Source of the DNA: Desulfococcaceae bacterium HSG9
Lineage (GTDB): Bacteria; Desulfobacterota; Desulfobacteria; Desulfobacterales; JAUCGF01
NCBI GenBank assembly: GCA_030378005.1
Contig: JAUCGF010000085.1
Span: forward strand, 1-64,000
Direction: 5' to 3'
Length of the DNA: 64,000 bases
Every line of letters begins with the position of its first letter. Within the stretch, counting starts at the first letter, position 1. Positions 1 through 64,000 of the stretch are shown here, in pieces. The notes under the pieces were generated by a model, which was given only the letters and a program-made list of their open reading frames with translations, was not told the DNA's origin and ran no database searches. The translations under genes were made by a program, and so were the position numbers.

Positions 1-129
1 TTTAGCTCCATTTTTTTCACCTCTTATTTGTTGTTTCATTTGTTAAGGTGATTATGGTATAAATTCGGGCATTTTTTCAAGATTAAAAAAAATTAAGTTG
101 CTTGACCAGGAATTTGGGAATGCTCCCAA

Positions 130-1146
130 GTGGCACCGGCATTTGCTAAAAACAAACCGATTAATTGGAAAATGGTCACAACCTGGCCGCCCCATTTCCC
201 GGTATTGGGTGAATCAGCGGAAATGATAGCCAAATGGGTTAAAGAGATGAGCGACGGTCGTCTGAATATCGCTGTTTATGGGGCTGGCGAGTTAGTACCG
301 GCGTTAGGTGTTTTTGACGCAGTCACCCAAGGTACGGTTGAAATGGGACATAGCGCTTCCTATTATTGGGCTGGCAAGGTGCCAGCAGCTCAGTTCTTTG
401 CTGCCGTTCCCTTTGGACTTAACGCTCAGTCTATGAATTCATGGATACTTAACGGTGGGGGAATGGAATTGTGGGAAGAAGTCTATGCCCCGTTTAATCT
501 CAAACCATTGTTAGCGGGCAACACGGGTGTTCAGATGGGAGGATGGTTTAACAAAGAGATTAAATCCATGGAGGACTTTAAAGGCTTGAAAATGCGCATT
601 CCCGGCCTGGGAGGCAAAGTCCTTAAAAAAGCGGGCGGTAACGCGATTCTAGTGGCTGGCGGCGAAATTTACACCAACCTAGACAGGGGGGTGATTGATG
701 CGACTGAATGGGTGGGGCCTTATCATGATTTAAAGATGGGTTTTTACAAAGCAGCCAAATATTACTACTATCCGGGTTGGCACGAACCAGGAACTGCTTT
801 TGAATTGACGGTCAATAAAAAGGCATGGGAAAAGCTTCCCAAAGACCTACAGGCTATTGTGGATGCGGCCAGTTACAAATCGGATATGTGGGTGCTTTCC
901 GAATTTGAAGCCAAAAACAACGATGCCTTGCAGAAACTGATCACTAAGCACAAGGTGCAGTTGAAGCAATTTCCTGATGAAGTTTTGAAGAACCTGAAAA
1001 AATTGTCCAAGGAAGTTCTGGATGAAGTTGCGGAAGCAGACCCGATGAGCCGTAAAGTCTATGATTCCTTTCTCAAATTCCGGGATAATATTTATGCCTG
1101 GAATAAGGTCACTGAAGAACGCTATCAGCAGTTTAAGCACTATTAA
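130..1146 (+). CDS. TRAP transporter substrate-binding protein, TakP/DctP type, without signal peptide
   Basis: Periplasmic receptor of a tripartite ATP-independent periplasmic transporter. The fold signature runs through the whole protein, and the block TEWVGPYHD (about residue 193) matches the substrate and metal site of 2-oxoacid receptors of the TakP type, so a 2-oxoacid is the likely ligand (family inference). The odd part is the N-terminus. Residues PAFAKNK look like the tail of a signal peptide, but the frame is closed by a TGA at 103-105 and the only start nearby is GTG 130. No hydrophobic segment exists in any frame upstream. The bases just before it (110-122, GGAATTTGGGAATG) resemble the GAATTC repeat family that also lies directly after the stop codon, so a repeat may have replaced the secretion signal. 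Probably non-functional or mislocalised. No DctQ or DctM gene is next to it. Confidence 0.8.
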   Translation: MAPAFAKNKPINWKMVTTWPPHFPVLGESAEMIAKWVKEMSDGRLNIAVYGAGELVPALGVFDAVTQGTVEMGHSASYYWAGKVPAAQFFAAVPFGLNAQSMNSWILNGGGMELWEEVYAPFNLKPLLAGNTGVQMGGWFNKEIKSMEDFKGLKMRIPGLGGKVLKKAGGNAILVAGGEIYTNLDRGVIDATEWVGPYHDLKMGFYKAAKYYYYPGWHEPGTAFELTVNKKAWEKLPKDLQAIVDAASYKSDMWVLSEFEAKNNDALQKLITKHKVQLKQFPDEVLKNLKKLSKEVLDEVAEADPMSRKVYDSFLKFRDNIYAWNKVTEERYQQFKHY

Positions 1147-1148
1147 AA

Positions 1149-1205
1149 TGTGGAATTCGGAATGTGGAATTCGGAATTCTACATTCCGCACTCCGAATTC
1201 CCAAT
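1149..1205. repeat. GAATTC/GGAATG palindromic repeat cluster
   Basis: Tandem and inverted copies of TGGAATTCGG and GGAATGTGG followed by the complementary TACATTCCG and CTCCGAATTC. The whole stretch can fold on itself. It fills the gap between the convergent TRAP receptor and rfbC genes and belongs to the family found inside the lipid synthase gene at 26.4-29.6 kb and at 51.9 kb. Confidence 0.85.
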
Positions 1206-1207
1206 TA

Positions 1208-1762
1208 TCAGGTCTGTTCAAGATGCACGAATTTTTGGTCTTTAGGGGAGATAATCGGAGTTTTGACAGGCCAGTCAATACCAATAGCGGGGTCTGACCA
1301 TAAAACCCCGTCTTCATCTTCAGGATCATAAAAGGCGCTGCATTTATATAGAAAATGAGCTGTTTGGCTTAATACACAAAAACCATGGGCAAAACCTTCG
1401 GGAACAAACATTTGTCGATGGTTTTTTTCTGACAGGGTAACGCCTATCCACTGGCCGAAAGTCGGTGAACCTGTCCGGATATCCACAGCCACATCAAAAA
1501 TTTCACCGCAAATGACTTGCACAAGCTTGGCCTGAGGTTTATTTTTTTGAAAGTGCAGTCCTCTGAGTGTTCCTCGTACAGAGTAAGAAAGATTATCCTG
1601 AACAAACGAACCGTTTTCACTGATTTTAACGCCTGCCTGTTCATACCTTTTACGATTGTAAGTTTCCATAAAGAAACCCCGTTCGTCTTCATATACATCC
1701 GGTGTTATTATTACAACACCTTCTAATGATGTTTTTTCTACTTTCATTTTATTATCTTTCAT
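1208..1762 (-). CDS. rfbC: dTDP-4-dehydrorhamnose 3,5-epimerase
   Basis: RmlC catalyses 3,5-epimerisation of dTDP-4-keto-6-deoxyglucose in dTDP-L-rhamnose synthesis in the cytoplasm. The 184-residue length is normal. Family landmarks are [10 protein letters not shown] (about 26-35), [12 protein letters not shown] with the catalytic His (about 61-72), VVDVR-like [15 protein letters not shown], and PEGFAHGF (about 120-127). The start ATG overlaps the stop of rfbA in an ATGA arrangement, which indicates translational coupling. A second in-frame ATG (MKVEKT, 15 bases downstream) is possible. rfbB and rfbD, needed to complete the pathway, are not in the window. Confidence 0.95.
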
Positions 1763-2646
1763 TGGTTAGATTTAGTATCATCAACGATTTCCATGAGATA
1801 ACGCCCATAATTATTCTTCAGCATATCATAAGCAAGCCGCTTTAGGTCAGAAGCGCTGATATATCCCGAATTGTACGCAATTTCTTCGATACAGGCAATT
1901 TTCAATCCTTGACGCTCCTGAATGGTTTGAACATAATTGGCCGCTTGTTGCAAAGCTTCATGCGTTCCGGTGTCTAACCATGCAAAACCGCGACCTAAAA
2001 GTTCAACTCTTAATTTCCCTCTACGAAGATATTCCAGATTAACATCCGTTATTTCCAGCTCATCGCGTGCAGATGGTTTCAAATTTTCAGCAATGCTGAC
2101 AACGTCATTATCATACATATAAAGGCCCGGAACGGCGAATTTGGATTTGGGTTGCTCCGGTTTTTCCTCAATGCCCATAACGTTGCCAGCTTCATCAAAT
2201 TCGACCACACCGTAACGTTCAGGATCCCGAACCAGATAGCCAAAGACCAAGCCGCCATTTTTGAGTTTTACAGCTTTTTTCAAAATATCGGCAAATTTTT
2301 GTCCATAAAAAATGTTATCGCCCAGAATGAGGCAGACTGGATCATTGCCGATAAACTCTTTACCGATTGTAAATGCCTGGGCCAGACCTTCGGGGCGAGG
2401 CTGCTCTTTAAAGGAGAGATTCAGCCCCAGTTGTCGGCCATCTCCCAGAAGCTTTTCAAAACCGGGTAAATCTTCTGGCGTGGAAATAAGCAATATATCA
2501 CGAATACCCGCAAGCATAAGCACTGACAAAGGATAGTAGATCATCGGTTTGTCATAAACAGGCATCAATTGCTTACTGACCACTTTTGTCAGCGGATAGA
2601 GACGTGTCCCCGATCCGCCCGCTAAAATAATACCTTTCATATTCAA
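1759..2646 (-). CDS. rfbA: Glucose-1-phosphate thymidylyltransferase
   Basis: RmlA makes dTDP-glucose from glucose 1-phosphate and dTTP, the first step to dTDP-rhamnose. The 295-residue protein opens with the nucleotidyltransferase signature [17 protein letters not shown] and contains [24 protein letters not shown], and the C-terminal [13 protein letters not shown] block. It is complete. It sits in a minus-strand row after guaA and a coiled-coil gene and is coupled to rfbC. Together with the Wza/Wzz genes at 9.4-13.3 kb it points to rhamnose-containing surface polysaccharide. Confidence 0.96.
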
Positions 2647-2703
2647 TTAACCTTTTATTTAGATTGTTTAAGTGTGTTACGGAACAACTTGAAACTTATG
2701 ACT

Positions 2704-3768
2704 TCATTGTATATCCATCTCAAAAATCGTACCGCTGCTTTTATCCCCAGTTCGTTTGCGCTTTGTTTTAGAGGAAGACTTTGATTTGGGTATTATGATG
2801 GAGGAGGACATCTTTTTTTCAAACTGTAGAAATTTTTTTTGTAATGATGCGATTTTTGTACGTAAATTTTGTTCCATGCGGTCCAGGTTTTGTTTATGCG
2901 TTTTTCGATTACGGGCAAGTGCTGAGTCAAGTGTTTTTTTAAAGACAACATTTTTTGTCAAAGTGAGCAGTTCAGTTTGTAATTGATTAATCGCTTCAAT
3001 ATCACGTTTTATTTTATCAGGTAATTCAACAGGTTGGTTATTCTTTTGGATAATCAGTTTGGAAAGTTTAGTCCAATTTTCTTTTTCTTGTTCAAAAGTT
3101 TCGATTAGCCGGATTAGGTTATCTTGTTGTTGCTGGGTTGTTTTTTGAATTTCATCAAGTTTTTTTTTATATCCGGCAACCGTTTGGGAAAGCCCGGAAT
3201 TTTTATTTTTATTTTTATCCAAGGCATCTGCAAGTAGAAAAAGCTCTTGTTTGAAATTTTTATCTGATTGTTTGATTTGGGATGTAATTTTGTCAATTTT
3301 TTCCTGATAAGGCGCGATTAGTTTATCAACTTTTGAAGTTATCTGTTTCAGTTCATGTTTGCTGGTTTTAGATGAGCTAAGTAAATTTAAATTTTTATTA
3401 ATTTTAGCCAAACCTGAGTTTAAGCCGACCGCTTTTTTTTCGAGAGCCGCCAATCTGTTTGAAACGGATTCTTCCGTATGCGTAATTTTATCAGACAACG
3501 CAGAATATTCAGAAGCCATGCCCTCAAGCGTTTTTTTTATTTTCGCATCTTGTTTGGTGTTTTTATCGGAGGTGCGCCCTTTAAGTTCAAAATAAGCAGC
3601 CGCTGAAAGCACGCCGATCAGGATTAGAATGATCAAAAAGAGAACGTTAATTTTGCGGTTCAATTGGTCGAGCCGCAACTCTTTCATATTGCTGCTTAAT
3701 AATGAATCCGGGTTATCGCCGTCAATACGGATATTAAAATCGCTCCGTGCATATTTGGACCTGGCCAT
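2704..3768 (-). CDS. Membrane-anchored coiled-coil protein of unknown function
   Basis: Not assigned to a known family. From the chosen ATG (MARSK) the protein has a polar N-terminal stretch of about 40 residues, one transmembrane segment (about residues 43-63, VLFLIILILIGVLSAAAYF), and a long Lys/Gln/Ser/Asp-rich helical region with heptad spacing to about residue 330, ending in a basic tail. This suggests a single-pass inner-membrane protein with a long periplasmic coiled coil. An alternative ATG at 3783 overlaps the guaA stop by ten bases; I prefer 3768 because GGGAA lies at ribosome-binding distance before it. It is likely cotranscribed with guaA. Confidence 0.75.
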   Translation of the reverse strand: MARSKYARSDFNIRIDGDNPDSLLSSNMKELRLDQLNRKINVLFLIILILIGVLSAAAYFELKGRTSDKNTKQDAKIKKTLEGMASEYSALSDKITHTEESVSNRLAALEKKAVGLNSGLAKINKNLNLLSSSKTSKHELKQITSKVDKLIAPYQEKIDKITSQIKQSDKNFKQELFLLADALDKNKNKNSGLSQTVAGYKKKLDEIQKTTQQQQDNLIRLIETFEQEKENWTKLSKLIIQKNNQPVELPDKIKRDIEAINQLQTELLTLTKNVVFKKTLDSALARNRKTHKQNLDRMEQNLRTKIASLQKKFLQFEKKMSSSIIIPKSKSSSKTKRKRTGDKSSGTIFEMDIQ

Positions 3769-3773
3769 GGCGT

Positions 3774-5303
3774 TTATTCCCATTCAATCGTTGCAGGAGG
3801 TTTTGAACTGATGTCATAAACGACCCGATTGATGCCTTTAACTTCATTAATGATGCGGTTGGAGATTTTGCCAAGCAGTTTATATGGCAAGTGCGCCCAG
3901 TCTGCGGTCATTGCGTCTTTGCTGGTCACCGCCCGAATCGCCAGAATGTTTTCATAAGTGCGTTTATCTCCCATCACACCGACACTTTTCAATGGTAAAA
4001 GAACGGCAAAAGATTGCCATAATTTTTTATAATAGCCACTTTTTTTAATTTCTTCAAGTAAAACATCATCCGCCTCTCTTAATATGGCCAATCGCCCTTT
4101 GGTTATCGCCCCGATAATCCGAATGGCTAGACCGGGGCCTGGAAAAGGTTGACGCCAAACAAGTTCATCCGGAAGCCCGATTTCCTCACCTAATTGCCGC
4201 ACTTCATCTTTAAAGAGCATCTTGAGAGGCTCAATCAGTTCCAGTTTCATATTTTCCGGCAAACCTCCCACATTATGGTGCGATTTAATGACCGACGTAG
4301 GCCCTCCGAAAGCGGATACCGATTCGATAATATCAGGATATAAAGTGCCCTGCCCTAAAAAATGAGCGTCTTTAATTTTCAGTGCTTCCGCTTCGAACAC
4401 TTCGATAAATTTGCGACCGATAATTTTTCTTTTTTCTTCCGGGTCGGTTACATCAGCAAGTGCGTTTAAGAATTTATCCGCAGCATCAACAAAACGAATT
4501 TCGAGATTCAAGCGTCGGCCCAGCAGGGTTTTTAATTTTGTAGCTTCATTTTTCCTTAAAAGACCATTATCCACAAAAATACAGGTTAATCGGCAACCAA
4601 TCGCTTTATTGATTAAAAGAGCCGTTACCGATGAATCCACGCCGCCACTCAAACCAAGAATAGCACTTTTTTCTTTAACTGTCTGCTGAATCTGAACGAC
4701 CGCATCCTGGGCAAACGATTCCATGGTCCATGTGTGGCTGCACTTACAAATGTCAAATAAAAAATTGTGGAGCATTCGTCCCCCTTCCGGGGTATGAGCC
4801 ACTTCGGGATGAAACTGGAGGGCATAAAGATTTTTAACGGTATGCCGTGCCGCGGCGATGGGCGAATTTTCAGTGGATGCCAGAACGTTGAAATTTTCTG
4901 GCAGCTTTACAACGGTATCCCCATGACTCATCCAACATTGGGTTTTTTTAGCCACATCGGTAAAAATTCGGGATTCTCTTTTTATTGTCAGCCATGCCTG
5001 ACCGTATTCACGTCTGTTCGATTGCCTGACAACGCCTCCGAGAGCATCCATCATAAATTGCATTCCATAACAGATGCCTAGCACCGGTATGTCAAGTTGG
5101 AATATTTGCGGATCAATTTTGGGACTGCCCTTTTCATAGATACTGGATGGGCCTCCGGAAAGAATAATTCCTTCAGGACTCAGGCGCTGAATCGCATCAA
5201 GGCTGATCGTCGGAGGTTCAATCTGGCAGAAAACATGGTTTTCACGAACCCGACGAGCGATAAGTTGATTGTATTGTGATCCGAAATCAATGATCAGTAT
5301 CAT
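3774..5303 (-). CDS. guaA: GMP synthase (glutamine-hydrolysing)
   Basis: Converts XMP to GMP with glutamine and ATP. The 509 residues hold all expected parts: the class I amidotransferase with the nucleophile in GICYGMQFM (about 79-87) and the His/Glu of LQFHPEVAHT (about 162-171), the ATP-pyrophosphatase loop LGLSGGVDSSVTALL (about 217-231), the RQPFPGPGLAIRIIG block, and the dimerisation tail ending KPPATIEWE. The start is preceded by AAAGGAAA at good distance. First gene of a minus-strand row that continues into the coiled-coil, rfbA and rfbC genes. guaB is not in the window. Confidence 0.98.
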   Translation of the reverse strand: MILIIDFGSQYNQLIARRVRENHVFCQIEPPTISLDAIQRLSPEGIILSGGPSSIYEKGSPKIDPQIFQLDIPVLGICYGMQFMMDALGGVVRQSNRREYGQAWLTIKRESRIFTDVAKKTQCWMSHGDTVVKLPENFNVLASTENSPIAAARHTVKNLYALQFHPEVAHTPEGGRMLHNFLFDICKCSHTWTMESFAQDAVVQIQQTVKEKSAILGLSGGVDSSVTALLINKAIGCRLTCIFVDNGLLRKNEATKLKTLLGRRLNLEIRFVDAADKFLNALADVTDPEEKRKIIGRKFIEVFEAEALKIKDAHFLGQGTLYPDIIESVSAFGGPTSVIKSHHNVGGLPENMKLELIEPLKMLFKDEVRQLGEEIGLPDELVWRQPFPGPGLAIRIIGAITKGRLAILREADDVLLEEIKKSGYYKKLWQSFAVLLPLKSVGVMGDKRTYENILAIRAVTSKDAMTADWAHLPYKLLGKISNRIINEVKGINRVVYDISSKPPATIEWE

Positions 5304-5408
5304 AATCTGTTTCCTTTGGTATTATATAAACGAATTGCACAAATAGATTGTATATGTTAGAGATGCTGAAAAAAGTCAACTTATTTCAGAAACAAATGAT
5401 TTGTAACA

Positions 5409-5452
5409 TCCGTAGGGTGCGCTGGCAAAGCGTAACACACCGCAAATACAGA
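5409..5452. repeat. GTAGGGTGCG / CGTAACACACCGC inverted repeat
   Basis: In the 196-base gap between the divergent guaA and efp genes. GTAGGGTGCGCTGG is followed by AAAGCGTAACACACCGC, a degraded copy of the GTAGGGTGCGTTACG palindrome also seen at 7.3, 7.4 and 35.2 kb. The gap must also contain the promoters of guaA and efp. Confidence 0.6.
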
Positions 5453-5499
5453 GACACCCTGCATAAATGTTATAAACTAATAGGAGGAACTCAGAATTT

Positions 5500-6063
5500 A
5501 TGTATGAAAGCGGCGACCTGCGCAAAGGTCTTAAAATTGAAATGGATGGCGATCCGTATGTAATCGTACAATTCCAATTTGTTAAACCAGGGAAGGGAAG
5601 GGCGCTTTATAAGTGCAAACTTAAAAATATGGTTAGCGGCGCTCAATTTGACAGAACATTCCGTTCAGGTGATAAATTTAATGAAGCTGATCTTGAAGAG
5701 CTTGAAATGGAATATCTCTATTATGACGGCGAAACCTATTGCTTTATGAATACATCAACCTACGATCAGGTTTTTCTGACTGCCGATCAGATGGATGAAT
5801 CACGCAACTTTTTAAAGGAAAACACGGTTTGTAATATTTTATTTTTCAGTGAAAAACCGATTGGCGTAACACTTCCTTTTTTTGTCAATCTAAAAGTCGC
5901 TCAAGCAGACCCCTGGGTTAAAGGTGACACCGCATCCGGAGATTCAAAACCGGCCACACTTGAAACCGGTTATGAATTACAGGTTCCGCCGTTTATTGAA
6001 GAGGGGGAATTAATTCGGATTGATACACGAACAGGCACGTATGTAGAACGTGTGAAAGAGTGA
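5500..6063 (+). CDS. efp: Translation elongation factor P
   Basis: EF-P relieves ribosome stalling at polyproline stretches. The 187-residue protein has the KOW-like N-terminal domain and two OB domains. The loop VKPGKGRAL carries Lys32 at the tip, the residue modified in the lysine-type EF-Ps. The C-terminus GYELQVPPFIEEGELIRIDTRTGTYVERV is typical. The start has a strong TAGGAGG site 12-18 bases upstream. No epmA or epmB modification gene is visible nearby. A tRNA-Leu gene lies convergently just downstream. Confidence 0.97.
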   Translation: MYESGDLRKGLKIEMDGDPYVIVQFQFVKPGKGRALYKCKLKNMVSGAQFDRTFRSGDKFNEADLEELEMEYLYYDGETYCFMNTSTYDQVFLTADQMDESRNFLKENTVCNILFFSEKPIGVTLPFFVNLKVAQADPWVKGDTASGDSKPATLETGYELQVPPFIEEGELIRIDTRTGTYVERVKE

Positions 6064-6071
6064 AAATTGGA

Positions 6072-6156
6072 TGCCTGGGGCCGGACTTGAACCGGCACGG
6101 TAAAGTTTACCGAGGGATTTTAAGTCCCTTGCGTCTACCATTTCCGCCACCCAGGC
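6072..6156 (-). tRNA. tRNA-Leu (anticodon UAA)
   Basis: Reading the minus strand from 6156: acceptor arm GCCTGGG pairs with CCCAGGC; D-arm GGCGGAAATGGTAGACGC; anticodon stem AGGGA/TCCCT with loop CTTAAAA, giving anticodon UAA; a long variable arm (CGGTAAACTTTACCG) as required for class II tRNAs; T-arm GCCGGTTCAAGTCCGGC. The discriminator base is A and CCA is not encoded. It is convergent to efp and ends nine bases past the efp stop codon. Confidence 0.97.
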
Positions 6157-6207
6157 TTAATCTTGAACACCTGATTGAGTAACTGCGACTAAATAACATA
6201 CCCGTTT

Positions 6208-6262
6208 TTAGCAGTGCAAAATTCAGTTTGCGGTGACATGGCAAGCTGAAGCTTGTATTTTT
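6208..6262. repeat. GTGCAAA..AGTTTGC / GCAAGCTGAAGC palindromic repeat
   Basis: Between tRNA-Leu and the usp gene. The stretch AAATAACATACCC followed by GTGCAAAATTCAGTTTGCGGTG and GCAAGCTGAAGC is closely related to the copy at 19594-19661 (AAATAACTTACCC, then GGAGTGC..GCACTCC). It belongs to the GGAGTGC family. Confidence 0.65.
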
Positions 6263-6344
6263 GATAAAAAATATCCGGTCGCAATCACTAAAAAAATTCT
6301 ATTATAATAAATTCTGGCAGATTGCAAGCAAAAAAGGAGCCTTT

Positions 6345-7277
6345 ATGCAAAAAGAAATTTTAATTGCTGTTGATGATTCAATTCATTCACAATATGCGGT
6401 TCAATATGCCCTGTCAATGTCCGCAATCGTTAAAAATCTGACTTACACACTTTTAAAAATTCAGCCGACAATCTCTCAATATATTATCGAAGAAGCCCGA
6501 AGAAGTCCTGCTGAACGGGCTAAACTCAAGCAAATTATTCAAAAAAACAGTGAAAAAGCTCAAAAAGCGTTAGACCGTTTTGAAAACCGAATGATTGATT
6601 TCGGAATTGATCAATCCCGAATCAAAACTGTCAATCGAATCAGAATAGACGGAATCGCCAAAGATATTTTAGACTACGCATTGGCAAAAAAACCGGATGC
6701 CATTGTTATGGGACGAAGGGGAATTTCGAAAGTTCAGGAAATGCTTATGGGAAGTGTTACCGGCAAACTGATGGAGCATTCCACGGTAACACCGATATGG
6801 ATTGTTGATGACAATGTGGAATTTTCAAAAATTATGATAGCTGTGGATGGCTCCGAAAGTTCGTTGCGCGCTGTCGATCATGTCAGCTTCATGTTACAAG
6901 GCAATTCGAATATTACTATCACAATTTTACATGTAACCCCTAAATTCGGTGATGTAAATCCGATTGATTTTGATATACAGGGAGATGAAGAGATCGGTGA
7001 ACTGATTATTAGAGGTGAAAAACGTCGGATTGATAATTTTTTCGTCCATGCCTCTGAAATATTTAATAAAGCCGGCATCGGCTCTGACCAACTTGAAATC
7101 CGTGATGTAAAATGCAATGTAAATGTAAGCAAAACAATCATTAATGAAGCCCGTAAATGTAATTGCAAAACTTTGGTCGTAGGTCGCAGTGGGATGAACA
7201 AATCGTTCTTTTTTGGAAACGTATCACGTTATATCGTTGAAAAAACATCGGATTTTGCTACATGGCTGGTTCCTTGA
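6345..7277 (+). CDS. Tandem universal stress protein (two UspA domains)
   Basis: Cytoplasmic stress protein with two UspA domains (about 1-150 and 157-310). The first has a perfect nucleotide-binding motif, G-2x-G-9x-G-S in MGRRGISKVQEMLMGS, so it probably binds ATP. In the second the motif is degenerate (VGRSGMNKSFFFGN), with only seven residues between the glycines, so that half may not bind nucleotide. ATG 6345 is chosen because AAAAAGGAG precedes it by five bases; the open frame extends further upstream without a good site. Confidence 0.9.
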   Translation: MQKEILIAVDDSIHSQYAVQYALSMSAIVKNLTYTLLKIQPTISQYIIEEARRSPAERAKLKQIIQKNSEKAQKALDRFENRMIDFGIDQSRIKTVNRIRIDGIAKDILDYALAKKPDAIVMGRRGISKVQEMLMGSVTGKLMEHSTVTPIWIVDDNVEFSKIMIAVDGSESSLRAVDHVSFMLQGNSNITITILHVTPKFGDVNPIDFDIQGDEEIGELIIRGEKRRIDNFFVHASEIFNKAGIGSDQLEIRDVKCNVNVSKTIINEARKCNCKTLVVGRSGMNKSFFFGNVSRYIVEKTSDFATWLVP

Positions 7278-7280
7278 AAA

Positions 7281-7464
7281 AGGAGTGCTGAACTTACAGT
7301 TTAGCACAATACGTAGGTGCGTTAACGAAGCGTAACGCACCATATTGATATTAAACGCAATTTATTATTTGGAATTAAAAATTATTTCGGTGCGTTACGG
7401 CTATCGCCTAACGCACCCTACTAGCTGACTCCCCGTGAAACGTGAATTCACGCATCACGTTTCA
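7281..7464. repeat. Array of three different palindromic repeat families in one gap
   Basis: The 261-base gap 7278-7538 holds, in order, a GGAGTGC..GCAC copy (7281-7306), a GTAGGTGCGTTAACG/CGTAACGCACC copy (7311-7342), a GGTGCGTTACGG/CCTAACGCACCCTAC copy (7389-7422), and a GTGAAACGTGAATTCACGCATCACGTTTCA palindrome (7434-7464). It separates the convergent usp and ARPP-1-like genes, so it could also act in termination. Confidence 0.75.
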
Positions 7465-7538
7465 AAAATCACAAATGGGGAAGTTATTTTGTCCCTGATT
7501 CTTAGCTGAAATTAACTCCTGATGAATTGACCGGGCAA

Positions 7539-9206
7539 TCAAGTTCCAAGCGCAATTCGGCGCACAGCATCAAGCATTTGTAAAACAGGTTCAACCTGTA
7601 TGCCAATTTGTGTCAGAATCCCGCGGCATTGCGGACAGATATCACCGGTGCGCAATTTGAAATCAATCTCTGCCTTGTTGCGGCAGAAATCGAACAGGCA
7701 GCCTCGCATATCATCATGAAAAAGGCGTTTAGGTTCGTACCGGGATGTCATAAGTCTCAAACCTTGCAATACAACCGTAGAACCCAATAATGCCTGGGTC
7801 GGCAGATTTGAGATTTCATTCCACTGATAGAGCGAAGTCACCGCCGTTTTTTGATTGCCATGCCAGTGGACGAACCAAAAATCCTCCAGACCGTCCGAGG
7901 TTATGAGCATTCGAAGACCCTGAGTCGGTACGCGTTTTTGGGCGAGACTGACCAGCCGGCTTTCATTTTGGCGGCTTAATATGCCGGCCTGACCGGGTTC
8001 TGCCGACAACTCCGGTATGTTCATCAGCTTGCGGCTTACGGACAATGTGATAATGCTTTGGGTGTCAGCATTTTGCAATACGGACGCAACATCATTCGCT
8101 ATGTTCAGGGTCTCGTCGGAAGCAGGCAGAAGAATGATTTTACGTGCCGCTTGGGCTTCAAACAAATCTTCCGACCGTCTTTCCGGCTTATCTCCGGCGG
8201 AATCCTGTTCCGGCGATACTTGCTGACGTGCAGGCCGCTTCGACGGCTTCTTTGCCTGATGTGCAAGATCGGATTCGGAACCGGCATGCCCCTGAGGAAA
8301 AAGTTCAACATGCACAGGCCCGTTATCAAGCATCAGAGCTGCGCCGATCATATTATCCGCTTCGATACGGATATCACGCCCCAGGCCGGTTGAATCAAAC
8401 GGTTCAAAGCGCGCTGCCGTTACGGAGCGTAGCCAGTTTTCAACCGCCGGGCGTTGCACCTGAACCGTCTCATTTGGTTCTTCCAGCGCATCGATTATGT
8501 ATGCCTTGGCCACTTTAGGCAGCAGTTTTGACAAAGTGGCAGGCTTATCGAAAAGGTCCATACCGGCGATTCGGCCACCGAATGCAAACACCACGCCGCA
8601 GCACAATTCAGGCGCACGAAGGTTGCTGACAGCCTCTTTCATGCGTTTATCATGGTCTTCATAAACCTGATCAAGCGCTTGCGAGCCCGATACGGTGTTC
8701 ATTCTATGTAATTTGCGACTGACTTCATCCCACACTTCGCCCTGTTTGGAAAACGCCATCGTTCCCGAGCGGTAGCTGTCATGAACATGTCGCGATATCT
8801 TGCGGCGGAGAAAAGAGTGGGAAGAAGTGCCTTTGCTGTGAAAGCTTCGCGACTGATAGCTCCATCGCCCGCTCTCCACGCAGGAAACCGGAATGACCAG
8901 TTCACTTTGAGCCGCGACCATTATGCTGGCGTTCAGCACCCGGTTCTGTTTGGCGCCGATGAGTTGTTCACCGGCCATAAGAAATATCATTTGAGCGCTT
9001 GTGTTGTTCACTTTAAGCGTCGGAACATTGCCGCTTTCGTCAGTTTCGGTGATTTTTAAAACATCAGCGTCCAAAGCTTCATCCAGAGTGAGATAAAGCA
9101 AGTCGGCTCCACCTCCCCAGTATAGCCCGAAAATTTGTAAACTGCCGGCGACAGTCGGCTCGTTTACGTCGATACTGCCAAGAAATTGCCTCAATTCAGT
9201 TTTCAT
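7539..9206 (-). CDS. ARPP-1 (DUF6569)-like protein
   Basis: The N-terminal 200 residues match the ARPP-1 type domain as I know it: a GEQLIGAKQNRVLNASIMVA block (about 79-98) followed by IPVSCVESGRWSY (about 106-118). Such domains were named for association with ADP-ribosylglycohydrolases and rhodanese or phosphatase proteins; the biochemical role is not established. The middle (about 300-350) is low complexity and Ser/Lys/Gln rich. The C-terminus has Cys residues in GCLFDFC and ICPQC, which might bind metal. Upstream lies AGGAGGAATAAG, a good ribosome site. No partner gene of a conflict system is adjacent; the neighbour upstream is the exopolysaccharide gene row. Confidence 0.65.
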   Translation of the reverse strand: MKTELRQFLGSIDVNEPTVAGSLQIFGLYWGGGADLLYLTLDEALDADVLKITETDESGNVPTLKVNNTSAQMIFLMAGEQLIGAKQNRVLNASIMVAAQSELVIPVSCVESGRWSYQSRSFHSKGTSSHSFLRRKISRHVHDSYRSGTMAFSKQGEVWDEVSRKLHRMNTVSGSQALDQVYEDHDKRMKEAVSNLRAPELCCGVVFAFGGRIAGMDLFDKPATLSKLLPKVAKAYIIDALEEPNETVQVQRPAVENWLRSVTAARFEPFDSTGLGRDIRIEADNMIGAALMLDNGPVHVELFPQGHAGSESDLAHQAKKPSKRPARQQVSPEQDSAGDKPERRSEDLFEAQAARKIILLPASDETLNIANDVASVLQNADTQSIITLSVSRKLMNIPELSAEPGQAGILSRQNESRLVSLAQKRVPTQGLRMLITSDGLEDFWFVHWHGNQKTAVTSLYQWNEISNLPTQALLGSTVVLQGLRLMTSRYEPKRLFHDDMRGCLFDFCRNKAEIDFKLRTGDICPQCRGILTQIGIQVEPVLQMLDAVRRIALGT

Positions 9207-9230
9207 GATCTTATTCCTCCTTTTTGGTAG

Positions 9231-9300
9231 AGTAATATCAATCTGTACGCTTCACGCCTCCTGCAAATTTCCTATAAAGACTATCCAAAATTTTTTCCAA
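9231..9300 (-). repeat. Duplicated 3' end of the Wzz-like gene (copy 1)
   Basis: 70 bases that match 9386-9455 at 68 positions, offset 155. On the minus strand this copy encodes LEKILDSLYRKFAGGVKRTD and a stop, the same last 20 codons as the intact gene just upstream. It is a detached tandem duplication of the gene end, with unrelated sequence between the copies. Confidence 0.9.
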
Positions 9301-9385
9301 TTATTAGTCAGAACGGCATAATATAGCCATATAGGGACTACATGCAAAAATCATGCCAGAACAAACCAAAATCCGATGACTATAA

Positions 9386-9455
9386 AGTAATATCAATCTG
9401 TACGCTTCACACCTCCTGCAAATTTCCTATAAAGACCATCCAAAATTTTTTCCAA
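9386..9455 (-). repeat. Duplicated 3' end of the Wzz-like gene (copy 2, in the gene)
   Basis: The in-gene copy of the 70-base direct repeat described at 9231-9300. It covers the last 20 codons and the stop of the Wzz-like gene. Confidence 0.9.
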
Positions 9456-11558
9456 AGGTGTGATGTACGCAGGCCCGCCCCAGTTCAGCACCGGCGCAAA
9501 AGCCGGAATTTGCAGGCGCAGAAACGTTTCCGCAGTTTCCCGGACATCACGGTACATGGTTCGGTCACCTCTGATCACCATAACCACCACATCTGAGTGC
9601 ATTGCCAGATATTCCGTCAAATCGCTTTGTATAACCGGAATCGAATCGATTAAAATGAGGTCATAATCCTTTTTGGCAGTTGCCAGCAACATCTGAAAAA
9701 GCAAACTGGCTTGCCGGGATACGATTTCTCCGGATGAACACAGAATATCAACATTGCGCTCATGGTCGAAATAAATACAATTATGAAATTTTTCTTTGCC
9801 TTTGATATATTCTTCAATTCCGGGATGATCGGGGGCGATATCCATAATCTCCCGAAAAGCCGGATTCGCTGAATTGGCCTCGATAATCAATACCCGCGGC
9901 AGCATTTGACCGAGTAAATGAGCGGTGTTCAGCAAAATATGAGTGGTTCCGGTTTGAGATTCAAAACCGTTAAAAAGAAAAACCTGGCTTTCATTGCGCT
10001 CCCTATCACGCAATAAGTGCAAGGCCAGACTGCGAATCGCTTTAGAAGGATTCGCGTTAGGCGCATCTAGCGTGATTCTGGAAAACGGAATATCCCCGGT
10101 GCCGCGCTCAATAGGCCAGGTAGGCGGATGTCCCAGGGCATGCACCACATTTTTAGGGCTTCGGATACGATTATCTGAAAATTCGATAATAAACAGGAGC
10201 ACGCTAATGGCTCCGAACGGTAAAGCCAGGCACATCATAAATAGTTTTTTACTGTTGTCCCCGGCTTTACTTTTCGGCGGTCGAGCCGGCGTGGCTACCG
10301 ACACCCGGCCGGAAGCATTCGATTGCATTTCCAATTCGCTGATACGGGCGTGAACGCGAAACAGCAATTCGCGCGTGTGCCGGGCTTTAGCCTCTAATTG
10401 CTCTCCCTGAATCATGCGCACGGAATTTATTGAGGCCGCATTTTTGGCTTGTTTTAACTCCTTATCAAGCTGTTTTTCCGCTTTAATCAGCCCTTGATAA
10501 CGTGTTTCAGCCTTGATTGTGCGGACATCCATATCATACTGGCGTTTCCCGTAGATCACCACTTTCGCCAATCCCCGCACCTCTTCCAGCATATCCTGCT
10601 CATACTTGCGCATGGCCTTCATGCGTTCTTCGGTGTAAAGCCGGTCCTTATTATCCGTTGTCAACCCGTCAAACTTGGCGCGCAAGTTTTGCATCTGTTG
10701 GTAAGTCCATGACTGGGTTGAATCCAGGCCCCAGTCGTTGGCAACCATCTCCTCAACATGGGGTTGCATCGATATAGCCGTTATCTGTTTCTGTTCTTTA
10801 AGAATTTGTTTGTAAAGATTCTCGGCTTCAAGCCTTTGGATATGAGTGGAAACGCTTGAGTTCTGGAACTGCTCCATCTTTTTGTAATATAAATTAAATG
10901 ATTCGCCAAAGTTGCTGGTTCCGGATTTTTTAGCAATATCCTCAATTTTTTGCGTGTTTTCTTTCAGAGCTTGAGAAAGCTCTTTGTATTCTGCTTTCAA
11001 ATATTTAAGACGTTTATTATTTTTCGCGCGGTTTTCATCATCCATGATTTCGATATAAACATCCATAATGTGATTCAGAATTTCGGCCACACCGATTTCA
11101 GAATTTCCCTGAATAGCAAGATCAATCAAATGAGACCGAGAAATTGGCTTGACATAAAGGATGTTTGCCAGAATGGATGCGCAAGTCTCAACAGGAAGTC
11201 CTTTGATAAAAAGGGCATCCTTTTGTTCAGGTGTGAGGCGTTTAATCGCTTCCTCAAGGATGCTATTCTCTCGAATGCGTATCGCTTGCGTGCGGGCAAA
11301 ATCGGCATAGCGATTCAGGATTGAGGCTTCTTCGCCTTTGCCGATAATAACCCGAACTACGGGATCGATTCTTAATCGTGCAGACGCCTTATAGAACGGT
11401 TTGACACCCAACAGGGCAAAAGGCGCGAGAATAGTGAAGCCAAAATTGCCCACAAAAATAATGATCACGATATAACGGCGGACAAAACCGATAATATCAA
11501 CAGGCTTGCTTTTTTTGGTTCCCGGCAGAAGGACGCCGGGGGTTTCTTCAGAGGCCAT
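9393..11558 (-). CDS. Wzz/BY-kinase-like exopolysaccharide chain-length protein with degenerate P-loop
   Basis: Polysaccharide co-polymerase. Residues 1-60 hold a cytoplasmic tail and the first transmembrane segment; a long coiled-coil periplasmic region follows (about 170-400); a second transmembrane segment lies near 435-455 (LFMMCLALPFGAISVLLFIIEF); the rest is a BY-kinase or CpsD-like P-loop domain. The nucleotide site is broken: the Walker A position reads SQTGTTHIL, without the essential Lys, and Walker A' reads VLIIEANSANP where VLLIDAD is usual. Walker B (DLILIDSIP) is kept. There is no Tyr-rich tail; the end is LYRKFAGGVKRTD. So it probably keeps its structural role but lost autokinase activity. 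Neighbours: IVP-type protein and Wza. Confidence 0.85.
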   Translation of the reverse strand: MASEETPGVLLPGTKKSKPVDIIGFVRRYIVIIIFVGNFGFTILAPFALLGVKPFYKASARLRIDPVVRVIIGKGEEASILNRYADFARTQAIRIRENSILEEAIKRLTPEQKDALFIKGLPVETCASILANILYVKPISRSHLIDLAIQGNSEIGVAEILNHIMDVYIEIMDDENRAKNNKRLKYLKAEYKELSQALKENTQKIEDIAKKSGTSNFGESFNLYYKKMEQFQNSSVSTHIQRLEAENLYKQILKEQKQITAISMQPHVEEMVANDWGLDSTQSWTYQQMQNLRAKFDGLTTDNKDRLYTEERMKAMRKYEQDMLEEVRGLAKVVIYGKRQYDMDVRTIKAETRYQGLIKAEKQLDKELKQAKNAASINSVRMIQGEQLEAKARHTRELLFRVHARISELEMQSNASGRVSVATPARPPKSKAGDNSKKLFMMCLALPFGAISVLLFIIEFSDNRIRSPKNVVHALGHPPTWPIERGTGDIPFSRITLDAPNANPSKAIRSLALHLLRDRERNESQVFLFNGFESQTGTTHILLNTAHLLGQMLPRVLIIEANSANPAFREIMDIAPDHPGIEEYIKGKEKFHNCIYFDHERNVDILCSSGEIVSRQASLLFQMLLATAKKDYDLILIDSIPVIQSDLTEYLAMHSDVVVMVIRGDRTMYRDVRETAETFLRLQIPAFAPVLNWGGPAYITPLEKILDGLYRKFAGGVKRTD

Positions 11559-11565
11559 AGTTATA

Positions 11566-11617
11566 AAAATGAAACGTGATGCGTGAAACGTAATGCGTGA
11601 AACGTGATGCGTGATTA
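11566..11617. repeat. GTGAAACGTGATGCG tandem repeat
   Basis: About three tandem copies of TGAAACGTGATGCG between the Wzz-like gene and the IVP-type gene. Same family as 7.4, 12.1, 13.3 and 20.7 kb. Confidence 0.85.
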
Positions 11618-12088
11618 TTAGAATGGAATGTTTGTCAATGTTTGATCAAGCCGTTTATATGGTGTTAGCTCTTCCCTTATTGTTGAATTGCGTTGTTGGG
11701 GAATCATTTTCAATAAAAGACGGATTACCTGAGTTATCAAGTCAATTCGATGAGATACGACTGTATTGCCAAGAACATGCTTTCCGTTATAATACCAACC
11801 TCGACTCTCTCTGGCGGAACCAAGGCTATACTGGTAAAATCGGGCTCTGTCTTTACCTGTTCCACGCGAATAGCCTTCAGCTAAATTTGCACTGATTGAT
11901 CCCAAAGAACGATAAAGCTGATCTGATAAACCTCGTGTGCGACTATCTTTCATGAGGTTGGTTACATCATGCCAGCCCAAGTCAGAAACAAATAAAGCTA
12001 ACCGATAGGCCTCCATTTTCCAAAGAGAGTCTGCTTTTATTAAATCAGGAATCGACTTTTCCCACTGCTCATAACTGGTTATTCTCAC
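11618..12088 (-). CDS. Four-helix bundle protein (23S rRNA intervening-sequence protein family)
   Basis: The 156-residue protein carries the family pattern W...YRLALFVSDL (about 24-36), SDQLYRSLGSISANLAEGYSRGTGKDRARFYQYSLGSARES (about 55-95, shown here only as a guide to position) and a final helix with repeated Leu. Members form four-helix bundles, originally found inside 23S rRNA intervening sequences; their function is unknown and many are chromosomal orphans. It interrupts the polysaccharide export row between wza and the Wzz-like gene and is flanked on both sides by GTGAAACG repeats, which suggests that it entered as a mobile or repeat-associated cassette. Confidence 0.85.
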   Translation of the reverse strand: MRITSYEQWEKSIPDLIKADSLWKMEAYRLALFVSDLGWHDVTNLMKDSRTRGLSDQLYRSLGSISANLAEGYSRGTGKDRARFYQYSLGSARESRGWYYNGKHVLGNTVVSHRIDLITQVIRLLLKMIPQQRNSTIREELTPYKRLDQTLTNIPF

Positions 12089-12132
12089 TGTCTTATGTCC
12101 TAAATCTCAATCCTATCATTTAAATTTTAGAG

Positions 12133-12154
12133 CATCACGTTTCACGTTTCATCA
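12133..12154. repeat. CATCACGTTTCACGTTTCATCA repeat
   Basis: Inverted orientation copy of the GTGAAACGTGATG family, directly behind the wza stop codon on the other flank of the IVP-type gene. Confidence 0.75.
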
Positions 12155-12155
12155 T

Positions 12156-13274
12156 TCAATTCCCTCCCTTGCCAACCGTGCCTTCCTGCCCCCACATAAG
12201 ATTTCTTAACTGTTGCATGACGCCGAAGCTTTCCATCACGTCGGTGCCAAGGTTGATCACTCGTAAAGAGGGCAGCAGTTGGCTGATAAAATAGTTAAAC
12301 TTGGCCATGCCGTGTTTCCCTACAAAAATCACATCATTATCGTGCAAGAGGTAATTGGAATCAAAGTTGCCGGTTGTAAGCATTTGCATCAAATCGATTT
12401 CTTTAACACTGCCTTTGCCGCCGTAACCCGCACGAATCAAGAAAACTTGCTTTTTATCGGCATCCGGCCCAGGTCCGCCGGATTTCATCAGAGCGTCCAT
12501 CATAGTTAACTGGCCGGTGAGTCGAATGGCACCGGGACTTAAAACTTCACCCATCACATACACCAATTCAGCTTGGCTTTCAGGAATAAAAATCACATCG
12601 TTATTACGTATGCGTGCGTTCAAGGACATATTGCCGTTGTGAAGCAGGTCATTCAGATCAATCCAGATAATCATATCTTTGCCACGGATAATAGCACATT
12701 TGGTTAAAAATGCCTGTTCCGCCACAATCGGCAGACCGCCGGCCAATGACAGGGCTTCAAGTAAAGTTCCTTTACCCGGAAATGTCACGACTCCGGGATT
12801 TTCCACCCGCCCCAAAACAAAGGCTTTATTGTTTTTGTATTCATTGATAGATACCATCACTTCGGGCTTGGTATATAGTTTGGATAGTTTTTCTGTAATT
12901 TCTTGATTGATATCCTCACGCGTGCGATCGGCCACTTTGATATTGCCGATTCGCATAACGGATATGACGCCGTCCGGGCCAACCACAATTCGGGGTTCGG
13001 AAAGTTCCGGCCGCTGCCAAACCTTGATCGAAAGCACATCTCCGGAACCGAGAAGATAATCTTTGGCGATGGATTCCGATAGCTTTTCAACTTGCTCAAC
13101 AGAAGCGAATCCTTCCACCCGTATCGGTTCATTTTTAAAAATTTGCTCTTGTGTGTCAGCAAGCGGTTCAGGCGTAGGTTTTATCGTTGTACAGGCGCTT
13201 AGAGAGATAATGAGACACAGAAAAAATAAGCTCCCAATTTGAGAAAATTGATTTTTTTTATGAGATATGAGCAT
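12156..13274 (-). CDS. Wza-like outer-membrane polysaccharide export lipoprotein
   Basis: Forms the outer-membrane channel for exopolysaccharide. A signal peptide with lipobox LSAC ends at Cys about 28. The polysaccharide export domain starts at YLLGSGDVLSIKVWQRPEL (about 73-91) and is followed by two SLBB-type domains (AFVLGRVENPGVV about 151 and VYVMGEVLSPGAIRL about 239). The length of 372 is normal for the family. It lies upstream of the IVP-type gene and the Wzz-like gene on the same strand. Confidence 0.92.
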   Translation of the reverse strand: MLISHKKNQFSQIGSLFFLCLIISLSACTTIKPTPEPLADTQEQIFKNEPIRVEGFASVEQVEKLSESIAKDYLLGSGDVLSIKVWQRPELSEPRIVVGPDGVISVMRIGNIKVADRTREDINQEITEKLSKLYTKPEVMVSINEYKNNKAFVLGRVENPGVVTFPGKGTLLEALSLAGGLPIVAEQAFLTKCAIIRGKDMIIWIDLNDLLHNGNMSLNARIRNNDVIFIPESQAELVYVMGEVLSPGAIRLTGQLTMMDALMKSGGPGPDADKKQVFLIRAGYGGKGSVKEIDLMQMLTTGNFDSNYLLHDNDVIFVGKHGMAKFNYFISQLLPSLRVINLGTDVMESFGVMQQLRNLMWGQEGTVGKGGN

Positions 13275-13296
13275 ACAAACTTAGACTTTCAATATT

Positions 13297-13358
13297 GGTG
13301 AAACGTGAATCCATGTTTCACGCATCACGCATCACGCATCACGCATCACGTTTCACTT
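13297..13358. repeat. GTGAAACG / CGCATCACG tandem palindromic repeat
   Basis: GTGAAACGTGAATCCATG followed by TTTCACGCATCACGCATCACGCATCACGCATCACGTTTCAC. The 9-base unit ATCACGCATC is repeated several times, so the copy number is probably variable. It fills the gap between wza and the duplicated membrane protein gene. Confidence 0.85.
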
Positions 13359-14649
13359 TAAATTGATAGCACCACCTCACTATCATGGCGCTTATACAAA
13401 TTGCGAGAGCGCACCCTGCTATCACATCAATTTTTGTGATTGGTTGTGGGAAAATGCCCGTAGGAATCAAACTGATGCCAGCGCCTGATTTTAAAAGATA
13501 AAAAACAAATAATGCGAAAACAACGATAATAGGCGCTGAAATCACAAAAAGAAAACAGACGTTAGCCAGTAAGTTGTTGTCTGACAATTTAGCGATGTTA
13601 CTACGCACTATATCGAAAATCCTTATCTGAAAAATAAGTATGAATGCGCTGATAAAAGCTCCGATTGCACATCCCACGATCAAATCTGTCATTGTAATTT
13701 TGGGAAAACAGGGAATATCACCCACAATGATAACGACGAGGCCCGCTTTTATCAAATAGAATGCCAATAGCATAAGGCCCGCGATAAGCGGACCGCCAAG
13801 AGAAACCCAAAAGCATAGGCTTGCCAGATGACTGTTTGTCGGCGATTGTTTGCCGCGTGCTTGATTTCGGTTATCTCGGCCCATAAGCAAAACAAAATAA
13901 TAATCACGCAAAACAGGGATATTGCCTCTGATGTCGATGGCATGTGTTTTTAGCGTTTTTTTTTGCCTCAGCACCGCTTTGACAGCCCCTATCTGATTAT
14001 TGTCCAGAGGCTCCTTTTTAAGAGTTGTTTTGATTTGCTTTACAGCACGTTTGGTATAGGCATTTTTTAAGAGTGCATCGCCTCCTTGCTTTTTTTTAAA
14101 GAGCGCTTTTCGCAAGGATACGGATAGAGTTATAAAGCCTGCGACAACTATCAAAATACATATTCCGGAAATAAGGTCAATTCCATATCCGTCCACACCA
14201 CACCAAAAGCATACGATAGTCCATACATGCTGCACTTCAGGCAGCATTTTCATTTTGTATTTTAAGAGGTAGAGAGGAAGCAGCGCGCCCAGGAAAAACA
14301 TAATCAACATGGTTGCATAGATTAAAAAAAAATTGATAGATAGCATATCCATCTTATTACGAATTTTTCTTGCCGTGTTTTTATGTTTACGCCGATCTTC
14401 ACCCGCAACAAAAACAAGATAATAATGTCGGCCAAAGAATGGGATATCACCCCGGATGTCAACCGGATGTTTCTTAAACGGTTTATTGTCCCGCATAACA
14501 TTTTTAATTGTTTTTTGTTGATTTTTGGATAATGAATTTTTAATTTCATTATCAATGGCGCACATAAAGCAATTTTCAAATTTCTTTTCGTTAGCAATGG
14601 TGCATTTAGCGCATTTTGCAAAGCCATCCGGAACGTTATCAGATTTCAT
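13339..14649 (-). CDS. Internally duplicated membrane protein with N-terminal CxxC pairs
   Basis: No function recognised. The N-terminus has two Cys pairs (CAKC about 13-16 and CFMC about 27-30) that could bind zinc. Two homologous halves follow, each with a soluble motif and then membrane segments: HPVDIRGDIPFFGRHYYLVFVAGEDRR (positions about 61-87, key residues DIRG, IP, YY, G.D.R) and HAIDIRGNIPVLRDYYFVLLMGRDNR (about 238-263). At least eight hydrophobic segments are visible (about 103-127, 141-175, 282-305, 317-345, 364-390, 402-425). The 3' end of the frame runs into the GTGAAACG repeat, and the last residues KVKRDA may be repeat-derived. It precedes wza, so it may belong to the surface polysaccharide block. 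Confidence 0.7.
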   Translation of the reverse strand: MKSDNVPDGFAKCAKCTIANEKKFENCFMCAIDNEIKNSLSKNQQKTIKNVMRDNKPFKKHPVDIRGDIPFFGRHYYLVFVAGEDRRKHKNTARKIRNKMDMLSINFFLIYATMLIMFFLGALLPLYLLKYKMKMLPEVQHVWTIVCFWCGVDGYGIDLISGICILIVVAGFITLSVSLRKALFKKKQGGDALLKNAYTKRAVKQIKTTLKKEPLDNNQIGAVKAVLRQKKTLKTHAIDIRGNIPVLRDYYFVLLMGRDNRNQARGKQSPTNSHLASLCFWVSLGGPLIAGLMLLAFYLIKAGLVVIIVGDIPCFPKITMTDLIVGCAIGAFISAFILIFQIRIFDIVRSNIAKLSDNNLLANVCFLFVISAPIIVVFALFVFYLLKSGAGISLIPTGIFPQPITKIDVIAGCALAICISAMIVRWCYQFKVKRDA

Positions 14650-14874
14650 GCGATATTCCCCTTATATCATAATGATGACTTTGCATTATTTGGCAGGTTA
14701 ATCAAATGGCTTGAGCTTAAATCGCGGAATATGGTTTGAACGGAAATTGACGGCCTGACTCTATGCTTGACTAAATATCTTATATCAGGTTATATGTCAA
14801 TGTGAAACGTGGAACTTCAAAAACGGCTATTTTTTTAGAGACTGTCCCTTAACTAAAACAAAGCGAATATTACT

Positions 14875-15936
14875 ATGAAAAACCAATCTTTACTTATTGT
14901 TGATGATGAAGTCAATGTGATCAAGAGCCTTAAACGGCTGTTATTGAATGAAGATTATACGATCTATTCCGCCAATTCCGGTGCCGAAGGGTTGGAATTG
15001 CTGGAAAACAACGTTATCGGCGTTGTGATGTCTGATCAGCGAATGCCTGAGATGGACGGCATCACTTTTTTGGAATCAGTGCGCCAACGGTATCCTTATA
15101 CGGTTCGAATCATTCTGACCGCCCATGCCAGTTTGGACAGCGCCATCGCGGCCATCCGGCACGCTCGACTATACGATTATCTTATCAAACCCTGGTCTGA
15201 AAACGTGCTTTTAAACACGCTTGCCAAAGCCTTTGAATATCATAACTTGATAGTGGATAAAAAAAGGCTTGAACAAAAGGTGCATGAACAAAATGACGAA
15301 CTGAAGCATATCAATACGAATTTGGAAGCCATGGTCAGTCAACGCACCGAACAACTTCAGGAAGCTGTTGAAGAAGGTATTTTAATGCTTGCGACCGCGG
15401 CGGAAGCCAATGATGACGACACCGGAGACCATGTGAAACGAATTCAGTCATTGACGCAGGCGATTTGTATCGAGCTTGGAATGACTTCCGCTAAAGCGGA
15501 GGAGATCGGCTTTTTCAGCATGATGCACGATGTGGGGAAAATCCATACACCGGACAGTATTTTAAAAAAGCCCGGTTCGTTAGATGCCGAAGAATGGAAA
15601 ATTATGAAAGATCACTCCGCCGCCGGTGAATTGATTCTAGGAAATAAGCCGTTTTACAAGATCGCTCGTGAAATTGCCCGCAGCCATCACGAACGTTGGG
15701 ACGGAAAAGGTTATCCTGATGGTTTAAAAGGTGATGCCATTCCCCTTCCAGCCCGAATTGTCAATGTGGCTGATGTGTTTGACGCCTTAACCCATAAACG
15801 GGTTTATAAACCGGCCTGGCCTGTGGCGCAGGCGCTTGATGAGATGCGCAAAATGTCCGGTGAAAATTTTGACCCGGATGTTGCGAATGCGTTTTTTGCG
15901 TTAATTGACACCGGCAAGTTCAAAGTGTCCGAATAA
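14875..15936 (+). CDS. Response regulator with HD-GYP output domain
   Basis: Receiver domain about 1-125 (acidic pair DDE at 10-12, phosphoacceptor Asp in MSDQRMPEMDG about 53, Thr in ILTAHA, Lys in LIKPW about 103), a coiled-coil linker 125-165, and an HD-GYP domain 165-340 with GDHVKRI, MMHDVGKIHTPD, KDHSAAG, SHHERWDGKGYPDGL and VADVFDALT. All metal ligands and the GYP signature are kept, so c-di-GMP phosphodiesterase activity is expected. The histidine kinase partner is not adjacent. The 225-base gap upstream shows no clear motif except a short GTGAAACGTGGAA copy at 14801. Confidence 0.95.
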   Translation: MKNQSLLIVDDEVNVIKSLKRLLLNEDYTIYSANSGAEGLELLENNVIGVVMSDQRMPEMDGITFLESVRQRYPYTVRIILTAHASLDSAIAAIRHARLYDYLIKPWSENVLLNTLAKAFEYHNLIVDKKRLEQKVHEQNDELKHINTNLEAMVSQRTEQLQEAVEEGILMLATAAEANDDDTGDHVKRIQSLTQAICIELGMTSAKAEEIGFFSMMHDVGKIHTPDSILKKPGSLDAEEWKIMKDHSAAGELILGNKPFYKIAREIARSHHERWDGKGYPDGLKGDAIPLPARIVNVADVFDALTHKRVYKPAWPVAQALDEMRKMSGENFDPDVANAFFALIDTGKFKVSE

Positions 15937-16127
15937 AATTCAATCAACGTCATATTCGGTAGCCGCCTTCAACTCCCATCCGGAAAATACTAATGCCAGA
16001 CATTTCAGGGTTGTCTTCTTGCGCTTGCTGACAACCCTTTTGTCCAAAGCATATTTCATTTAAAATTAAATAGTTATCCTTCGGAATTTTAAAAATTGTC
16101 CTGTACAGTGGGCATGTGGTTAAAGCC

Positions 16128-16191
16128 GGTGGGCAAAATGCCGACGAACGTTTGTGTGAATGCGGGCATTGTAGTCGGCATTTTACCCACC
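16128..16191. repeat. Inverted repeat GGTGGGCAAAATGCCGAC / GTCGGCATTTTACCCACC
   Basis: 18-base arms (16128-16145 and 16174-16191) with one mismatch around a 28-base loop. It lies in the 440-base gap between the HD-GYP gene and the DUF3617 gene, which otherwise shows no gene. It is unrelated in sequence to the other repeat families but has the same build. Confidence 0.85.
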
Positions 16192-16376
16192 CTACCGAAT
16201 GATAATTATGATGTGATGATGATTGGCAGTGTTTTTCATGGGATTTCATGTTTTGACCATGTGCCTGACTGTAATTTTTGCACTGCTGTTGACTTTAACT
16301 TGATTTTTAATATATAAGCCCAAATAGTATTTATGTTAATTGATTATTTCAAGCCAATCAGGCCAAAGGAGGAAAA

Positions 16377-16802
16377 ATGTTTGTTAAAAAAAAGATGATT
16401 ACATTGATTATCGTTGCTCTGACATGTCTGACCGCTAATGCTGATGCTGTGGATATGCAAGATGGTAACTGGGAAATAACCGTTCAGGCGGAAATACAGG
16501 GAACATCGATGAAACTGCCGCCAATGACTTACACCCAGTGTCTGACCAGCCAGAATGTTATACCCATGCAAAGTAAATCCGGACAGGAATGTGAATTTAT
16601 TGAAAAAAATGTCAGTGGAAATCCCATTACATGGAAAATGCGTTGCACGGGACAGGGAATGAAGATGGATATTGACGGTAAGGTGAATTACCAAAACACT
16701 TCATTTTCAGGCAACATCACCATGCGCGTAAATAATCCTGATGGAGAGAAAACCGTTATGAAACAAAAAATATCAGGCAAACGCACAGGTGACTGTAATT
16801 AA
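16377..16802 (+). CDS. DUF3617 family periplasmic protein
   Basis: A 141-residue secreted protein with a signal peptide (about 1-25, cleavage after ADA). The body shows the DUF3617 pattern: GNWEITVQAEIQG, MTYTQCLTSQN, CEFIEKNVSGNPITWKMRC and a repeated beta-strand ending GKRTGDCN. Four Cys residues could make two disulfides. The function of this family is unknown. A perfect AAAGGAGG site sits seven bases before the ATG. It may be cotranscribed with the radical SAM gene 65 bases downstream. Confidence 0.85.
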   Translation: MFVKKKMITLIIVALTCLTANADAVDMQDGNWEITVQAEIQGTSMKLPPMTYTQCLTSQNVIPMQSKSGQECEFIEKNVSGNPITWKMRCTGQGMKMDIDGKVNYQNTSFSGNITMRVNNPDGEKTVMKQKISGKRTGDCN

Positions 16803-16867
16803 AAGAAAGTAAAGCGGAAGGCTGATCCGTTTTCGATAAACATAAAAACTGGAAAGAATGGACGTGA

Positions 16868-18505
16868 ATGCAAAACGGGTTTGAAACCGAACGAAGAGAA
16901 TTGCTTGCCGCACTATATACCGAAAACTTTGGCAATGTAGAAAATATCTGTCAACGAATCACGGCAAAAACAATCAGACAATCTTTTCTGACCGAAGTCG
17001 ATCAAAAAACTCTCAACCAGATACTTCATTCATTTAAACGCTTTGATAGCGCTGTTAAAACGCATTGCAGCCCTTCCACCTTCCCTGATATCCGTCGCCT
17101 GCGGCAAAAAATGATCGACATCGTCAGACAGCAAACTCGTGATGTCAGCTACGTGGAATATGCCGAATGGCGCGATAAAATAGAATTGAGCGACAAACAG
17201 TTTAAAGTGCTGCTAAAAACTGTCGCTTCATTACAGATGACTGTCGGATGCAGCAATTTTTGCCGCAGATGTAATGAATGGGCGCTTCCCGGCGTAAGAA
17301 AGCAATTCACCTTTGATGCGGTCAAAAAATTAATAGAACGCTTATTTAAGGCCGGCAATGATGAATTTGTCCTTTACAGCGCTTCCGATCCGTTAGACTG
17401 GCACGATGGCCGTAATAAAATCACCGCTATTCTTCAATTTATGGCGGCCCGAGGTTATAAACCACGCTATGGCTTATTGACCAAAGCACCCCGCGGCACT
17501 GAAAGCGTCATGCTGGCTTTGATCGAAATGGATGCCGACATGGCTGTAAGTATGACCGCCAAAAACCGTACCAAAATCAGAAAAATTGAAAGCCAGGCGG
17601 GTCGGCGATTATCCGTTCAGCATGATTCCGATCAACTTTTGATTCCGGCCGGCCTTGATGAAGACCTGACAACCATAAAATCATCAATCACCGATAATTA
17701 CGGCGCTGAAATCACACCTGAAGGCGTGTTTTTAATTATTCCGACCTTTACAAGCGCTTTGAACCCGACCGGCCAGGCACGCATACCGATACATAAAAAT
17801 ACAGATTTTTTTATGCCGCTGAAAACCGGCCGTAACGCGCTGACGATTGAATATTTCAAGCCCTTTAAAGCGTTGAATCATGAAGGCCGTGAGTTTTTCT
17901 TTGACACGCTTCTTGAACCGCAAATCGAAAATATTTTATCAGACAACAGCTCTGATACAGTGACTCCCCCGGGGATGATGAATCTGCGTGAATATTTTTC
18001 CACCTATCTGCCGGAGATTGTGATGCGTCGCCGAAAAATGCTCCGGCCGGTTATCAAAAAATTGCAACAGGAAATATTGCATCCGCAAATTGAGGATAAA
18101 GCGCAACGCAAGCGTCACTATGCCCTTTTTAAAAAAAAGGTGAATAACTATCTGGAGTTCTGCCGCATGGAAAGTGTCATCCAATTTAAAAAAAACGCTT
18201 TGGCTTTTTATTTGAAAGAGATCGCCGATTATCTGCAACATCATCCGAATGAACGCGAAATCATTAAACATCTTAGAAAAAATGATAAAACACAGTATGA
18301 AAATAAATTTTCCGGAATGTTTGACAATTATGGTGATACCATCGAAAATTTTTTGCTGGAAACAGATCATCAGGTATATGAGCGGTTTCAGTTTTTGATA
18401 GACCTGCTGATAAATAATCCGTTTCATAAAGCTATTAAAAGATTTATTGATACGAATCCGGTAAGATACGATTCCGATAAAGATAAGTTTGTCAAAGCTT
18501 GTTGA
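16868..18505 (+). CDS. Uncharacterised radical SAM protein
   Basis: 545 residues. The cluster motif C-SNF-C-RR-C (CX3CX2C) lies at about residues 126-133 in LQMTVGCSNFCRRCNEW, followed by family-type strands FVLYSASDPLDW and YGLLTKAPRG, so a partial TIM barrel of a radical SAM enzyme is likely from about 115 to 320. The first 110 residues and the last 200 are helical and match nothing I recognise. No SPASM or second cluster motif is visible. It ends 30 bases before the phosphopantetheinyl transferase gene on the same strand, which suggests a link with the carrier-protein-dependent lipid synthase at 25 kb. Confidence 0.75.
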   Translation: MQNGFETERRELLAALYTENFGNVENICQRITAKTIRQSFLTEVDQKTLNQILHSFKRFDSAVKTHCSPSTFPDIRRLRQKMIDIVRQQTRDVSYVEYAEWRDKIELSDKQFKVLLKTVASLQMTVGCSNFCRRCNEWALPGVRKQFTFDAVKKLIERLFKAGNDEFVLYSASDPLDWHDGRNKITAILQFMAARGYKPRYGLLTKAPRGTESVMLALIEMDADMAVSMTAKNRTKIRKIESQAGRRLSVQHDSDQLLIPAGLDEDLTTIKSSITDNYGAEITPEGVFLIIPTFTSALNPTGQARIPIHKNTDFFMPLKTGRNALTIEYFKPFKALNHEGREFFFDTLLEPQIENILSDNSSDTVTPPGMMNLREYFSTYLPEIVMRRRKMLRPVIKKLQQEILHPQIEDKAQRKRHYALFKKKVNNYLEFCRMESVIQFKKNALAFYLKEIADYLQHHPNEREIIKHLRKNDKTQYENKFSGMFDNYGDTIENFLLETDHQVYERFQFLIDLLINNPFHKAIKRFIDTNPVRYDSDKDKFVKAC

Positions 18506-18535
18506 ATTGCAGCAACCATACGCCATCCTGATATA

Positions 18536-19351
18536 ATGACATTGCCGCTTTACAAAAAACGCACCACTCTGAAACTTGTGCCAGGTGAAATTCATTTATG
18601 GCTTGTTTTTTCCGATGAAATCCGGGAAGCATCGTTATTTAAAGCTTATAATGATTTGATGACTTCAGAAGAAAGGGTGCGCGGACGTCGATTCCGGTTT
18701 GCCAGGCATCAACGTCAATTTGCTGTTACACGCGCGCTGGTGCGTACGACATTATCCCGTTACAGTCATATCAAACCTCATCAATGGCGATTTGACAAAA
18801 ATCCTTATGGCCGTCCTGAAATTAAAACATCTCAAAATTCACTTGGCCTGCAATTCAACCTGTCTCACACAAACGGCCTTATTGTGTGTGCGGTAACCCA
18901 AGGCGCGTCAAAAGCTGAATGCGCTATCGGGGTTGATGTTGAAAGTATCGAACGCAAAGGCGCTACCATTGAAATTGCCGACCGTTTTTTTTCAAATCTG
19001 GAATCCGCCGACTTGCGAAATATTCCGGAAAAGGACAGGCGCTTACGTTTTTTTGATTATTGGACGTTAAAAGAAGCTTACATTAAAGCCTGTGGCATGG
19101 GTTTGAGCATACCGCTGAAACAATTCAGTTTCCATATCACCCACCAGGAACCCCTATCGATTTCATTTGCACCTGAACTGAAAGATGATCCGCGATGCTG
19201 GCAATTCTGGCTTCTCAACCCGACGCAACATCATCGAGTTGCGCTGGCTGTTCGACTTAAACAGGAGTTGGTCTGCCAACTCATTTTGAAAAAGGTTACA
19301 CCTCTGTCAACAGAGCAATCGTTCGAATGCCCATTTTGGGGCGGTGTCTGA
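18536..19351 (+). CDS. Sfp-type 4'-phosphopantetheinyl transferase
   Basis: Transfers the phosphopantetheine arm of coenzyme A to acyl carrier domains. Characteristic blocks are FRFARHQRQFAVTRALVR (about 52-69), FNLSHTNGL (about 109-117), the metal-binding IGVDVE (about 133-138) and FDYWTLKEAYIKACGMGLSIPL (about 179-200). The 271-residue length is normal. Sfp-type enzymes typically serve PKS, NRPS and PUFA synthases, and the KS-CLF-AT-DH synthase lies 5.7 kb downstream on the same strand, although this window has no visible ACP domain for it to act on. Confidence 0.93.
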   Translation: MTLPLYKKRTTLKLVPGEIHLWLVFSDEIREASLFKAYNDLMTSEERVRGRRFRFARHQRQFAVTRALVRTTLSRYSHIKPHQWRFDKNPYGRPEIKTSQNSLGLQFNLSHTNGLIVCAVTQGASKAECAIGVDVESIERKGATIEIADRFFSNLESADLRNIPEKDRRLRFFDYWTLKEAYIKACGMGLSIPLKQFSFHITHQEPLSISFAPELKDDPRCWQFWLLNPTQHHRVALAVRLKQELVCQLILKKVTPLSTEQSFECPFWGGV

Positions 19352-19394
19352 ATGAAAAATGTTAAAATTCAAAAAAATCAATATAACCCGATTC

Positions 19395-19528
19395 TCGTCA
19401 GTTACAAGTTTTAAATTTAAAGTTTGAAGTTATTTCGTAACTACATGAATTCATTGAAACTAACAAGATTTGTGCCATTTTTTCACTTTCAATGATTTCA
19501 ATAACTTACAAGAACTTATGACTGACGA
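19395..19528. repeat. 134-bp palindromic element, copy A
   Basis: Begins CGTCAGTTACAAGTT and ends AACTTATGACTGACG; inner arms GAATTCATTGAAA and TTTCAATGATTTC. The whole unit can form a long imperfect hairpin. A shorter copy with the same arms lies at 46296-46400 and a half copy at about 55187-55232. It lies in the 379-base gap 19352-19730 after the phosphopantetheinyl transferase. Confidence 0.85.
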
Positions 19529-19611
19529 ACCCGATTGTATAACCGCTATATTTGACAGAAAATAAGTTTATATTTATATTAGGAACGCGAATTAAATAAC
19601 TTACCCATCAG

Positions 19612-19661
19612 GAGTGCTGATTTTAGTTTGCGTTACGGGCAAACTGAAGTTTGCACTCCTC
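19612..19661. repeat. GGAGTGC..AGTTTGC / GCAAACTGAAGTTTGCACTCC palindrome
   Basis: Well preserved copy of the GGAGTGC family in the same gap as the 134-bp palindrome, 70 bases before the SpoIIM-like gene. Confidence 0.85.
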
Positions 19662-19730
19662 TTTGATAATATGTGTAAATGACGATAACCGATGATAGAA
19701 ACCTGAATCCCCTGACTGTCAAAGTTCACG

Positions 19731-20738
19731 ATGATTATAGATTTAAGCAAATTCATATCCGCTGAAAAACCGTATTGGGACGAACTGGAAAAAATTCTTG
19801 ATCTTGTGGAAAAAAAACCTGAACTGGGGATGTCGCCAGAGCGTGTGAAGCGGTTTCATTATTTATATCAACGTGCCGCAGCGGACCTTGCCAAAATCAT
19901 GACGTTTTCGGCGGAGCCTCATATTCGCCAATATTTGGAACAAATCGTCAGCCGCACTTACGGCGAAATCTATGAATCCCGTGACGCATCATCCACATGG
20001 TCGCCGCTAAAATGGTTTTGGCAGACTTTTCCCCAAATCTTCCGCACCCATATCCGTAAATTTTGGCTGGCGCTGATTACCATGCTGATCGGCTGCCTTT
20101 TAGGTGGGTTGCTTGTCGCTATTGACCCGTCGTCCAAGGAATTTTTGTTGCCTTTCAGCCATTTACACGATGATGCGTCTGAGCGAGTGGCCAAAGAGGA
20201 AAGCTCATCAAAAGATCGCCTGGCCGGCAGCAAAGCCAATTTTTCTTCCTATCTGATGACACACAATACCCGTGTTTCAATATTCACCCTGGCATTGGGT
20301 ATCACTTATGGCGTTGGCACCTTGATCTTGCTGTTTTATAATGGTGTGATTCTTGGCGCTGTTTTTTGGGATTATATCGCGGCCGGTGAAACTCCGTTTT
20401 TGTTAGGATGGCTCCTGCCGCATGGTGCGGTGGAAATTCCGGCAATATTGGTGGCCGGACAAGCCGGATTGGTGCTGGCCGGCGCTCTGATTGGCTGGGG
20501 GCGTCCGTTAAGTTTGCGGATGCGGTTCAGGGCAATATCTGACCATTTGGTAACATTGATCGGAGGATGCGCAATCATGCTGATCTGGGCTGGCATTGTT
20601 GAATCTTTTTTTTCCCAGTACCATGAACCGGTTATTCCATATTCGGTGAAAATCGCTTTCGGCGTAACTGAAATCATACTTCTGATTTTATTTTGGCAAC
20701 GTGCCGGTCGTTCGTCGGGCGTGAAACGTGATATTTGA
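19731..20738 (+). CDS. SpoIIM/DUF95 family membrane protein
   Basis: 335 residues. The N-terminal 110 residues are soluble and helical with the family pattern FISAEKPYWDELEKIL and RVKRFHYLYQRAAADLA. Six hydrophobic segments follow (about 118-138, 185-215, 222-240, 245-262, 281-300, 307-325). In many bacteria such genes sit with RDD, MoxR and DUF58 genes, and here an RDD gene follows immediately. The role of the family outside spore formers is unknown. The last residues, SSGVKRDI, are encoded by the start of a GTGAAACGTGATA repeat, so the native C-terminus has been changed by repeat sequence. Confidence 0.85.
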   Translation: MIIDLSKFISAEKPYWDELEKILDLVEKKPELGMSPERVKRFHYLYQRAAADLAKIMTFSAEPHIRQYLEQIVSRTYGEIYESRDASSTWSPLKWFWQTFPQIFRTHIRKFWLALITMLIGCLLGGLLVAIDPSSKEFLLPFSHLHDDASERVAKEESSSKDRLAGSKANFSSYLMTHNTRVSIFTLALGITYGVGTLILLFYNGVILGAVFWDYIAAGETPFLLGWLLPHGAVEIPAILVAGQAGLVLAGALIGWGRPLSLRMRFRAISDHLVTLIGGCAIMLIWAGIVESFFSQYHEPVIPYSVKIAFGVTEIILLILFWQRAGRSSGVKRDI

Positions 20739-20799
20739 AACGTGATACTTGAAACGTGATGCGTGAAACGTGAAACGTGAAAGATGAAACATGAATTCA
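20719..20799. repeat. GTGAAACGTGATG tandem repeat across a gene boundary
   Basis: Six or so units of TGAAACGTGAT(A/G) and relatives. The array supplies the last codons and stop of the SpoIIM-like gene and, if the upstream ATG 20784 is used, the first codons of the RDD gene. Confidence 0.85.
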
Positions 20800-20822
20800 C
20801 GCTCTGGAATTATTTTAAAAAT

Positions 20823-21596
20823 ATGACAACAAATCGAACCGGCACATTGAGGATTGAAACACCGGAAGGCATCGTTTTTTCCATGCAACTGGCCGGGCCG
20901 TTGACCCGATTTCTGGCTTGGTGCGTTGACATGGCCTGTATTTCGGCAATCACAGGCGGGCTGAATACGCTGCTCGGTGTGCTGGGCATAATCAGCCGTG
21001 ATATTGCGATGGCAGCGACCGCTTTGGCATATTTTGTCGTTACAGTGGGCTATGGAATGGCCATGGAATGGTTCTGGCACGGTCAGACAGTGGGCAAACG
21101 CTTGATGCACTTGCGCGTGGCGGATGCGCAAGGCTTGCGTCTTCAATTCAGCCAGATCGCTATTCGCAATCTGATGCGGTTTGTTGACAGCCTGCCCGCT
21201 TTTTATATGGTGGGCGGAGTTGCCTGTCTGTTAAGCGCCAAAGCCCAGCGTCTCGGTGATTTGGCTGGCAATACGATTGTTGTGTGGATTCCACGAATAT
21301 CACAGCCGGATTTGAAGCAGTTGTTAAAGGACAGCCCCAATTCTTTCACCGCTTATCCCCAATTATGCGCCCGCCTGCGCCAGCGTGTTCTGCCGCGTGA
21401 AGCCAATTTGGCGCTTCAGGCCCTTCTCAGACGCGATGAACTTGCGGATGACGCACGGGTCAAATTATTTAAAGAGATGGCCGACTATTTCAGGACAATT
21501 GTTGCGTTCCCTCAAGAAGCTGATGACAGCATTTCCGATGAGCAATATGTTCGTAATGTGGCGGATATTCTGTTTTCGGCAAAGTTGCACATATAA
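20823..21596 (+). CDS. RDD family membrane protein
   Basis: RDD domain protein with membrane segments at about 25-50 (RFLAWCVDMACISAITGGL, with the Arg and Asp of the family motif), 55-80 and 130-150. Signature blocks are GQTVGKRLMHLRV (about 88-100) and AQRLGDLAGNTIVVW. A soluble C-terminal helical region of about 90 residues follows. I take ATG 20823 (MTTNRTGT) because the frame before it (from ATG 20784) is encoded by repeat sequence. Likely cotranscribed with the SpoIIM-like gene. Confidence 0.85.
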   Translation: MTTNRTGTLRIETPEGIVFSMQLAGPLTRFLAWCVDMACISAITGGLNTLLGVLGIISRDIAMAATALAYFVVTVGYGMAMEWFWHGQTVGKRLMHLRVADAQGLRLQFSQIAIRNLMRFVDSLPAFYMVGGVACLLSAKAQRLGDLAGNTIVVWIPRISQPDLKQLLKDSPNSFTAYPQLCARLRQRVLPREANLALQALLRRDELADDARVKLFKEMADYFRTIVAFPQEADDSISDEQYVRNVADILFSAKLHI

Positions 21597-21615
21597 TGAT
21601 AGTGATATGAACAAT

Positions 21616-21650
21616 CAGTAGATGGAATGCTGACTTCAGTTTGCACTCCT
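21616..21650. repeat. CAGTAGATGGA arm with inserted GTGC..GCACTCC motif
   Basis: A left arm of the CAGTAGATG family (also at 55.3, 55.6 and 59.6 kb) joined directly to a copy of the GTGCTGACTTCAGTTTGCACTCC family. The right CATCTACTG arm is missing. Confidence 0.7.
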
Positions 21651-21672
21651 TCCCAAAAGGAATACATACAAC

Positions 21673-24600
21673 ATGACAACATTTCAAATCCTTCATATTT
21701 CCGACCTGCATATATCGGTAAAAGACAATTTTGACAGGTCGCTTGTGCTTGATCCTTTGATTGAGCGTGTCAAAAAAGATCGAGATAACGGCTTGAAGCC
21801 TGAAATTGTTGTTGTCAGCGGAGATATCGCTTTTCAAGGCCTGGCAAAAGAGTATGAGCTGGCTCAGGAATTTTTTGGTGATCTGCTTGAAGCGCTTGAG
21901 TTGGATGATGACCGCATTTTCATTGTTCCGGGAAATCACGATGTGAACCGTAAAAAGTACCGGCCATCGGATATCCCTCAATATGAAAATATGCGCCAAT
22001 TGAATGAAGAGCTTGAAAATTCCGATTTTCGGGCTGATCTGTTCAAGGGCATGAATGACTATTTCAATTATATGGAAGTTCACCACAAGCATTTAAAACT
22101 GTTAGATGAGCGTCTCGCGCCTTTTGTGAATATTTATGAAGCGGTCTGCGGTAAACGCATCGGTTTGGCAGGGTTGAATTCGGCCTGGATGTGCCGTAAA
22201 TTACCGGATGATAAAAAGGATGAAAAAAAGATTGCCTTGGGCGAATATCAAGTGAGCCAGGCGATGAAGCAATTAAATAAACTGGGAGAGACCGATCTAA
22301 TGATTGCTGTTTTTCACCATCCTTTGCAGTGGTTTTGGCAGAAAGACATGCAACGAAACCGGCATTATTTCAATAATACTGTTATCCTTTGCGGCCATCT
22401 GCATGACGCTGCCGGCGGTTATTTTAACGGCTTGGATGGCCGGTTTTATCAATTTCAGGCCGGCGGCGCCTATCTAAGCAGTGAATCGGATTGGCCCGCC
22501 CGATTCACTTATATCACATTTGATTGGAGCCAAAATCTGATCCGGCTGGATTTTCGAAAATTTGTAAGCCCCAAACGGCGTTGGAGCATTGACGGCGACA
22601 CCGGGGATGACGGCAAAAAATATTTTGAACTGCATCGTCAGGAAAGGATAGCTCCTCAGGTCGATGTGGCGCCTCTGCCGGATTTCCCTCCTGACTATCC
22701 ACAATGGATCAAGCACAATTTTGGTCACATGGACGCGGATAAATTGTACGGTAAAGGAGATGCCTTTCCACTGAGTCTGCCGGAAATATTTATTCCGCTT
22801 TATTGCGATGAACCGGCAGAGGATGTGGAAACCTTGATCGCCAAAAGCGATTATCTTTTGGCAGAAGGGCGTCCCGGTTCAGGAAAGACCACGCTTTTAA
22901 GACATCTGGCCTATTGCCTGATACCTGAAAACAGAGACCGTTTACAAACAGAGGGCCTGGCGGGTTATCTTCCCTTGTTGATTCGTCTGAGTGAGGTGAA
23001 CGAATTTTTTACTGGTCCGGCCATTCGGCAAAACCACAGACAGAATGCAGAAAACATTTTGGATTGGTTTTTTGAATTTAAAATGAGTGCTGCATTGAGC
23101 TTAACCATTGCCTCGGCTTTTATCAAAGCTGGAAAAGCGATCATTCTGTTAGACGGCCTGGATGAACTGTTACCCAAGCACAGGCAAACCGTTATAAATG
23201 CGTTTGTCGATTTAAGGATGCGTTACAAAGACTGTAAATTGGTTTGTACCAGTCGGCCCCACGGCATCAACGGCGCTGTTGTCAAGCATTTTGCCAACCG
23301 GCATATCAAAATTCTGGCGCTGAACCGCGAACAGGTGAATCTGTTTATCAATAAATGGTTTACCCATTTTTATCCCGGAACATCGGGCATTGGCCGCAAA
23401 AATGCGGATGCCATGATCAGTGCCATCCGCACGCATCCCGCTATCGACAAATTGACCGACACCCCGTTAATGCTCACCGCGATTTGCATCCTTTATCACG
23501 ACGGCAAAGAGCTTCCTGACCAACGCGCGGAATTGTATAAAAAATTTATTGACAATATGTTATACCGTCGCTTCAGTGATTCAGAGCGCGTGCATCAATA
23601 TTTAAAAACCCTGGCATTTGAGATGCATGAAAAAGGCGTAACGGCTGAAGACCGTAATTTTGCAGAACAGGTGCTGCAAGAGATTTATACTCGCGAACCG
23701 GAAGAAACCGTGCAGGTCTATAAAAGACGCATCCGGGCGCTGTTTGATGATATCGAACCGCGTTGCGGATTGTTGAAATTCGGCAATGGCCAATACAGCT
23801 TCTGGCATTTGACGTTCCAGGAATTTTTGTGCGCGGATTACATCAAAGACAATCATTCGGATCAGGTTAAGGCGATTGCCCCTTATTGGGAAAACAAATG
23901 GTACCGCGAGGTTGTTCAACTCTATATCGGTTATGTGAGCATCGAAAATAAACAGACGGCCAATGATATTATCGCCTCGGTTATTGATTTCCCTGATGAA
24001 CCGCCCTTTAAACGCTGGCGTTTGGCGGGGCATGCTATGCTGGATATTCATCCGAACAGAAGAATTGACGGCGTTGTGGCGAATGTTAAAAACCGTATGC
24101 TGGAAATTATTGATTCAGAGGCAACGCCCGTGATACGCGCCGAAAGCGGTGAAATTTTGGGCTGGCTGGGTGATGATCGGGATTTGAAGAAATTCATTCC
24201 CATTTCGACGGGTGAGTATCCTATCGAAAAAGGGAAACGTTTTATTAAGGCGTTTGAAATCGCTGAATATCCGGTTACAAATACGTGGTTTGCCGAATTC
24301 ATTGCAGCGGGCGGGTATGAAAATCTGGAATCCTGGAGCCTTGAGGGCAAAAAATGGCTTAAAGATAGGGACGCAAAACAGCCTAAATATTGGAATAACC
24401 GAAAGTGGAAATGCCCCAACGCGCCGGTGGTGGGCGTGTGCTGGTATGAGGCCGATGCTTTCTGCCGTTGGTTGACCTTGAAAAGGCAAGATGGTTGGGT
24501 TTACCGGTTGCCGGATGAAAATGAATGGGAGGCGGCCGCATCTGGATTCGATAAACGGGAGTATCCGTGGGGGGAATGGAAAGAGGGGCATTGCAATTCA

Positions 24601-24903
24601 GGAGAAAGCGAAATAAAGAAAACATCACCGGTCGGTATTTTTAAAAACGGTAAGACGCCTGAAGGCGCAGTCGATATGGCGGGCAATGTTTGGGAGTGGA
24701 CATGTTCTGATGATAAATCTGAAAATATCCTTGATGATTTTACTTATGAGGAGGAACTGAAAAAAGTTCTGTCACTGCCGGTTTTGCGCGGCGGGTCGTG
24801 GGCCTCGGCCATAATGGCATGCGCTGCGCTAACCGGTCTCAGGTACGACCCGAACGACAGAAACGATGATGTTGGATTTCGTTGTTCCAAGACTAAAATT
24901 TAA
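21673..24903 (+). CDS. Calcineurin-like phosphoesterase - NACHT NTPase - FGE-sulfatase (C-type lectin fold) protein
   Basis: 1076 residues with three recognisable parts. Residues 1-300 are a metallophosphoesterase with every metal motif: ISDLHIS, VVSGDIAF, VPGNHDVN, FHHPLQW and CGHLHD. Residues about 380-720 are a NACHT-type STAND NTPase: P-loop GRPGSGKTTL with Lys405, Walker B ILLDGLDEL with Asp497, then CTSRPHG. Residues 740-830 look like HEAT-type helices. Residues 840-1076 are an FGE-sulfatase/SUMF1 domain: FEIAEYPVTNTWFAEF, RLPDENEWEAAA, GNVWEWTCSDD, LRGGSW and GFRC. The build is that of bacterial NLR-like conflict proteins: effector, switch, sensor (inference). It stands alone with no transcriptional partner. 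The C-terminal 40 residues resemble a retroelement-diversified tail. Confidence 0.88.
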   Translation: MTTFQILHISDLHISVKDNFDRSLVLDPLIERVKKDRDNGLKPEIVVVSGDIAFQGLAKEYELAQEFFGDLLEALELDDDRIFIVPGNHDVNRKKYRPSDIPQYENMRQLNEELENSDFRADLFKGMNDYFNYMEVHHKHLKLLDERLAPFVNIYEAVCGKRIGLAGLNSAWMCRKLPDDKKDEKKIALGEYQVSQAMKQLNKLGETDLMIAVFHHPLQWFWQKDMQRNRHYFNNTVILCGHLHDAAGGYFNGLDGRFYQFQAGGAYLSSESDWPARFTYITFDWSQNLIRLDFRKFVSPKRRWSIDGDTGDDGKKYFELHRQERIAPQVDVAPLPDFPPDYPQWIKHNFGHMDADKLYGKGDAFPLSLPEIFIPLYCDEPAEDVETLIAKSDYLLAEGRPGSGKTTLLRHLAYCLIPENRDRLQTEGLAGYLPLLIRLSEVNEFFTGPAIRQNHRQNAENILDWFFEFKMSAALSLTIASAFIKAGKAIILLDGLDELLPKHRQTVINAFVDLRMRYKDCKLVCTSRPHGINGAVVKHFANRHIKILALNREQVNLFINKWFTHFYPGTSGIGRKNADAMISAIRTHPAIDKLTDTPLMLTAICILYHDGKELPDQRAELYKKFIDNMLYRRFSDSERVHQYLKTLAFEMHEKGVTAEDRNFAEQVLQEIYTREPEETVQVYKRRIRALFDDIEPRCGLLKFGNGQYSFWHLTFQEFLCADYIKDNHSDQVKAIAPYWENKWYREVVQLYIGYVSIENKQTANDIIASVIDFPDEPPFKRWRLAGHAMLDIHPNRRIDGVVANVKNRMLEIIDSEATPVIRAESGEILGWLGDDRDLKKFIPISTGEYPIEKGKRFIKAFEIAEYPVTNTWFAEFIAAGGYENLESWSLEGKKWLKDRDAKQPKYWNNRKWKCPNAPVVGVCWYEADAFCRWLTLKRQDGWVYRLPDENEWEAAASGFDKREYPWGEWKEGHCNSGESEIKKTSPVGIFKNGKTPEGAVDMAGNVWEWTCSDDKSENILDDFTYEEELKKVLSLPVLRGGSWASAIMACAALTGLRYDPNDRNDDVGFRCSKTKI
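24781..24897 (+). other. Candidate variable region of a diversity-generating retroelement target
   Basis: The 3' end of the FGE domain reads LRGGSW - short unusual run - C - LRYDPNDRNDDVGFRC. In known DGR targets with this fold, the segment between GGSW and GFR is the variable repeat and is rich in codons derived from AAY. Here GAC, AAC, TAC, GAT and ATA codons alternate with invariant CCG, AGA and GTT GGA TTT CG. No reverse transcriptase and no template repeat is visible in the window, so this is a suggestion only. Confidence 0.4.
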
Positions 24904-24977
24904 CCTTTGGACTTTTATCCCTTTACCGCCGGAGGCCGCGAATTTTTTTCAATTTTAATGGTTTCAACACGCTATAA

Positions 24978-25020
24978 AATAACTTGTAACTTTAAACTTA
25001 AAACTTGTAACTTCAAAAAC
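24978..25020. repeat. AACTTGTAACTT tandem repeat
   Basis: AACTTGTAACTTTAAACTTAAAACTTGTAACTTC directly before the start codon of the lipid synthase. No ribosome-binding site is visible here; the repeat occupies the place. Family also at 50.4, 55.0, 55.7 and 59.5 kb. Confidence 0.8.
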
Positions 25021-25022
25021 GT

Positions 25023-28000
25023 ATGAAAAAAAAAGCACCCATTGCCATCGTGGCGATGTCCGGCGTATTTCCCGGCGCGCCGGACTTAGCGACCTTTTGG
25101 CATAATATTATAAATAAGGTCAATACGGTTTGCGAATCATCCCTGAAACGATGGGGCGCGCCGCCTGAAACCATGTACAGACCGGTTCCGACGCCTGATA
25201 TGGCAATTTCCAAACGCGCCTGTCTGATTCGTAACTTCACATTTGACCCCTGCGGATTTGACATTGCTCCCGACTTGTTAAAAGACCTGGACCTGTTGTA
25301 TCATCTCGTGCTGCACGCCGGACGGGAAGCTATGGCCGGCCGCAAGGGCGATGAATCAGTTAAAATGCGCACAGGCGTTACCTTAGCCGCAATGGCATTG
25401 CCTACGGATTCCGCTTCTTTGCTCGCCAGAGAAGTGTTAGGCCGTGCTTTTGAAGCCCGCCTTTTAAACCAAAAACCATCCGAAACGAATGCAAGACTTT
25501 CTCGAACGCAGTGTTTGTCCGCTAAAGTGACCAGCCTGCCGGGCGCGTTATTGGCTCAGGCGTTGGGGCTTGGCGGCGGCAGTTTAACTTTGGATGCGGC
25601 TTGCGCTTCTTCTTTGTACGCGGTCAAACTGGCCTGTGATGAGCTGCACGCCGGGCGCGCGGACGCCATGCTGGCCGGCGGTGTGTCTCGCCCGGACTGC
25701 CTTTACACCCAAGTCGGGTTCAGTCAACTCAAAGCGCTTTCGCCTTCAGGGCGTTGCGCTCCTTTTGATGTGACCGCTGACGGTTTGGTGGTGGGGGAAG
25801 GCGTGGGGCTGCTGGTTTTAAAACGGCTTGATGACGCTTTACGCGATCAGGACAAAATTTTGGGCTTGATTCGGGGAATCGGTTTATCGAACGACATGCA
25901 GGGCAACTTGCTGGCTCCGGACAGCGAAGGCCAGCAGCGCGCGCTGCGTTACGCATATCAGGCCGCCGGATGGTCGCCTTCAGATGTTGATTTAATCGAA
26001 TGCCACGGCACCGGAACGCCATTGGGAGACGTTACCGAATTGCGCAGTTTACGTGAACTTTGGGGGGCTGACGGATGGAGCGAGGGACAATGCGCTATCG
26101 GTTCAGTCAAATCCATGATCGGACATCTTTTAACCGGCGCAGGCGCGGCCGGGCTGATCAAAATATTGCTGGCACTTCAACCTCCGGACGATAAAACCGC
26201 TCAGTTGCCGCCCTCTTTGCATTTTGACCGTGCGCCCAAAGACAGCCCGCTGCATGGAAGCCCGTTCAAAGTTCAATGTGAAACCCGGCCCTGGAACCGC
26301 CGCAACGACCAAACCCCGCGACGAGCGGCGATCAATGCTTTCGGTTTTGGCGGAATTAACGCCCATCTGTTAATAGAAGAATTCATGGCAAATGGGGAAT
26401 GCGGAATGGGGAATGCGGAGTTCAGAATGCGGAATTCCAAATTCCGAATTCCGAATTCCGAATTCCAACAAATTGCGATTGTGGGCATGGAAACGGTTTT
26501 CGGTCAGTTGACTTCGTTGAAACAATTTCAGGAGGCTGTTTTTAATGGCCGCACAGCAATCGGCAAGCGGCCGCCCCAAAGATGGCGCGGCAGTGATGCG
26601 CTGGCACGCTTTTTAATGGAAGATACGGAACTTTACGGCAGTTTTATGGAGGAAGTGGCGCTTGCAATCGGCGAATTTCACATTCCGCCCAACGAAATCC
26701 CCGATATTTTGGTTCAACATCTTCTGATGCTCAAAGTATGCGCGCAGGCAATGCGTGACGCCGGTTTGCCGTTGCGCGCCAACCGTCCTGATATGGGCGT
26801 TATCATCGGCCTTGAATTTGATTATGAAGCCACCGATTTTCATCTGCGCTGGGATATGCCCAATCATATCGAAACCTGGCTTAAACAGAGCGATTTGCAA
26901 TTGAGTGACACTGCCAAAGCGGATTGGCTTGAAAAACTGAAAGACGCAATCGGGCCTCCTCTGACCCATGCCCGCACATTGAACGCTTTACCGAGCATTG
27001 CGGCCAGTCGGATTGCACGGGAATTTCGTCTCGGCGGCCCTGGTTTTGTGGTTTCATGCGAAGCCGCATCAGGACTGCGGGCGCTGGAAATTGGCGTGCG
27101 CGCCCTGCAAAATGGCGAAATGGATACGGTTTTGATTGGCGCGGTGGATCTGACAGGCGATGTTCGCAATCTGATTATGACGGATAAGCTAAATCCGTTT
27201 AGCCGTTCTGACCAAATCCGTCCGTTTGATCAGGCGGCCGATGGCACGCTTCCGGGCGAAGGAGCCGTTGCAATGGTTCTGATGCCCCTTGACCGGGCTT
27301 TAAAAGATGGCCATCGGATTTATGCTACGATTAAGGGCATCGGTGCCGCATCCGGCCCAATTGGGAATTTAGAATCAGGAATTCGGAATTCCACTGATGC
27401 GTATCAACACGCTTTCAAGCGAGCGGTTCGGGACGCTGACGTTTCAGCATCAGCGATCAGTTATTTAGAAACACACGGAAGCGGTCTGGAATTGGGAGTT
27501 GGAAATGCGGAATGTGGAATTCCGCACGTAGCAATTGGAACTGTCGAACCGATTATCGGACATACCGGTGCGGCGGCAGGATTGGCGTCGCTGGCCAAAA
27601 CCGCACTTTGTTTGTATCATCAAATTATACCGCCTCTGCCCGGTTATGTCACACCGGCAGACAAGGCTTGGGCAAACGGAGCTTTTTTTATGCCTCAAGC
27701 GCCTCAGTACTGGATACGCGACCGCAATCAAGGCCCTCGTCATGCGGCTGTCAACGCTTTTACATCCGATGGCAATTATTCAAGTGTGATTCTGGAAGGG
27801 TACGAAGCAGATCAACGGGCGGATGAGCGTAATGAACTTAAAAAACCGCTTGGGGATATGGACGCGGGCCTTTTCGTAATCAGCGGTGCCGACCAAGATG
27901 AGTTGCTATCGGAGCTTGATCGGTTTGAACAGTTTCTTGCCGAGCGCCTTTCCGCGGATTTGCCATTAGAATCGGTCGCCCGTAACTGGTATCAGCGCAA

Positions 28001-31000
28001 CCGCTCCCAAACAGATCGGCAAGAAGTTGTCACCATCGTGGCGGCTGATCACCAGAAACTTCGTCAACGGGTCAATAACGCCCGCCGAACCGTTCTATCC
28101 GGTGTTCGCGCTTTGATGAGCGCCGGCGGAGTCGCTTACAACCCTCTTCCGCTTGGGAAAAAGGGAGAAATCGCTTTTGTCTTTCCCGGCTCCGGCAATC
28201 ACTATGTTGGCATGGGACGCGAAATCGGCGCTGTCTGGCCCGAAATTCTTAAAAAAATTGACGCCGGCACAGAGCGATTAAAAAGCCAAATGCGGCCGCA
28301 TTGCTATGTTCCCTGGCGCACCGATTGGCGTCCGGGATGGGAAAAAGACGCCTATTCTGAAATTATCGCCGATCCTTTGAATACAATTTTCGGACAAGTG
28401 GTGCATGGCGGCGTGATGGCCGGCCTGATGAATCATTTCGCGATTCAACCTTCGGCTGTTATCGGATACAGTCTGGGTGAATCAGCCGGTCTTTTCGCAT
28501 CAGGCGCATGGCCGGAGCGTGGCGTAATGTTGAAACGGATGCTGGATACGGATTTATTCACCACGCAGTTGGCAGGCCCTTGCCTGGCGGCGCGCCAGGC
28601 GTGGAATATACCCGAACATGAGGCGGTTGATTGGCGTGTGGCGTTGGTTAACCGCTCCGCTGATACGGTTGGTGATGCGATTCGTGATTTGGCAACCGCC
28701 CGATTGTTAATTATCAACACACCCGAACAATGCGTTATTGGTGGTATGCGCCGGGATATTGAAGCCGCAATCCAAAAACTGAAATGCGAAGCGGTGTTTT
28801 TGGACGGCGTTGTTACGGTTCATTGTGATGCGGCCCAACCTGTGGCCGATGCTTATCGGGAGCTGCATCATTTTCCGGTTACGCCGCCGCCGGGAATCCG
28901 TTATTACAGTTGCGCCTGGGGAGAGCCGTACAAGTTGACTTCGGCTAACGCCGCTGATTCTATTCGGGATCAGGCTACCGGCGGATTTGATTTTCCCAAA
29001 CTGATTCAGCGGGCTTATCACGATGGCGTCCGCATTTTTGTGGAAATGGGTCCTCATAACTCTTGTACGCGCATGATTACAAAAATTTTAGGAGATCAAC
29101 CTTTTATGGCCGTGTCCGCCGATATGCGCGGCGAAAGCGATTATCTGACGGTTTTAAAATGTCTCGGCGCGTTGATTGCCGAAGGTGTGCCTGCAAACAT
29201 GGAAAGCCTTGAAAAATTATACGGCGATGAAATACGTCCCCAAGCAACCGAAATCAGCGCAACATCCGCAAAGGGAAAAATAATCACGCGCATATTAGGC
29301 GGGGCTGCACCTGAACCGATGCTGCCTGAAATTGCCTCAAATGTAACACCAAAAGACGTTCCAAGCACTCCCAATGTAACGCGGAAGGCCGTTCCGCGTA
29401 CTGAAACCTCCGCATTACAAAACGATCTGATCGAATCCCAAACAGCCAGTATGAACGCCACCGCCCAGGCGCATCGTCAGTTTCTAAAATTTTCCGCTGA
29501 TGCCGGACGTTCTTATGCCGATGCTTTTGCCTTGCAAAATCGCTTGCTTGCACATCAAATTCAAAATGGGGAATACGAAATTCAGAATTCAGAATTCCCC
29601 ATTCCCCATTCGGCTCCGGCGTTTACCCGTGAACAATGTATGGAATTCGCTATCGGATCGGTAGCCAACGTTCTTGGCCCTGATTTTGCTGTGGTTGATA
29701 CTTACGATGTGCGGGTGCGTCTGCCGGATGAACCGTTGATGCTGGCGGATCGCATCATTTCGGTACAAGGGGAAAAAAGATCGTTGACATCGGGCTGCGT
29801 TATCACTGAGCATGACGTACTCCCTGATGCCTGGTACTTGGATGGCTGTCGTGCGCCGGTGTGTATCGCTGTGGAAGCCGGCCAGGCCGATCTGTTTCTG
29901 TGTTCCTATTTGGGTATCGATCATGTTGTCAAAGGCCGCAGAGCTTATCGTTTATTAGACGCCAAAGTTAAATTTCATCGCGGTTTGCCTCGTCCGGGGG
30001 AAGTGATTCGGTATGAAATACATATCCAAAAGTTCGTGCGCCAGGGCGACACTTACCTGTTTTTCTTTAATTTTGAAGGGCATATTGATGGCGCGCCGCT
30101 GATTACCATGACAGATGGATGCGCCGGTTTTTTTACCAAAGAAGAAGTTACGCGCGCCGGCGGTTTGGTTCTGACTGCCGCTGAAACCGAGCCGCAACCG
30201 GTCGATAAAAATTATAAATGGCTATCGCCCATGCCAACGGAGCCGGAATCTTATGACGATACCCAAATTGACGCGCTCAGGCGAGGTGATTTGGCATCCT
30301 GTTTCGGTTCCGAATTTGATGGCGTTAAACCGGCGGCGTCAATACGTCTGCCCGGCGGACGCATGAAATTGATTGACCGGGTGCTTCGTTTAGATGCCCG
30401 CGGCGGCCGTTTCGGACTCGGCCAGATTTGCGCTGAAGCGGATATTCATCCGGATGATTGGTTTTTGACCTGCCATTTTATCGACGACATGGTGATGCCC
30501 GGAACGCTGATGTATGAATGCTGCGCCCATACGCTCCGGGTGTTTCTATGGCGTCTCGGATGGGTGACGGATAAGCCCGGCGTCTGTTATGAACCGGTTT
30601 GCGAAGTTCAAAGCGTGCTGAAATGTCGCGGCCCGGTAACGCCATCCACTAAAAAAGTGCTTTATCAGGTGGATATCCGTGAAATCGGGACACAGCCGGA
30701 ACCATACATGATTGCCGATGCGCTTATGTTTGTTGATGATCTGCCGATGGTGGCGTTTAAAGATATGTCGATGCAAATGAGCGGTGTGACGCATGATGAA
30801 TTGGAAAATTTTTGGAAAAAGAAATTGCCAGCGCAGACCATCAGGCATGATCAGGCTCCCCTTTTTGACCGTCATCACATTTTGGAATTTGCCCAAGGAA
30901 AGCCATCGGCCGCATTTGGCAAACTTTATGAACCTTTTGACACCAAATTTATCGCCCGTCTGCCGCGACCGCCTTATGCTTTTCTTGATCGCATCGTGGC

Positions 31001-31970
31001 GATTGAACCGCAAGCCTGGGTTTTGAAACCGGACGGATGGATTGAAGCCGAATACGACATCCCGCCTTCAGAATGGTACTTTGCCGCCGAACGTTCATCC
31101 ATTATGCCGTATTGCGTTTTGTTGGAAATCGCTTTGCAGCCCTGTGGCTGGTTGGCGGCTTATCTCGGCTCGGCCCTTAAAATAGACCGGCCGCTGCGAT
31201 TCCGTAATTTGGGAGGCAAAGCGGTTTTGCATCAACTGGTCACTGCTGAATCCGGAACGGTTACGATGCGTGTTCGTTTGACCAAAGTAGCCGAAGCCGG
31301 TGCCATGATTATTGAACACTTTGATTTTAAAGTGCTGCAAGGGCAAAATGAGATATATACCGGAAACACCTATTTCGGCTATTTCACCCAGGAAGCGCTG
31401 GCTGAACAGGCCGGTATTCGGGGCGCATCCGAAAAAGCGTATTCGCCGAATGAACTTCTGGCATCTGACATTCAACATCGAACATTGAATTCGGAAGGAG
31501 ATACGAACGGCCTGGCCATGCCTGATAAAACGCTGCGCATGATTGACACGATTGATGTTTACCAGCCCCAAGGCGGCCCGCATAAACTCGGCTTTATTCG
31601 AGGGATAAAACAGGTTGATCCGGAAGAGTGGTTTTTCAAAGCTCATTTTTACCAGGACCCGGTATGTCCGGGTTCATTGGGCATCGAGTCATTTATTCAA
31701 TTACTGAAATATATCGCGCGTGAACGTTGGCCGCACCTGATTGATAACAGCCGTTTTGAGATGCTTACCCTGGAGAGCCATGAATGGGTTTATCGCGGCC
31801 AGATTATTCAAACAAACCGAAAAATCGAAGTTGAAGCGGTTGTTACCGAAGTTCGCGAAACACCCGTCCCCACACTGTTGGCTGAAGGCTATTTAAAAGT
31901 GGATGGTTTGTTTATTTATCAGATGGATAATTTTGGATTGCGGGTTGTGCCTCACGAAAATATTAATTAA
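25023..31970 (+). CDS. KS-CLF-AT-DH polyunsaturated-fatty-acid-type synthase (Pfa3/PfaC-like)
   Basis: 2315 residues, cytoplasmic. KS 1-450 has the full triad: Cys194 (DAACASS), His328 (HGTGTPLGD), His368 (KSMIGHL). A second KS-like domain (about 484-940) has Ala681 in the Cys position (VSCEAASG) and HGSG, so it is a chain-length-factor-type partner. The acyltransferase (about 1045-1390) has FVFPGSGNHYVGMG and nucleophile Ser1150 (GYSLGES). Four FabA-like hot-dog units follow: units 2 and 4 keep His1818/Glu1832 (CHFIDDMVMPGTLMYE) and His2208/Glu2222 (AHFYQDPVCPGSLGIE); units 1 (about 1600) and 3 (about 2015) lack the His and are structural. The order matches myxobacterial Pfa3 without its terminal acyltransferase. 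No ACP, KR or ER is present here, so PfaA- and ER-like partners must be elsewhere. Four in-frame GAATTC repeats interrupt it. Confidence 0.9.
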   Translation: MKKKAPIAIVAMSGVFPGAPDLATFWHNIINKVNTVCESSLKRWGAPPETMYRPVPTPDMAISKRACLIRNFTFDPCGFDIAPDLLKDLDLLYHLVLHAGREAMAGRKGDESVKMRTGVTLAAMALPTDSASLLAREVLGRAFEARLLNQKPSETNARLSRTQCLSAKVTSLPGALLAQALGLGGGSLTLDAACASSLYAVKLACDELHAGRADAMLAGGVSRPDCLYTQVGFSQLKALSPSGRCAPFDVTADGLVVGEGVGLLVLKRLDDALRDQDKILGLIRGIGLSNDMQGNLLAPDSEGQQRALRYAYQAAGWSPSDVDLIECHGTGTPLGDVTELRSLRELWGADGWSEGQCAIGSVKSMIGHLLTGAGAAGLIKILLALQPPDDKTAQLPPSLHFDRAPKDSPLHGSPFKVQCETRPWNRRNDQTPRRAAINAFGFGGINAHLLIEEFMANGECGMGNAEFRMRNSKFRIPNSEFQQIAIVGMETVFGQLTSLKQFQEAVFNGRTAIGKRPPQRWRGSDALARFLMEDTELYGSFMEEVALAIGEFHIPPNEIPDILVQHLLMLKVCAQAMRDAGLPLRANRPDMGVIIGLEFDYEATDFHLRWDMPNHIETWLKQSDLQLSDTAKADWLEKLKDAIGPPLTHARTLNALPSIAASRIAREFRLGGPGFVVSCEAASGLRALEIGVRALQNGEMDTVLIGAVDLTGDVRNLIMTDKLNPFSRSDQIRPFDQAADGTLPGEGAVAMVLMPLDRALKDGHRIYATIKGIGAASGPIGNLESGIRNSTDAYQHAFKRAVRDADVSASAISYLETHGSGLELGVGNAECGIPHVAIGTVEPIIGHTGAAAGLASLAKTALCLYHQIIPPLPGYVTPADKAWANGAFFMPQAPQYWIRDRNQGPRHAAVNAFTSDGNYSSVILEGYEADQRADERNELKKPLGDMDAGLFVISGADQDELLSELDRFEQFLAERLSADLPLESVARNWYQRNRSQTDRQEVVTIVAADHQKLRQRVNNARRTVLSGVRALMSAGGVAYNPLPLGKKGEIAFVFPGSGNHYVGMGREIGAVWPEILKKIDAGTERLKSQMRPHCYVPWRTDWRPGWEKDAYSEIIADPLNTIFGQVVHGGVMAGLMNHFAIQPSAVIGYSLGESAGLFASGAWPERGVMLKRMLDTDLFTTQLAGPCLAARQAWNIPEHEAVDWRVALVNRSADTVGDAIRDLATARLLIINTPEQCVIGGMRRDIEAAIQKLKCEAVFLDGVVTVHCDAAQPVADAYRELHHFPVTPPPGIRYYSCAWGEPYKLTSANAADSIRDQATGGFDFPKLIQRAYHDGVRIFVEMGPHNSCTRMITKILGDQPFMAVSADMRGESDYLTVLKCLGALIAEGVPANMESLEKLYGDEIRPQATEISATSAKGKIITRILGGAAPEPMLPEIASNVTPKDVPSTPNVTRKAVPRTETSALQNDLIESQTASMNATAQAHRQFLKFSADAGRSYADAFALQNRLLAHQIQNGEYEIQNSEFPIPHSAPAFTREQCMEFAIGSVANVLGPDFAVVDTYDVRVRLPDEPLMLADRIISVQGEKRSLTSGCVITEHDVLPDAWYLDGCRAPVCIAVEAGQADLFLCSYLGIDHVVKGRRAYRLLDAKVKFHRGLPRPGEVIRYEIHIQKFVRQGDTYLFFFNFEGHIDGAPLITMTDGCAGFFTKEEVTRAGGLVLTAAETEPQPVDKNYKWLSPMPTEPESYDDTQIDALRRGDLASCFGSEFDGVKPAASIRLPGGRMKLIDRVLRLDARGGRFGLGQICAEADIHPDDWFLTCHFIDDMVMPGTLMYECCAHTLRVFLWRLGWVTDKPGVCYEPVCEVQSVLKCRGPVTPSTKKVLYQVDIREIGTQPEPYMIADALMFVDDLPMVAFKDMSMQMSGVTHDELENFWKKKLPAQTIRHDQAPLFDRHHILEFAQGKPSAAFGKLYEPFDTKFIARLPRPPYAFLDRIVAIEPQAWVLKPDGWIEAEYDIPPSEWYFAAERSSIMPYCVLLEIALQPCGWLAAYLGSALKIDRPLRFRNLGGKAVLHQLVTAESGTVTMRVRLTKVAEAGAMIIEHFDFKVLQGQNEIYTGNTYFGYFTQEALAEQAGIRGASEKAYSPNELLASDIQHRTLNSEGDTNGLAMPDKTLRMIDTIDVYQPQGGPHKLGFIRGIKQVDPEEWFFKAHFYQDPVCPGSLGIESFIQLLKYIARERWPHLIDNSRFEMLTLESHEWVYRGQIIQTNRKIEVEAVVTEVRETPVPTLLAEGYLKVDGLFIYQMDNFGLRVVPHENIN
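26387..26465. repeat. GAATTC/GGAATG repeat in frame, KS-CLF linker
   Basis: Units of GGGGAATGCGGAATG and AATTCCGAATTCCG translated as a Asn/Glu/Phe/Arg-rich peptide (codons 455-482) between the KS and the chain-length-factor domain. It falls at a domain boundary, so it may be tolerated as a linker. Confidence 0.9.
27358..27396. repeat. GAATTC repeat in frame, inside chain-length-factor domain (site 1)
   Basis: TTGGGAATTTAGAATCAGGAATTCGGAATTCC, translated as IGNLESGIRNS at about residues 780-790, between the IKGIG strand and the AYQHAFKRA helix, a surface loop in ketosynthases. Confidence 0.85.
27487..27530. repeat. GAATTC repeat in frame, inside chain-length-factor domain (site 2)
   Basis: GAATTGGGAGTTGGAAATGCGG and AATGTGGAATTCCGC, translated as LELGVGNAECGIPH at about 822-835. 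The distance between the two catalytic-position His motifs (His818 and His847) is 29 residues against 40 in the KS of the same protein, so the repeat stands in place of part of the fold rather than being added to it. Confidence 0.85.
29565..29614. repeat. GAATTC repeat in frame, AT-DH linker
   Basis: AATGGGGAATACG, AATTCAGAATTC and CCCCATTCCCCATTC, translated as QNGEYEIQNSEFPIPHS at about 1515-1531 in the linker between the acyltransferase and the first hot-dog unit. Outer arms GGGGAAT and ATTCCCC are complementary. Confidence 0.88.
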
Positions 31971-32046
31971 AATTGGCATGAATCGGTCTTGGATTTTTCA
32001 TATAACAAGCGTGTTATCAATACTTTTAGAGATAAGGATGTGGCCC

Positions 32047-33168
32047 ATGAACAATCAGGAAACCCAAAATAACGAAAATCCTAAACTCTCTGATCCAAAG
32101 GAGCAGAATCGGAATTTGTGTAAACTGATGCTGAAGAAACATTTTGCCGAGGCGCTGCGTGAAAATAACATGTTGCCGCTCATGGCAACGCCGATGGAGA
32201 CCATGCAGATTAATGTCGGAAAAGTGTGCAACATGAGCTGTACACATTGTCATGTCGGCGCGGGGCCTGATCGCAAAGAGTCGATGCCGGACAAGGTCGT
32301 TGACCGGGTCATTGATATCTTTAAAACAAGTTCTATACCCAATTTCGACATAACCGGCGGAGCGCCTGAGCTTCATCCCCGATTCAAAGAGATTGTTCGA
32401 CGTGTCTCCCTACCCGGACGAAAAGTAATTCATCGTTGCAACCTCACCGCAATAATGACCAGACCGCTTCGGGACATTCCAGATATCCTCGCTGAACATA
32501 AGGTCGAGATTGCGGCTTCTCTTCCCTGTTATGAACCGATAGATAACGACAAACAAAGAGGAGGAGGCTCCTTTGATATTGCTATTCAGGCCATCCGCCA
32601 TTTGAACGGCCTTGGATACGGTAAAGAAGATTCGGGGCTTACGCTCAACTTGATTTACAACCCGAACGGATTTTTCCTCCCCGGCAATGAGGCCGAACTT
32701 CAGGTAAAATATAAACAGGAACTCAAAGACAACTTTGGCGTCGCATTTAACAATCTTTTTGCATTAACCAACATACCGATTGGTCGATTCCTCGACTCCC
32801 TAATCGAACAGAGCCGTCTTGATGAATATATGACGCTTTTGGTGAACGCATTTAATCCTGAGGCCATCGCTCCGCTGATGTGCAGAAATACGGTCTCGGT
32901 CAGTTGGGATGGAAATCTTTACGATTGCGACTTCAACCAGATGCTCGATCTCAAGGTCGAAGGGACGGCACCCCAGACAGTCTTTGACTGGGACACCGAA
33001 CGGTTAGAGAAGAGAGCCGTTGTCATCGGTGAACATTGTTATGGATGTACGGCTGGCGCTGGATCGAGCTGTGGAGGGCAAACTGCATTGTTTTTTTCAC
33101 CAATCCAAGAGAGAGCAGGAACCTGCTCTTTAAGAAAACTGTCAATGGCGCCGCCTGCCGGTGCATGA
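32047..33168 (+). CDS. arsS: ArsS-like radical SAM protein with DUF3641 C-terminus
   Basis: 374 residues. Radical SAM motif C-NMS-C-TH-C at about residues 61-68 in NVGKVCNMSCTHCHVGAGPDRKE, then DITGGAPELHP. The C-terminal DUF3641 part has NTVSVSWDGNLYDCDFNQML and a Cys-rich HCYGCTAGAGSSCGG, which may hold a further cluster. This is the ArsS family, linked to arsenosugar synthesis after ArsM methylation; no arsM or other arsenic gene is in the window, so the substrate is open. ATG 32047 is preferred with AAGG at about -10; ATG 32038 and longer forms overlap or crowd the synthase stop. It follows the lipid synthase by 76 bases. Confidence 0.88.
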   Translation: MNNQETQNNENPKLSDPKEQNRNLCKLMLKKHFAEALRENNMLPLMATPMETMQINVGKVCNMSCTHCHVGAGPDRKESMPDKVVDRVIDIFKTSSIPNFDITGGAPELHPRFKEIVRRVSLPGRKVIHRCNLTAIMTRPLRDIPDILAEHKVEIAASLPCYEPIDNDKQRGGGSFDIAIQAIRHLNGLGYGKEDSGLTLNLIYNPNGFFLPGNEAELQVKYKQELKDNFGVAFNNLFALTNIPIGRFLDSLIEQSRLDEYMTLLVNAFNPEAIAPLMCRNTVSVSWDGNLYDCDFNQMLDLKVEGTAPQTVFDWDTERLEKRAVVIGEHCYGCTAGAGSSCGGQTALFFSPIQERAGTCSLRKLSMAPPAGA

Positions 33169-33372
33169 AATGTGGATTTGCTCATAAAGCGTTGCCGACT
33201 GTTCAGCCTTGATATTTGATGGCTATGCTGAAAAAAAAGGATCCACTCTGTTTATATACGGTCATATATGAGTCGTCAGGGACGCATCGGTATTTTCAGT
33301 TAAAGTATTCAAAAACTGCCGGTGAATCTGCAACACGATTATAAAGAGCTGTTCGGCATAATCAGTATTTGA

Positions 33373-35094
33373 TTATTCTCTATTCATCATTCGTAACGCT
33401 TCGGTCGCTTCAAGGTCAACGCTCATTGCCACCGGGTCGATAGCCACACCATAATCCTCACTCGCTTTGGCAATGCTGACATAATCGTTGCGAACATCTT
33501 CAAGCACATCTTCAGGGTCGCGTTCAAGCGGTGAGCCGTAGCCTCCTCCTCCGGAACTGTAAAAAGCAACCTGATCGCCCGGTTGACAAAAGGTTAAACC
33601 GGACGGATCTGCTGGCTTGTCATTTTTTAAAAACAGGGCTTTGAGGCTGTCTTTGCCGTCAAAGATGCCGCGCGGAGGGTAGCGAAATCGTCCGGCTTGC
33701 ACCGCAATTGTCAGTTCACTGTCAGGCGCGTTTTCATCATCCGGTATGCGCAGCACCATACGGCGTCCCAATCCGCCTCTTTTGCGCCCCGGACCGCCTG
33801 AATCGCAAAGGATTTCGCGCGCTTCAATCAATAAAGGAGTGTCGCTTTCGATAATTTCCACCGGTGTGTTGGCGCCATTGGCCGGGAAAATTGCGCAGTG
33901 ATGACCATCCATGCGGCTGCTGGCGCCGAGTCCGCCACCACGAATCAACATGGTCACCCACGGTTTTCCATCTTTATGTTTTCCGTACAAGATGTTACTT
34001 TGCGCCGGTGTGCCGCCACTGTCGGCGATAATGTTATCCGGCGTTGCGGCTGCCAGCGCCCTGAAAACCATTTCGGTCATAAAATGGCCGATTTGCATCC
34101 GGGCGGCCACCGGGGCGGGAAAGCGGCAATTCACCACACATCCTTCAGGCGCTTTCATTTTGATCGGACGGATAGCGCCTTCATTGATCGGGATATCGGG
34201 ATCAAAAGCACTTTTTATCGCCATAAAAACATACGCATAAGTGAAATTATATACCACGTTACCGCCCCAATTCACTTGGTCGGAGGTGCCTTCAAAATCA
34301 ATCAGGATATCGCTGTCCTTAACTTTGACTTGCAGGCTGATCGTGATGTCATCTCTTTTTCCGGCACCCTCAATAATTCCCTGATAGGGATAAATTCCGT
34401 CCGGAATCTTGCGAATCGCTTTGCGGATACTGGTTTCGGTGCGTTCGATAATGGCATCGGCCAAATCATCCAATGTATCCAGATTTTCATCTTGCATCAT
34501 TTCAATGATTTTTTGAGCGCAGACATGGTTGGCGGCGACCTGGGAGCGAACATCGCCAACGGCTTCTTCTGGCGAACGAACATTTTTACGCAATATATCC
34601 ATGACTGCCTGATTCAAAACACCGGCATCGTAAAGTTTCACCGGCGGAATAAAAAGGCCCTCTTCATAAACTTCGCGATTATCCGAAGACACGCGCCCGC
34701 CAATATCGGCATGATGAAACACACAAGCCGTGAATGCTGCGATTTTATCTTTAAAAAAAATCGGACTGAGTACGCAAACATCGTTTAAGTGACCGGCCAA
34801 CAGCCACGGATCGTTCATAATAAAAACGTCTCCCGGTCGATATTCCTCTGAAGGAACAGAGCGGATAAAGCGTTTGACGCCGAGAGCCATGGCGCCGGCT
34901 TGTCCGGGAGTACAAAACGTGCCTTGAGCTAATTCCTGTCCCCGGCTGTCGGTGAACATACAGGTGTAATCATGGGCGTCTCGCAGAAGACTTGAAAAAG
35001 CCGTTCTGGAAACGGATGCATCGGCTTCATCTACAATTGAAATCATCCGACGCCACAGAATTTCCAGCGTGATAGGATCGAATTGTGCATTCAT
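33373..35094 (-). CDS. Hydantoinase B/oxoprolinase family protein (HyuB)
   Basis: 573 residues. Family landmarks: FDPITLEILWRRM at the start, SRTAFSSLLRDAHDYTCMFTD (about 29-49), GDVFIMNDPWLLAGHLNDV (about 87-105), VFHHADIGGRVSS, and the glycine-rich LCDSGGPGRKRGGLGRRM (about 428-445) and FYSSGGGGYGSPLERDPEDV (about 508-527). HyuB normally works with HyuA as an ATP-dependent hydrolase of hydantoin or 5-oxoproline-type rings, or as a subunit of acetone carboxylase. No HyuA gene is adjacent here. Last gene of the minus-strand series from carA. The 204-base gap to the ArsS gene shows no clear motif. Confidence 0.9.
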   Translation of the reverse strand: MNAQFDPITLEILWRRMISIVDEADASVSRTAFSSLLRDAHDYTCMFTDSRGQELAQGTFCTPGQAGAMALGVKRFIRSVPSEEYRPGDVFIMNDPWLLAGHLNDVCVLSPIFFKDKIAAFTACVFHHADIGGRVSSDNREVYEEGLFIPPVKLYDAGVLNQAVMDILRKNVRSPEEAVGDVRSQVAANHVCAQKIIEMMQDENLDTLDDLADAIIERTETSIRKAIRKIPDGIYPYQGIIEGAGKRDDITISLQVKVKDSDILIDFEGTSDQVNWGGNVVYNFTYAYVFMAIKSAFDPDIPINEGAIRPIKMKAPEGCVVNCRFPAPVAARMQIGHFMTEMVFRALAAATPDNIIADSGGTPAQSNILYGKHKDGKPWVTMLIRGGGLGASSRMDGHHCAIFPANGANTPVEIIESDTPLLIEAREILCDSGGPGRKRGGLGRRMVLRIPDDENAPDSELTIAVQAGRFRYPPRGIFDGKDSLKALFLKNDKPADPSGLTFCQPGDQVAFYSSGGGGYGSPLERDPEDVLEDVRNDYVSIAKASEDYGVAIDPVAMSVDLEATEALRMMNRE

Positions 35095-35204
35095 CGTTTA
35101 AATTCCATTGTTGAGGTTAAGGAAAACTGATAATATTGAAATATAACATCTATTGACTGAATGATACAATAAAAAAATTTTATACCCAATTAATAATGAA
35201 AAAT

Positions 35205-35240
35205 TGTAGGGTGCGTTACACTCCGCTAACGCGCCCTACA
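35205..35240. repeat. TGTAGGGTGCGTTA / TAACGCGCCCTACA palindrome
   Basis: 14-base arms with one mismatch around an eight-base loop, in the 196-base gap between the acyl-CoA synthetase and hyuB genes. Best preserved member of the GTAGGGTGCG family in the window. Confidence 0.9.
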
Positions 35241-35290
35241 CCTACATTTCAGATAGTTTGTTTTTTGGGAAATCCCTGACTTAAAACTTT

Positions 35291-37381
35291 TTACTCAAGC
35301 ACAATAAGGGCATCGGCAGCAACCGGTTTACTTCCTGAGATGATCAAAGGATTGATGTCGATCTCTTTGATTTGTTTGTTTTCCATGCCGATTCGTCCCA
35401 CTGTAACTAAAATATCGGCTAACATATTCAAATCGACAGACGCCATACCTCGCACGGTATCCAATATTTTGCTTCCTTTGATTTCCCGCATCATTTCCAA
35501 AGCATCTCGTCTCTCCAGAGGGGCAACCCTGAAAACAACATCATTGAGGATTTCTGTAAATATGCCACCAAGTCCGAACATCACACACTGGCCGAACTGG
35601 GGGTCACGGGTTAATCCGGCGACAAATTCACGTTTACCCCTGACCATTTCCTGAACTAATACGGAATTTCCGCTTCCGTTCATTCCTGCCGTGATCTTAT
35701 CAAAAGCCGCAATGGCCTCATCCTCGTTTCTGATGTCTATATGAATCAGGTCTTTTTCAGTCTTGTGCGCGATATCCGGAGAACATCCTTTGAGAACAAT
35801 CGGATAGCCGATTTCTTTGATTGTTTCCAAAAGGCCTGTTTTGTTTTCAACCGGTTTTTCTTTTGTCACCTGAATGCCATAGTTAGCCAGTACCTGTTTT
35901 GATTCGTATTCGGAAAGTGTGGTCTGCCCCCTTTTTATGGCTTGATCGATAATCTTTGATTTTTTCTCTTCAGATCGCATTCCAATAACGTTATTGTGCA
36001 GCATTTCTGTTTTATGAAGCCCGTAATCGCGCAACATTTTTAAAGCCAGCACACTTTCTTCAGGATCATTAAACACCGGAAAGATATTGGTGGCTTTTAA
36101 CTGTTCAATATATTTCTTTTCGGCAAAAAAACTAAGCCCTATCGGTTTACCGGCCTTTACGCTCATTTTTTTGATAAAATCCAGCAACAATGCGGGATGG
36201 CTGATCTCTTCACCCAACATGCGCGCTATTTCAGGCCCGTACATGAAACATAAGGCCAAGCCGTCAATGTATTCTAAGGCCAAGCACTTTTCAACGGCAA
36301 ATTTTAAGGCTGCAATCGTATGAATATCCCCGAAATCCATAGGATTTGACATTTTTATCACGCCGCCTCTGCGAAAACTTTCAATCTCTGAAAGAAATTC
36401 GCGCGGCAATTCGGGACATATAAACCCATATTTTTCACAGGCGTCACCAAGAATAACGGAAAAACCGCCGGACAACGACAGAGCCACCAGTCGATTGCCT
36501 TTTAATGACGGCAGTTCAAGCACTTTGGCGCAAACCGTCATCTCGTGAATGCTTTTGACCCGCACGATTCCAGCCTGTTTTAAGGCGGCATTCACCACCT
36601 GGTCGTTATTGGCCAGTGCCGCAGTGTGGGATTGAGCAACCTGGGAAGCGGTTCGACTCACATTGGACTTGAAAATGACAATCGGTTTTTCCGATTTTCG
36701 GGCAATATCAATCAGCTTCCGGCCATGGTCGATGCTTTCCAGATAGAGATGAATCTGCCCGGTCCGGTCATCATCCATGAGATATTTGATGAAATCGATT
36801 TCATTCAAATTCAGCTTGTTGCCCATGCTGATTATTTTTGAAAAACCGATATGTTCTTCTGAAAATTGGTAGGCTGTCTGGGATGCGACCCCGCCACTCT
36901 GGGCGATGACACTCACATGCCCATTTTTTAAACTTTTTGTCTGAAAAGGCGCAAAAGGCGTGCAAAGCCCTGATTCCGTGCATATCACGCCAATGCAGTT
37001 CGGGCCGATAAATCGAATCCCATGGCGTTTGGCCATATCAATAACAGCCGCCTCGGCCTGATTCCCCTTTTCTTTAAATTCACGAAAACCTCCCGTGGAA
37101 ATAATAACGCTACGAATTCCCTTGCGCCCACAAATATCAAGTGTTTGAGCCACCTGGCCGGCTGGGACAAGAATTACGGCAAGTTCGATACCTTGGGGTA
37201 ATGACTCCGGGTCTGTAATAATTTTTTTGCCAAAAACCTCACCCTGATTTTTTCCCACAGGAAAAATATTACCTTCAAATCCCATTGACAGGCAGTTGTG
37301 AACGATGTTTTTTGCCAGATTTTTCGGGCCGGCCCCGGCACCGAAAATAGCTATATTTGACGGATAAAAAAAATGCCTCAT
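35291..37381 (-). CDS. Acyl-CoA synthetase (ADP-forming), fused alpha-beta form
   Basis: Interconverts acyl-CoA + ADP + phosphate and acid + ATP. The 696 residues contain a CoA-binding Rossmann domain (NIAIFGAGAGPKNLAKNIVHN, about 9-29), a succinyl-CoA-ligase-type region (FIGPNCIGV, SVIAQSGGVASQTA, SHTAALANNDQVVNAAL with the His of the phospho-relay region), and a C-terminal ATP-grasp (LKGCSPDIAHKTEKDLIHIDI, VQEMVRGKREFVAGLTRDPQFG, EIDINPLI). The length is normal for the fused type. Common in Desulfobacterota that degrade carboxylic acids. Substrate unknown. Confidence 0.92.
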   Translation of the reverse strand: MRHFFYPSNIAIFGAGAGPKNLAKNIVHNCLSMGFEGNIFPVGKNQGEVFGKKIITDPESLPQGIELAVILVPAGQVAQTLDICGRKGIRSVIISTGGFREFKEKGNQAEAAVIDMAKRHGIRFIGPNCIGVICTESGLCTPFAPFQTKSLKNGHVSVIAQSGGVASQTAYQFSEEHIGFSKIISMGNKLNLNEIDFIKYLMDDDRTGQIHLYLESIDHGRKLIDIARKSEKPIVIFKSNVSRTASQVAQSHTAALANNDQVVNAALKQAGIVRVKSIHEMTVCAKVLELPSLKGNRLVALSLSGGFSVILGDACEKYGFICPELPREFLSEIESFRRGGVIKMSNPMDFGDIHTIAALKFAVEKCLALEYIDGLALCFMYGPEIARMLGEEISHPALLLDFIKKMSVKAGKPIGLSFFAEKKYIEQLKATNIFPVFNDPEESVLALKMLRDYGLHKTEMLHNNVIGMRSEEKKSKIIDQAIKRGQTTLSEYESKQVLANYGIQVTKEKPVENKTGLLETIKEIGYPIVLKGCSPDIAHKTEKDLIHIDIRNEDEAIAAFDKITAGMNGSGNSVLVQEMVRGKREFVAGLTRDPQFGQCVMFGLGGIFTEILNDVVFRVAPLERRDALEMMREIKGSKILDTVRGMASVDLNMLADILVTVGRIGMENKQIKEIDINPLIISGSKPVAADALIVLE

Positions 37382-37436
37382 TATTGTTTCGATTTCTTCA
37401 TTTGAAGGTCATTTGCCAAATTCTAAATAAAAGCGG

Positions 37437-37625
37437 CTAATTCAGATGCTTGACAATCGAATCCGAAAGTGAATCATCATCATCCTTGAAAATCGGAATC
37501 AGTTGGGCGGCAATTTCTTGTAATGATTTGATTTTATTGTCGCGCATAACGTTTTGAATAGTTTCGACACCTTCCTCGATCAATTTTAATCCTTCCGCAA
37601 TAGCGATAATATCGGCTTTTTTCAT
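37437..37625 (-). CDS. Small acidic helical protein, unknown
   Basis: 62 residues, no family recognised. It starts MKKADIIAIAEGLKLIEEG and is probably entirely helical with an acidic DDDDS stretch near residue 48. The AAGGAGGTCAGAA-like site (GGGAGGTCAGAA on the minus strand) precedes the ATG closely, which supports translation. It lies between a thioredoxin lipoprotein and an acyl-CoA synthetase on the same strand. Confidence 0.6.
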   Translation of the reverse strand: MKKADIIAIAEGLKLIEEGVETIQNVMRDNKIKSLQEIAAQLIPIFKDDDDSLSDSIVKHLN

Positions 37626-37656
37626 TTCTGACCTCCCTGGCTTGATAAAATTAAGT

Positions 37657-38100
37657 TTAAGAAAATTGGTTGATTATTTTAAGATATTCGTTTTTGGGAT
37701 ATAGTCCTGTCATTTGACGAACAATTTTTTGCCGTTTGAAAAAGGCCACAAATGGAATACTGCGGACGCCGTATTGAGCGGCGATTTCTTTATGTTTGTC
37801 AATATCAAGCTTATATATTGTTACCCTGTCGCTGTTCTCCAGCGCAATCTTTTCAAGCCGCGGTGCCAGTTGATGGCATGGACCGCACCAGTCGGCATAA
37901 AAATCAATCATAATAAGTCTGTTATCCGATGATTGAATAATCGTTTCAAGTTGTTTTGCGCCAGAAATCTTCTTTATGGATGAGTGCGATGGGGAAGAGT
38001 CCGAATTCTGACAGGCACAAAGCATCCATGCTAACAGGACGGCCAGAATGAGGTTTACACTAAATCGGTAATATATTTTACGTTTTTCTGTTTTTTTCAT
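37657..38100 (-). CDS. Thioredoxin-like lipoprotein
   Basis: 147 residues. A lipoprotein signal peptide ends in LCAC (Cys about 29), then a Ser-rich spacer and a thioredoxin domain with YADWCGPCHQLAPRLE (active site about 68-73), KLDIDKHKEIAAQYGVRSIPFVAFF with the cis-Pro. So it is a membrane-tethered periplasmic dithiol protein, as in cytochrome maturation or disulfide reduction. No ccm gene nearby. Confidence 0.9.
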   Translation of the reverse strand: MKKTEKRKIYYRFSVNLILAVLLAWMLCACQNSDSSPSHSSIKKISGAKQLETIIQSSDNRLIMIDFYADWCGPCHQLAPRLEKIALENSDRVTIYKLDIDKHKEIAAQYGVRSIPFVAFFKRQKIVRQMTGLYPKNEYLKIINQFS

Positions 38101-38154
38101 TATGATGCATTTCCAATTTTTGTTAAGAAGTAAATTATTACAGTCCGCTTTGCC

Positions 38155-38433
38155 CTACACAACGTTATGTGTTTTTACGTATTCACGAAGAATGTCGTTT
38201 ATTTTTGTCTGCCAGTCTCTTCCCTCGGATTGAAAATAATCTATAACGTCCTCACTGAGTCTGATTGATATAGGTGTTTTTGCAGAAAGTTCTTGATGTC
38301 CGCGTACTCGATAAGGCCTGTCAGGGTGTAATTCTCTCACCGGACGCATCTTTTTTAATAAATCATCTGACAAAGGTGGAGATTCGACAGCATCCCAATC
38401 CTTTTGTTTTACGTTATTTGGTTTGCATTTCAT
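38155..38433 (-). CDS. brnA: BrnA-type antitoxin
   Basis: Antitoxin of the BrnT/BrnA type II pair. The 92-residue protein has the conserved ESPPLSDDLLKKMRPVRELHP and a C-terminal ribbon-helix-helix-like part, TPISIRLSEDVIDYFQSEGRDWQTKINDIL. ATG 38433 is chosen because AAAGAGGA stands six bases before it; the frame opens 15 bases earlier. It overlaps the 3' end of brnT by 20 bases. Antitoxin normally represses its own operon. Confidence 0.93.
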   Translation of the reverse strand: MKCKPNNVKQKDWDAVESPPLSDDLLKKMRPVRELHPDRPYRVRGHQELSAKTPISIRLSEDVIDYFQSEGRDWQTKINDILREYVKTHNVV

Positions 38434-38686
38434 AATATCCTCTTTCACGTTTATCAGCTTTTCTTAAACGGATAATACGAATCGTATCAATCCGGTCAGT
38501 ATAAATCATTATATGCAAACGATTACCGATAAAACCTAAAGTTATCCAGCGATCTTCACCATAATTTGAGCGGTCATCAATAACTTCAATAGCGGTTGAC
38601 CAATCAAATTCTTCGGCTGATAAAAAATCAACACCGTGTTTTGCTATGTTTGCTTTACGTTTACTGTCATCCCATTCGTATTTCAT
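38414..38686 (-). CDS. brnT: BrnT-type toxin (RNase)
   Basis: 90 residues from ATG 38686: MKYEWDDSKRKANIAKHGVDF, WITLGFIGNRLHIMIYTDR, IRIIRLRKADKRERGYYE. These are the BrnT landmarks; the fold is RelE-like and the toxin cleaves RNA. The frame also opens at TTG 38707, directly behind the carB stop. The pair sits without a gap behind carB in a biosynthetic row, an unusual place for a toxin-antitoxin pair. Confidence 0.93.
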   Translation of the reverse strand: MKYEWDDSKRKANIAKHGVDFLSAEEFDWSTAIEVIDDRSNYGEDRWITLGFIGNRLHIMIYTDRIDTIRIIRLRKADKRERGYYEMQTK

Positions 38687-38707
38687 ATAAAACTGAAACC
38701 TATCCAA

Positions 38708-41700
38708 TTATATTGAATCAGATGACAATTCCTGTAATTTTACTGGCCTAAGCGGACGTTTGCCGATAGCTTCAATGGCTCCCAAGGCCGCACGAGCGGC
38801 TGAAAAAGTGGTAAGTAGCGGCAGACCGAGGCGGTACGCGGTTTCACCCACGATTTGTTCATCAAAATAAGATTTGCGTCCGAGTGGTGTATTGATTAAT
38901 AATTTGACATCGCCGTTTTTCATACGATCAACAATATTGGGACGCCCTTCATTGACTTTGTAAACTGTCTCAGCCGGAATATGATTATCATTCAGGTACT
39001 GGCAGGTACCATGCGTAGCGATAATCTTAAATCCCAAGCGAATCAATGCGCGAGCAACCGGCAGACTTTGCTCCTTGTCATGGTCATTGACCGATATAAA
39101 AATCACCCCGTCACCCGGAGAAGGCAGATACATACCGCTGGCATAAAGGGCTTTGGAATAGGCTTCGCTGAAATCTGATGCGATGCCCATCACTTCGCCG
39201 GTAGAACGCATTTCAGGACCCAAAAAAGTATTGACGCCTTCAAAACGGCTAAAGGGGAACACAACTTCTTTGACTGCGAAATGGCCAGGGCTGAGGTTTT
39301 CCATTATCTTTTGCTCCGCCAAAGAACGGCCGATAATGCAGCGCGTGGCCACATCGACCCAATCCACGCCCGTGGCTTTGGAAACAAATGGAATGGTGCG
39401 ACTGGCGCGCGGATTGGTTTCCAAAACATACATATCGTCATTGCGAAAAGCAAACTGGACGTTCATCAACCCCACCACTTTAAGGGCAAGTGCCATCTTA
39501 CGGGTGATCGCAACCATCAGTTCCTGTTGTTCGTCCGTAATGGAAATTGGCGGCAGCGAACAAGCCGAATCGCCGCTATGTACGCCAGCTTCTTCAATAT
39601 GTTCCATAATGCCGCAAATAATAACATTTTCACCGTCCGCAACTGCATCCACATCAAATTCAAACGCATTTTCAATATACCGGTCAATCAGCACAGGATG
39701 GTCGGGAGCGACATCACCGGCGGATTCCCTCAGATAATGTTCCAGTCCCTTGCGGTCATACACAATTTCCATGGCGCGTCCGCCGAGAACAAAACTGGGA
39801 CGCACCAACACCGGATATTTTACGTTTTCGGCAATTTCAACGGCTTCGGCAAAATGATGCGCGATACCGTAAGACGGATGGGGAATATCTAATGAGCGCA
39901 TCAAAGCGCCAAACTTTTCGCGGTCTTCGGCCATGGCGATTTGCTCCGGCGCGGTTCCCAGCACAGTAATGCCGCAATGTTCCAATTCCTGGGCGATTTT
40001 TAAGGGCGTTTGTCCGCCAAACTGCACCACCACGCCATCGGGCTGTTCATTTTTACAAACCTCCAGCACATCTTCCAACGTGATGGGTTCAAAATAGAGC
40101 TGTCCCGAAACATCATAATCGGTTGACACGGTTTCAGGATTACAATTGATCATAATGCTGTGATAGCCTTCGGCATTAAGCGTTTCCGAAGCATGAACGC
40201 AACAGTAATCAAACTCGATTCCCTGACCGATACGAATCGGGCCGCCGCCCAGGACAATCACACGCGGCTTATCTGCCAGTTTCGTCAGACCGCTTCTTTC
40301 GTAAGTGGAATAGAAATAAGGGGTATAGGATTCAAACTCACCGGCGCATGTGTCCACCGGAAAATAAACCGGCTTGACCTGATGAATTTCACGCAGACGG
40401 CGAATCGTTTCATCATCGGTATGCCAGATAAACGCCAATTGATTGTCCGAGAAACCGAGTCGCTTGGCCTGAAACAGCAGGTCGACACTAATCAGGCGTC
40501 GCAGATCAGTCAGGCGTCCATTTGTTCGAGAGGCGACCGAGCTTAATTTTTTCTCCATCTGCACAATCGCGTTGATTTCATCTAAAAACCAGCGGTCAAT
40601 GTGCGTGGTTTGCGCCAATTCTTCGATACTTATTCCTAATTTCAGGGCATATCGCAAATAAAACAGGTTTTCGGGACGCGGCGTTGTCAGCTTACGTTTG
40701 ACCATATCGCGCCACTCATGCAGCAGATGCGGCTCCACATGATCCGCAGCAATCACATCAAGACCATCGGCTCCCAAACCGCTGCGGTCCTGTTCCAGAC
40801 TACGAATCGCTTTTTGCAATGCTTCGGGAAAGGTGCGGCCGATTGCCATGACCTCGCCCACGGATTTCATCTGGCTGCCAAGGGTTTGATTCACCAAAGG
40901 AAATTTTTCAAAAGTCCATCGCGGAATTTTGACAACAATATAGTCCAACGCCGGTTCAAAACAGGCCGGTGTTTTACGGGTGATGCCATTGGGGATTTCA
41001 TCCAAGCGATAGCCTAACGCCAGTTTAGCGGCAATACGCGCGATTGGGAAACCGGTGGCTTTGGAGGCCAAGGCGGAAGAGCGCGATACGCGCGGATTCA
41101 TTTCAATTACCACCATTCGTCCGTTATCTGGATGAACGGCAAATTGGATGTTGGAACCGCCGGTTTCCACGCCGATTTCACGAATGACTTTAAAAGCGGC
41201 ATCACGCATGATCTGATATTCTTTATCAGTCAAAGTTTGCTGGGGCGCGATGGTGATTGAATCGCCCGTGTGGATGCCTAGCGGGTCCAAATTTTCAATT
41301 GAACAGATCACGACACATTGATCCGCAGTATCGCGCATCACTTCAAGTTCAAACTCTTTCCAGCCAATCAGCGCTTCTTCGATCAGAATTTCTCCGATGG
41401 GGGAGCGTGACAGTCCCCAGCGCGAACGCTCTTCGAACTCTTCACGGTTATAGACTACGGAGCCGCCCACGCCGCCCATGGTGAAAGAGGGGCGAATTAT
41501 GGCGGGCAGTCCGGTTTTTTCTAAAATGGCAAACGCTTGTTCAACGGTTTTAGCAAATCCTCCCAGCGGAATATCCAAACCCACGCGAAGCATGGCATCA
41601 TTAAACTGCTCGCGGTCTTCAGCCATGTTAATCGCCTTAATATCAGCACCAAGTAACTGAACATCATACATGTCTAAAACACCGGCTTTATCCAGTGCAA

Positions 41701-41998
41701 TCGCCAAATTCAGTGCTGTTTGTCCGCCCATTGTGGGCAGCAGCGCATCGGGGCGTTCCCGTTCAATAATACGTTCAAGTATATCAGCTTCCAGAGGCTC
41801 TATGTATGTGGCATCCGCCAGGCTTTTATCTGTCATAATGGTGGCTGGGTTGCTATTTACCAGAATAACTTTAAGCCCTTCTTCTTTAAGCGCTTTCACC
41901 GCTTGGGCACCGGAATAATCAAACTCACAGGCCTGACCGATCACGATAGGCCCTGAACCGATTACCAATACGCTTTTGATATGATCATGCCTGGGCAT
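38708..41998 (-). CDS. carB: Carbamoyl-phosphate synthase large subunit
   Basis: Makes carbamoyl phosphate from bicarbonate, ammonia and two ATP for pyrimidine and arginine synthesis. The 1096-residue protein has both ATP-grasp halves ([22 protein letters not shown] and [18 protein letters not shown]), [10 protein letters not shown] and [10 protein letters not shown], and a C-terminal methylglyoxal-synthase-like regulatory domain with [15 protein letters not shown]. Complete. Its start overlaps the end of carA by 14 bases. Confidence 0.98.
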
Positions 41999-43136
41999 AT
42001 CTGATCATCTCCTTTATAAATAGGTCAAAATAACCGATTCCGTCATGCGGCCCCGGGCTGGCTTCAGGATGATATTGAATTGAAAAAATAGGATATTCCA
42101 AATGTGCGAGTCCTTCAACCGTGTGGTCGTTTAAATTGATATGTGTGATTTGCCATCCTTCAGGCGCATTATCGGGAGTCACCGCAAAACCGTGATTTTG
42201 ACTGGTGATTTCGACGCTGCCGTCGGCTTGGCGGCGTACCGGATGATTGGCTCCGCGATGACCGAATTTGAGTTTGAAAGTTTTAAAACCGGCCGCCAGG
42301 CTTAGTAGTTGATGCCCCAAACAAATGCCGAATAAGGGGATACGGCCAATCAGCCGTTTTACTGTGGCAGCACCATAAGCGACCGCCTCCGGATCGCCCG
42401 GTCCGTTGGATAAAAGCACGCCGTGATATTTTTCTGATTGTGAAGGCCCGGCTAAAATCATATCTGCTGAAACAGACGCCGGCAGCACTGTCACAGCACA
42501 GCCGCGACAGGCCAATTCTTGTAGAATATTGCGTTTGACACCAAAATCGATGACGGCCACATTTAAACCTTTGCCTGTTTGGGTGTCAGTGTGCCAGCGC
42601 GGATTCAAATCCGTGTTATCAAAATGATAGGCCGCCTTACAGGTTACTTCAGATGCCAAATCGGCTCCTTGCATCGAAGGTGACGCCAATACCCGTTCAA
42701 GCGCCTGATCTTCCGGTGTTGCGCCTGGAAAAACACCGGCGCGTTTGGCTCCGGCATCGCGCAAATGAAGGGTTGCGGCGCGTGTATCGGCACCGACCAG
42801 AATCGGTGTTCCGGCTTCCCGCAGCCATGCAGGCAGGTCATTTTGTGACCGCCAGTTGCTGGGTGCCGCCGGTAATCGTCTTACAACGACGGCCGGAACC
42901 TGCACGCCTTCAGATTCATTATCTTCAGAAGTAATCCCTACATTGCCGATATGGGGTGCTGTAAAGATCATAATTTGTCTGCGGTAGGACGGATCCGTGA
43001 GAATCTCTTGATAACCGCTGTGGGATGTATTAAAAACGGCTTCGCCCAATGCGGCCTGTTTGCCTAAAAACAGATCGCCATTAAGCCGAAGACCATCTTC
43101 AAAAAGAATATATCCACCCATAGAATCAGATTTCAA
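41985..43136 (-). CDS. carA: Carbamoyl-phosphate synthase small subunit
   Basis: Glutaminase subunit. 383 residues: [21 protein letters not shown] (about 32-52), [13 protein letters not shown], the nucleophile in [14 protein letters not shown] (about 270-283), TSQNHGFAV and [15 protein letters not shown] with the catalytic His and Glu. The N-terminal MKSDSM may be an extension; [11 protein letters not shown] (ATG 43121) is an equally possible start. First gene of the carA-carB-brnTA series. Confidence 0.97.
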
Positions 43137-43390
43137 TCGTTTCGCCTCTCAATGTTAGTAAATCAAAAAATACAGACCCAATTGGGATTGTTTATTGAAC
43201 TCTATTACAAAAAATCGAATTTAAGTCAAGGTGCTACTGATAAAGTATGGCTTTTGATAATTTATTCAAAAAGAAAACACAATATTAATTTGATTAAATG
43301 CAAAACATTTGTTATATATTCCTAATAAGGTTTTAATTTTTTATTCTATAAACTACATGATCAATTTTGACATATTCAGTTATAATTTTA

Positions 43391-43486
43391 TGTAGGATGG
43401 GTGAGGATAGCGGAACCTGCTAAGTGTAAACATAAGTAATCATGGTGAACTTACGTTTCTCTTCACCCATTCTACAAAAGTTGATA
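43391..43486. repeat. Inverted repeat TGTAGGATGGGTGA / TCACCCATTCTACA
   Basis: 14-base arms 82 bases apart (one mismatch) in the 382-base gap between the divergent carA and fabF genes. The inner part also shows GTAAAC/ATAAGTAATC and GTTTCTC. The rest of the gap is very AT-rich (43200-43390) and must contain the two promoters; I see no clear boxes. Confidence 0.8.
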
Positions 43487-43518
43487 AATTTTTATATAGT
43501 CGATGTTAGGAGGGGCTT

Positions 43519-44772
43519 TTGGATAAAAGAGTTGTCATTACAGGAGTGGGGCTGGTAACGCCGCTCGGAATCGGTGTTGACGAATCATGGTCGGCGTTAT
43601 GCGCGGGGAAATCGGGAATTGCCGAAATTGCCTTATTTGATGCGAGCAATTTTAGAACCCAAATAGCAGGGGAAGTAAAAGGGTTCAAAGCCGAAGATTA
43701 TATGCCCAAAAAAGATGCTAAACGGGTGGAATCATTTATTGCGTTTTCGGTGGCGGCTGCACGCATGGCACTGAAGGATTCCGGGTTAACCATTGACAAT
43801 AAGAATGCGGACGATGTCGGTGTCATTACCGGATGTGGTTTGGGAGGGATTGCTCTATTAGAAAACACTAGCAGCATTCTTGAAAAAAGAGGCCCCAAAC
43901 GGGTAAGCCCTTTCTACATTCCTATGCTTATTGGGAACATGGCTCCAGGGATGATTTCCATTCTGCTGGGTGCCAAAGGCCCGAACGCTTCCATTGCAAC
44001 CGCATGCGCCGCAGGCACACACGCGGTCGGCGAGGCGTTTAAAATCCTACAGCGCGGAAGTGCAAAGGCGATGATTACCGGAGGTGTGGAATCCGCCATA
44101 TCACGATCATGTGTGGCCGGCTTTAATGCCATGAAAGCGCTGTCAACCCGTAATGATGAACCTGAAAAGGCGTCGCGCCCTTTTGATCGTGATCACGACG
44201 GCTTTGTTGTCGGAGAAGGTTCAGGCATTCTTATTTTAGAGACACTTGAAGACGCACAAGAACGCGGTGCAAAGATTTATGCCGAAATTATAGGCTATGG
44301 CATGAGTGGTGATGGTTATCATATCACAGCGCCTTCGCCGGATGGTGACGGTGCGGCCCGATGTATGCAGGCCGCTATCAAAGACGCTGACATCTCTCCG
44401 GAAAGCGTCAATTATATTAATGCCCACGGCACATCCACCAAATTCAACGATGTTTTTGAGACCAAAGCTGTCAAAACCGTATTTCAAGAGCATGCTTATT
44501 CGATTCCGATTAGCGGCACTAAATCAATGACCGGCCATCTTTTAGGTGGTGCCGGCGGGATTGAAACGGTGTTCACGGCCCTTTCCATTTATGATAGCAT
44601 CCTGCCGCCAACGATTAATTTTGAAAATCCGGCCGAAGGATGTGATTTGGACTATGTACCGAATGTGGCCCGTAAGATGGATGTAAATGTGGCTATGACC
44701 AATTCATTCGGATTTGGCGGCACGAATGCGACATTAATATTAAAAAAGTTACAAAAACCAAATGATAAATAA
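43519..44772 (+). CDS. fabF: 3-oxoacyl-ACP synthase II (KAS II)
   Basis: Condensing enzyme of fatty acid elongation. 417 residues with RVVITGVGLVTPLG at the start, Cys in ATACAAGTHAVGEAF (about 162), His in NAHGTSTKFND (about 303) and KSMTGHLLGGAGG (about 340). The start codon is TTG at 43519, fixed by the strong AGGAGGGG site four bases upstream and by the family N-terminus DKRVVITG. No acpP is next to it; a fabH fragment follows. Confidence 0.96.
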   Translation: MDKRVVITGVGLVTPLGIGVDESWSALCAGKSGIAEIALFDASNFRTQIAGEVKGFKAEDYMPKKDAKRVESFIAFSVAAARMALKDSGLTIDNKNADDVGVITGCGLGGIALLENTSSILEKRGPKRVSPFYIPMLIGNMAPGMISILLGAKGPNASIATACAAGTHAVGEAFKILQRGSAKAMITGGVESAISRSCVAGFNAMKALSTRNDEPEKASRPFDRDHDGFVVGEGSGILILETLEDAQERGAKIYAEIIGYGMSGDGYHITAPSPDGDGAARCMQAAIKDADISPESVNYINAHGTSTKFNDVFETKAVKTVFQEHAYSIPISGTKSMTGHLLGGAGGIETVFTALSIYDSILPPTINFENPAEGCDLDYVPNVARKMDVNVAMTNSFGFGGTNATLILKKLQKPNDK

Positions 44773-44877
44773 ATCACAATACCGTCTGGCATGGTTACTT
44801 TGTTTGTTTCTAACTATTTGTAATTTGTATTTTAAAATTTGGCATTTATTTAAAGTGTGGAATCAGGAGAGAGCGCG

Positions 44878-45129
44878 ATGCGCACAATGATAACCGCTTA
44901 TCCCCACTATGCGAATAAACGCATTATTGATGCAGTTGCCAATTCGCTCAATCTAAACGGCGAACAGGTCTGCATCAATATTTTTAAGTATGGTGACACA
45001 ACGTCAGCGACAATTCCTCTGGCCATATCTGAAGCATATCAAAACAATATGATGCAAAAAGGCGACAGGATTATTCTGGTTGATTTTGGAGCCGGCTTCA
45101 CTGGGGTGTTGCTGAAATGGGCTTTATGA
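44878..45129 (+). pseudogene. fabH: C-terminal fragment of 3-oxoacyl-ACP synthase III
   Basis: About 83 residues that match only the last quarter of FabH: ITAYPHYANKRIIDAVANSL (usual PHQAN), IFKYGDTTSATIPLAISEA (usual YGNTSAAS), GDRIILVDFGAGFTGVLLKWAL. The catalytic His is kept but the Asn of the GNT motif is Asp, and the N-terminal three quarters with the active Cys are absent upstream. A CAGGAGAG site precedes ATG 44878, so the remnant may still be translated. It could be a relic of a fabH next to fabF, or a small protein re-used for another role. Confidence 0.8.
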
Positions 45130-45166
45130 TTGTTTACTTCACTGATTTTACTTTAAGGAAGGCTGA

Positions 45167-45871
45167 TTAAGAATTACGTTGCTCCGCCTTTATAATCAAT
45201 CCTATTGCGTCTGTTCTAATGCGACGCTTCATATTACCAGGCGGTTTGACAAAACGTATAGCCGGATTGTGAGTGCTGATGATCTGGATCGCCGCTTCTT
45301 CATCTTGAAAATCATCGTAAACAGCCTGCCCCAACACACCATCTTTAAAATATAAAAAGCCCGCTTTTTCATCCGGCGAACGAATCTCAAGCGCGCATGA
45401 TTTATTTTCCATGACAATCATCTGAATGAAACTAGCCACAGAGATGCCTTTTAAAAGGCCACCAGGGACATCATAACTTAAAAGCTTAATAACGCTTTCA
45501 ACTAAACGTTCAGCGTTAAACGGTTTACTATAAAAACGGATTGCGTTTTTTGTACTTAATTCCTTAACATTGGGCGCATTGGCACTAACCATGGTTTCAA
45601 ACTCTTTATACGTTTCAGCATAAGACGTCATTATAATACATGGAAGCCCCGGATGAAGCCTATGAACATAAGCCAAAACCTCTAAACCATCTACTTTAGG
45701 CATCTGGAGATCAGTGATCAGCAAATCAACAGGCCGGGTTTTCAAAATTTTTATGCACTCCTCACCGTTTCCCACCTGAATAACTTTAAACTGATTTTTG
45801 TACTTTTCAAATTCCCTATCAAGAAGTTGTAACACGACAGAGTCATCATCTGCGATTAAAATTGTATCCAT
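45167..45871 (-). CDS. Response regulator with PATAN/DUF4388 domain
   Basis: 234 residues. Receiver domain about 1-125 (ADDD, phosphoacceptor in LLITDLQMPKVDGLEVL about 54, Thr-like in IIMTSYAE, Lys in FYSKPF). The C-terminal part (about 135-230) reads SVASFIQMIVMENKSCALEI and GFLYFKDGVLGQAVYDDFQDEEAA, the pattern of DUF4388/PATAN domains found in type IV pilus and gliding-type regulators. There is no DNA-binding domain. ATG 45871 is preferred; GTG 45880 is possible. No kinase is adjacent. Confidence 0.88.
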   Translation of the reverse strand: MDTILIADDDSVVLQLLDREFEKYKNQFKVIQVGNGEECIKILKTRPVDLLITDLQMPKVDGLEVLAYVHRLHPGLPCIIMTSYAETYKEFETMVSANAPNVKELSTKNAIRFYSKPFNAERLVESVIKLLSYDVPGGLLKGISVASFIQMIVMENKSCALEIRSPDEKAGFLYFKDGVLGQAVYDDFQDEEAAIQIISTHNPAIRFVKPPGNMKRRIRTDAIGLIIKAEQRNS

Positions 45872-45925
45872 TTGTACCACCTTATACTTTCAAATTACGA
45901 AAATGCGTTTTTTATAAAACAAAAA

Positions 45926-45961
45926 TCAGGTGTCAGGTTTTTTACTAAAATCTGACACTGA
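45926..45961. repeat. Hairpin TCAGGTGTCAG / CTGACACTGA
   Basis: Arms 45926-45936 and 45952-45961 with a 15-base AT-rich loop, 55 bases upstream of the REC-PATAN gene. The 631-base gap 45881-46511 also contains an inverted CAGGTTTCGGGTGTC / GATACCTGAAACCTG pair (about 46193-46243) and the palindrome at 46296-46400, and no gene. Confidence 0.8.
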
Positions 45962-46240
45962 GGCCTTAAACATAACATCACCAATTTATGGCCTTTAAGA
46001 ATATACTGATTGACTGTACGGCCTATCATTAAGTACACGACCATAAATTTTTGTACATATACTTAGGACAGACGCGGCGAGTTTGAAACGGCGTCAAAGC
46101 AGGCCGGCCTTTTAAATTTTGAGGGAATATTTATATTTAGCAAGGCCATAACCAGTGATTTTGAATTTATTTTTTAAATGTCATTCTGTCACAGGTTTCG
46201 GGTGTCCGCATATTACTGATTGCTGATACCTGAAACCTGC

Positions 46241-46279
46241 GTAAGAAAATCACAAATTATGACCTTTGAGAGTATATAT
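46241..46279. repeat. Dispersed 39-bp element (first copy)
   Basis: GTAAGAAAATCACAAATTATG and ACCTTTGAGAGTATAT form a unit whose reverse complement lies at 55484-55522 (ATACTCTCGAAGGTCATAAT, then TTGTGATTTTCTTATGC) with two or three mismatches. It abuts a palindromic element in both places. Confidence 0.75.
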
Positions 46280-46295
46280 CCGTTTTAGGATATAG

Positions 46296-46400
46296 CTCGT
46301 CAGTTTCAAGTTATTTCGTAACTGCCTGAATTCATTGAAACTCAAAAATTTGTATCATGTTTTCACTTTCAATGATTTCAATAACTTATAACTGGCGAGG
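46296..46400. repeat. 105-bp palindromic element, copy B
   Basis: CTCGTCAGTTTCAAGTTATTTCG at one end and AACTTATAACTGGCGAGG at the other; inner GAATTCATTGAAA / TTTCAATGATTTC arms. It matches copy A at 19395-19528 apart from an extra TTTTAAATTTAAAGTTTG stretch in copy A. Confidence 0.85.
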
Positions 46401-46449
46401 ATACAGGAATGAGTGCAAAATCACTTCCCTTTTTGGTTTTTTTCCGGCA

Positions 46450-46483
46450 TGGCGGAGTGCAAGCTTCAGTTTGCAGGCACTAC
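46450..46483. repeat. GGAGTGCAAGCTTCAGTTTGCAGGCACT motif
   Basis: Another member of the GGAGTGC..GCACT family, 30 bases behind the stop of the minisatellite-bearing gene on the opposite strand. Confidence 0.65.
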
Positions 46484-46511
46484 TTAATAAAACCAAAATT
46501 GGAATACTATA

Positions 46512-47393
46512 TCAACCATCCGTTTTGATGGCGATACCATCTTCGCTCGCTAATTTTTTTAGTTGTTCAAGCATTTCCGAAGGGGCACCATAAGACATCT
46601 CGTTCACGATTTGCAGATAAATCTGTCTGCGTTTCTCAGGGTTATCCAGATCAGCTTTTTCTTTACGCAACAAACGGCTGATTTCATATACTTGATGATA
46701 GGATGGAAAGCTGATTTCGGCTTTATTAAATGCGGTTATTGCCTTATCAAACTCTCCTGATAAAAGATAGGTAAAACCTTGGGCCTCAAATTTTGATGCC
46801 GCCTTGAAATCTTTGGCCACTTTTGGAACGGTTTCTTCTTTTTTAGAACTATCATCGACAACTTGCTCTGAATCTGTTTTTTGGGGACTATCATCGGCAA
46901 CTTGCTCCGAATCCGTTTTTGGGGGACTATCATCGGCAACTTGCTCCGAATCCGTTTTTGGGGGACTATCATCGGCAACTTGCTTTGGATCCGTTTTCAA
47001 AGCATCGGAATTTTCAATCGCCGGTTTTTCAGCCACTTCTTCGGTCAGAGGCGTTTTTAAGGTTGTTCTTTGCAAATCGTCCGCGACAACTTTTTTAATA
47101 GTTGTACGAACCTGCTCATTGTTTTCAATTTGGTCAACAATCTGGGCAGCCATCTTCTTAGCACTGAGTTTGCTATCCGTATGTTTGGAAAAATGTAGGG
47201 CCTGGGCTGTAGCAACTTTTTGTATATCACTATCCAAACGTTGATAAAAATAGTAGCCGATTCCTAGTATAACAACAAGCAATAGAAAAAATTGGATAAT
47301 AAACTGCGCCCGATTTTTGATATTACGCCTTAAATCAGATTGCTCTAGTTGATAGATACGGTCTGAAACAGAGTTAAATTGATCTTCTGACAT
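46512..47393 (-). CDS. Single-pass membrane protein with Asp/Ser/Lys repeat region
   Basis: 293 residues, family unknown. A cytoplasmic N-terminus (SDRIYQLEQSDLRRNIKNR), a transmembrane segment at about 28-48, a helical periplasmic or extracellular part to about 115, then four copies of a 13-residue unit KTDSEQVADDSPP (about 131-182), and a C-terminal helical part (about 195-293) of TPR-like character (FEAQGFTYLLSGEFDKAITAFNKAE). The repeat is encoded by a 39-base minisatellite. The start has a good GGAGG site. Confidence 0.75.
   Translation of the reverse strand: MSEDQFNSVSDRIYQLEQSDLRRNIKNRAQFIIQFFLLLVVILGIGYYFYQRLDSDIQKVATAQALHFSKHTDSKLSAKKMAAQIVDQIENNEQVRTTIKKVVADDLQRTTLKTPLTEEVAEKPAIENSDALKTDPKQVADDSPPKTDSEQVADDSPPKTDSEQVADDSPQKTDSEQVVDDSSKKEETVPKVAKDFKAASKFEAQGFTYLLSGEFDKAITAFNKAEISFPSYHQVYEISRLLRKEKADLDNPEKRRQIYLQIVNEMSYGAPSEMLEQLKKLASEDGIAIKTDG
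46847..47002. repeat. 39-bp minisatellite inside a coding region
   Basis: Four head-to-tail units starting at 46847, 46886, 46925 and 46964. Units 2 and 3 are identical (GACTATCATCGGCAACTTGC, then TCCGAATCCGTTTTTGGGG); units 1 and 4 carry several changes. The unit is a multiple of three, so copy-number changes keep the frame. Confidence 0.95.
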
Positions 47394-48253
47394 AAATTAC
47401 CTCCTTTTGTTGCCGATCTTACTACATAATGAACATAGATTAAAATTCTTTTATAGTCATCGGACTTTGGTTTGTTCTAGCATGTTTTTTGCTCACATCC
47501 CTAATATGGCTATATCAGTTCCAACTAACAAATTGCGCCATATTCTATCATGCTATCCGTTTTATATGTATGCAATTTTTGTGCCAACATAACATAAATC
47601 TGACAACTTAGGCGAATACTTAAACATCTTCTTAGCCTGGGCTGTTCAGTTCTAATTAAGTTTTATTGAGAACGGCTCAAAATTGTTCGGTTCTGTATCA
47701 TTTTGCACCATTTAAAGGATGATTTTGTCCTAAAATAGATGGTAAAAGACTTCAAAATTTTCGGTCAAACCATATAAAAATTAGAATTGAACAACCCTGT
47801 CTTCTTAGTAACTTCCAGTTATTTGGAGTTCGATCCGTTCGGTAACCGGTGTTACGCTTAGAAATCAGGTTTTTTGAAAAATCTGATTTTCGAGCATCCT
47901 TCTTTTGATTGTTCAGTTGGGATTACTTGTCAAGTGGGAGCAAAGCAGTTACTAAAGCAGTTTTATAACATAAAAAGGATACAAAAGAAAAGGAAAAAAT
48001 AATTATTTTAAGGATGATTTGTTTGCTTGGTTTTTATTGCATTTACTAAAAAGTAGTGTTATAAGATAAAGTTTAGCTATAAACAGTCAGATATTGCTAT
48101 AGGGAGAAGGCTGTATTGTAATACGCCGCCGACTAATAATGCAATGTGATTTAATATGTGACTGTCTATATAATCGGTTACGTTGCTTGGTTAGTAAATA
48201 TATAAATTGGGCCGGTACGGTCATCTTGTCAGACAAAGGAGATAATTTCACGA
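47394..48253. other. 860-base region without a gene
   Basis: No convincing gene. It holds a hairpin AAATCAG..CTGATTT (47862-47889), several AT-rich stretches, and the ribosome-binding site AAAGGAG (48236-48242) of the gene at 48254. Divergent genes flank it, so at least two promoters should be present. The small frame 48139-48363 overlaps the next gene in another frame and is not credible. Confidence 0.6.
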
Positions 48254-50035
48254 ATGTTTACCACTCTTTTCCACACAACCCAAAGTACGTTCACAACATT
48301 ACTTTATTTTGCGTTGGCTATATTTGCCATCGGTCTAATCTACAGATTTTATACATGGATTAGCCGGCCGATTGGCGTTTTGTCCGCTGGAATCACAACC
48401 TCACAACGTTTTGCGGCGGCCTTTAAAGGAATCGGGGGCACCATTTTCAGCCATAAAATCGGATTGCTTATCAAATCCTTCTTTCTGGATGTTTTATTAC
48501 AGCAAAAAATATTAAAGCAGGATTGGCTGCGCTGGTTGATGCATAGCTTTATTTTTGCCGGTTTTATGTTGCTGCTGATTTTTCATGCGTTGGATGAAAC
48601 CATTACGGAGGCGCTTTTCAGCGACTATTATTCCACTGTGAATCCTTTTTTCTTTTTGAGGGACCTGTTTGGCCTGATGGTTCTGATTGGATTGGGAATC
48701 GCCGTTTATCGCCGCCTTATTCTTAAAGTTCCCCGTTTAAGCACTGACGGACGCGATCATTACGCGATCATTATTCTGGCCGTGATTATGATTAGCGGCG
48801 TTTTTCTGGAAGCGACCAAAATCACGTCCTATTCTGATTTTGAAAGGATGGCGGAAGATTTTGCAGGCATGGAAGATGAAGAAGAAATTGCCACATTAGA
48901 ACAGTTTTGGGTAGCCGAGTACGGACTTGTTTCACCCAATGTGAGCGGGCCTTTTGACAGCGATGTCATTGACGAAGGACGGGAACTGAATGCAGACAAT
49001 TGCGCCGCCTGCCATGCGCCCGCCCAATATGCCTTTGTCGGATATACATTCGCAAAAATGATGAGCTCCTTTGCCATAGGAATAGATCGCAACAATGGTG
49101 TTGAAATTTTGTATTATATTCACTTTATCGCCTGTTTCATCGGTTTGGCCTATCTGCCTTTCAGTAAAATGTTTCATATCATCGCCACTCCTGTAAGCCT
49201 TTTGGTCAACGCGGTTGCAGATGATGAAACCGCACTTCCGGCCAATATCGTTACGCGGCAAATTATGGAATTGGACGCCTGCACACATTGTGGAACATGC
49301 AGCCTGACCTGCTCGTCTATGATGGCGGCTGAAGCGCTGAATAATAAATATATTCTGCCATCGGAAAAAATGGCCTGCCTGAAAAATTTTGTCGCTGATA
49401 AAAATCCGATGCCTGAAACGGTCAAAGCAATTCGTGAAGGTGTTTATCTTTGCACCAACTGCGACCGCTGTACCGTTGTGTGTCCTTCGGGAATCAATTT
49501 ACGCGCTTTATGGTTTAATGTTCGCGAAGACCTGGTTCAAAAAAATGCGCCGGAACCGTTGATGATTTCGCCCTTTTCTTTTGTACGCGCCTTACGCAAC
49601 ACCAACGGCCATCAAGACACACCGTCAGCAGAAGCCTACACCGTGCCAATTGCAAAAACCCGACAAGCGGTTGCCGGTCGATTTGATATTTTGGCAGACC
49701 CGCATCGTACAGTGGAATTGAAACAAGATGCCTCCACTTATGTTAAACAAATCGCCGATGCGGAAACCTTTACCCACTGTTTTGGCTGCCAGAACTGCAC
49801 CACTATATGTCCGGTTGTAAATAATTATGAACACCCGGAAAAAAAATTGGGATTGCTGCCGCATCAGATTATGTGCAGCCTGGGTTTAGGTCAAACCGAA
49901 ATGGCATCAGGCGCACCCATGATCTGGGATTGTCTGACTTGTTACCAATGTCAGGAACATTGTCCCCAAAATGTAGCTGTTACGGATTTATTTTATACTC
50001 TGAAAAATTTGGCGGCAGCTAATTACGAAGTCTGA
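48254..50035 (+). CDS. Membrane Fe-S oxidoreductase: NarI/HdrE-like cytochrome b with c-heme motif fused to two HdrC-like ferredoxin domains
   Basis: 593 residues. Residues 1-320 are a membrane part of the nitrate-reductase-gamma type with about five segments (about 14-34, 88-110, 133-152, 170-190, 285-305) and His residues in them for b-hemes. A c-type heme motif CAACH (250-254) lies in a loop. Two dicluster ferredoxin regions follow: Cys343/346/349/353 with Cys400/403/406/410, and Cys509/512/515/519 with Cys560/563/566/570, each set with a CP-type end. So electrons could pass between quinone and four [4Fe-4S] clusters. Related single units (HdrC, QmoC, TmcC, DsrM) work in sulfate reducers; this fusion with a c-heme is unusual. 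No CCG (HdrB) domain is present and no partner gene is adjacent. ATG has AAAGGAG upstream. Confidence 0.85.
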   Translation: MFTTLFHTTQSTFTTLLYFALAIFAIGLIYRFYTWISRPIGVLSAGITTSQRFAAAFKGIGGTIFSHKIGLLIKSFFLDVLLQQKILKQDWLRWLMHSFIFAGFMLLLIFHALDETITEALFSDYYSTVNPFFFLRDLFGLMVLIGLGIAVYRRLILKVPRLSTDGRDHYAIIILAVIMISGVFLEATKITSYSDFERMAEDFAGMEDEEEIATLEQFWVAEYGLVSPNVSGPFDSDVIDEGRELNADNCAACHAPAQYAFVGYTFAKMMSSFAIGIDRNNGVEILYYIHFIACFIGLAYLPFSKMFHIIATPVSLLVNAVADDETALPANIVTRQIMELDACTHCGTCSLTCSSMMAAEALNNKYILPSEKMACLKNFVADKNPMPETVKAIREGVYLCTNCDRCTVVCPSGINLRALWFNVREDLVQKNAPEPLMISPFSFVRALRNTNGHQDTPSAEAYTVPIAKTRQAVAGRFDILADPHRTVELKQDASTYVKQIADAETFTHCFGCQNCTTICPVVNNYEHPEKKLGLLPHQIMCSLGLGQTEMASGAPMIWDCLTCYQCQEHCPQNVAVTDLFYTLKNLAAANYEV

Positions 50036-50051
50036 AGGCTTTGGTGACTAT

Positions 50052-50089
50052 GGAGTGCGAAAGATCGCTTCGGTTCACTTTCGCGCTCC
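50052..50089. terminator. Hairpin GGAGTGCGAAAG / CTTTCGCGCTCC
   Basis: 12-base arms with one G-T pair, 17 bases after the stop of the Fe-S oxidoreductase gene and before the convergent MoaD-like gene. No T-run follows on either strand, so it is either a bidirectional terminator or a further member of the GGAG(T/C)GC repeat family. Confidence 0.55.
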
Positions 50090-50113
50090 TGAAAGAATTA
50101 TGGATAAAATAAC

Positions 50114-50386
50114 TTATCCACCCGCCAGCATCACCGTAATATGAATTTCATCGCCGTCTTGTGTCGCCCGGGCCAATTCATTCGGATAGGCGCTTTTCAT
50201 ATTATGGTAGATTTCAATCGTTCTGATCAATTGTCCCGATGCCGTAAACAATTTCCCGGCCATACCGGGGAAGCGTGCTACCATATCATTTAAACACGCA
50301 CCGATGGTTTCTCCCTGTGCTTCGACAATTTCTGCCCCGTCAGTGTGTTCACGATGAGTTTTATGTATATGAATTGAAATGCTCAT
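50114..50386 (-). CDS. MoaD/ThiS ubiquitin-like sulfur carrier protein
   Basis: 90 residues from ATG 50386. It has the beta-grasp pattern (SISIHIHKTHREH, ETIGACLNDMVARFPGMAGKLF, DGDEIHITVMLAGG) and ends in Gly-Gly, the site of thiocarboxylate formation. It could supply sulfur for molybdopterin, thiamin or cysteine and methionine synthesis; no moaE, thiG or E1-like gene is adjacent to decide. It sits between the Fe-S oxidoreductase and gdhA. Confidence 0.88.
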   Translation of the reverse strand: MSISIHIHKTHREHTDGAEIVEAQGETIGACLNDMVARFPGMAGKLFTASGQLIRTIEIYHNMKSAYPNELARATQDGDEIHITVMLAGG

Positions 50387-50426
50387 TGCTGATATCGCTT
50401 TAAAAGGATGCCTGTTTAGCATCTCG

Positions 50427-50500
50427 AAAGTTACAAATTTTAGTTTAAAGTTACAAATTATTTCATAACATCTTGTAACTTGTAACTTGTAACTTCAAAC
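50427..50500. repeat. AAAGTTACAAATTTTAG / AACTTGTAACTTGTAACTT repeat
   Basis: Four to six units of (T)AACTTGTAACTT and its complement between the MoaD-like gene and gdhA. Confidence 0.85.
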
Positions 50501-50503
50501 TTA

Positions 50504-51853
50504 CTAAACCAAGCCCTGATCCAGCATGGCGTCCACAACTTTGACAAAACCGGCGATATTGGCACCGACAACGTAGTTGCCTTTCGCGCCATATTGTTCA
50601 GATGCTTCCAAACTGGTTTTATGAATGCTTTTCATAATCATTTTCAAGCGTTCATCCAACTCTTCACGGGTCCAGGCCATACGCATGCTGTTTTGAGTCA
50701 TTTCCAAGCCGGAAACCGACACGCCGCCAGCATTGGCCGCTTTACCCGGCCCGTATAGCAGTTTATTATCTAAAAAGATATTAATGCCCTCAATCACGGT
50801 GGGCATATTGGCTCCTTCGCTCACCAATCCGACTCCGTTATTTACTAAATTCTGGGCATCTTTGGCATTAATTTCATTTTGGGTGGCCGATGGAAAAGCG
50901 CAATCCGCTTTGTGATTCCAAAGGGGATTATAATCTGAAGCGTGATCAACCGGTGTATAAACGGCATCCGTGTATTTTTCACAGTATTCTTTAACGCGGC
51001 CGCGCCGTACATTTTTAAGCACCATTAAAAAATCAAGTTTTTCTCGGTCCACACCCGCTTCGTCAAAAACATATCCGGATGTATCCGAAAAAGTAACTGT
51101 TTTAGCGCCTAAATCCAGCAATTTTTCGATAGTGTATTGGGCGACATTGCCAGAACCGGACACCAGGCATGTTTTGCCTTCCAACGTATCATCACGCGTC
51201 GCCAGCATTTCTGCGGCAAAATAAACCGACCCATAGCCGGTGGCTTCCGGGCGAATAAAACTGCCGCCCCAGTTGAGACCCTTCCCCGTCAGAACACCGG
51301 TGAATTCATTGCACAGCTTTTTATACATTCCAAACAAATAGCCGATTTCCCGTGCGCCAACACCGATATCACCGGCCGGTACATCGGTGTTAGGGCCGAT
51401 ATGACGAAACAGTTCCGACATAAAGCTTTGACAAAAACGCATCACTTCATTGTCCGATTTTCCTTTGGCATCAAAGTCTGCTCCGCCTTTGCCACCGCCC
51501 ATCGGAATGGTGGTTAACGAGTTTTTAAACACCTGCTCAAAGGCCAGAAACTTCAGAATGCTCAGGTTCACTGACGGATGGAAGCGCAGCCCGCCTTTGT
51601 ACGGTCCGATAGCGCTGTTCATCTCAATACGGAATCCACGGTTCACATGGATTTCGCCCTGATCATCCATCCATGGCACACGAAACATAATCACTCTTTC
51701 CGGTTCAACCAGTCGTTCCAGAATTTTAGCGCTGCGGTATTCCGGGTTTTGGTCTAAAGCCGGCTGAATCGTTGCAACCACTTCGGAAACCGCTTGATGA
51801 AACTCTCTTTCGACCGGGTCTTTGTCTTTTACCAATTGAATAATGTTAGTCAT
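50504..51853 (-). CDS. gdhA: Glutamate dehydrogenase (NADP-type, hexameric)
   Basis: Makes glutamate from 2-oxoglutarate and ammonium. 449 residues: GPYKGGLRFHPSVNLSILKFLAFEQ (about 83-107, substrate Lys region), GGGKGGADFDAKGKSD (about 119-134), VPAGDIGVGAREIGYLFG (about 160-177), and the cofactor domain VSGSGNVAQYTIEKL (about 234). The length and the block spacing fit the NADP-dependent bacterial type. A very strong TAGGAGG site precedes the ATG by ten bases. Confidence 0.97.
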   Translation of the reverse strand: MTNIIQLVKDKDPVEREFHQAVSEVVATIQPALDQNPEYRSAKILERLVEPERVIMFRVPWMDDQGEIHVNRGFRIEMNSAIGPYKGGLRFHPSVNLSILKFLAFEQVFKNSLTTIPMGGGKGGADFDAKGKSDNEVMRFCQSFMSELFRHIGPNTDVPAGDIGVGAREIGYLFGMYKKLCNEFTGVLTGKGLNWGGSFIRPEATGYGSVYFAAEMLATRDDTLEGKTCLVSGSGNVAQYTIEKLLDLGAKTVTFSDTSGYVFDEAGVDREKLDFLMVLKNVRRGRVKEYCEKYTDAVYTPVDHASDYNPLWNHKADCAFPSATQNEINAKDAQNLVNNGVGLVSEGANMPTVIEGINIFLDNKLLYGPGKAANAGGVSVSGLEMTQNSMRMAWTREELDERLKMIMKSIHKTSLEASEQYGAKGNYVVGANIAGFVKVVDAMLDQGLV

Positions 51854-51877
51854 TTACTTAATTCCTCCTAAATATTT

Positions 51878-51934
51878 GGAATGGGGAAATCGGAATTCCG
51901 AACTCCGAATTCCCCCATTCCAAATTCCCCATTC
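51878..51934. repeat. GAATTC/GGAATGGGG palindromic repeat
   Basis: GGAATGGGGAAATCGGAATTCC at one side and GAATTCCCCCATTCC, AATTCCCCATTC at the other; a near-complete palindrome between gdhA and the gene upstream of it. Confidence 0.88.
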
Positions 51935-51945
51935 AGAAAAAGGCC

Positions 51946-54900
51946 TCAAGCCAGAATCACACATTCCGACTTACGCCCGTCCACTTTAATTTTAAACGGA
52001 TACAAATTTCTGGCATGAACAAGATAGGTCGTTTCACGGACCTTAGGAAAGTTCGTAATCCGCTCCCAGTCCAAATAACTTTCGCCGTGTGGCGGGACTG
52101 TAATATAGTTAATCCCTAATGTTGTGATATTATGGAAAAAATGCGAGCCTTGAGATGATTCGGCTTTTAACTTATCCGAATAGGTTTCGATAATTGCACC
52201 AATACCGCTGATATCTGCCCATTTGACAGGAATGCCTAACCACCGATCTGCCGATCCCCATCGCCCCGGCCCCGCTAAAACGTATTTATGTCCGTTTTGA
52301 GCAAATTCGGCATTCAGGCTTCTAATCTCTTCAGCCATGTTGCGAGTGTAAGCCGGATCAAAAGCATCCGGTTTTACATACAAAATATCGGATATATCCT
52401 CCCTGTCCGTATTTCCCAACGCCTGATCGGAATAGCAAATCGCCTTGTCAATTTCCACAGGATTGATATCCACAGTCATCAGCTCTTCCAATGCAGTCAT
52501 GGGTCGCACCTGCAAGATAGCAAATTCCGGCTGTTCGTCTTCGGGATTATCGCCAGGCACAGGGAAATTGACCGAAAATTCCATTTCCACCGGGCAGGCC
52601 ATACTTTTCTGAGCCATCTCAAGTATTTCAGACAGCAGCTTGGGTAATGGCATCAGATCATATTTGAGCACTTGGGCAAACGTTATCACCCTGTGTCCCG
52701 GACGACTGACCGTATCGCGGATACGATGCTCTTCCGGGATATAGGTGCTGGATAGCAGTTTTAAAGCCGGTTCATCTTGGGCGTCTGTAATTGAGCGCTT
52801 GGCCAGGGTCGCAACTTCATCCGATTCAAGACTGGCGTAAGACGTATCCATTTTGAGCGCATAAAAATACTGCTGGGAATTTTTTAACACATCATCCACA
52901 CGCGCCATCTGAGGCAGGAGTTGCGGATAGCGCGGTGAAAAGCGCAGTGTTTTTTCCCCTTCAACCACCATTTTACCCAAGCCTAAAGCTATCGCAACAA
53001 TGCCTTCTTCGGGTTTCATTTTACCAAACGGATAGTAATTAACCGATTGGGCCACTCCGCCAATAGCCGGATAGAAGTAATCACCCTGACGCTGCCCAAC
53101 GGTTTGCTGGATAATAATAGCCATTTTTTCATCATCACTGCGATGACCCACCCTGCGCGAAAAAGCTTTGGGATCGTTAAAAAAGGTGGATGCGTAAACA
53201 AGTTTGACCGCCATGATGAGCTGTTCCAACCTTTGTTCCAAATCGGGATGGTTATTGGGAAGCATGTAAGTGCTATACAAACCGGCGTAGGCTCTGAATT
53301 GGGCATCTTCCAGCAAGCCGGAGGAGCGTACTGCCAGCGGATATTTAATCTGCGTAAGATAGACGCGCAGACGGTCGGTTATCCATTGGGGAAAATCTGC
53401 ATCTATGCAAATAGCGGCGACTTCCGCGTCGCTAATATCCGTTTTGGCCAAATATTGCAGGTTATTTTTTGTAATAAAAGAATCAAATCCCTCGGTGGTG
53501 ATTACCAACGTCTGAGGAACAAAAATACGCACGTTGTCATAGTTAAGATGAATATCTGAATAGCGTTGCAGCATGGTTCGGGCAAAAGCCAACCCGCGTG
53601 CCTTACCACCGAGAGAGCCGTTTCCGATTTTAAAAAAATCGGTTTCCAGCGCAAAATCATCCGCATCAAAACTGACCACTATCCCTTTTTGTCTTAATTG
53701 ACGCCGGATACTCAGGGTTTCAATCAGATATCGCTTCATAATTTCCATCTGCTGCCCAAAATCTTCGGCAGTCAATGGCCGCCAGTTGGTGGCAAGGCGT
53801 ATTTCCGAACGTGCGAAAAGCCATCTTGAGAAATCATTCCGCCGCCAATGCAAGTTTATTGACTCATCCGGGATGTCAGAAAGAACTTTTTCAAACTCAC
53901 GGAAATTTGAAGCGCGGTCAATCTCTTGCCCATCAGGCATGAAAAAAACAAAATCACCGAATCCAAGTTTTTCGATAAAAAATGATTGAACTTCAGATAT
54001 AAGCGACGGGGAATTTTTATCAATAAAGGATGCGGGAATTTTTGCGGCTTTCTCCCGGTTGGATGCTTCCGAACTGGTAAGCAAAAGGGGAATGTCAAAT
54101 CTTTCCCGCTTAATCTGTGACAGCAGGGTAATGCCCGCATCAGCATCTAATTGTGAATGATGCGGAAAACACACATCGGAAATCACTCCTAAAATGTATG
54201 GCTCAAATTGAGAAAACAGCCTTTGGGCTTCTTCAAAATCAGTCGCATAAAGAATTTTGGGACGCGCCCGCATGGTCAGCAGACGATGTTCTTCATTCAA
54301 CCCTTCAATCATTATTTTTTGAACCTGTGAAACAATGGCGCGGTATAAAATTGGCAATAATACGGATGCGTAAATCGGCGAGTCTTCCACAAAAAGAATG
54401 ACGCGAACACCGGCTATTTCAGTGTCATTGACGACATTTAAACGGTCTTCCACACTCTTAATCAGAGCAAATAAAATATCCGCATCACCCGACCATGTGA
54501 AAATTCGGTCGATGCCCGCTTCCCGAACCTGTTGCGGGTCAGATTCGTGAACCAGTTCTGCCTGAGCGGGCACTTTTTTATTCTCTCTCCAAGAAAACCT
54601 CGAACCGGGGTCAGATTCATGAGCCAGCTTTGCCTGAGTAGGCACCAGGGCACGATGCGACATTAAAATGATCGGAATAGTGGGCATTTTATGCTTAATT
54701 TTTTTTCCTAAAGCAAAGGCATCCATGTCTGCGAGACGAGGCATAGTGATAACCAGGTCAAACGTTTTGGAATCAAGAGCTTCAAGAGCTTCTTCCGCCG
54801 AAGAAACCCAATATATCCGTGGCGGCTGACTGAGATTCAATCCACGATATTCACTGGTTATTCTTTCGGATAGCCGGCCATCTTCTTCCATGATGCAGGC

Positions 54901-55014
54901 ATCGTATAAACTGGAAACCAAAAGAATGGCCGTTACCTTTTTGGCCATTAATTCATGGAACAGTTTAAAGTTAATCTTTGTCGCATCTACAATATCACTG
55001 ATTTCGTAGTTCAT
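51946..55014 (-). CDS. Two receiver-like domains fused to a PEP/pyruvate-binding (PPDK N-terminal) domain
   Basis: 1022 residues. Two N-terminal regions look like receiver domains: about 25-195 (IYWVSSAEEALEAL, FDLVITMPRLADMDAFALGKKI, IILMSH) and about 200-345 (VILFVEDSPIYASVLLPIL, YILGVISDVCFPHH, PLLLTSS). The second keeps acidic residues, the first lacks the usual phosphoacceptor context. From about 465 to 960 comes a PEP-synthase or PPDK-type ATP-grasp: GGKARGLAFARTML, PLAVRSSGLLEDAQFRAYAGLYSTY, VGHRSDDEKMAIIIQQ, FAILQVRPMT. The phosphohistidine and PEP-barrel domains are missing, so it is not a complete PPDK; it may use ATP for phosphotransfer to another target. A 24-residue in-frame duplication lies in the first receiver. 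Confidence 0.8.
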   Translation of the reverse strand: MNYEISDIVDATKINFKLFHELMAKKVTAILLVSSLYDACIMEEDGRLSERITSEYRGLNLSQPPRIYWVSSAEEALEALDSKTFDLVITMPRLADMDAFALGKKIKHKMPTIPIILMSHRALVPTQAKLAHESDPGSRFSWRENKKVPAQAELVHESDPQQVREAGIDRIFTWSGDADILFALIKSVEDRLNVVNDTEIAGVRVILFVEDSPIYASVLLPILYRAIVSQVQKIMIEGLNEEHRLLTMRARPKILYATDFEEAQRLFSQFEPYILGVISDVCFPHHSQLDADAGITLLSQIKRERFDIPLLLTSSEASNREKAAKIPASFIDKNSPSLISEVQSFFIEKLGFGDFVFFMPDGQEIDRASNFREFEKVLSDIPDESINLHWRRNDFSRWLFARSEIRLATNWRPLTAEDFGQQMEIMKRYLIETLSIRRQLRQKGIVVSFDADDFALETDFFKIGNGSLGGKARGLAFARTMLQRYSDIHLNYDNVRIFVPQTLVITTEGFDSFITKNNLQYLAKTDISDAEVAAICIDADFPQWITDRLRVYLTQIKYPLAVRSSGLLEDAQFRAYAGLYSTYMLPNNHPDLEQRLEQLIMAVKLVYASTFFNDPKAFSRRVGHRSDDEKMAIIIQQTVGQRQGDYFYPAIGGVAQSVNYYPFGKMKPEEGIVAIALGLGKMVVEGEKTLRFSPRYPQLLPQMARVDDVLKNSQQYFYALKMDTSYASLESDEVATLAKRSITDAQDEPALKLLSSTYIPEEHRIRDTVSRPGHRVITFAQVLKYDLMPLPKLLSEILEMAQKSMACPVEMEFSVNFPVPGDNPEDEQPEFAILQVRPMTALEELMTVDINPVEIDKAICYSDQALGNTDREDISDILYVKPDAFDPAYTRNMAEEIRSLNAEFAQNGHKYVLAGPGRWGSADRWLGIPVKWADISGIGAIIETYSDKLKAESSQGSHFFHNITTLGINYITVPPHGESYLDWERITNFPKVRETTYLVHARNLYPFKIKVDGRKSECVILA
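54536..54645. repeat. In-frame 72-base-period direct repeat in the first receiver domain
   Basis: GGGTCAGATTCGTGAACCAG (54536-54555) and GGGTCAGATTCATGAGCCAG (54608-54627), each followed by a similar TGCCTGAG..GGCAC; 38 bases with about six differences. The product repeats VPTQAKLAHESDP / VPAQAELVHESDP, separated by a GSRFSWRENKK stretch. It sits just after the IILMSHRAL strand and would lengthen a loop of the receiver fold. Confidence 0.85.
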
Positions 55015-55017
55015 GAG

Positions 55018-55068
55018 TTTTCAGTTACAAGTTTTAAGTTTTAAGTTTTAAGTTTTAAGTTTACTGAA
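55018..55068. repeat. AAGTTTTAAGTTTTAAGTTTT tandem repeat
   Basis: Four units of TTTTAAG following CAGTTACAAG, in the AT-rich family TTAAAACTTGTAACTT, right at the start of the 768-base gap 55015-55782. Confidence 0.85.
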
Positions 55069-55325
55069 TTCATTTAATCTATACGATAAATTTTTTCAAG
55101 CCCATTTTATTGGTTGGCAAGTCTGATTTTGAGCTGTTTGGCTTGCAAAGTTAAAATTTCGTTCTATATTATATTCCATCAGTCATAAGTTCTTGTAAGT
55201 TACTGAAATTATAAGTACTGAAAATATGACTGTAAATACTTAAACACATATTTTCAGGAAATCAGATTTTTTCTAAAAAGCTGGAAATTTTTGTTCAGAC
55301 ATTTAATTTTCATCCCTTCTGACAT

Positions 55326-55485
55326 ATACTCAGTAGATGGAAATTTCAGGAGCGCAAAAATTAAGTGAAGCGATTTTTTGCATCCGGTTCCACCCGGAGG
55401 CTGGCGGATTCATGGGCCGGCAAAAAACCACTGCGCTTAATTTTTGCGCTCCATGCCGCATTTTCAGGCATTCTTCATCTACTGA
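55326..55485. repeat. 160-bp palindromic element with CAGTAGATG ends, copy 1
   Basis: Outer arms CAGTAGATGGAAA and the matching TTCATCTACTG; inner arms GGAGCGCAAAAATTAAG (17 bases) and its exact complement; centre GATTTTTTGC and GCAAAAAACC around GGTTCCACCCGGAGG. It is non-coding. A second copy lies 255 bases further with about six differences. Confidence 0.93.
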
Positions 55486-55522
55486 TACTCTCGAAGGTCA
55501 TAATTTGTGATTTTCTTATGCA
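55484..55522. repeat. Dispersed 39-bp element (second copy, inverted)
   Basis: ATACTCTCGAAGGTCATAAT, then TTGTGATTTTCTTATGC: inverted copy of 46241-46279, lying between the two 160-bp palindromes. Confidence 0.75.
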
Positions 55523-55580
55523 GATTTCAGTAATGTGCTGAGGTAGCTCAAAAAAATAAATTTAACCGTTAAACTTTACT

Positions 55581-55740
55581 ATACTCAGTAGATGGAAATT
55601 TCAGGAGCGCAAAAATTAAGTGAAGCGATTTTTTGCATCCGGTTCCACCCGGAGGCTGGCGGATTCATGGGACGGCAAAAAATCGCTGCGCTTAATTTTT
55701 GCGCTCCATGCCGTATTTTCAGGCATTTTCCATCTACTGA
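55581..55740. repeat. 160-bp palindromic element with CAGTAGATG ends, copy 2
   Basis: Near-identical direct copy of 55326-55485. Both begin with ATACTCAGTAGATGG and end with CATCTACTGA. The differences lie mostly in the central third. Confidence 0.93.
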
Positions 55741-55744
55741 GTAA

Positions 55745-55781
55745 AACTTAAAACTTGTAACTTGTAACTTAAAACTTAAAA
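55745..55781. repeat. AAAACTTGTAACTTGTAACTT repeat
   Basis: Follows the second 160-bp palindrome directly and ends one base before the ATG of the YitT-like gene, so there is no room for a normal ribosome-binding site. Confidence 0.85.
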
Positions 55782-55782
55782 A

Positions 55783-56643
55783 ATGAAACAGTATCATCAA
55801 TATGTAGGTTCCATTTTGCGGAACCTGTTACTGATTACGTTAGGTTCAATCATTGTTGGCATTGGTTTGAAAGCGATTGCCCTGCCACAGGGATTCATAA
55901 CGGGCGGGGTTTCCGGTTTAGGCTTTTTGCTATACTATGCAACCGGTTGGATGACTCCTGGCGTATGGTATTTTATTATCAATATACCCATTTTTATCAT
56001 GGGATGGGTGTTTGTCAGCCGTCGCTTTTTTTTATACAGTCTTTACGGAATGGTGGCCCTGTCTCTGTCGATTGACTTGATCAATCTGCAAATACCCATT
56101 CATGACCCGATTTTGGCCGTTTTGGCAGCCGGAACGTTAATTGGCGCGGGTGTGGGGATTACACTGCATTCATTGGGGTCTCAAGGCGGCAGCGATATTA
56201 TTGCGATCATTCTGCATCAAAAATTCAACTTTAAAATAGGCAGCTTTCACCTGATATTCAATCTTATTTTGTTTGCTTGCAGTTTTAGCACCCTGACCTT
56301 GGATTTGGTGCTGTATTCTTTTGCGATGACCTTCATTATATCCAATGTGCTTGATTATGTTGTAACGATTTTCAATCAGCGTAAAATGGTTCTGATTATT
56401 TCGAAGGCCGTCGATGATATCGCCGCCACAGTCAATACGCGGTTACAACGCGGTTCGACTTTTATAAGCGGAGTCGGCGCTTTCACAAAACAGCCCAGAA
56501 CCATAATTTTAACGGTTGTACATAACCACCAACTCAAGCGACTTGAAGAAATTGTCTTTACATCAGACCCGGATGCCTTTATGATCACGGAAAACACGTT
56601 TAATGTCTTAGGCAAAGGATTTTCCAAACGCAAAATTTATTGA
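55783..56643 (+). CDS. YitT family membrane protein (DUF161/DUF2179)
   Basis: 286 residues. Five membrane segments lie in the first 200 residues (about 12-32, 45-66, 72-92, 105-130, 150-195), with the family motif GLKAIALPQGFITGGVSG and HSLGSQGGSDIIAIILH. The C-terminal cytoplasmic DUF2179 domain reads RGSTFISGVGAFTKQPRTIILTVV and FTSDPDAFMITENTFNVLGKGF. Function unknown; some members act as transporters. It is preceded directly by repeat sequence and followed after 12 bases by gph, probably one transcript. Confidence 0.92.
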   Translation: MKQYHQYVGSILRNLLLITLGSIIVGIGLKAIALPQGFITGGVSGLGFLLYYATGWMTPGVWYFIINIPIFIMGWVFVSRRFFLYSLYGMVALSLSIDLINLQIPIHDPILAVLAAGTLIGAGVGITLHSLGSQGGSDIIAIILHQKFNFKIGSFHLIFNLILFACSFSTLTLDLVLYSFAMTFIISNVLDYVVTIFNQRKMVLIISKAVDDIAATVNTRLQRGSTFISGVGAFTKQPRTIILTVVHNHQLKRLEEIVFTSDPDAFMITENTFNVLGKGFSKRKIY

Positions 56644-56655
56644 TATGAGAGTCGA

Positions 56656-57330
56656 ATGAAATTAAAATCTTACAAAGCGGTTCTTTTTGATTTGGACGGA
56701 ACGCTTCTTAATACATTGGATGATCTGGCTGACACGGCTAATCGGGTGTTGGCGGCCAAAGGTTTTCCAACCCATCCGTTAGACGCTTATCGTTACTTTG
56801 TCGGAGAAGGTGCCGCTAAATTAATTGTCAGAGCGCTTCCTTCTGAAAAACGTCATGATGAGCGCTGTATTCAAACTTGTCTCCAAGCGTTTTATGAAGA
56901 TTATAATCTGAACTGGAACGTAAGCACCCATCCATATAAAGGCATTCCTGCAATGCTGGATGCTTTGACTGTTAAAAACATAAAACTTGCGGTGTTATCC
57001 AACAAACCCGATAAATTCACCCAAAAATGCGCAGCCGAATTTCTTTCCAAATGGAATTTTGAGGTCGTTTTCGGTTTGCGTGAAAATGTACCGCGTAAAC
57101 CCGATCCGACCAGTGCGTTTGAAGTGGCTGCGCTTTTAAATTTATCTCCTTCCGAATTCATCTATGTCGGTGATACGTCAATTGATATGCAGACAGCCAA
57201 CGCGGCCGGCATGTTTGCAACAGGCGTTGAATGGGGTTTTCGGCCTGTGGACGAACTGAAAGCCGCCGGCGCACAATTGATTATAAGTCATCCATCCGCT
57301 ATTTTGAATTTGTTAGAGGAAATTCATTAG
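56656..57330 (+). CDS. gph: Phosphoglycolate phosphatase-type HAD hydrolase
   Basis: 224 residues. HAD motif I AVLFDLDGTLLNTLDDLA (Asp12, Asp14), motif II LAVLSNKPDKF (Ser about 115), motif III Lys in NVPRKPDPTS (about 151), motif IV YVGDTSIDMQTANAAG (about 172-187). A helical cap of the C1 type lies between I and II. The probable job is removal of 2-phosphoglycolate, but other small phosphate esters are possible. Confidence 0.9.
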   Translation: MKLKSYKAVLFDLDGTLLNTLDDLADTANRVLAAKGFPTHPLDAYRYFVGEGAAKLIVRALPSEKRHDERCIQTCLQAFYEDYNLNWNVSTHPYKGIPAMLDALTVKNIKLAVLSNKPDKFTQKCAAEFLSKWNFEVVFGLRENVPRKPDPTSAFEVAALLNLSPSEFIYVGDTSIDMQTANAAGMFATGVEWGFRPVDELKAAGAQLIISHPSAILNLLEEIH

Positions 57331-57380
57331 TCATTTTTTCAACCGATACCCGAATATTAAATAAGCGAAAGGAAAACAGG

Positions 57381-58145
57381 ATGCTTAAAATGAAAAAAGC
57401 AAATTTCGTTATCGCAGTTATTATTACGCTGGCGCTGAATATCTCTTGGGCTTACGCAGGCAGGTATTCATGGGTCGATAAAGATGGCGTCAGACACTCT
57501 TCTGACCAGCCGCCATCCGAATATATGAAACAGAAAACAAAAGCCTCTCAACAGGCAGATGACGAACTTCCCCCTGAAGTCACCCAGACTTTGTTCAATC
57601 CAAAAAGAAAATACGTCGTGCCTGATATAAACGAAAATCAAATTCCGCCCGCACCGGATGATGAAATAAAACAGACTGTCAAATCACCGCCTGAATATCA
57701 ATATCCCGAAACAAAACAAAAAACTACGCCGCCTCTCAAAGATAAAAACACCATACCCCTGAAACCCAAAGTAATTGAAACCCATAAAAAAAGGGCGGTT
57801 CCGCCGCCTGCCCAAACGTTGAAACCGATGCCGGTATCTTCGAAACCGGTGTCAAAGGAACGTATCAGTTTTTATCAAAATCAGCTTGCCAGGTTAAAGG
57901 AATTGATTAAGAGTCAGGAAGAATTAATCGCCGAAGATGTCCGCACAATCGGATTGATTGAAAACCGAATCAATCAAATAAAACATACCCAGGGACCTAA
58001 ATCAGACCGTCTCAAAAACGAGTTGAAACAATCGAAAAAAAGCCTTATAGCAGCCAAAAACAGGTTGAAAAGCGATGTTCGCGAGCTTCAATTTTTGCAA
58101 AGCAATGTCAATAATTATCAGTTTAAATTGAAATCAGCGCGGTAA
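57381..58145 (+). CDS. DUF4124 domain-containing secreted protein
   Basis: 254 residues. Signal peptide about 1-26 (cleavage after AYA), then a DUF4124 strand motif GRYSWVDKDGVRHSSDQPP, a Pro/Lys-rich middle (about 60-160) and a C-terminal coiled coil (about 165-254, LARLKELIKSQEELIAED). ATG 57381 is set by the GGAAAACAGG before it. The family occurs widely in Proteobacteria without known function. Confidence 0.85.
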   Translation: MLKMKKANFVIAVIITLALNISWAYAGRYSWVDKDGVRHSSDQPPSEYMKQKTKASQQADDELPPEVTQTLFNPKRKYVVPDINENQIPPAPDDEIKQTVKSPPEYQYPETKQKTTPPLKDKNTIPLKPKVIETHKKRAVPPPAQTLKPMPVSSKPVSKERISFYQNQLARLKELIKSQEELIAEDVRTIGLIENRINQIKHTQGPKSDRLKNELKQSKKSLIAAKNRLKSDVRELQFLQSNVNNYQFKLKSAR

Positions 58146-58159
58146 ACGCATCCCCATTC

Positions 58160-58193
58160 GGAGTGCCGGCTTCAGCTTGCACTCCCTTTTTTT
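58160..58193 (+). terminator. Hairpin with T-run after the DUF4124 gene
   Basis: GGAGTGC (58160-58166) pairs with GCACTCC (58179-58185), followed by CTTTTTTT. The stem belongs to the GGAGTGC repeat family, so a repeat seems to have been used as a terminator between convergent genes. Confidence 0.65.
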
Positions 58194-58226
58194 ATTAAAT
58201 GAGCCAGTTATTTCTCGCCCCGATTC

Positions 58227-59405
58227 TTACCAACCATACCATTGCGCTCTTGAAAATTCAAAGGCTTTCATTATTTGAGGCCCTCCTCGAATTAGAAGCG
58301 CTGGATTTGTAAAAAGAATTTCGAGTCCGATCAGCACTCTTTGCCGGACGGAGATTGTTTCCACATTATCCGGCATATAGCGTGCCAACATGTTCAGCCG
58401 TGATTCGGAAAAATCATTTAAAAGCCGACGCCCCTTGAGAAGCGCTTCATAATTGGGAAAATGCTGTTTCCACAACCTCTGATAACCGGAAAAACGCTTT
58501 TCGCTGAAATCATTGTTTTTCAACGCATCCACAGCAACAGACGCCGCCAAACAGCCGGATTTTAAAGCCAGATAAGTGCCGCCTTTAAAAACCGGACTGG
58601 TAAATCCGGCGGCATCGCCAATAATTAAAAGTCTGTTCGTAAATGTAGCGGCTAGCGGGCCGGAAACAGGAATTCGGCCACCGGAAATTTTGGTTATCTT
58701 ATAATTTTTAACGCCGGTTTGGTAAAGAAAACGGTTCAATCTTGCTTTCATTCCAGAAGTCTCGGATGTAACCAAACCGACATTGGCGCGTTTTCCACTC
58801 TTGGGAATCATCCACACGTATCCACCCGGTGCCATATAAGGCCATAGATAAAAATTCAGAAAACTACCTGTTTCAATTCCATCCACCGTATATTGCAACC
58901 CTGTTTGGGTTTGATAAGGAGGATTCAGCCGCAGGCATTTGTTAGCAACAGAATGCGCACCGGAAGCGTCAATAATTATTTTGGTAAAATAGCGTTCCCC
59001 GCTCTTCATGCTGACTTCCCACCGGTCATCTTTGCATTTGAGATCGTAGATGGCATCATTCAGACCAATCAGGCACCCTTGCAGACGTGCTTTGTGCGCC
59101 AACCATTGTTCAAATTTGTCCTTATTAAGCACATAGCCGCTTTCGATAATCTTGCGAGCGGAACCGTCAGTAAAGACGATCCGCACTCCGCGCACTTTTT
59201 GGGCAATCACCTCGGCGGGAAGGTCTAAACCGATGTTTTGAACCGCGGTCGCGGACAGGCACTCGCCGCAATGCACCGGTCGCCCCACTGTCTTTTTTTT
59301 ATCAAGAATTATTGTTGTCAAACCGTTTCGGGCGCATTCCGCCCCGGCATGTAAGCCTCCCGGACCGGCACCGATAATGCAAATATCATAAGTCGTAGTT
59401 GTCAT
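58227..59405 (-). CDS. Geranylgeranyl reductase family FAD-dependent oxidoreductase
   Basis: 392 residues. N-terminal Rossmann FAD site DICIIGAGPGGLHAGAECARNG (about 6-27) with the acidic end of the second strand (IILDKK), then GRPVHCGECLS (about 41-51), the IIDASGAHS block and the second FAD motif LLIIGDAAGFTSPVFKGGTYLALKSG (about 258-283). Members saturate prenyl chains, as in archaeal lipids, quinones and chlorophyll; in bacteria the substrate is often a menaquinone or polyprenol side chain. It is isolated here and preceded by a repeat-rich gap. Confidence 0.9.
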   Translation of the reverse strand: MTTTTYDICIIGAGPGGLHAGAECARNGLTTIILDKKKTVGRPVHCGECLSATAVQNIGLDLPAEVIAQKVRGVRIVFTDGSARKIIESGYVLNKDKFEQWLAHKARLQGCLIGLNDAIYDLKCKDDRWEVSMKSGERYFTKIIIDASGAHSVANKCLRLNPPYQTQTGLQYTVDGIETGSFLNFYLWPYMAPGGYVWMIPKSGKRANVGLVTSETSGMKARLNRFLYQTGVKNYKITKISGGRIPVSGPLAATFTNRLLIIGDAAGFTSPVFKGGTYLALKSGCLAASVAVDALKNNDFSEKRFSGYQRLWKQHFPNYEALLKGRRLLNDFSESRLNMLARYMPDNVETISVRQRVLIGLEILFTNPALLIRGGPQIMKAFEFSRAQWYGW

Positions 59406-59456
59406 GTTAATTCTATTTCTATGAAGAGCATTAATTTTGGCATGGATAGCTTGTTA

Positions 59457-59483
59457 CTCAAAAGTTACAAATTTTAAGTTCTT
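59457..59483. repeat. AAAGTTACAAATTTTAAGTTC repeat
   Basis: Short member of the TTAAAACTTGTAACTT family in the gap upstream of the geranylgeranyl reductase gene. Confidence 0.7.
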
Positions 59484-59567
59484 TTCATTGTCAACCTGAA
59501 ACCCGAATAGAGTCGAAATGTCAAGAGAATCATCAATATTTTTGTCTCAGGGCTGGTGTTCTATTAT

Positions 59568-59650
59568 CAGTAGATGGAAAAAGTCTTTGGCAGCCTCGTT
59601 CCCACGCTTTGCGTGGGAACGAGAATGTGTGTGAAATTCCCATCTACTGA
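59568..59650. repeat. CAGTAGATG..CATCTACTG palindrome with a different core
   Basis: Same outer arms as the 160-bp elements (CAGTAGATGGAA / TTCCCATCTACTG) but the core is CTCGTTCCCACGC TTT GCGTGGGAACGAG, a perfect 13-base inverted repeat. The arms therefore carry different palindromes at different loci. It lies in the 762-base gap 59406-60167, which is otherwise without genes. Confidence 0.92.
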
Positions 59651-60040
59651 TTATAAAAAAACAAGTTTTTATTGATAGCTGGTGTATGTTTTCTTTCAAA
59701 TACCACATTTATTTTTTCAAAGCAATAATGTGTATCAAATTGAATCACTGTCTCATTTCAGGTGATTAAAAATGATTCGTTTTTGATTCGCATAATTATC
59801 TATACCTCCTCGCCCTTTTTAATACCGCTTTGTTACTTGAGCTAGTAGCCTCATTAATTAGTATCTGGCATCGATCAGTTTACACTTTGTCACGTTAAAA
59901 GCGTAATATTGATAGAAAAATGTATATAAATACGACAAGCCTCCGTCGGAACGAAATATTAAAAATGCGCACTGCTTTCAGGCGATTTTCAAAGTGATAA
60001 AGTAGTATTAAAATCAGGTTTAAAAACTTTTTTTTGTGTT

Positions 60041-60056
60041 GGCATGATAGTTGCAA
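60041..60056 (+). promoter_or_regulatory. Sigma-54 promoter candidate
   Basis: TGGCATGATAGTTGCA: the GG (60042-60043) and GC (60054-60055) dinucleotides are exactly ten bases apart, as needed for RpoN at -24/-12. Transcription would start near 60067, about 100 bases before the first ATG of the lipoprotein operon. The AT-rich DNA upstream could hold an enhancer-binding site. Confidence 0.7.
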
Positions 60057-60272
60057 TTATATGGTAACAGATGCGAATGAGCGGCTTTTATTGCATGGTA
60101 ATGAAATTTCAAATCAACTTGTTATTTGCGCGCAATTTTTAAACGAATTTTGAGGAGGTAAGTAGTAATGAAAATTGAAACAAATTTTGAAACAAATTTA
60201 AGAGAGTATCAGAAAAAATTTCGCGGAGACAAGGAACATTTAAAAATTTCACTTCCCCAAGGAGTGGTAGGT

Positions 60273-60764
60273 ATGGCGAAGAAAAGCCTGTCGCTTATCT
60301 TGGTATTATCGCTTTTAATTTTACTTTCCAGTTGCGCGAGTACGTCGCCCACTCCAGACCCGCTGTCATCATATACTGTGGCACCTGATCCGGTACCTGA
60401 TAACAGCGGCTCCTATATGTGTCCATATACACAAGACGGTGTGGTCGCTCAATGGTGCGATAAGGCTATCAATGCCAGTATCGGCGGTGGCGTAGGTAAA
60501 GTGGCCGGATCTCTGGCAGGCAGCCATCTTTTGGAAAAAATCCCATTTGTCGGAAGTCTTTTTGGAGCTGAACTCGGAGAAGCCGCCGGTCGCGCAATCG
60601 CCATTAAGGCCAGCGGTGGTTGGGATTACATAAAGGAAACAAGTGATCAATCGTTTAACAGTATTGATGATTTGAAAGTCTGGATGTATGTCACCTATTC
60701 TAAAAACGAACATTATGAACAAGTCTTAAAGGCGGTAGGGAATATTTACCCTGAATTCAATTAA
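60273..60764 (+). CDS. Lipoprotein, glycine-zipper-like, first gene of LpoB operon
   Basis: Lipoprotein signal MAKKSLSLILVLSLLILLSSC with Cys about 21, then a Gly/Ala-rich region (ASIGGGVGKVAGSLAGSHLLEKIPFVGSLFGAELGEAAGRAIAIKASGG in positions about 68-117, key pattern GxxxG) that resembles a glycine-zipper, then GWDYIKETSDQSFNSIDDLKVWMYV. ATG 60273 has AAGGAGTGGTAGGT before it and begins the signal peptide. The frame is also open to ATG 60168, which has its own GAGGAGGT site; use of that start would give a 35-residue basic N-terminal extension and probably abolish lipidation. Confidence 0.75.
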   Translation: MAKKSLSLILVLSLLILLSSCASTSPTPDPLSSYTVAPDPVPDNSGSYMCPYTQDGVVAQWCDKAINASIGGGVGKVAGSLAGSHLLEKIPFVGSLFGAELGEAAGRAIAIKASGGWDYIKETSDQSFNSIDDLKVWMYVTYSKNEHYEQVLKAVGNIYPEFN

Positions 60765-60815
60765 TATCAAATTTAATACGAATAAAGGATTGAATTCCAT
60801 GGCAAACAATTTAAC

Positions 60816-60890
60816 CTGAAACAAAAGTCGGGTTTCTGAAGCAAGGAAAAAATAAAAGAATTACAATCTCCGGGAAACCCGATTTTCAGG
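60816..60890. repeat. Inverted repeat CCTGAAACAAAAGTCGGGTTTC / GAAACCCGATTTTCAGG
   Basis: Left arm 60816-60836, right arm 60874-60890, with a 37-base loop, in the gap between the first lipoprotein gene and lpoB. It may weaken read-through within the operon or act as a processing site. It shares CCTGAAA and TTTCAGG ends with other elements at 46.2 kb. Confidence 0.75.
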
Positions 60891-60944
60891 CTGTCACTAA
60901 AAGATGCGGCTGTAAGTCAGCCGTTATAACAAGGAGGAGTTTAA

Positions 60945-61598
60945 ATGAAAAAAAAATCAATTACATTATTTGGAATGACTTTATTATTTGGGATGGTTTT
61001 ACTATTCAGTGGTTGCGCTACATATTCCACTCAGGTCGATAATACGTCCGGGCGTCCCAGCGTTTATGTCCAAAATGATTCCACAGGGCCGATTGCAGGC
61101 ATTGGCATTGAATCTCAGGACATCATCGGTATGACCGACAAGATGATGCGGGATATGTTTACTTACCCGATATTGACCAATGCGGGGTCTCCGCCCCATG
61201 TCATTATTGATTCTCAATATTTTAAAAATGAAAGCTCAAGCCGTATTAATTTGAATATGATCACTGACCGCTTACGGATTGGTTTGAACCGTAACGCCCG
61301 GGGACGTATGATTTTTGTTGGGCGTCATTTCAGTGATATGGTGGAAAAAGAGAAAAAACTGAAGTCCCAAGGTGTTGTCGGCGGGGGAACGACACCCCAT
61401 GCATCCAAAACTCTTGGCGGGGATTATCTCCTGGGTGGACGAATTACCTCACAAGATGCCATTCAACAAAGTACCGGCCTTACATCACGATCCACTTATA
61501 TCATGTTTGAAATGGTGGATCTGCAAACTGGTCAGATTGTATGGGGAGGTGATTATAGCTTTAAAAAAGCAGCGGCCGATGATGTTATCTACAGATAA
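60945..61598 (+). CDS. lpoB: LpoB-like penicillin-binding-protein activator lipoprotein
   Basis: 217 residues. Signal peptide with lipobox FSGC (Cys about 25). The body matches LpoB: STGPIAGIGIESQDIIGMTDKMMRDMF, RINLNMITDRLRIGLNRNARGRMIFV, TLGGDYLLGGRITSQDA, TYIMFEMVDLQTGQIVWGGDYSFKK. LpoB sits in the outer membrane and activates PBP1b through the cell wall. The AAGGAGGAG site is strong. COG3014-like and YcfL-like genes follow, a set typical of this family. Confidence 0.92.
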   Translation: MKKKSITLFGMTLLFGMVLLFSGCATYSTQVDNTSGRPSVYVQNDSTGPIAGIGIESQDIIGMTDKMMRDMFTYPILTNAGSPPHVIIDSQYFKNESSSRINLNMITDRLRIGLNRNARGRMIFVGRHFSDMVEKEKKLKSQGVVGGGTTPHASKTLGGDYLLGGRITSQDAIQQSTGLTSRSTYIMFEMVDLQTGQIVWGGDYSFKKAAADDVIYR

Positions 61599-61612
61599 AA
61601 GGAGATGATAAG

Positions 61613-62869
61613 ATGGATTCAAACAGGTTATTGAGATTGAGATTCGTCATTGTTCCCTTAATATTGATGTGTTGTATGATATCGGCGTGTGGCACTTCGA
61701 GCATGAACCAAACGATCAAAGTGCCTGAAGCTCAAATGAAAGCCTTCCTGGCTTCCAAACCTGAAGCATTGCACCCGGTTTATCGGCAGTTGAGAGTTGA
61801 AGGGGAACGCAACCGCGTACTGAACTGTATGCACTTAGGCCTGAATGCGATGCAACTCGGTTACTGGAATGATGCTAAAGATGCATTTGATCATGCCTTG
61901 AATAACATTGAAAGTGTATATGCTGATAATAAGCAGGCTGCCCAATCCCGTAGTTTATGGTACGAAGAGGGGCGCAAAAATTTTAAAGGCGAACCTTATG
62001 AACGGGTTATGGCCTATTATTACCGAGGGTTGATCTATATAAGGGATAAAGACTTTCAAAACGCCAGAGCTTGCTTCAAAGCAGGCATAAACCAGGACGT
62101 TTTTGCAGAAGAAAAAAAATATCAGGCTGATTTCGCTCTGATGTCATATTTGGGCGGATGGGTATCATTACAACTCAATGATGATTATTTGACCAAAGAT
62201 TACTTTGAAGAGTTAAAGAAATTCAGACCCGATGTCATTCTGCCAAAACCCGAAGACAATGTTCTTATAATTGTTGAAACCGGCAAGGCACCTCGAAAGT
62301 TGGGTGATGGTGTCGGCCACTGGCAATTAAAATTGTTCCGGGGAAAGAATTTTAAGGATAAAAGGGCCGCCGTTTCCGTTGATGGCGGGGAAAAAATTTC
62401 AGTTTATCCCCTTGAAGATATCTATTGGCAGGCGACAACAAGAGGAGGACGCCAAATTGACCATTTTTTAAAAGGCCAGGCTATCTTTAAAGCCAAAACT
62501 GAAATGGTGGGTTCTACCTTAACGGATGTAGCAGCCACTACAATGCATGCATCAACGGTTTTCGGTAATAGCTCTTCACAATTGCAGGGCGTCGGAGCTG
62601 CCGTCGGATTGTTGGGGGTTGCGGCACAACTCGCTTCCTATAACGCCAGACCGGAAGCGGATATCCGTTATTGGGCAAATTTGCCTGATTCTGTTCACAC
62701 CATCAGCCTGAATTTAACACCAGGCACGCATCAGCTTCATGTTGAATTTCAGGATGAACACGGAATAAATATAGAAGCGCTGAATCAAAAGATAGAAATA
62801 AACGTTCCGGAAACTTCTTCAAATTTGATTTGGTTAAGGTCTATGCAACAAATATATATAAAAAAATAA
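61613..62869 (+). CDS. COG3014-like lipoprotein
   Basis: 418 residues. Signal with lipobox ISAC (Cys about 26). TPR-like helices (RVLNCMHLGLNAMQLGYWNDAKDAFDHALNNIESVYAD, about 70-106; VMAYYYRGLIYIRDKDFQNARACFKAG, about 126-152), then a beta-rich part (about 210-418) with VETGKAPRKLGDGVG. These proteins commonly accompany LpoB and YcfL and may help in outer-membrane assembly; the exact role is not known. Fifteen bases separate it from lpoB, with GGAGATGATAAG before the ATG. Confidence 0.82.
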   Translation: MDSNRLLRLRFVIVPLILMCCMISACGTSSMNQTIKVPEAQMKAFLASKPEALHPVYRQLRVEGERNRVLNCMHLGLNAMQLGYWNDAKDAFDHALNNIESVYADNKQAAQSRSLWYEEGRKNFKGEPYERVMAYYYRGLIYIRDKDFQNARACFKAGINQDVFAEEKKYQADFALMSYLGGWVSLQLNDDYLTKDYFEELKKFRPDVILPKPEDNVLIIVETGKAPRKLGDGVGHWQLKLFRGKNFKDKRAAVSVDGGEKISVYPLEDIYWQATTRGGRQIDHFLKGQAIFKAKTEMVGSTLTDVAATTMHASTVFGNSSSQLQGVGAAVGLLGVAAQLASYNARPEADIRYWANLPDSVHTISLNLTPGTHQLHVEFQDEHGINIEALNQKIEINVPETSSNLIWLRSMQQIYIKK

Positions 62870-62890
62870 TACTTATATAGGAGTGACAAA

Positions 62891-63331
62891 ATGAAAAAAT
62901 TTATTTTAGCAACAGTTATCCTTGTTTTATCTTTTTTATTGACCGCTTGCCCTAAGTACTCGGTTCAGGAAGGTTCGTTTGATCCAGTCCGTATTCGTGA
63001 TCAAAATTTTCCAGGTACAACTATTCGTTGGAATAATGTTTCAATCGTTGACCCCGGCATTAAAAACAAGATATTTGTGGAAACAACCAATAGTCGTCGT
63101 TCCCCCACCGGAACTTTGGAGGTTTGGGTGATTTTGCGAAATCGAACAGATTATCCGATTCAAATCGAAGCTCGCACTTCATTTTATGACGCTACCCAAG
63201 CGCCTGTTGAACAACCGACTGCTTGGAAAAGATTGCTTTTGACGGCTAATAGCACCGGACATTATAAAGAAATGTCCGCAACTTTGACAGAAATCGGTTA
63301 TTATCATATCGAAGTAAGGGAGGGACGATAA
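62891..63331 (+). CDS. YcfL-like (DUF1425) lipoprotein
   Basis: 146 residues. Signal peptide with lipobox LTAC (Cys about 20). The beta-sandwich body contains LEVWVILRNRTDYPIQIEARTSFYDATQAPVEQPTAWKRLLL and TGHYKEMSATLTEIGYYHIEV, which match the YcfL type. Its place directly after LpoB and COG3014-like genes supports this. TAGGAGTG lies before the ATG. Confidence 0.78.
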   Translation: MKKFILATVILVLSFLLTACPKYSVQEGSFDPVRIRDQNFPGTTIRWNNVSIVDPGIKNKIFVETTNSRRSPTGTLEVWVILRNRTDYPIQIEARTSFYDATQAPVEQPTAWKRLLLTANSTGHYKEMSATLTEIGYYHIEVREGR

Positions 63332-63332
63332 A

Positions 63333-64000
63333 ATGAATCATAAATTATTTCTTGCTAAATTTTTTTTACAGTTGAGCATTTTGACATTATTCGCTTTGAC
63401 ATTATTCGCTTGTACCCATTATATTGAACAGCCTACCCCTCCCGGACAGGTCGCGCTTCCGGTTGAACCTGCCCAGGCGCAACCGTACCGTACTACGAAT
63501 GAGCCTGAACAGCCCTATCGTTTTCAGTCTGCAACCCAACCTCCGAATCCGAAAGCACCTCAGGCGGTACAATTTAAGCCGATGTTCAGTGCATCAATCA
63601 CCCATAAATTTAAAAAGGTATATTCTCGAATCGGTTCCCCGCGTTTGGCGGTGTTTTTTAACCGTGCCTTGAGTGATGAGGTGCGTGAGTGGAGGACGAC
63701 AGAAAGATTTGCGGTTACAACATCCGGCAAAGTCACCTATGAAACAAAAAAAGGCAAGGGAAAGATAAATGGCACCGGTGGTTTATCGGCTTACCACCAA
63801 ACCCATTTGGAAAACCCGAACAGAAACCCCATGGGAGAATCATGGATGTGGCGTTTTGAGGATGGTTTTCTGGCACCCTTGCTGGAGGTCAGTACCAAGG
63901 TGGTTGATCGTGCCACCATCATGCGACTGACTGCATCGGCATCAAATCAACAGGGCAGCGCACACGATTTAATGGCCGTTAAAAAAATTGAAATGGATTC
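63333..64000 (+). CDS. Lipoprotein of the LpoB operon, 3' end outside the window
   Basis: Open from ATG 63333 to the window edge (222 codons). It starts one base after the YcfL-like stop. The signal peptide contains an exact duplication of TTGACATTATTCGCT (two copies, five residues each), then lipobox LFAC (Cys about 27), a Pro/Gln-rich spacer (about 33-80) and a domain starting SPRLAVFFNRALSDEVREWRTTERF (key residues R, N, R, E, W), seen in lipoproteins that accompany LpoB. AGGGAGGGACG upstream is the ribosome-binding site. The domain is not identified beyond this. Confidence 0.75.
   Translation, partial: MNHKLFLAKFFLQLSILTLFALTLFACTHYIEQPTPPGQVALPVEPAQAQPYRTTNEPEQPYRFQSATQPPNPKAPQAVQFKPMFSASITHKFKKVYSRIGSPRLAVFFNRALSDEVREWRTTERFAVTTSGKVTYETKKGKGKINGTGGLSAYHQTHLENPNRNPMGESWMWRFEDGFLAPLLEVSTKVVDRATIMRLTASASNQQGSAHDLMAVKKIEMD

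Follow-up and report, generated by a model that had tools for sequence, protein, structure and literature searches.

The 2315-aa synthase encoded in this part of the Desulfococcaceae bacterium HSG9 genome raises a simple question: how can a DNA repeat that also lies between genes occupy four places in one modular enzyme and leave the reading frame intact at each of them? We analyzed the whole 64-kb stretch (hereafter, the window), which belongs to contig C58 of a MAG from the order Desulfobacterales (6.61 Mb in 197 contigs). The window contains nine copies of the motif GGAATTCGG, a count reached in none of 100 shuffles; 0.97 copies were expected. The synthase and its four repeat sites are as follows:

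25023-31970, plus strand: PfaBC-like synthase, 2315 aa, KS-CLF-AT-multiple FabA-type DH, carrier of the arrays
26387-26470 (~84 nt), plus strand: site 1, GGAATNN array followed by an inverted NNATTCC array, in the KS-CLF linker (aa ~456-483), reading ...NGECGMGNAEFRMRNSKFRIPNSEF...
27365-27393, plus strand: site 2, two-unit GGAATTC array in a CLF loop (aa ~782-790), reading NLESGIRNS
27488-27525, plus strand: site 3, GGAATGY/GGAATTC units in a CLF loop (aa ~822-834), reading LGVGNAECGIPH
29562-29614, plus strand: site 4, fold-back array in the AT-DH linker (aa ~1514-1530), reading QNGEYEIQNSEFPIPHS

All four in-frame repeats of the preliminary description thus proved real, two of them placed in the KS-CLF and AT-DH linkers and two in the CLF, as it had proposed. 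Folding predicted long hairpins at sites 1 and 4; sites 2 and 3 consist of just two to three units with short stems. Directly upstream of site 3, 16 residues including an EDxxExxAL motif are absent.

Judging from its domains and motifs, the ORF encodes a PfaBC-like secondary lipid synthase. Pfam matches comprise ketoacyl-synt, Ketoacyl-synt_C and four copies of FabA, the KS motif DAACASS lies at aa 191 and the AT motif GYSLGE at aa 1148, KS, CLF, AT and DH follow in this order on a single polypeptide, and full-length orthologues are present in Desulfobacterales. According to an excerpt of PMC3098273, PfaBC-type secondary lipid synthases (types C, I and K of Shulse and Allen) are known from Deltaproteobacteria; they share the KS-CLF-AT-DH fusion with the HSG9 synthase, which differs from them in its four FabA-type stretches, and the same excerpt contains no mention of heptamer-built linkers in such enzymes. 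Comparison with the synthase of a congener (82% identical) yielded a dN of 0.118 and a dS of 0.661, pointing to purifying selection on the product.

To characterize the repeat itself, we counted tandem arrays by period. In 1.55 Mb of the HSG9 genome, about half of which had been picked for holding GGAATTC pairs, there were 46 arrays of period 7 (of which period 14 is a harmonic), compared to ten of period 6, five of period 9 and 0-1 for each of periods 5, 8, 10, 11 and 13. A looser count in 950 kb not picked for the repeat gave 25 arrays of period 7, 12 of period 6 and 0-3 for each of periods 4, 5, 8, 10 and 11, and the period-7 excess was also present in the window and in relatives. Several classes of unit coexist in HSG9, with AACTTNN the commonest, GGAATTC second and TTCACGY represented by a few arrays. 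Outside the synthase, the window holds the following copies, none of them assigned to a strand:

1147-1206, unstranded: GGAATTC-class copy, intergenic, hairpin
13310-13360, unstranded: array of another heptamer class, TTCACGY/ATCACGC, at a gene edge
20750-20796, unstranded: heptamer array of the AAACGTG class, at a gene edge
24979-25007, unstranded: heptamer array of the AACTTNN class, intergenic, immediately upstream of the synthase ORF
50466-50504, unstranded: heptamer array of the AACTTGT class, intergenic
51874-51940, unstranded: GGAATTC-class copy, intergenic, hairpin
55021-55067, unstranded: heptamer array of the AAGTTTT class, intergenic
55740-55784, unstranded: heptamer array of the AAAACTT class, intergenic

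The first and sixth of these are the intergenic relatives already reported at 1.15 and 51.9 kb. At the repeat sites, Rfam returned no family, the sole match in the window being one tRNA. GGAATTC-class arrays frequently switch from GGAATNN to NNATTCC units, which gives hairpins, but this behavior is not general: of 34 GGAATTC-type array segments in the HSG9 genome, only five are accompanied, within 150 bp, by an inverted array. Array lengths range from 29 to more than 200 nt, with no common ends and many differing units. What had been described as a palindromic GAATTC repeat is a genuine repeat, but, as the period-7 excess indicates, its underlying unit is a tandem heptamer and not a fixed palindrome. 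Taken jointly with the overall reading given below, it is very probable that the GGAATTC repeats are copies of a degenerate heptamer array dispersed over this genome, which contains several such classes.

A period of seven bears directly on the reading frame. Because 7 equals 1 modulo 3, the phase of an array is irrelevant; three units make 21 nt, all frames of one strand yield one cyclic heptapeptide, and all that counts is the presence of stops and the overall length modulo 3. Stop-free heptamers can hence be tolerated inside genes, provided that their net length is divisible by three. GGAATTC, stop-free on both strands, translates to GIRNSEF or, on the opposite strand, to EFRIPNS; examples of AACTTNN and ACGCATC units carry a stop on one strand. 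In the sampled HSG9 genome, 17 of 30 stop-free arrays lay inside called genes versus two of 44 stop-bearing arrays (P=5e-7), a contrast that is partly built in, as genes were called with our own hexamer-based caller and an in-frame stop would end the ORF. The contrast shows that stop-free arrays do enter genes. Most arrays lie elsewhere: of the 25 in the 950 kb not picked for the repeat, 24 fell at the edges of genes or outside them, the coding share of the sampled sequence being 82%. Over coding arrays, we counted 0, 13 and 14 stop trinucleotides in frames 1, 2 and 3, respectively, where the zero within an ORF partly reflects survivorship. One orthologous synthase (L104) carries an array of the stop-bearing unit AACCAGT, in which every in-frame TAA position has become AAA or CAA; frames 2 and 3 mostly retain TAA.

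The intact frame had been taken to imply either selection for a working product or very recent insertion. The first part agrees with the purifying selection noted above; recency, in turn, is not needed, since any stop-free heptamer array reads as one heptapeptide per strand, so that frame keeping requires neither a recent event nor a special insertion device.

We then compared array-bearing genes with their homologues. In WaaA, a 90-nt repeat encoding ~30 residues forms a clean, in-frame insertion with directly alignable flanks, and a 39-nt repeat does so in PBP1A, between the transglycosylase and transpeptidase domains; each site is empty in the congener and in 18 further relatives. TruB contains one array common to HSG9 and the congener, differing by exactly 21 nt, and a second one that prolongs the C-terminus beyond the congener's stop codon. 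The synthase gave a different picture. The congener sequence bears no relation to that of HSG9 at sites 1, 2 and 4, and its length there is sometimes similar and sometimes not: the site 1 linker is nearly as long in both, and the replacement at site 2 leaves HSG9 with a net gain of 9 nt. At site 3, the congener carries a different heptamer array (CGAACGC/CGAACTC) in the same place. Plain clean insertion was ruled out here, with net differences from the congener of +3, +9 and negative lengths alongside unrelated sequence, and linker or loop sequence appears to have been replaced or turned over. WaaA and PBP1A thus agree with the expectation that insertion and repeat share exact boundaries; the synthase does not. 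A search for the array peptides in repeat-free homologues, which would have spoken against a repeat origin, found none at sites 1, 2 and 4.

In-frame insertion into loops of housekeeping genes with empty sites in relatives, along with the hairpin shape of several copies, recalls Rickettsia palindromic elements (RPEs), as the preliminary description had remarked. RPEs lie in frame in coding genes at solvent-exposed sites, with orthologues lacking the element or carrying another one, and different elements at one gene site (RPE-4/6/7) are also known (PMC3767692). HSG9 arrays share this behavior, which is common to RPEs and Wolbachia WPEs, in WaaA and PBP1A though not in the synthase. On this explanation, a mobile palindromic element of discrete, fixed type would insert into genes and intergenic DNA. 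RPEs, however, have been described as 100-150 bp families of defined sequence, and we found no discrete palindrome with a family consensus: the HSG9 arrays are open-ended, always of period 7, made of many units in orthologues, and replace sequence as well as inserting into it, and orthologous arrays are mostly direct tandems. The resemblance accordingly holds for behavior, not for sequence or length. Membership in the RPEs was ruled out on length and consensus, the host belonging to Desulfobacterales and not Rickettsiales, and mobile elements of the RPE kind are an improbable source of the arrays.

REP-type elements are palindromes of 20-40 bp with a tag and a cognate Y1 transposase. Movement of such elements by a Y1 (RAYT/TnpA_REP) transposase would fit the existence of palindromic copies and the four Y1_Tnp matches in the HSG9 genome, and such matches were present in 27 of the 30 genomes searched. 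The period-7 tandem structure is, however, foreign to REPs; one genome (G010) has 24 Y1_Tnp matches and no marked GAATTC-class excess, two others (G009 and G023) have no match, and G012, which is only 83% complete, also has none and yet bears synthase arrays. RAYT mobilization was therefore not supported, and we regard it as very unlikely.

To see how far the synthase arrays extend, we examined its orthologues in Desulfobacterales. A set of 42 orthologous synthase ORFs, which includes duplicate or split records, yielded 39 arrays of period 7; periods 5, 6 and 8-11 were not represented. The arrays recur in three linkers (KS-CLF, AT-DH and DH-DH) and in a CLF loop, and their units vary by species (AGGTTGC, AAAATCC, AAGGTTC, AATCCCC, AAAATTC, AAAACTC, AGAGGTC, AACCCCG and others), and most are direct tandems lacking a palindrome. 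The synthase of G012 (L049) holds arrays with three different heptamers. Two orthologues that are 85% identical (L097 and L105) have the same five-unit array, written as AAAATTC in one and AAAACTC in the other, and at 86-89% identity the AT-DH linkers of L102-L104 (74-109 aa) are almost wholly arrays with fast turnover; kinship within each of these groups reduces the number of independent events. With linkers defined solely from 22 array-free homologues, 26 arrays fell into 18.8 kb of linker compared to nine in 217 kb elsewhere (P=4e-21). Other coding sequence of the relatives yielded two arrays in 719 kb, namely the synthase itself and the TruB of the congener.

Nearly all of these genomes are MAGs, and one contig (L091) starts with 18 perfect units, as might be expected if the arrays were artefacts of assembly from metagenome binning. 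Independent assemblies nevertheless carry arrays at the same linkers in different units, a genome assembled into two contigs has arrays on one of 4.07 Mb (L236), and stop avoidance depends on frame, which together make an artefact extremely unlikely.

In the linkers, arrays reach 1.39 per kb, ~8 times the 0.18 per kb of intergenic DNA. This excess and the L102-L104 linkers favor an adaptive explanation, in which the synthase recruits arrays and selection prefers flexible linkers adjustable by 21 nt, that is, by 7 aa. Regulatory constraint may, however, depress the intergenic density, 22 of 37 orthologues are array-free with linkers of similar length, and the same arrays, stops included, are common in intergenic DNA, which places their source in a DNA-level process. 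Selection for heptads at the protein level was likewise ruled out as the source, as period 7 is also found in stop-bearing intergenic arrays. We consider adaptive recruitment rather unlikely, and it is a tentative idea at most that the PfaBC linkers of Desulfobacterales are continually rebuilt from dispersed arrays because these are favored, with the 7-nt unit serving as a frame-safe, DNA-level linker generator.

Structure prediction characterized the array segments further. The KS-CLF model (pTM 0.90) has pLDDT values below 50 at residues 459-475, 781-789 and 819-832, corresponding to sites 1, 2 and 3, respectively, and in a C-terminal stretch. In the AT-DH model, whose pTM of 0.49 leaves the relative domain placement uncertain, residues 432-445 (aa 1516-1529) fall below 50 and represent site 4; further low-confidence stretches, the longest at 316-379, carry no arrays. 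A shortage of aligned homologues also contributes to the low pLDDT of array segments. The segments are predicted to be unstructured, flexible linker peptide within otherwise confident models.

Overall, we find it highly likely that heptamer arrays have spread genome-wide and that stop-free ones in tolerant linkers survive. Sequence comparison shows the elements of this reading: the period-7 nature of the repeats, the stop filter, in-frame insertion at sites empty in relatives and the return of arrays, in differing units, to the same linkers. Arrays would arise and expand in 7-nt steps, probably by a slippage-type process, and would also disperse between loci. Stop-free heptamers are tolerated in genes at loops, termini and inter-domain linkers if their net length is divisible by three, and copies that break the frame of an essential gene would disappear. 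The synthase linkers are such tolerant places; across the order, they have been refilled repeatedly with different heptamer units, presumably translated as flexible linker peptide, and tolerance would act as the main filter. The ~8-fold linker excess is unexpected under plain tolerance, and preference or selection may act in addition.

Both an over-representation of heptamers and their occurrence in dispersed arrays are already known (PMC4692102, PMC4679880). Examples are GGGNATC in Xanthomonas and Nostoc (PMC4692102) and TAACTGA in Beggiatoaceae, which reads as one repeating peptide and is tolerated at protein peripheries (PMC4679880); an excerpt of the latter paper also cites a polymerase footprint as an idea for the 7-nt preference. 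Like cyanobacterial STRR and other heptameric repeats described in these papers, HSG9 arrays have a 7-nt unit over-represented relative to other unit lengths and form dispersed, mainly intergenic tandems, as do those of relatives. Unlike them, HSG9 combines many coexisting units, some of which fold back, and its stop-free class is internal to conserved housekeeping genes; across Desulfobacterales, moreover, one megasynthase is a recurrent array site. Borg aaTR proteins (PMC9879509) similarly derive disordered segments from DNA tandem repeats, in their case under strong coding selection, but repeat units in Borg ORFs are all divisible by three, whereas the 7-nt unit of HSG9 keeps the frame via a 21-nt superperiod. 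Within the open-access papers searched, so that an earlier description is possible, the new aspect is the combination of stop-free 7-nt arrays inside conserved enzymes with order-wide synthase linkers of differing units.

These arrays provide a concrete route by which repeats of non-coding type can enter protein, through a stop-free unit whose length is no multiple of three and which reads the same in every frame. The orthologue series, with one linker rewritten in different units, allows direct tests of linker tolerance, of repeat turnover and of the reason why bacterial repeats favor 7-nt units.

Separately, at one further locus (L065, 9638-9714) two ORFs meet at an array, making this a candidate for a gene broken by an array.

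Within the CLF domain of the synthase, a stretch of about 16 residues that contains the EDxxExxAL motif is missing at window position 27485 (amino acid about 822), and this gap directly adjoins array site 3; the EDxxExxAL stretch is present in the congener and in nearly all homologues. TTCAACATCGAACATTGAATTC (window 31466-31494), located in a variable stretch that separates DH domains, may represent a weak fifth repeat site of the synthase, its counterpart in the congener being related in sequence, yet different. The immediate upstream neighbour of the synthase encodes a fusion protein:

Window 21673-24903, metallophosphatase, NACHT and FGE-sulfatase domains in one protein

Outside the window, a GAATTC-type array lies within the receiver domain of a kinase (record L056), the Pfam match to this domain ending upstream of the array:

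L056 6846-10430, hybrid histidine kinase, array at amino acids about 1034-1065

Another contig (L091) opens with 18 perfect GAAACTT units (positions 1-134), so the assembly may be interrupted by long heptamer arrays.

The window also contains other inverted repeats, of which the GGAGCGCAAAAATTAAGTGAAGCG repeat is unrelated to the heptamers:

Window 55349-55452 and 55604-55707, a long inverted repeat (GGAGCGCAAAAATTAAGTGAAGCG...) that occurs twice in the same intergenic stretch
Window 19437-19509 and 46327-46380, two mutually related inverted repeats around TGAATTCATTGAAACT

Follow-up and report, generated by a model that had tools for sequence, protein, structure and literature searches.

The gene at positions 48,254 to 50,035 of the window (the whole 64,000-nucleotide stretch of a Desulfococcaceae bacterium HSG9 contig that was analysed) probably, with about three chances in four, encodes a membrane-integrated HdrC-like subunit that links an HdrA/HdrB flavin complex to menaquinone and/or a periplasmic heme c, with partners that are unlinked to it in the window's genus. 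The gene is an open reading frame of 593 amino acids on the plus strand, which begins with ATG and contains zero internal stops. It comprises the following parts:

48254..50035 (+): gene for the putative membrane-integrated HdrC-like protein, 593 aa; dN/dS 0.12 versus locus L081.
48266..49243 (+): NarI-type membrane domain, residues 5-330, by Pfam Nitrate_red_gam and the NarI 1y5i_C alignment.
48827..49096 (+): residues 192-281, the loop that joins membrane helices 4 and 5 and is predicted to be periplasmic; helices from the structural model.
48848..48850 (+): Met199, which may be the distal heme c ligand; conserved in 94 of 95 distinct members.
49001..49015 (+): CAACH (residues 250-254), the predicted attachment site for heme c; CXXCH is conserved in 94 of the 95.
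49256..49543 (+): SdhB-like first dicluster domain (residues 335-430), with eight conserved Cys; Fer4_8 at 339-414.
49697..50026 (+): second dicluster domain, residues 482-591, HdrC-like by sequence and structure matches, with eight conserved Cys.

The preliminary description of this DNA, made from its letters, had placed a NarI-type part, a CAACH motif and two diclusters in one chain, an architecture that is borne out by the intact reading frame, by Pfam and by conservation. The Nitrate_red_gam match (E 3e-8, 34.0 bits against a cut-off of 22.9), together with the conserved H97, H111, H290 and H308, identifies the membrane domain as NarI-type. Fer4_8, Fer4_10, Fer4_9 and Fer4_17 were all above their Pfam cut-offs, with residues 339-414 and 507-574 as the best stretches, and the CCG domain PF02754 was absent from the protein at E up to 0.5. 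The best NCBIfam models were those of QmoC (NF038018, 57.2 bits against a cut-off of 300) and HdrC (TIGR03290, 54.1 bits against 160). Both scores are below the curated thresholds, and because of the latter we call the protein 'HdrC-like' and not HdrC proper.

An AlphaFold model based on 61 sequences (set A2: 52 of the 80 named loci described below, eight further loci and the window; L086 was excluded, as its range contained a stop) had a mean pLDDT of 80.9 and a pTM of 0.75, with a pLDDT of about 50 in the linker near residues 431-460, and five membrane helices can be read from it. Among the VIA-align matches, whose list spans mainly residues 10-432 and outside which other families may still match, the best was EtfD (Z 24.6, rmsd 3.7 over 346 residues), followed by HdrC over residues 482-591 (Z 11.2), NarI 1y5i_C over residues 5-330 (Z 10.2, within the range that possibly reflects a common helical-bundle arrangement) and SdhB-type proteins over the first dicluster (Z about 8). 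EtfD was also the only Foldseek match at E up to 0.001; weak rows were returned for HdrC (E 0.07 to 0.4) and NarI (E 1.4 to 4.8). The C-terminal domain matched HdrC chains with an E of 8.6e-10 by sequence and 4.7e-18 with the family profile, so that sequence, profile and structure all place it with HdrC-type dicluster domains.

We analysed conservation of the cofactor sites in 95 distinct sequences (the query plus 94 others). H97 and H111 were present in all 95, H290 in 93 and H308 in 94, the remainder being gaps. Four conserved histidines in a bundle of NarI type point to two b hemes, of which these residues are the likely ligands. The 16 cluster cysteines were kept in 92-94 of the 95 (94 for the first dicluster, 92-93 for the second) and are the predicted sites for four [4Fe-4S] clusters. 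According to the preliminary description, poor conservation of the CAACH loop in close homologues would count against its proposal; C250, C253 and H254 are, however, found in 94 of the 95 members, and the sole row without CXXCH, L073, lacks the whole heme c loop. Since a CXXCH arises fairly often by chance (in 328 of 20,000 shuffles of the window protein), the argument for heme c rests on this conservation and not on the motif alone. The CAACH loop carries 4 K+R versus 18 D+E, and the loops predicted to be inside carry 7 versus 2 (residues 38-90) and 2 versus 1 (156-165). From this charge pattern and the NarI match, heme c is predicted to face the periplasm and the clusters the cytoplasm, although the charge evidence is mixed: the stretch after the last membrane helix (304-333), with 1 K+R versus 3 D+E, does not support the topology. 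The organism's own genome has two PF01578 cytochrome c assembly genes, above the cut-off. Both heme b and heme c are predicted cofactors of the window protein. The link to quinone that the preliminary description proposed draws its support from two homologies, to NarI and to EtfD.

We then consider the distribution of the family. Matches at E up to 1e-20 occur in 20 of 58 genomes of the same order (own genome included), and matches at E up to 1e-100 in 42 of 297 genomes of a phylum-wide draw. A tblastn scan of named genomes (E up to 1e-3) gave 440 stretches encoding a relative; the analysis kept the best 80. By title, these best 80 of 440 are mostly Desulfobacterales, Desulfobacteraceae and Deltaproteobacteria bins, and they also include two Syntrophaceae and bins titled Eth-SRB1 and Eth-SRB2, which we take to be the partners of ethane-oxidising archaea. 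A family ORF longer than 350 aa was found in 79 of the 80, and CXXCH in all of these 79; L137, which is split into several frames, was left out of the ORF-based count.

Of the named loci (the best 80 of 440), 78 have 300 nt or more downstream of the family gene, the two cut by contig ends being outside this count, and in 75 of these 78 an HdrB-like gene follows directly. An HdrB neighbour was defined by tblastn at E up to 1e-15, on the same strand and with a start between -200 and +1200 nt. Once duplicate and additional loci are counted, the ratio is 93 of 98, with seven more cut by contig ends; several loci are one contig under two names. The three named loci without HdrB next to the gene are L081, from the window's genus, L137, with its broken frames, and L154, whose copy is unlinked and whose genome holds a linked one too, L169. 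HdrA was found in the same run, by the ORF method, in 60 of the 73 HdrB-bearing named loci (best 80 of 440), and 12 of the other 13 have 3,000 nt or less left. In L123, HdrB was masked by long antisense ORFs in ORF calling, and was revealed by the HdrB search and tblastn. The preliminary description had suggested looking for the same fusion and for conserved neighbours in other genomes, and both are there. Its remark that no HdrB is adjacent is correct for the window's genus and does not extend to most relatives, whose HdrB and HdrA neighbours answer the question of the electron acceptor that it had left open.

The neighbours were identified by the best NCBIfam or Pfam match of seed proteins. 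All NCBIfam scores were under the curated cut-offs: HdrB TIGR03288 gave 263 bits (cut-off 345), HdrA2 995 (1100) and VhuD 138 (215), and ShyB, ShyC, MetF, NuoE and NuoF were also best models. Two Pfam models were above their cut-offs, CCG with 86 bits (cut-off 20.6) and DUF5981, the MetV domain, with 129 (23), and the HdrA-like neighbour has flavoprotein and Fer4 domains. Further downstream in the 73 loci are FlxC, FlxB and FlxA together (nine loci), NuoE and NuoF (seven), a molybdopterin formate-dehydrogenase-like gene (five), an FrhB-like gene (two), or MvhD and/or an FlxC-type gene without the rest (six); 44 loci, many on short contigs, have no such module. The name FlxC is our presumptive one for its seed protein, which no NCBIfam model matched at 1e-5. 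Two loci outside the 80, L072:2341-10406 and L044:80-6854, have a membrane HdrC-like gene, HdrB, HdrA, MvhD, MetV and MetF in one run (the contig end cuts the first gene of L044, where the identities are by cluster membership only). This run is a candidate for a quinone-linked methylene-THF reductase complex.

We noted an apparent in-frame TGA in the hdrA partner of L167 (L167:2647-2649), L087, L093, L095 and L101. The site aligns with a Cys of L057, in the motif NDCAM-x-I(I/L)SPK, and the TGA-bearing hdrA partner may be a selenoprotein.

In the window the gene stands alone: its neighbours are all encoded on the opposite strand, with a repeat-containing protein on the upstream side and, downstream, a ThiS-like small protein (21.7 bits, slightly below the Pfam cut-off of 22.5) and a glutamate dehydrogenase (identified by eye). 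The upstream protein (46512-47393, minus strand) has repeated units around DSEQVADDSP, and by eye a homologue lies beside the gene in L055 too. Elsewhere in the window, we recognized by eye a 2315-aa ORF resembling a polyketide or polyunsaturated fatty acid synthase (25023-31970) and a phosphopantetheinyl-transferase-like ORF (18536-19351).

Despite its isolation the gene is under purifying selection, as indicated by a dN/dS of 0.12 over 593 codons in comparison with L081 of the same genus; the value is lowest within the gene in the HdrC-like part (0.06, with a dS there of 1.07). Such selection on a solo gene argues against a decaying remnant. In the tree, the window and L081 form a pair within a 30-row clade (100/100), the other 28 rows of which have HdrB next to the gene, and departure from the operon in the window's genus thus looks derived. 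In the sister genome G001, contig C130 encodes an hdrB 54% identical to that of L061 and an hdrA 72% identical to that of L057, unlinked to the window-type gene. Directly after this hdrB-hdrA pair (L167:5790-6941) is a membrane protein resembling QmoC (106 bits, under the cut-off of 300), with cluster cysteines that look degenerate, and which may have replaced the earlier membrane partner of hdrBA. Cognate HdrB and HdrA are missing from the window's own assembly, which is 94.02% complete: the closest HdrB there has 30% identity and the closest HdrA 50%, and a search with C130 gave only HdrA-like stretches of up to 79% and short near-end pieces, with none in hdrB. The association with HdrB and HdrA is seen, then, in the operons of the family, is absent at the window's locus and is unlinked in the sister genome. 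Adjacency within one genome can mislead, as the partner became visible only in relatives.

It is conceivable, but in our judgement rather unlikely, that the subunit of the window's genus no longer works with its ancestral HdrBA and now connects other cytoplasmic complexes of Hdr type to the membrane, the HdrABC sets on C45, C116 and C164 and the HdrA-like set on C19 of the own genome being possible partners. The absence of cognate HdrBA from the assembly is consistent with this, as are seven other contigs with long HdrA-like frames (E 2.9e-237 or better), the selection just described, which is strongest in the HdrC-like part, and the different membrane neighbour of hdrBA in G001. However, the C45, C116 and C164 sets each own, by eye, a soluble HdrC (with partial qmoC-model matches there), G001 retains hdrBA, and in an assembly of 94% completeness hdrBA may just be missing.

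The preliminary description regarded the protein as a single-chain quinone-to-ferredoxin protein. A solo gene with every cluster and heme site in one chain would suit a self-contained quinone:ferredoxin oxidoreductase, yet the relatives show a subunit set with HdrB and HdrA, the former next door in nearly all named loci with room, and the C-terminus is HdrC-like, with the HdrC of solved HdrABC complexes as its best match. We consider this assignment improbable. In our analysis nothing was found that points to ferredoxin as a direct partner of the window chain; if ferredoxin takes part, it would do so at HdrA.

EMO are related ETF:menaquinone oxidoreductases, and the query shares with the EtfD/EMO/HdrF group a membrane cytochrome b part and a dicluster in one chain. 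In EtfD of Mycobacterium smegmatis (9ojn), the best structural match, the membrane part likewise precedes the dicluster, and a relative (L066) has the same membrane half fused to CCG domains. According to PMC13083937, EtfD conducts electrons from its clusters via heme b to menaquinone, and has two C-terminal CCG domains and one b heme bound by His78/His241; HdrF of Desulfobacterium autotrophicum is outlined as having transmembrane, HdrC and HdrB domains (Strittmatter et al., PMC2702500). The query, in contrast, has four conserved histidines, a heme c loop and a second, HdrC-like dicluster, and lacks a CCG domain, for which reason membership in EtfD/HdrF was rejected. Two proteins of EtfD/HdrF type, next to etfBA-like genes (C91 and C172), were also recognized by eye in the own genome, and an ETF:menaquinone oxidoreductase function for the window protein is very improbable.

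Similarly remote is a QmoC-like function, from menaquinol to APS reductase. QmoC, like the query, has an HdrC-type dicluster and a membrane cytochrome b in one chain and is encoded with HdrA-like subunits, and a second paralogue, a fragment cut by the contig end (L043:11950-16819, G026:C11), lies behind AprA-like, AprB-like and HdrA2-like genes. QmoC, however, has the domains in reversed order and one dicluster; the reversed order and the low NF038018 score led us to reject QmoC membership, and the own genome has a separate qmoC (493 bits against the cut-off of 300), by eye inside the apr-qmo cluster.

The own genome encodes further membrane proteins of related make-up. A third NarI-dicluster-CCG protein (by eye) adjoins a protein with five CXXCH, and CXXCH is absent from this protein, from the two EtfD/HdrF-type proteins and from QmoC. 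A fifth membrane protein, on C197, has six CXXCH ahead of its NarI part. As these relatives differ in make-up, the window protein is not a copy of a standard part. On C197 (L045:5310-8328, G000:C197), the six-CXXCH NarI-type protein, a GcvH-like protein and a CCG/dicluster protein form a set that by eye adjoins lipoate-ligase-like and dehydrogenase E1-like genes; a lipoyl-linked Hdr-type system is possible. On contig C19 (G000:C19, L049) we saw by eye what may be a class II benzoyl-CoA reductase (Bam) gene set that includes HdrA-like and HdrC-like parts.

Two natural variants of the family bear on how its modules combine. In L073:5155-14860, the family member without the heme c loop is directly behind HmcA-HmcB-HmcC and ahead of HdrB-HdrA; HmcA (631 bits), HmcB and HmcC are all above their cut-offs. 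We read this as an external HmcA cytochrome module apparently swapped in for the built-in heme c as the periplasmic port. In L066:833-2983 (G006:C213), the membrane half and first dicluster are the same and CCG domains replace the HdrC-like end; small ORFs that cluster with a GcvH-like protein were seen on both sides. Both variants may be assembly errors.

In the mechanism that we favour, the subunit would stand in for the soluble HdrC of an HdrABC flavin complex. Its C-terminal HdrC-like dicluster would dock on the cytoplasmic HdrB/HdrA pair, and electrons would move between the HdrA flavin and the HdrC-like clusters and, via the other dicluster, to the two b hemes, which would pass them to menaquinone and/or to the covalent heme c on the periplasmic side. 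The feeders of HdrA, namely Flx or NuoEF (NAD(P)H), formate dehydrogenase or MetVF (methyl-tetrahydrofolate), would thereby be coupled to the quinone or cytochrome c pool. In the window's genus, the gene would work in trans with the unlinked hdrB-hdrA or with another HdrAB pair. The potential of menaquinone is near -75 mV. With NADH at -320 mV and methyl-THF at -200 mV, values given in the relevant part of PMC6895022, transfer from either to quinone would be downhill, and with NADH there would be spare drive for ferredoxin reduction at HdrA. For electrons to run the other way, inward from periplasmic cytochromes, membrane potential or confurcation would be required.

The HdrC subunits of HdrABC complexes, including the acetogen MetFV-HdrABC, are soluble. 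The query resembles HdrC of HdrABC and FlxABCD-HdrABC in its C-terminal 110 residues, by sequence and fold, and in the HdrB-like, HdrA-like and partly Flx-type neighbours of its relatives; it differs in tying the HdrC domain to a membrane b/c cytochrome, the HdrC chains in the PDB being of 183-191 aa. The likeness to acetogen MetFV-HdrABC lies in the operons of L072 and L044, which end in MvhD-MetV-MetF. In HmcE/HmcF, DsrMK and TmcBC, a NarI-type cytochrome b works with an FeS/CCG partner and periplasmic cytochromes c; these are separate subunits, the CCG partner is of DsrK/HdrD type, and the multiheme cytochromes c are proteins of their own. The claim of the preliminary description that such parts are separate subunits in sulfate reducers is too general, as QmoC is an HdrC-NarI fusion, which the own genome's copy shows, and EtfD fuses membrane, dicluster and CCG parts (PMC13083937); fused chains of this kind thus have precedents.

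An HdrABC complex has been proposed to link methylene-THF reductase to quinone in an acetate oxidiser (Keller et al., PMC6895022), and the portion of that paper containing the proposal names no membrane subunit for HdrABC. Parts of Murali et al. (PMC10553843) describe HdrABC beside metF and an Flx-Hdr, and, in HotSeep-1, an HdrA together with a heme c-binding protein that bears a CCG domain, which is a related idea with different parts. In the open-access papers searched we did not find a description of the fusion reported here; it may be mentioned in subscription papers or supplements.

To our knowledge, little is established about how electrons pass between the membrane and the HdrA complexes of sulfate reducers. 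A broader proposal, which we advance tentatively and hold at somewhat less than even odds, is that a bifurcating or confurcating membrane HdrABC occurs across Desulfobacterota, with a high-potential branch to menaquinone or to heme c and periplasmic cytochromes that replaces the soluble disulfide. If this is true, oxidation of NADH, formate or methyl-tetrahydrofolate at HdrA would be coupled directly to the respiratory chain, and in some species the MetVF variants would tie the complex to the Wood-Ljungdahl pathway. With its conserved operon, its predicted cofactor chain and an HmcABC variant that makes clear predictions, the family is a candidate for the membrane subunit of HdrABC.
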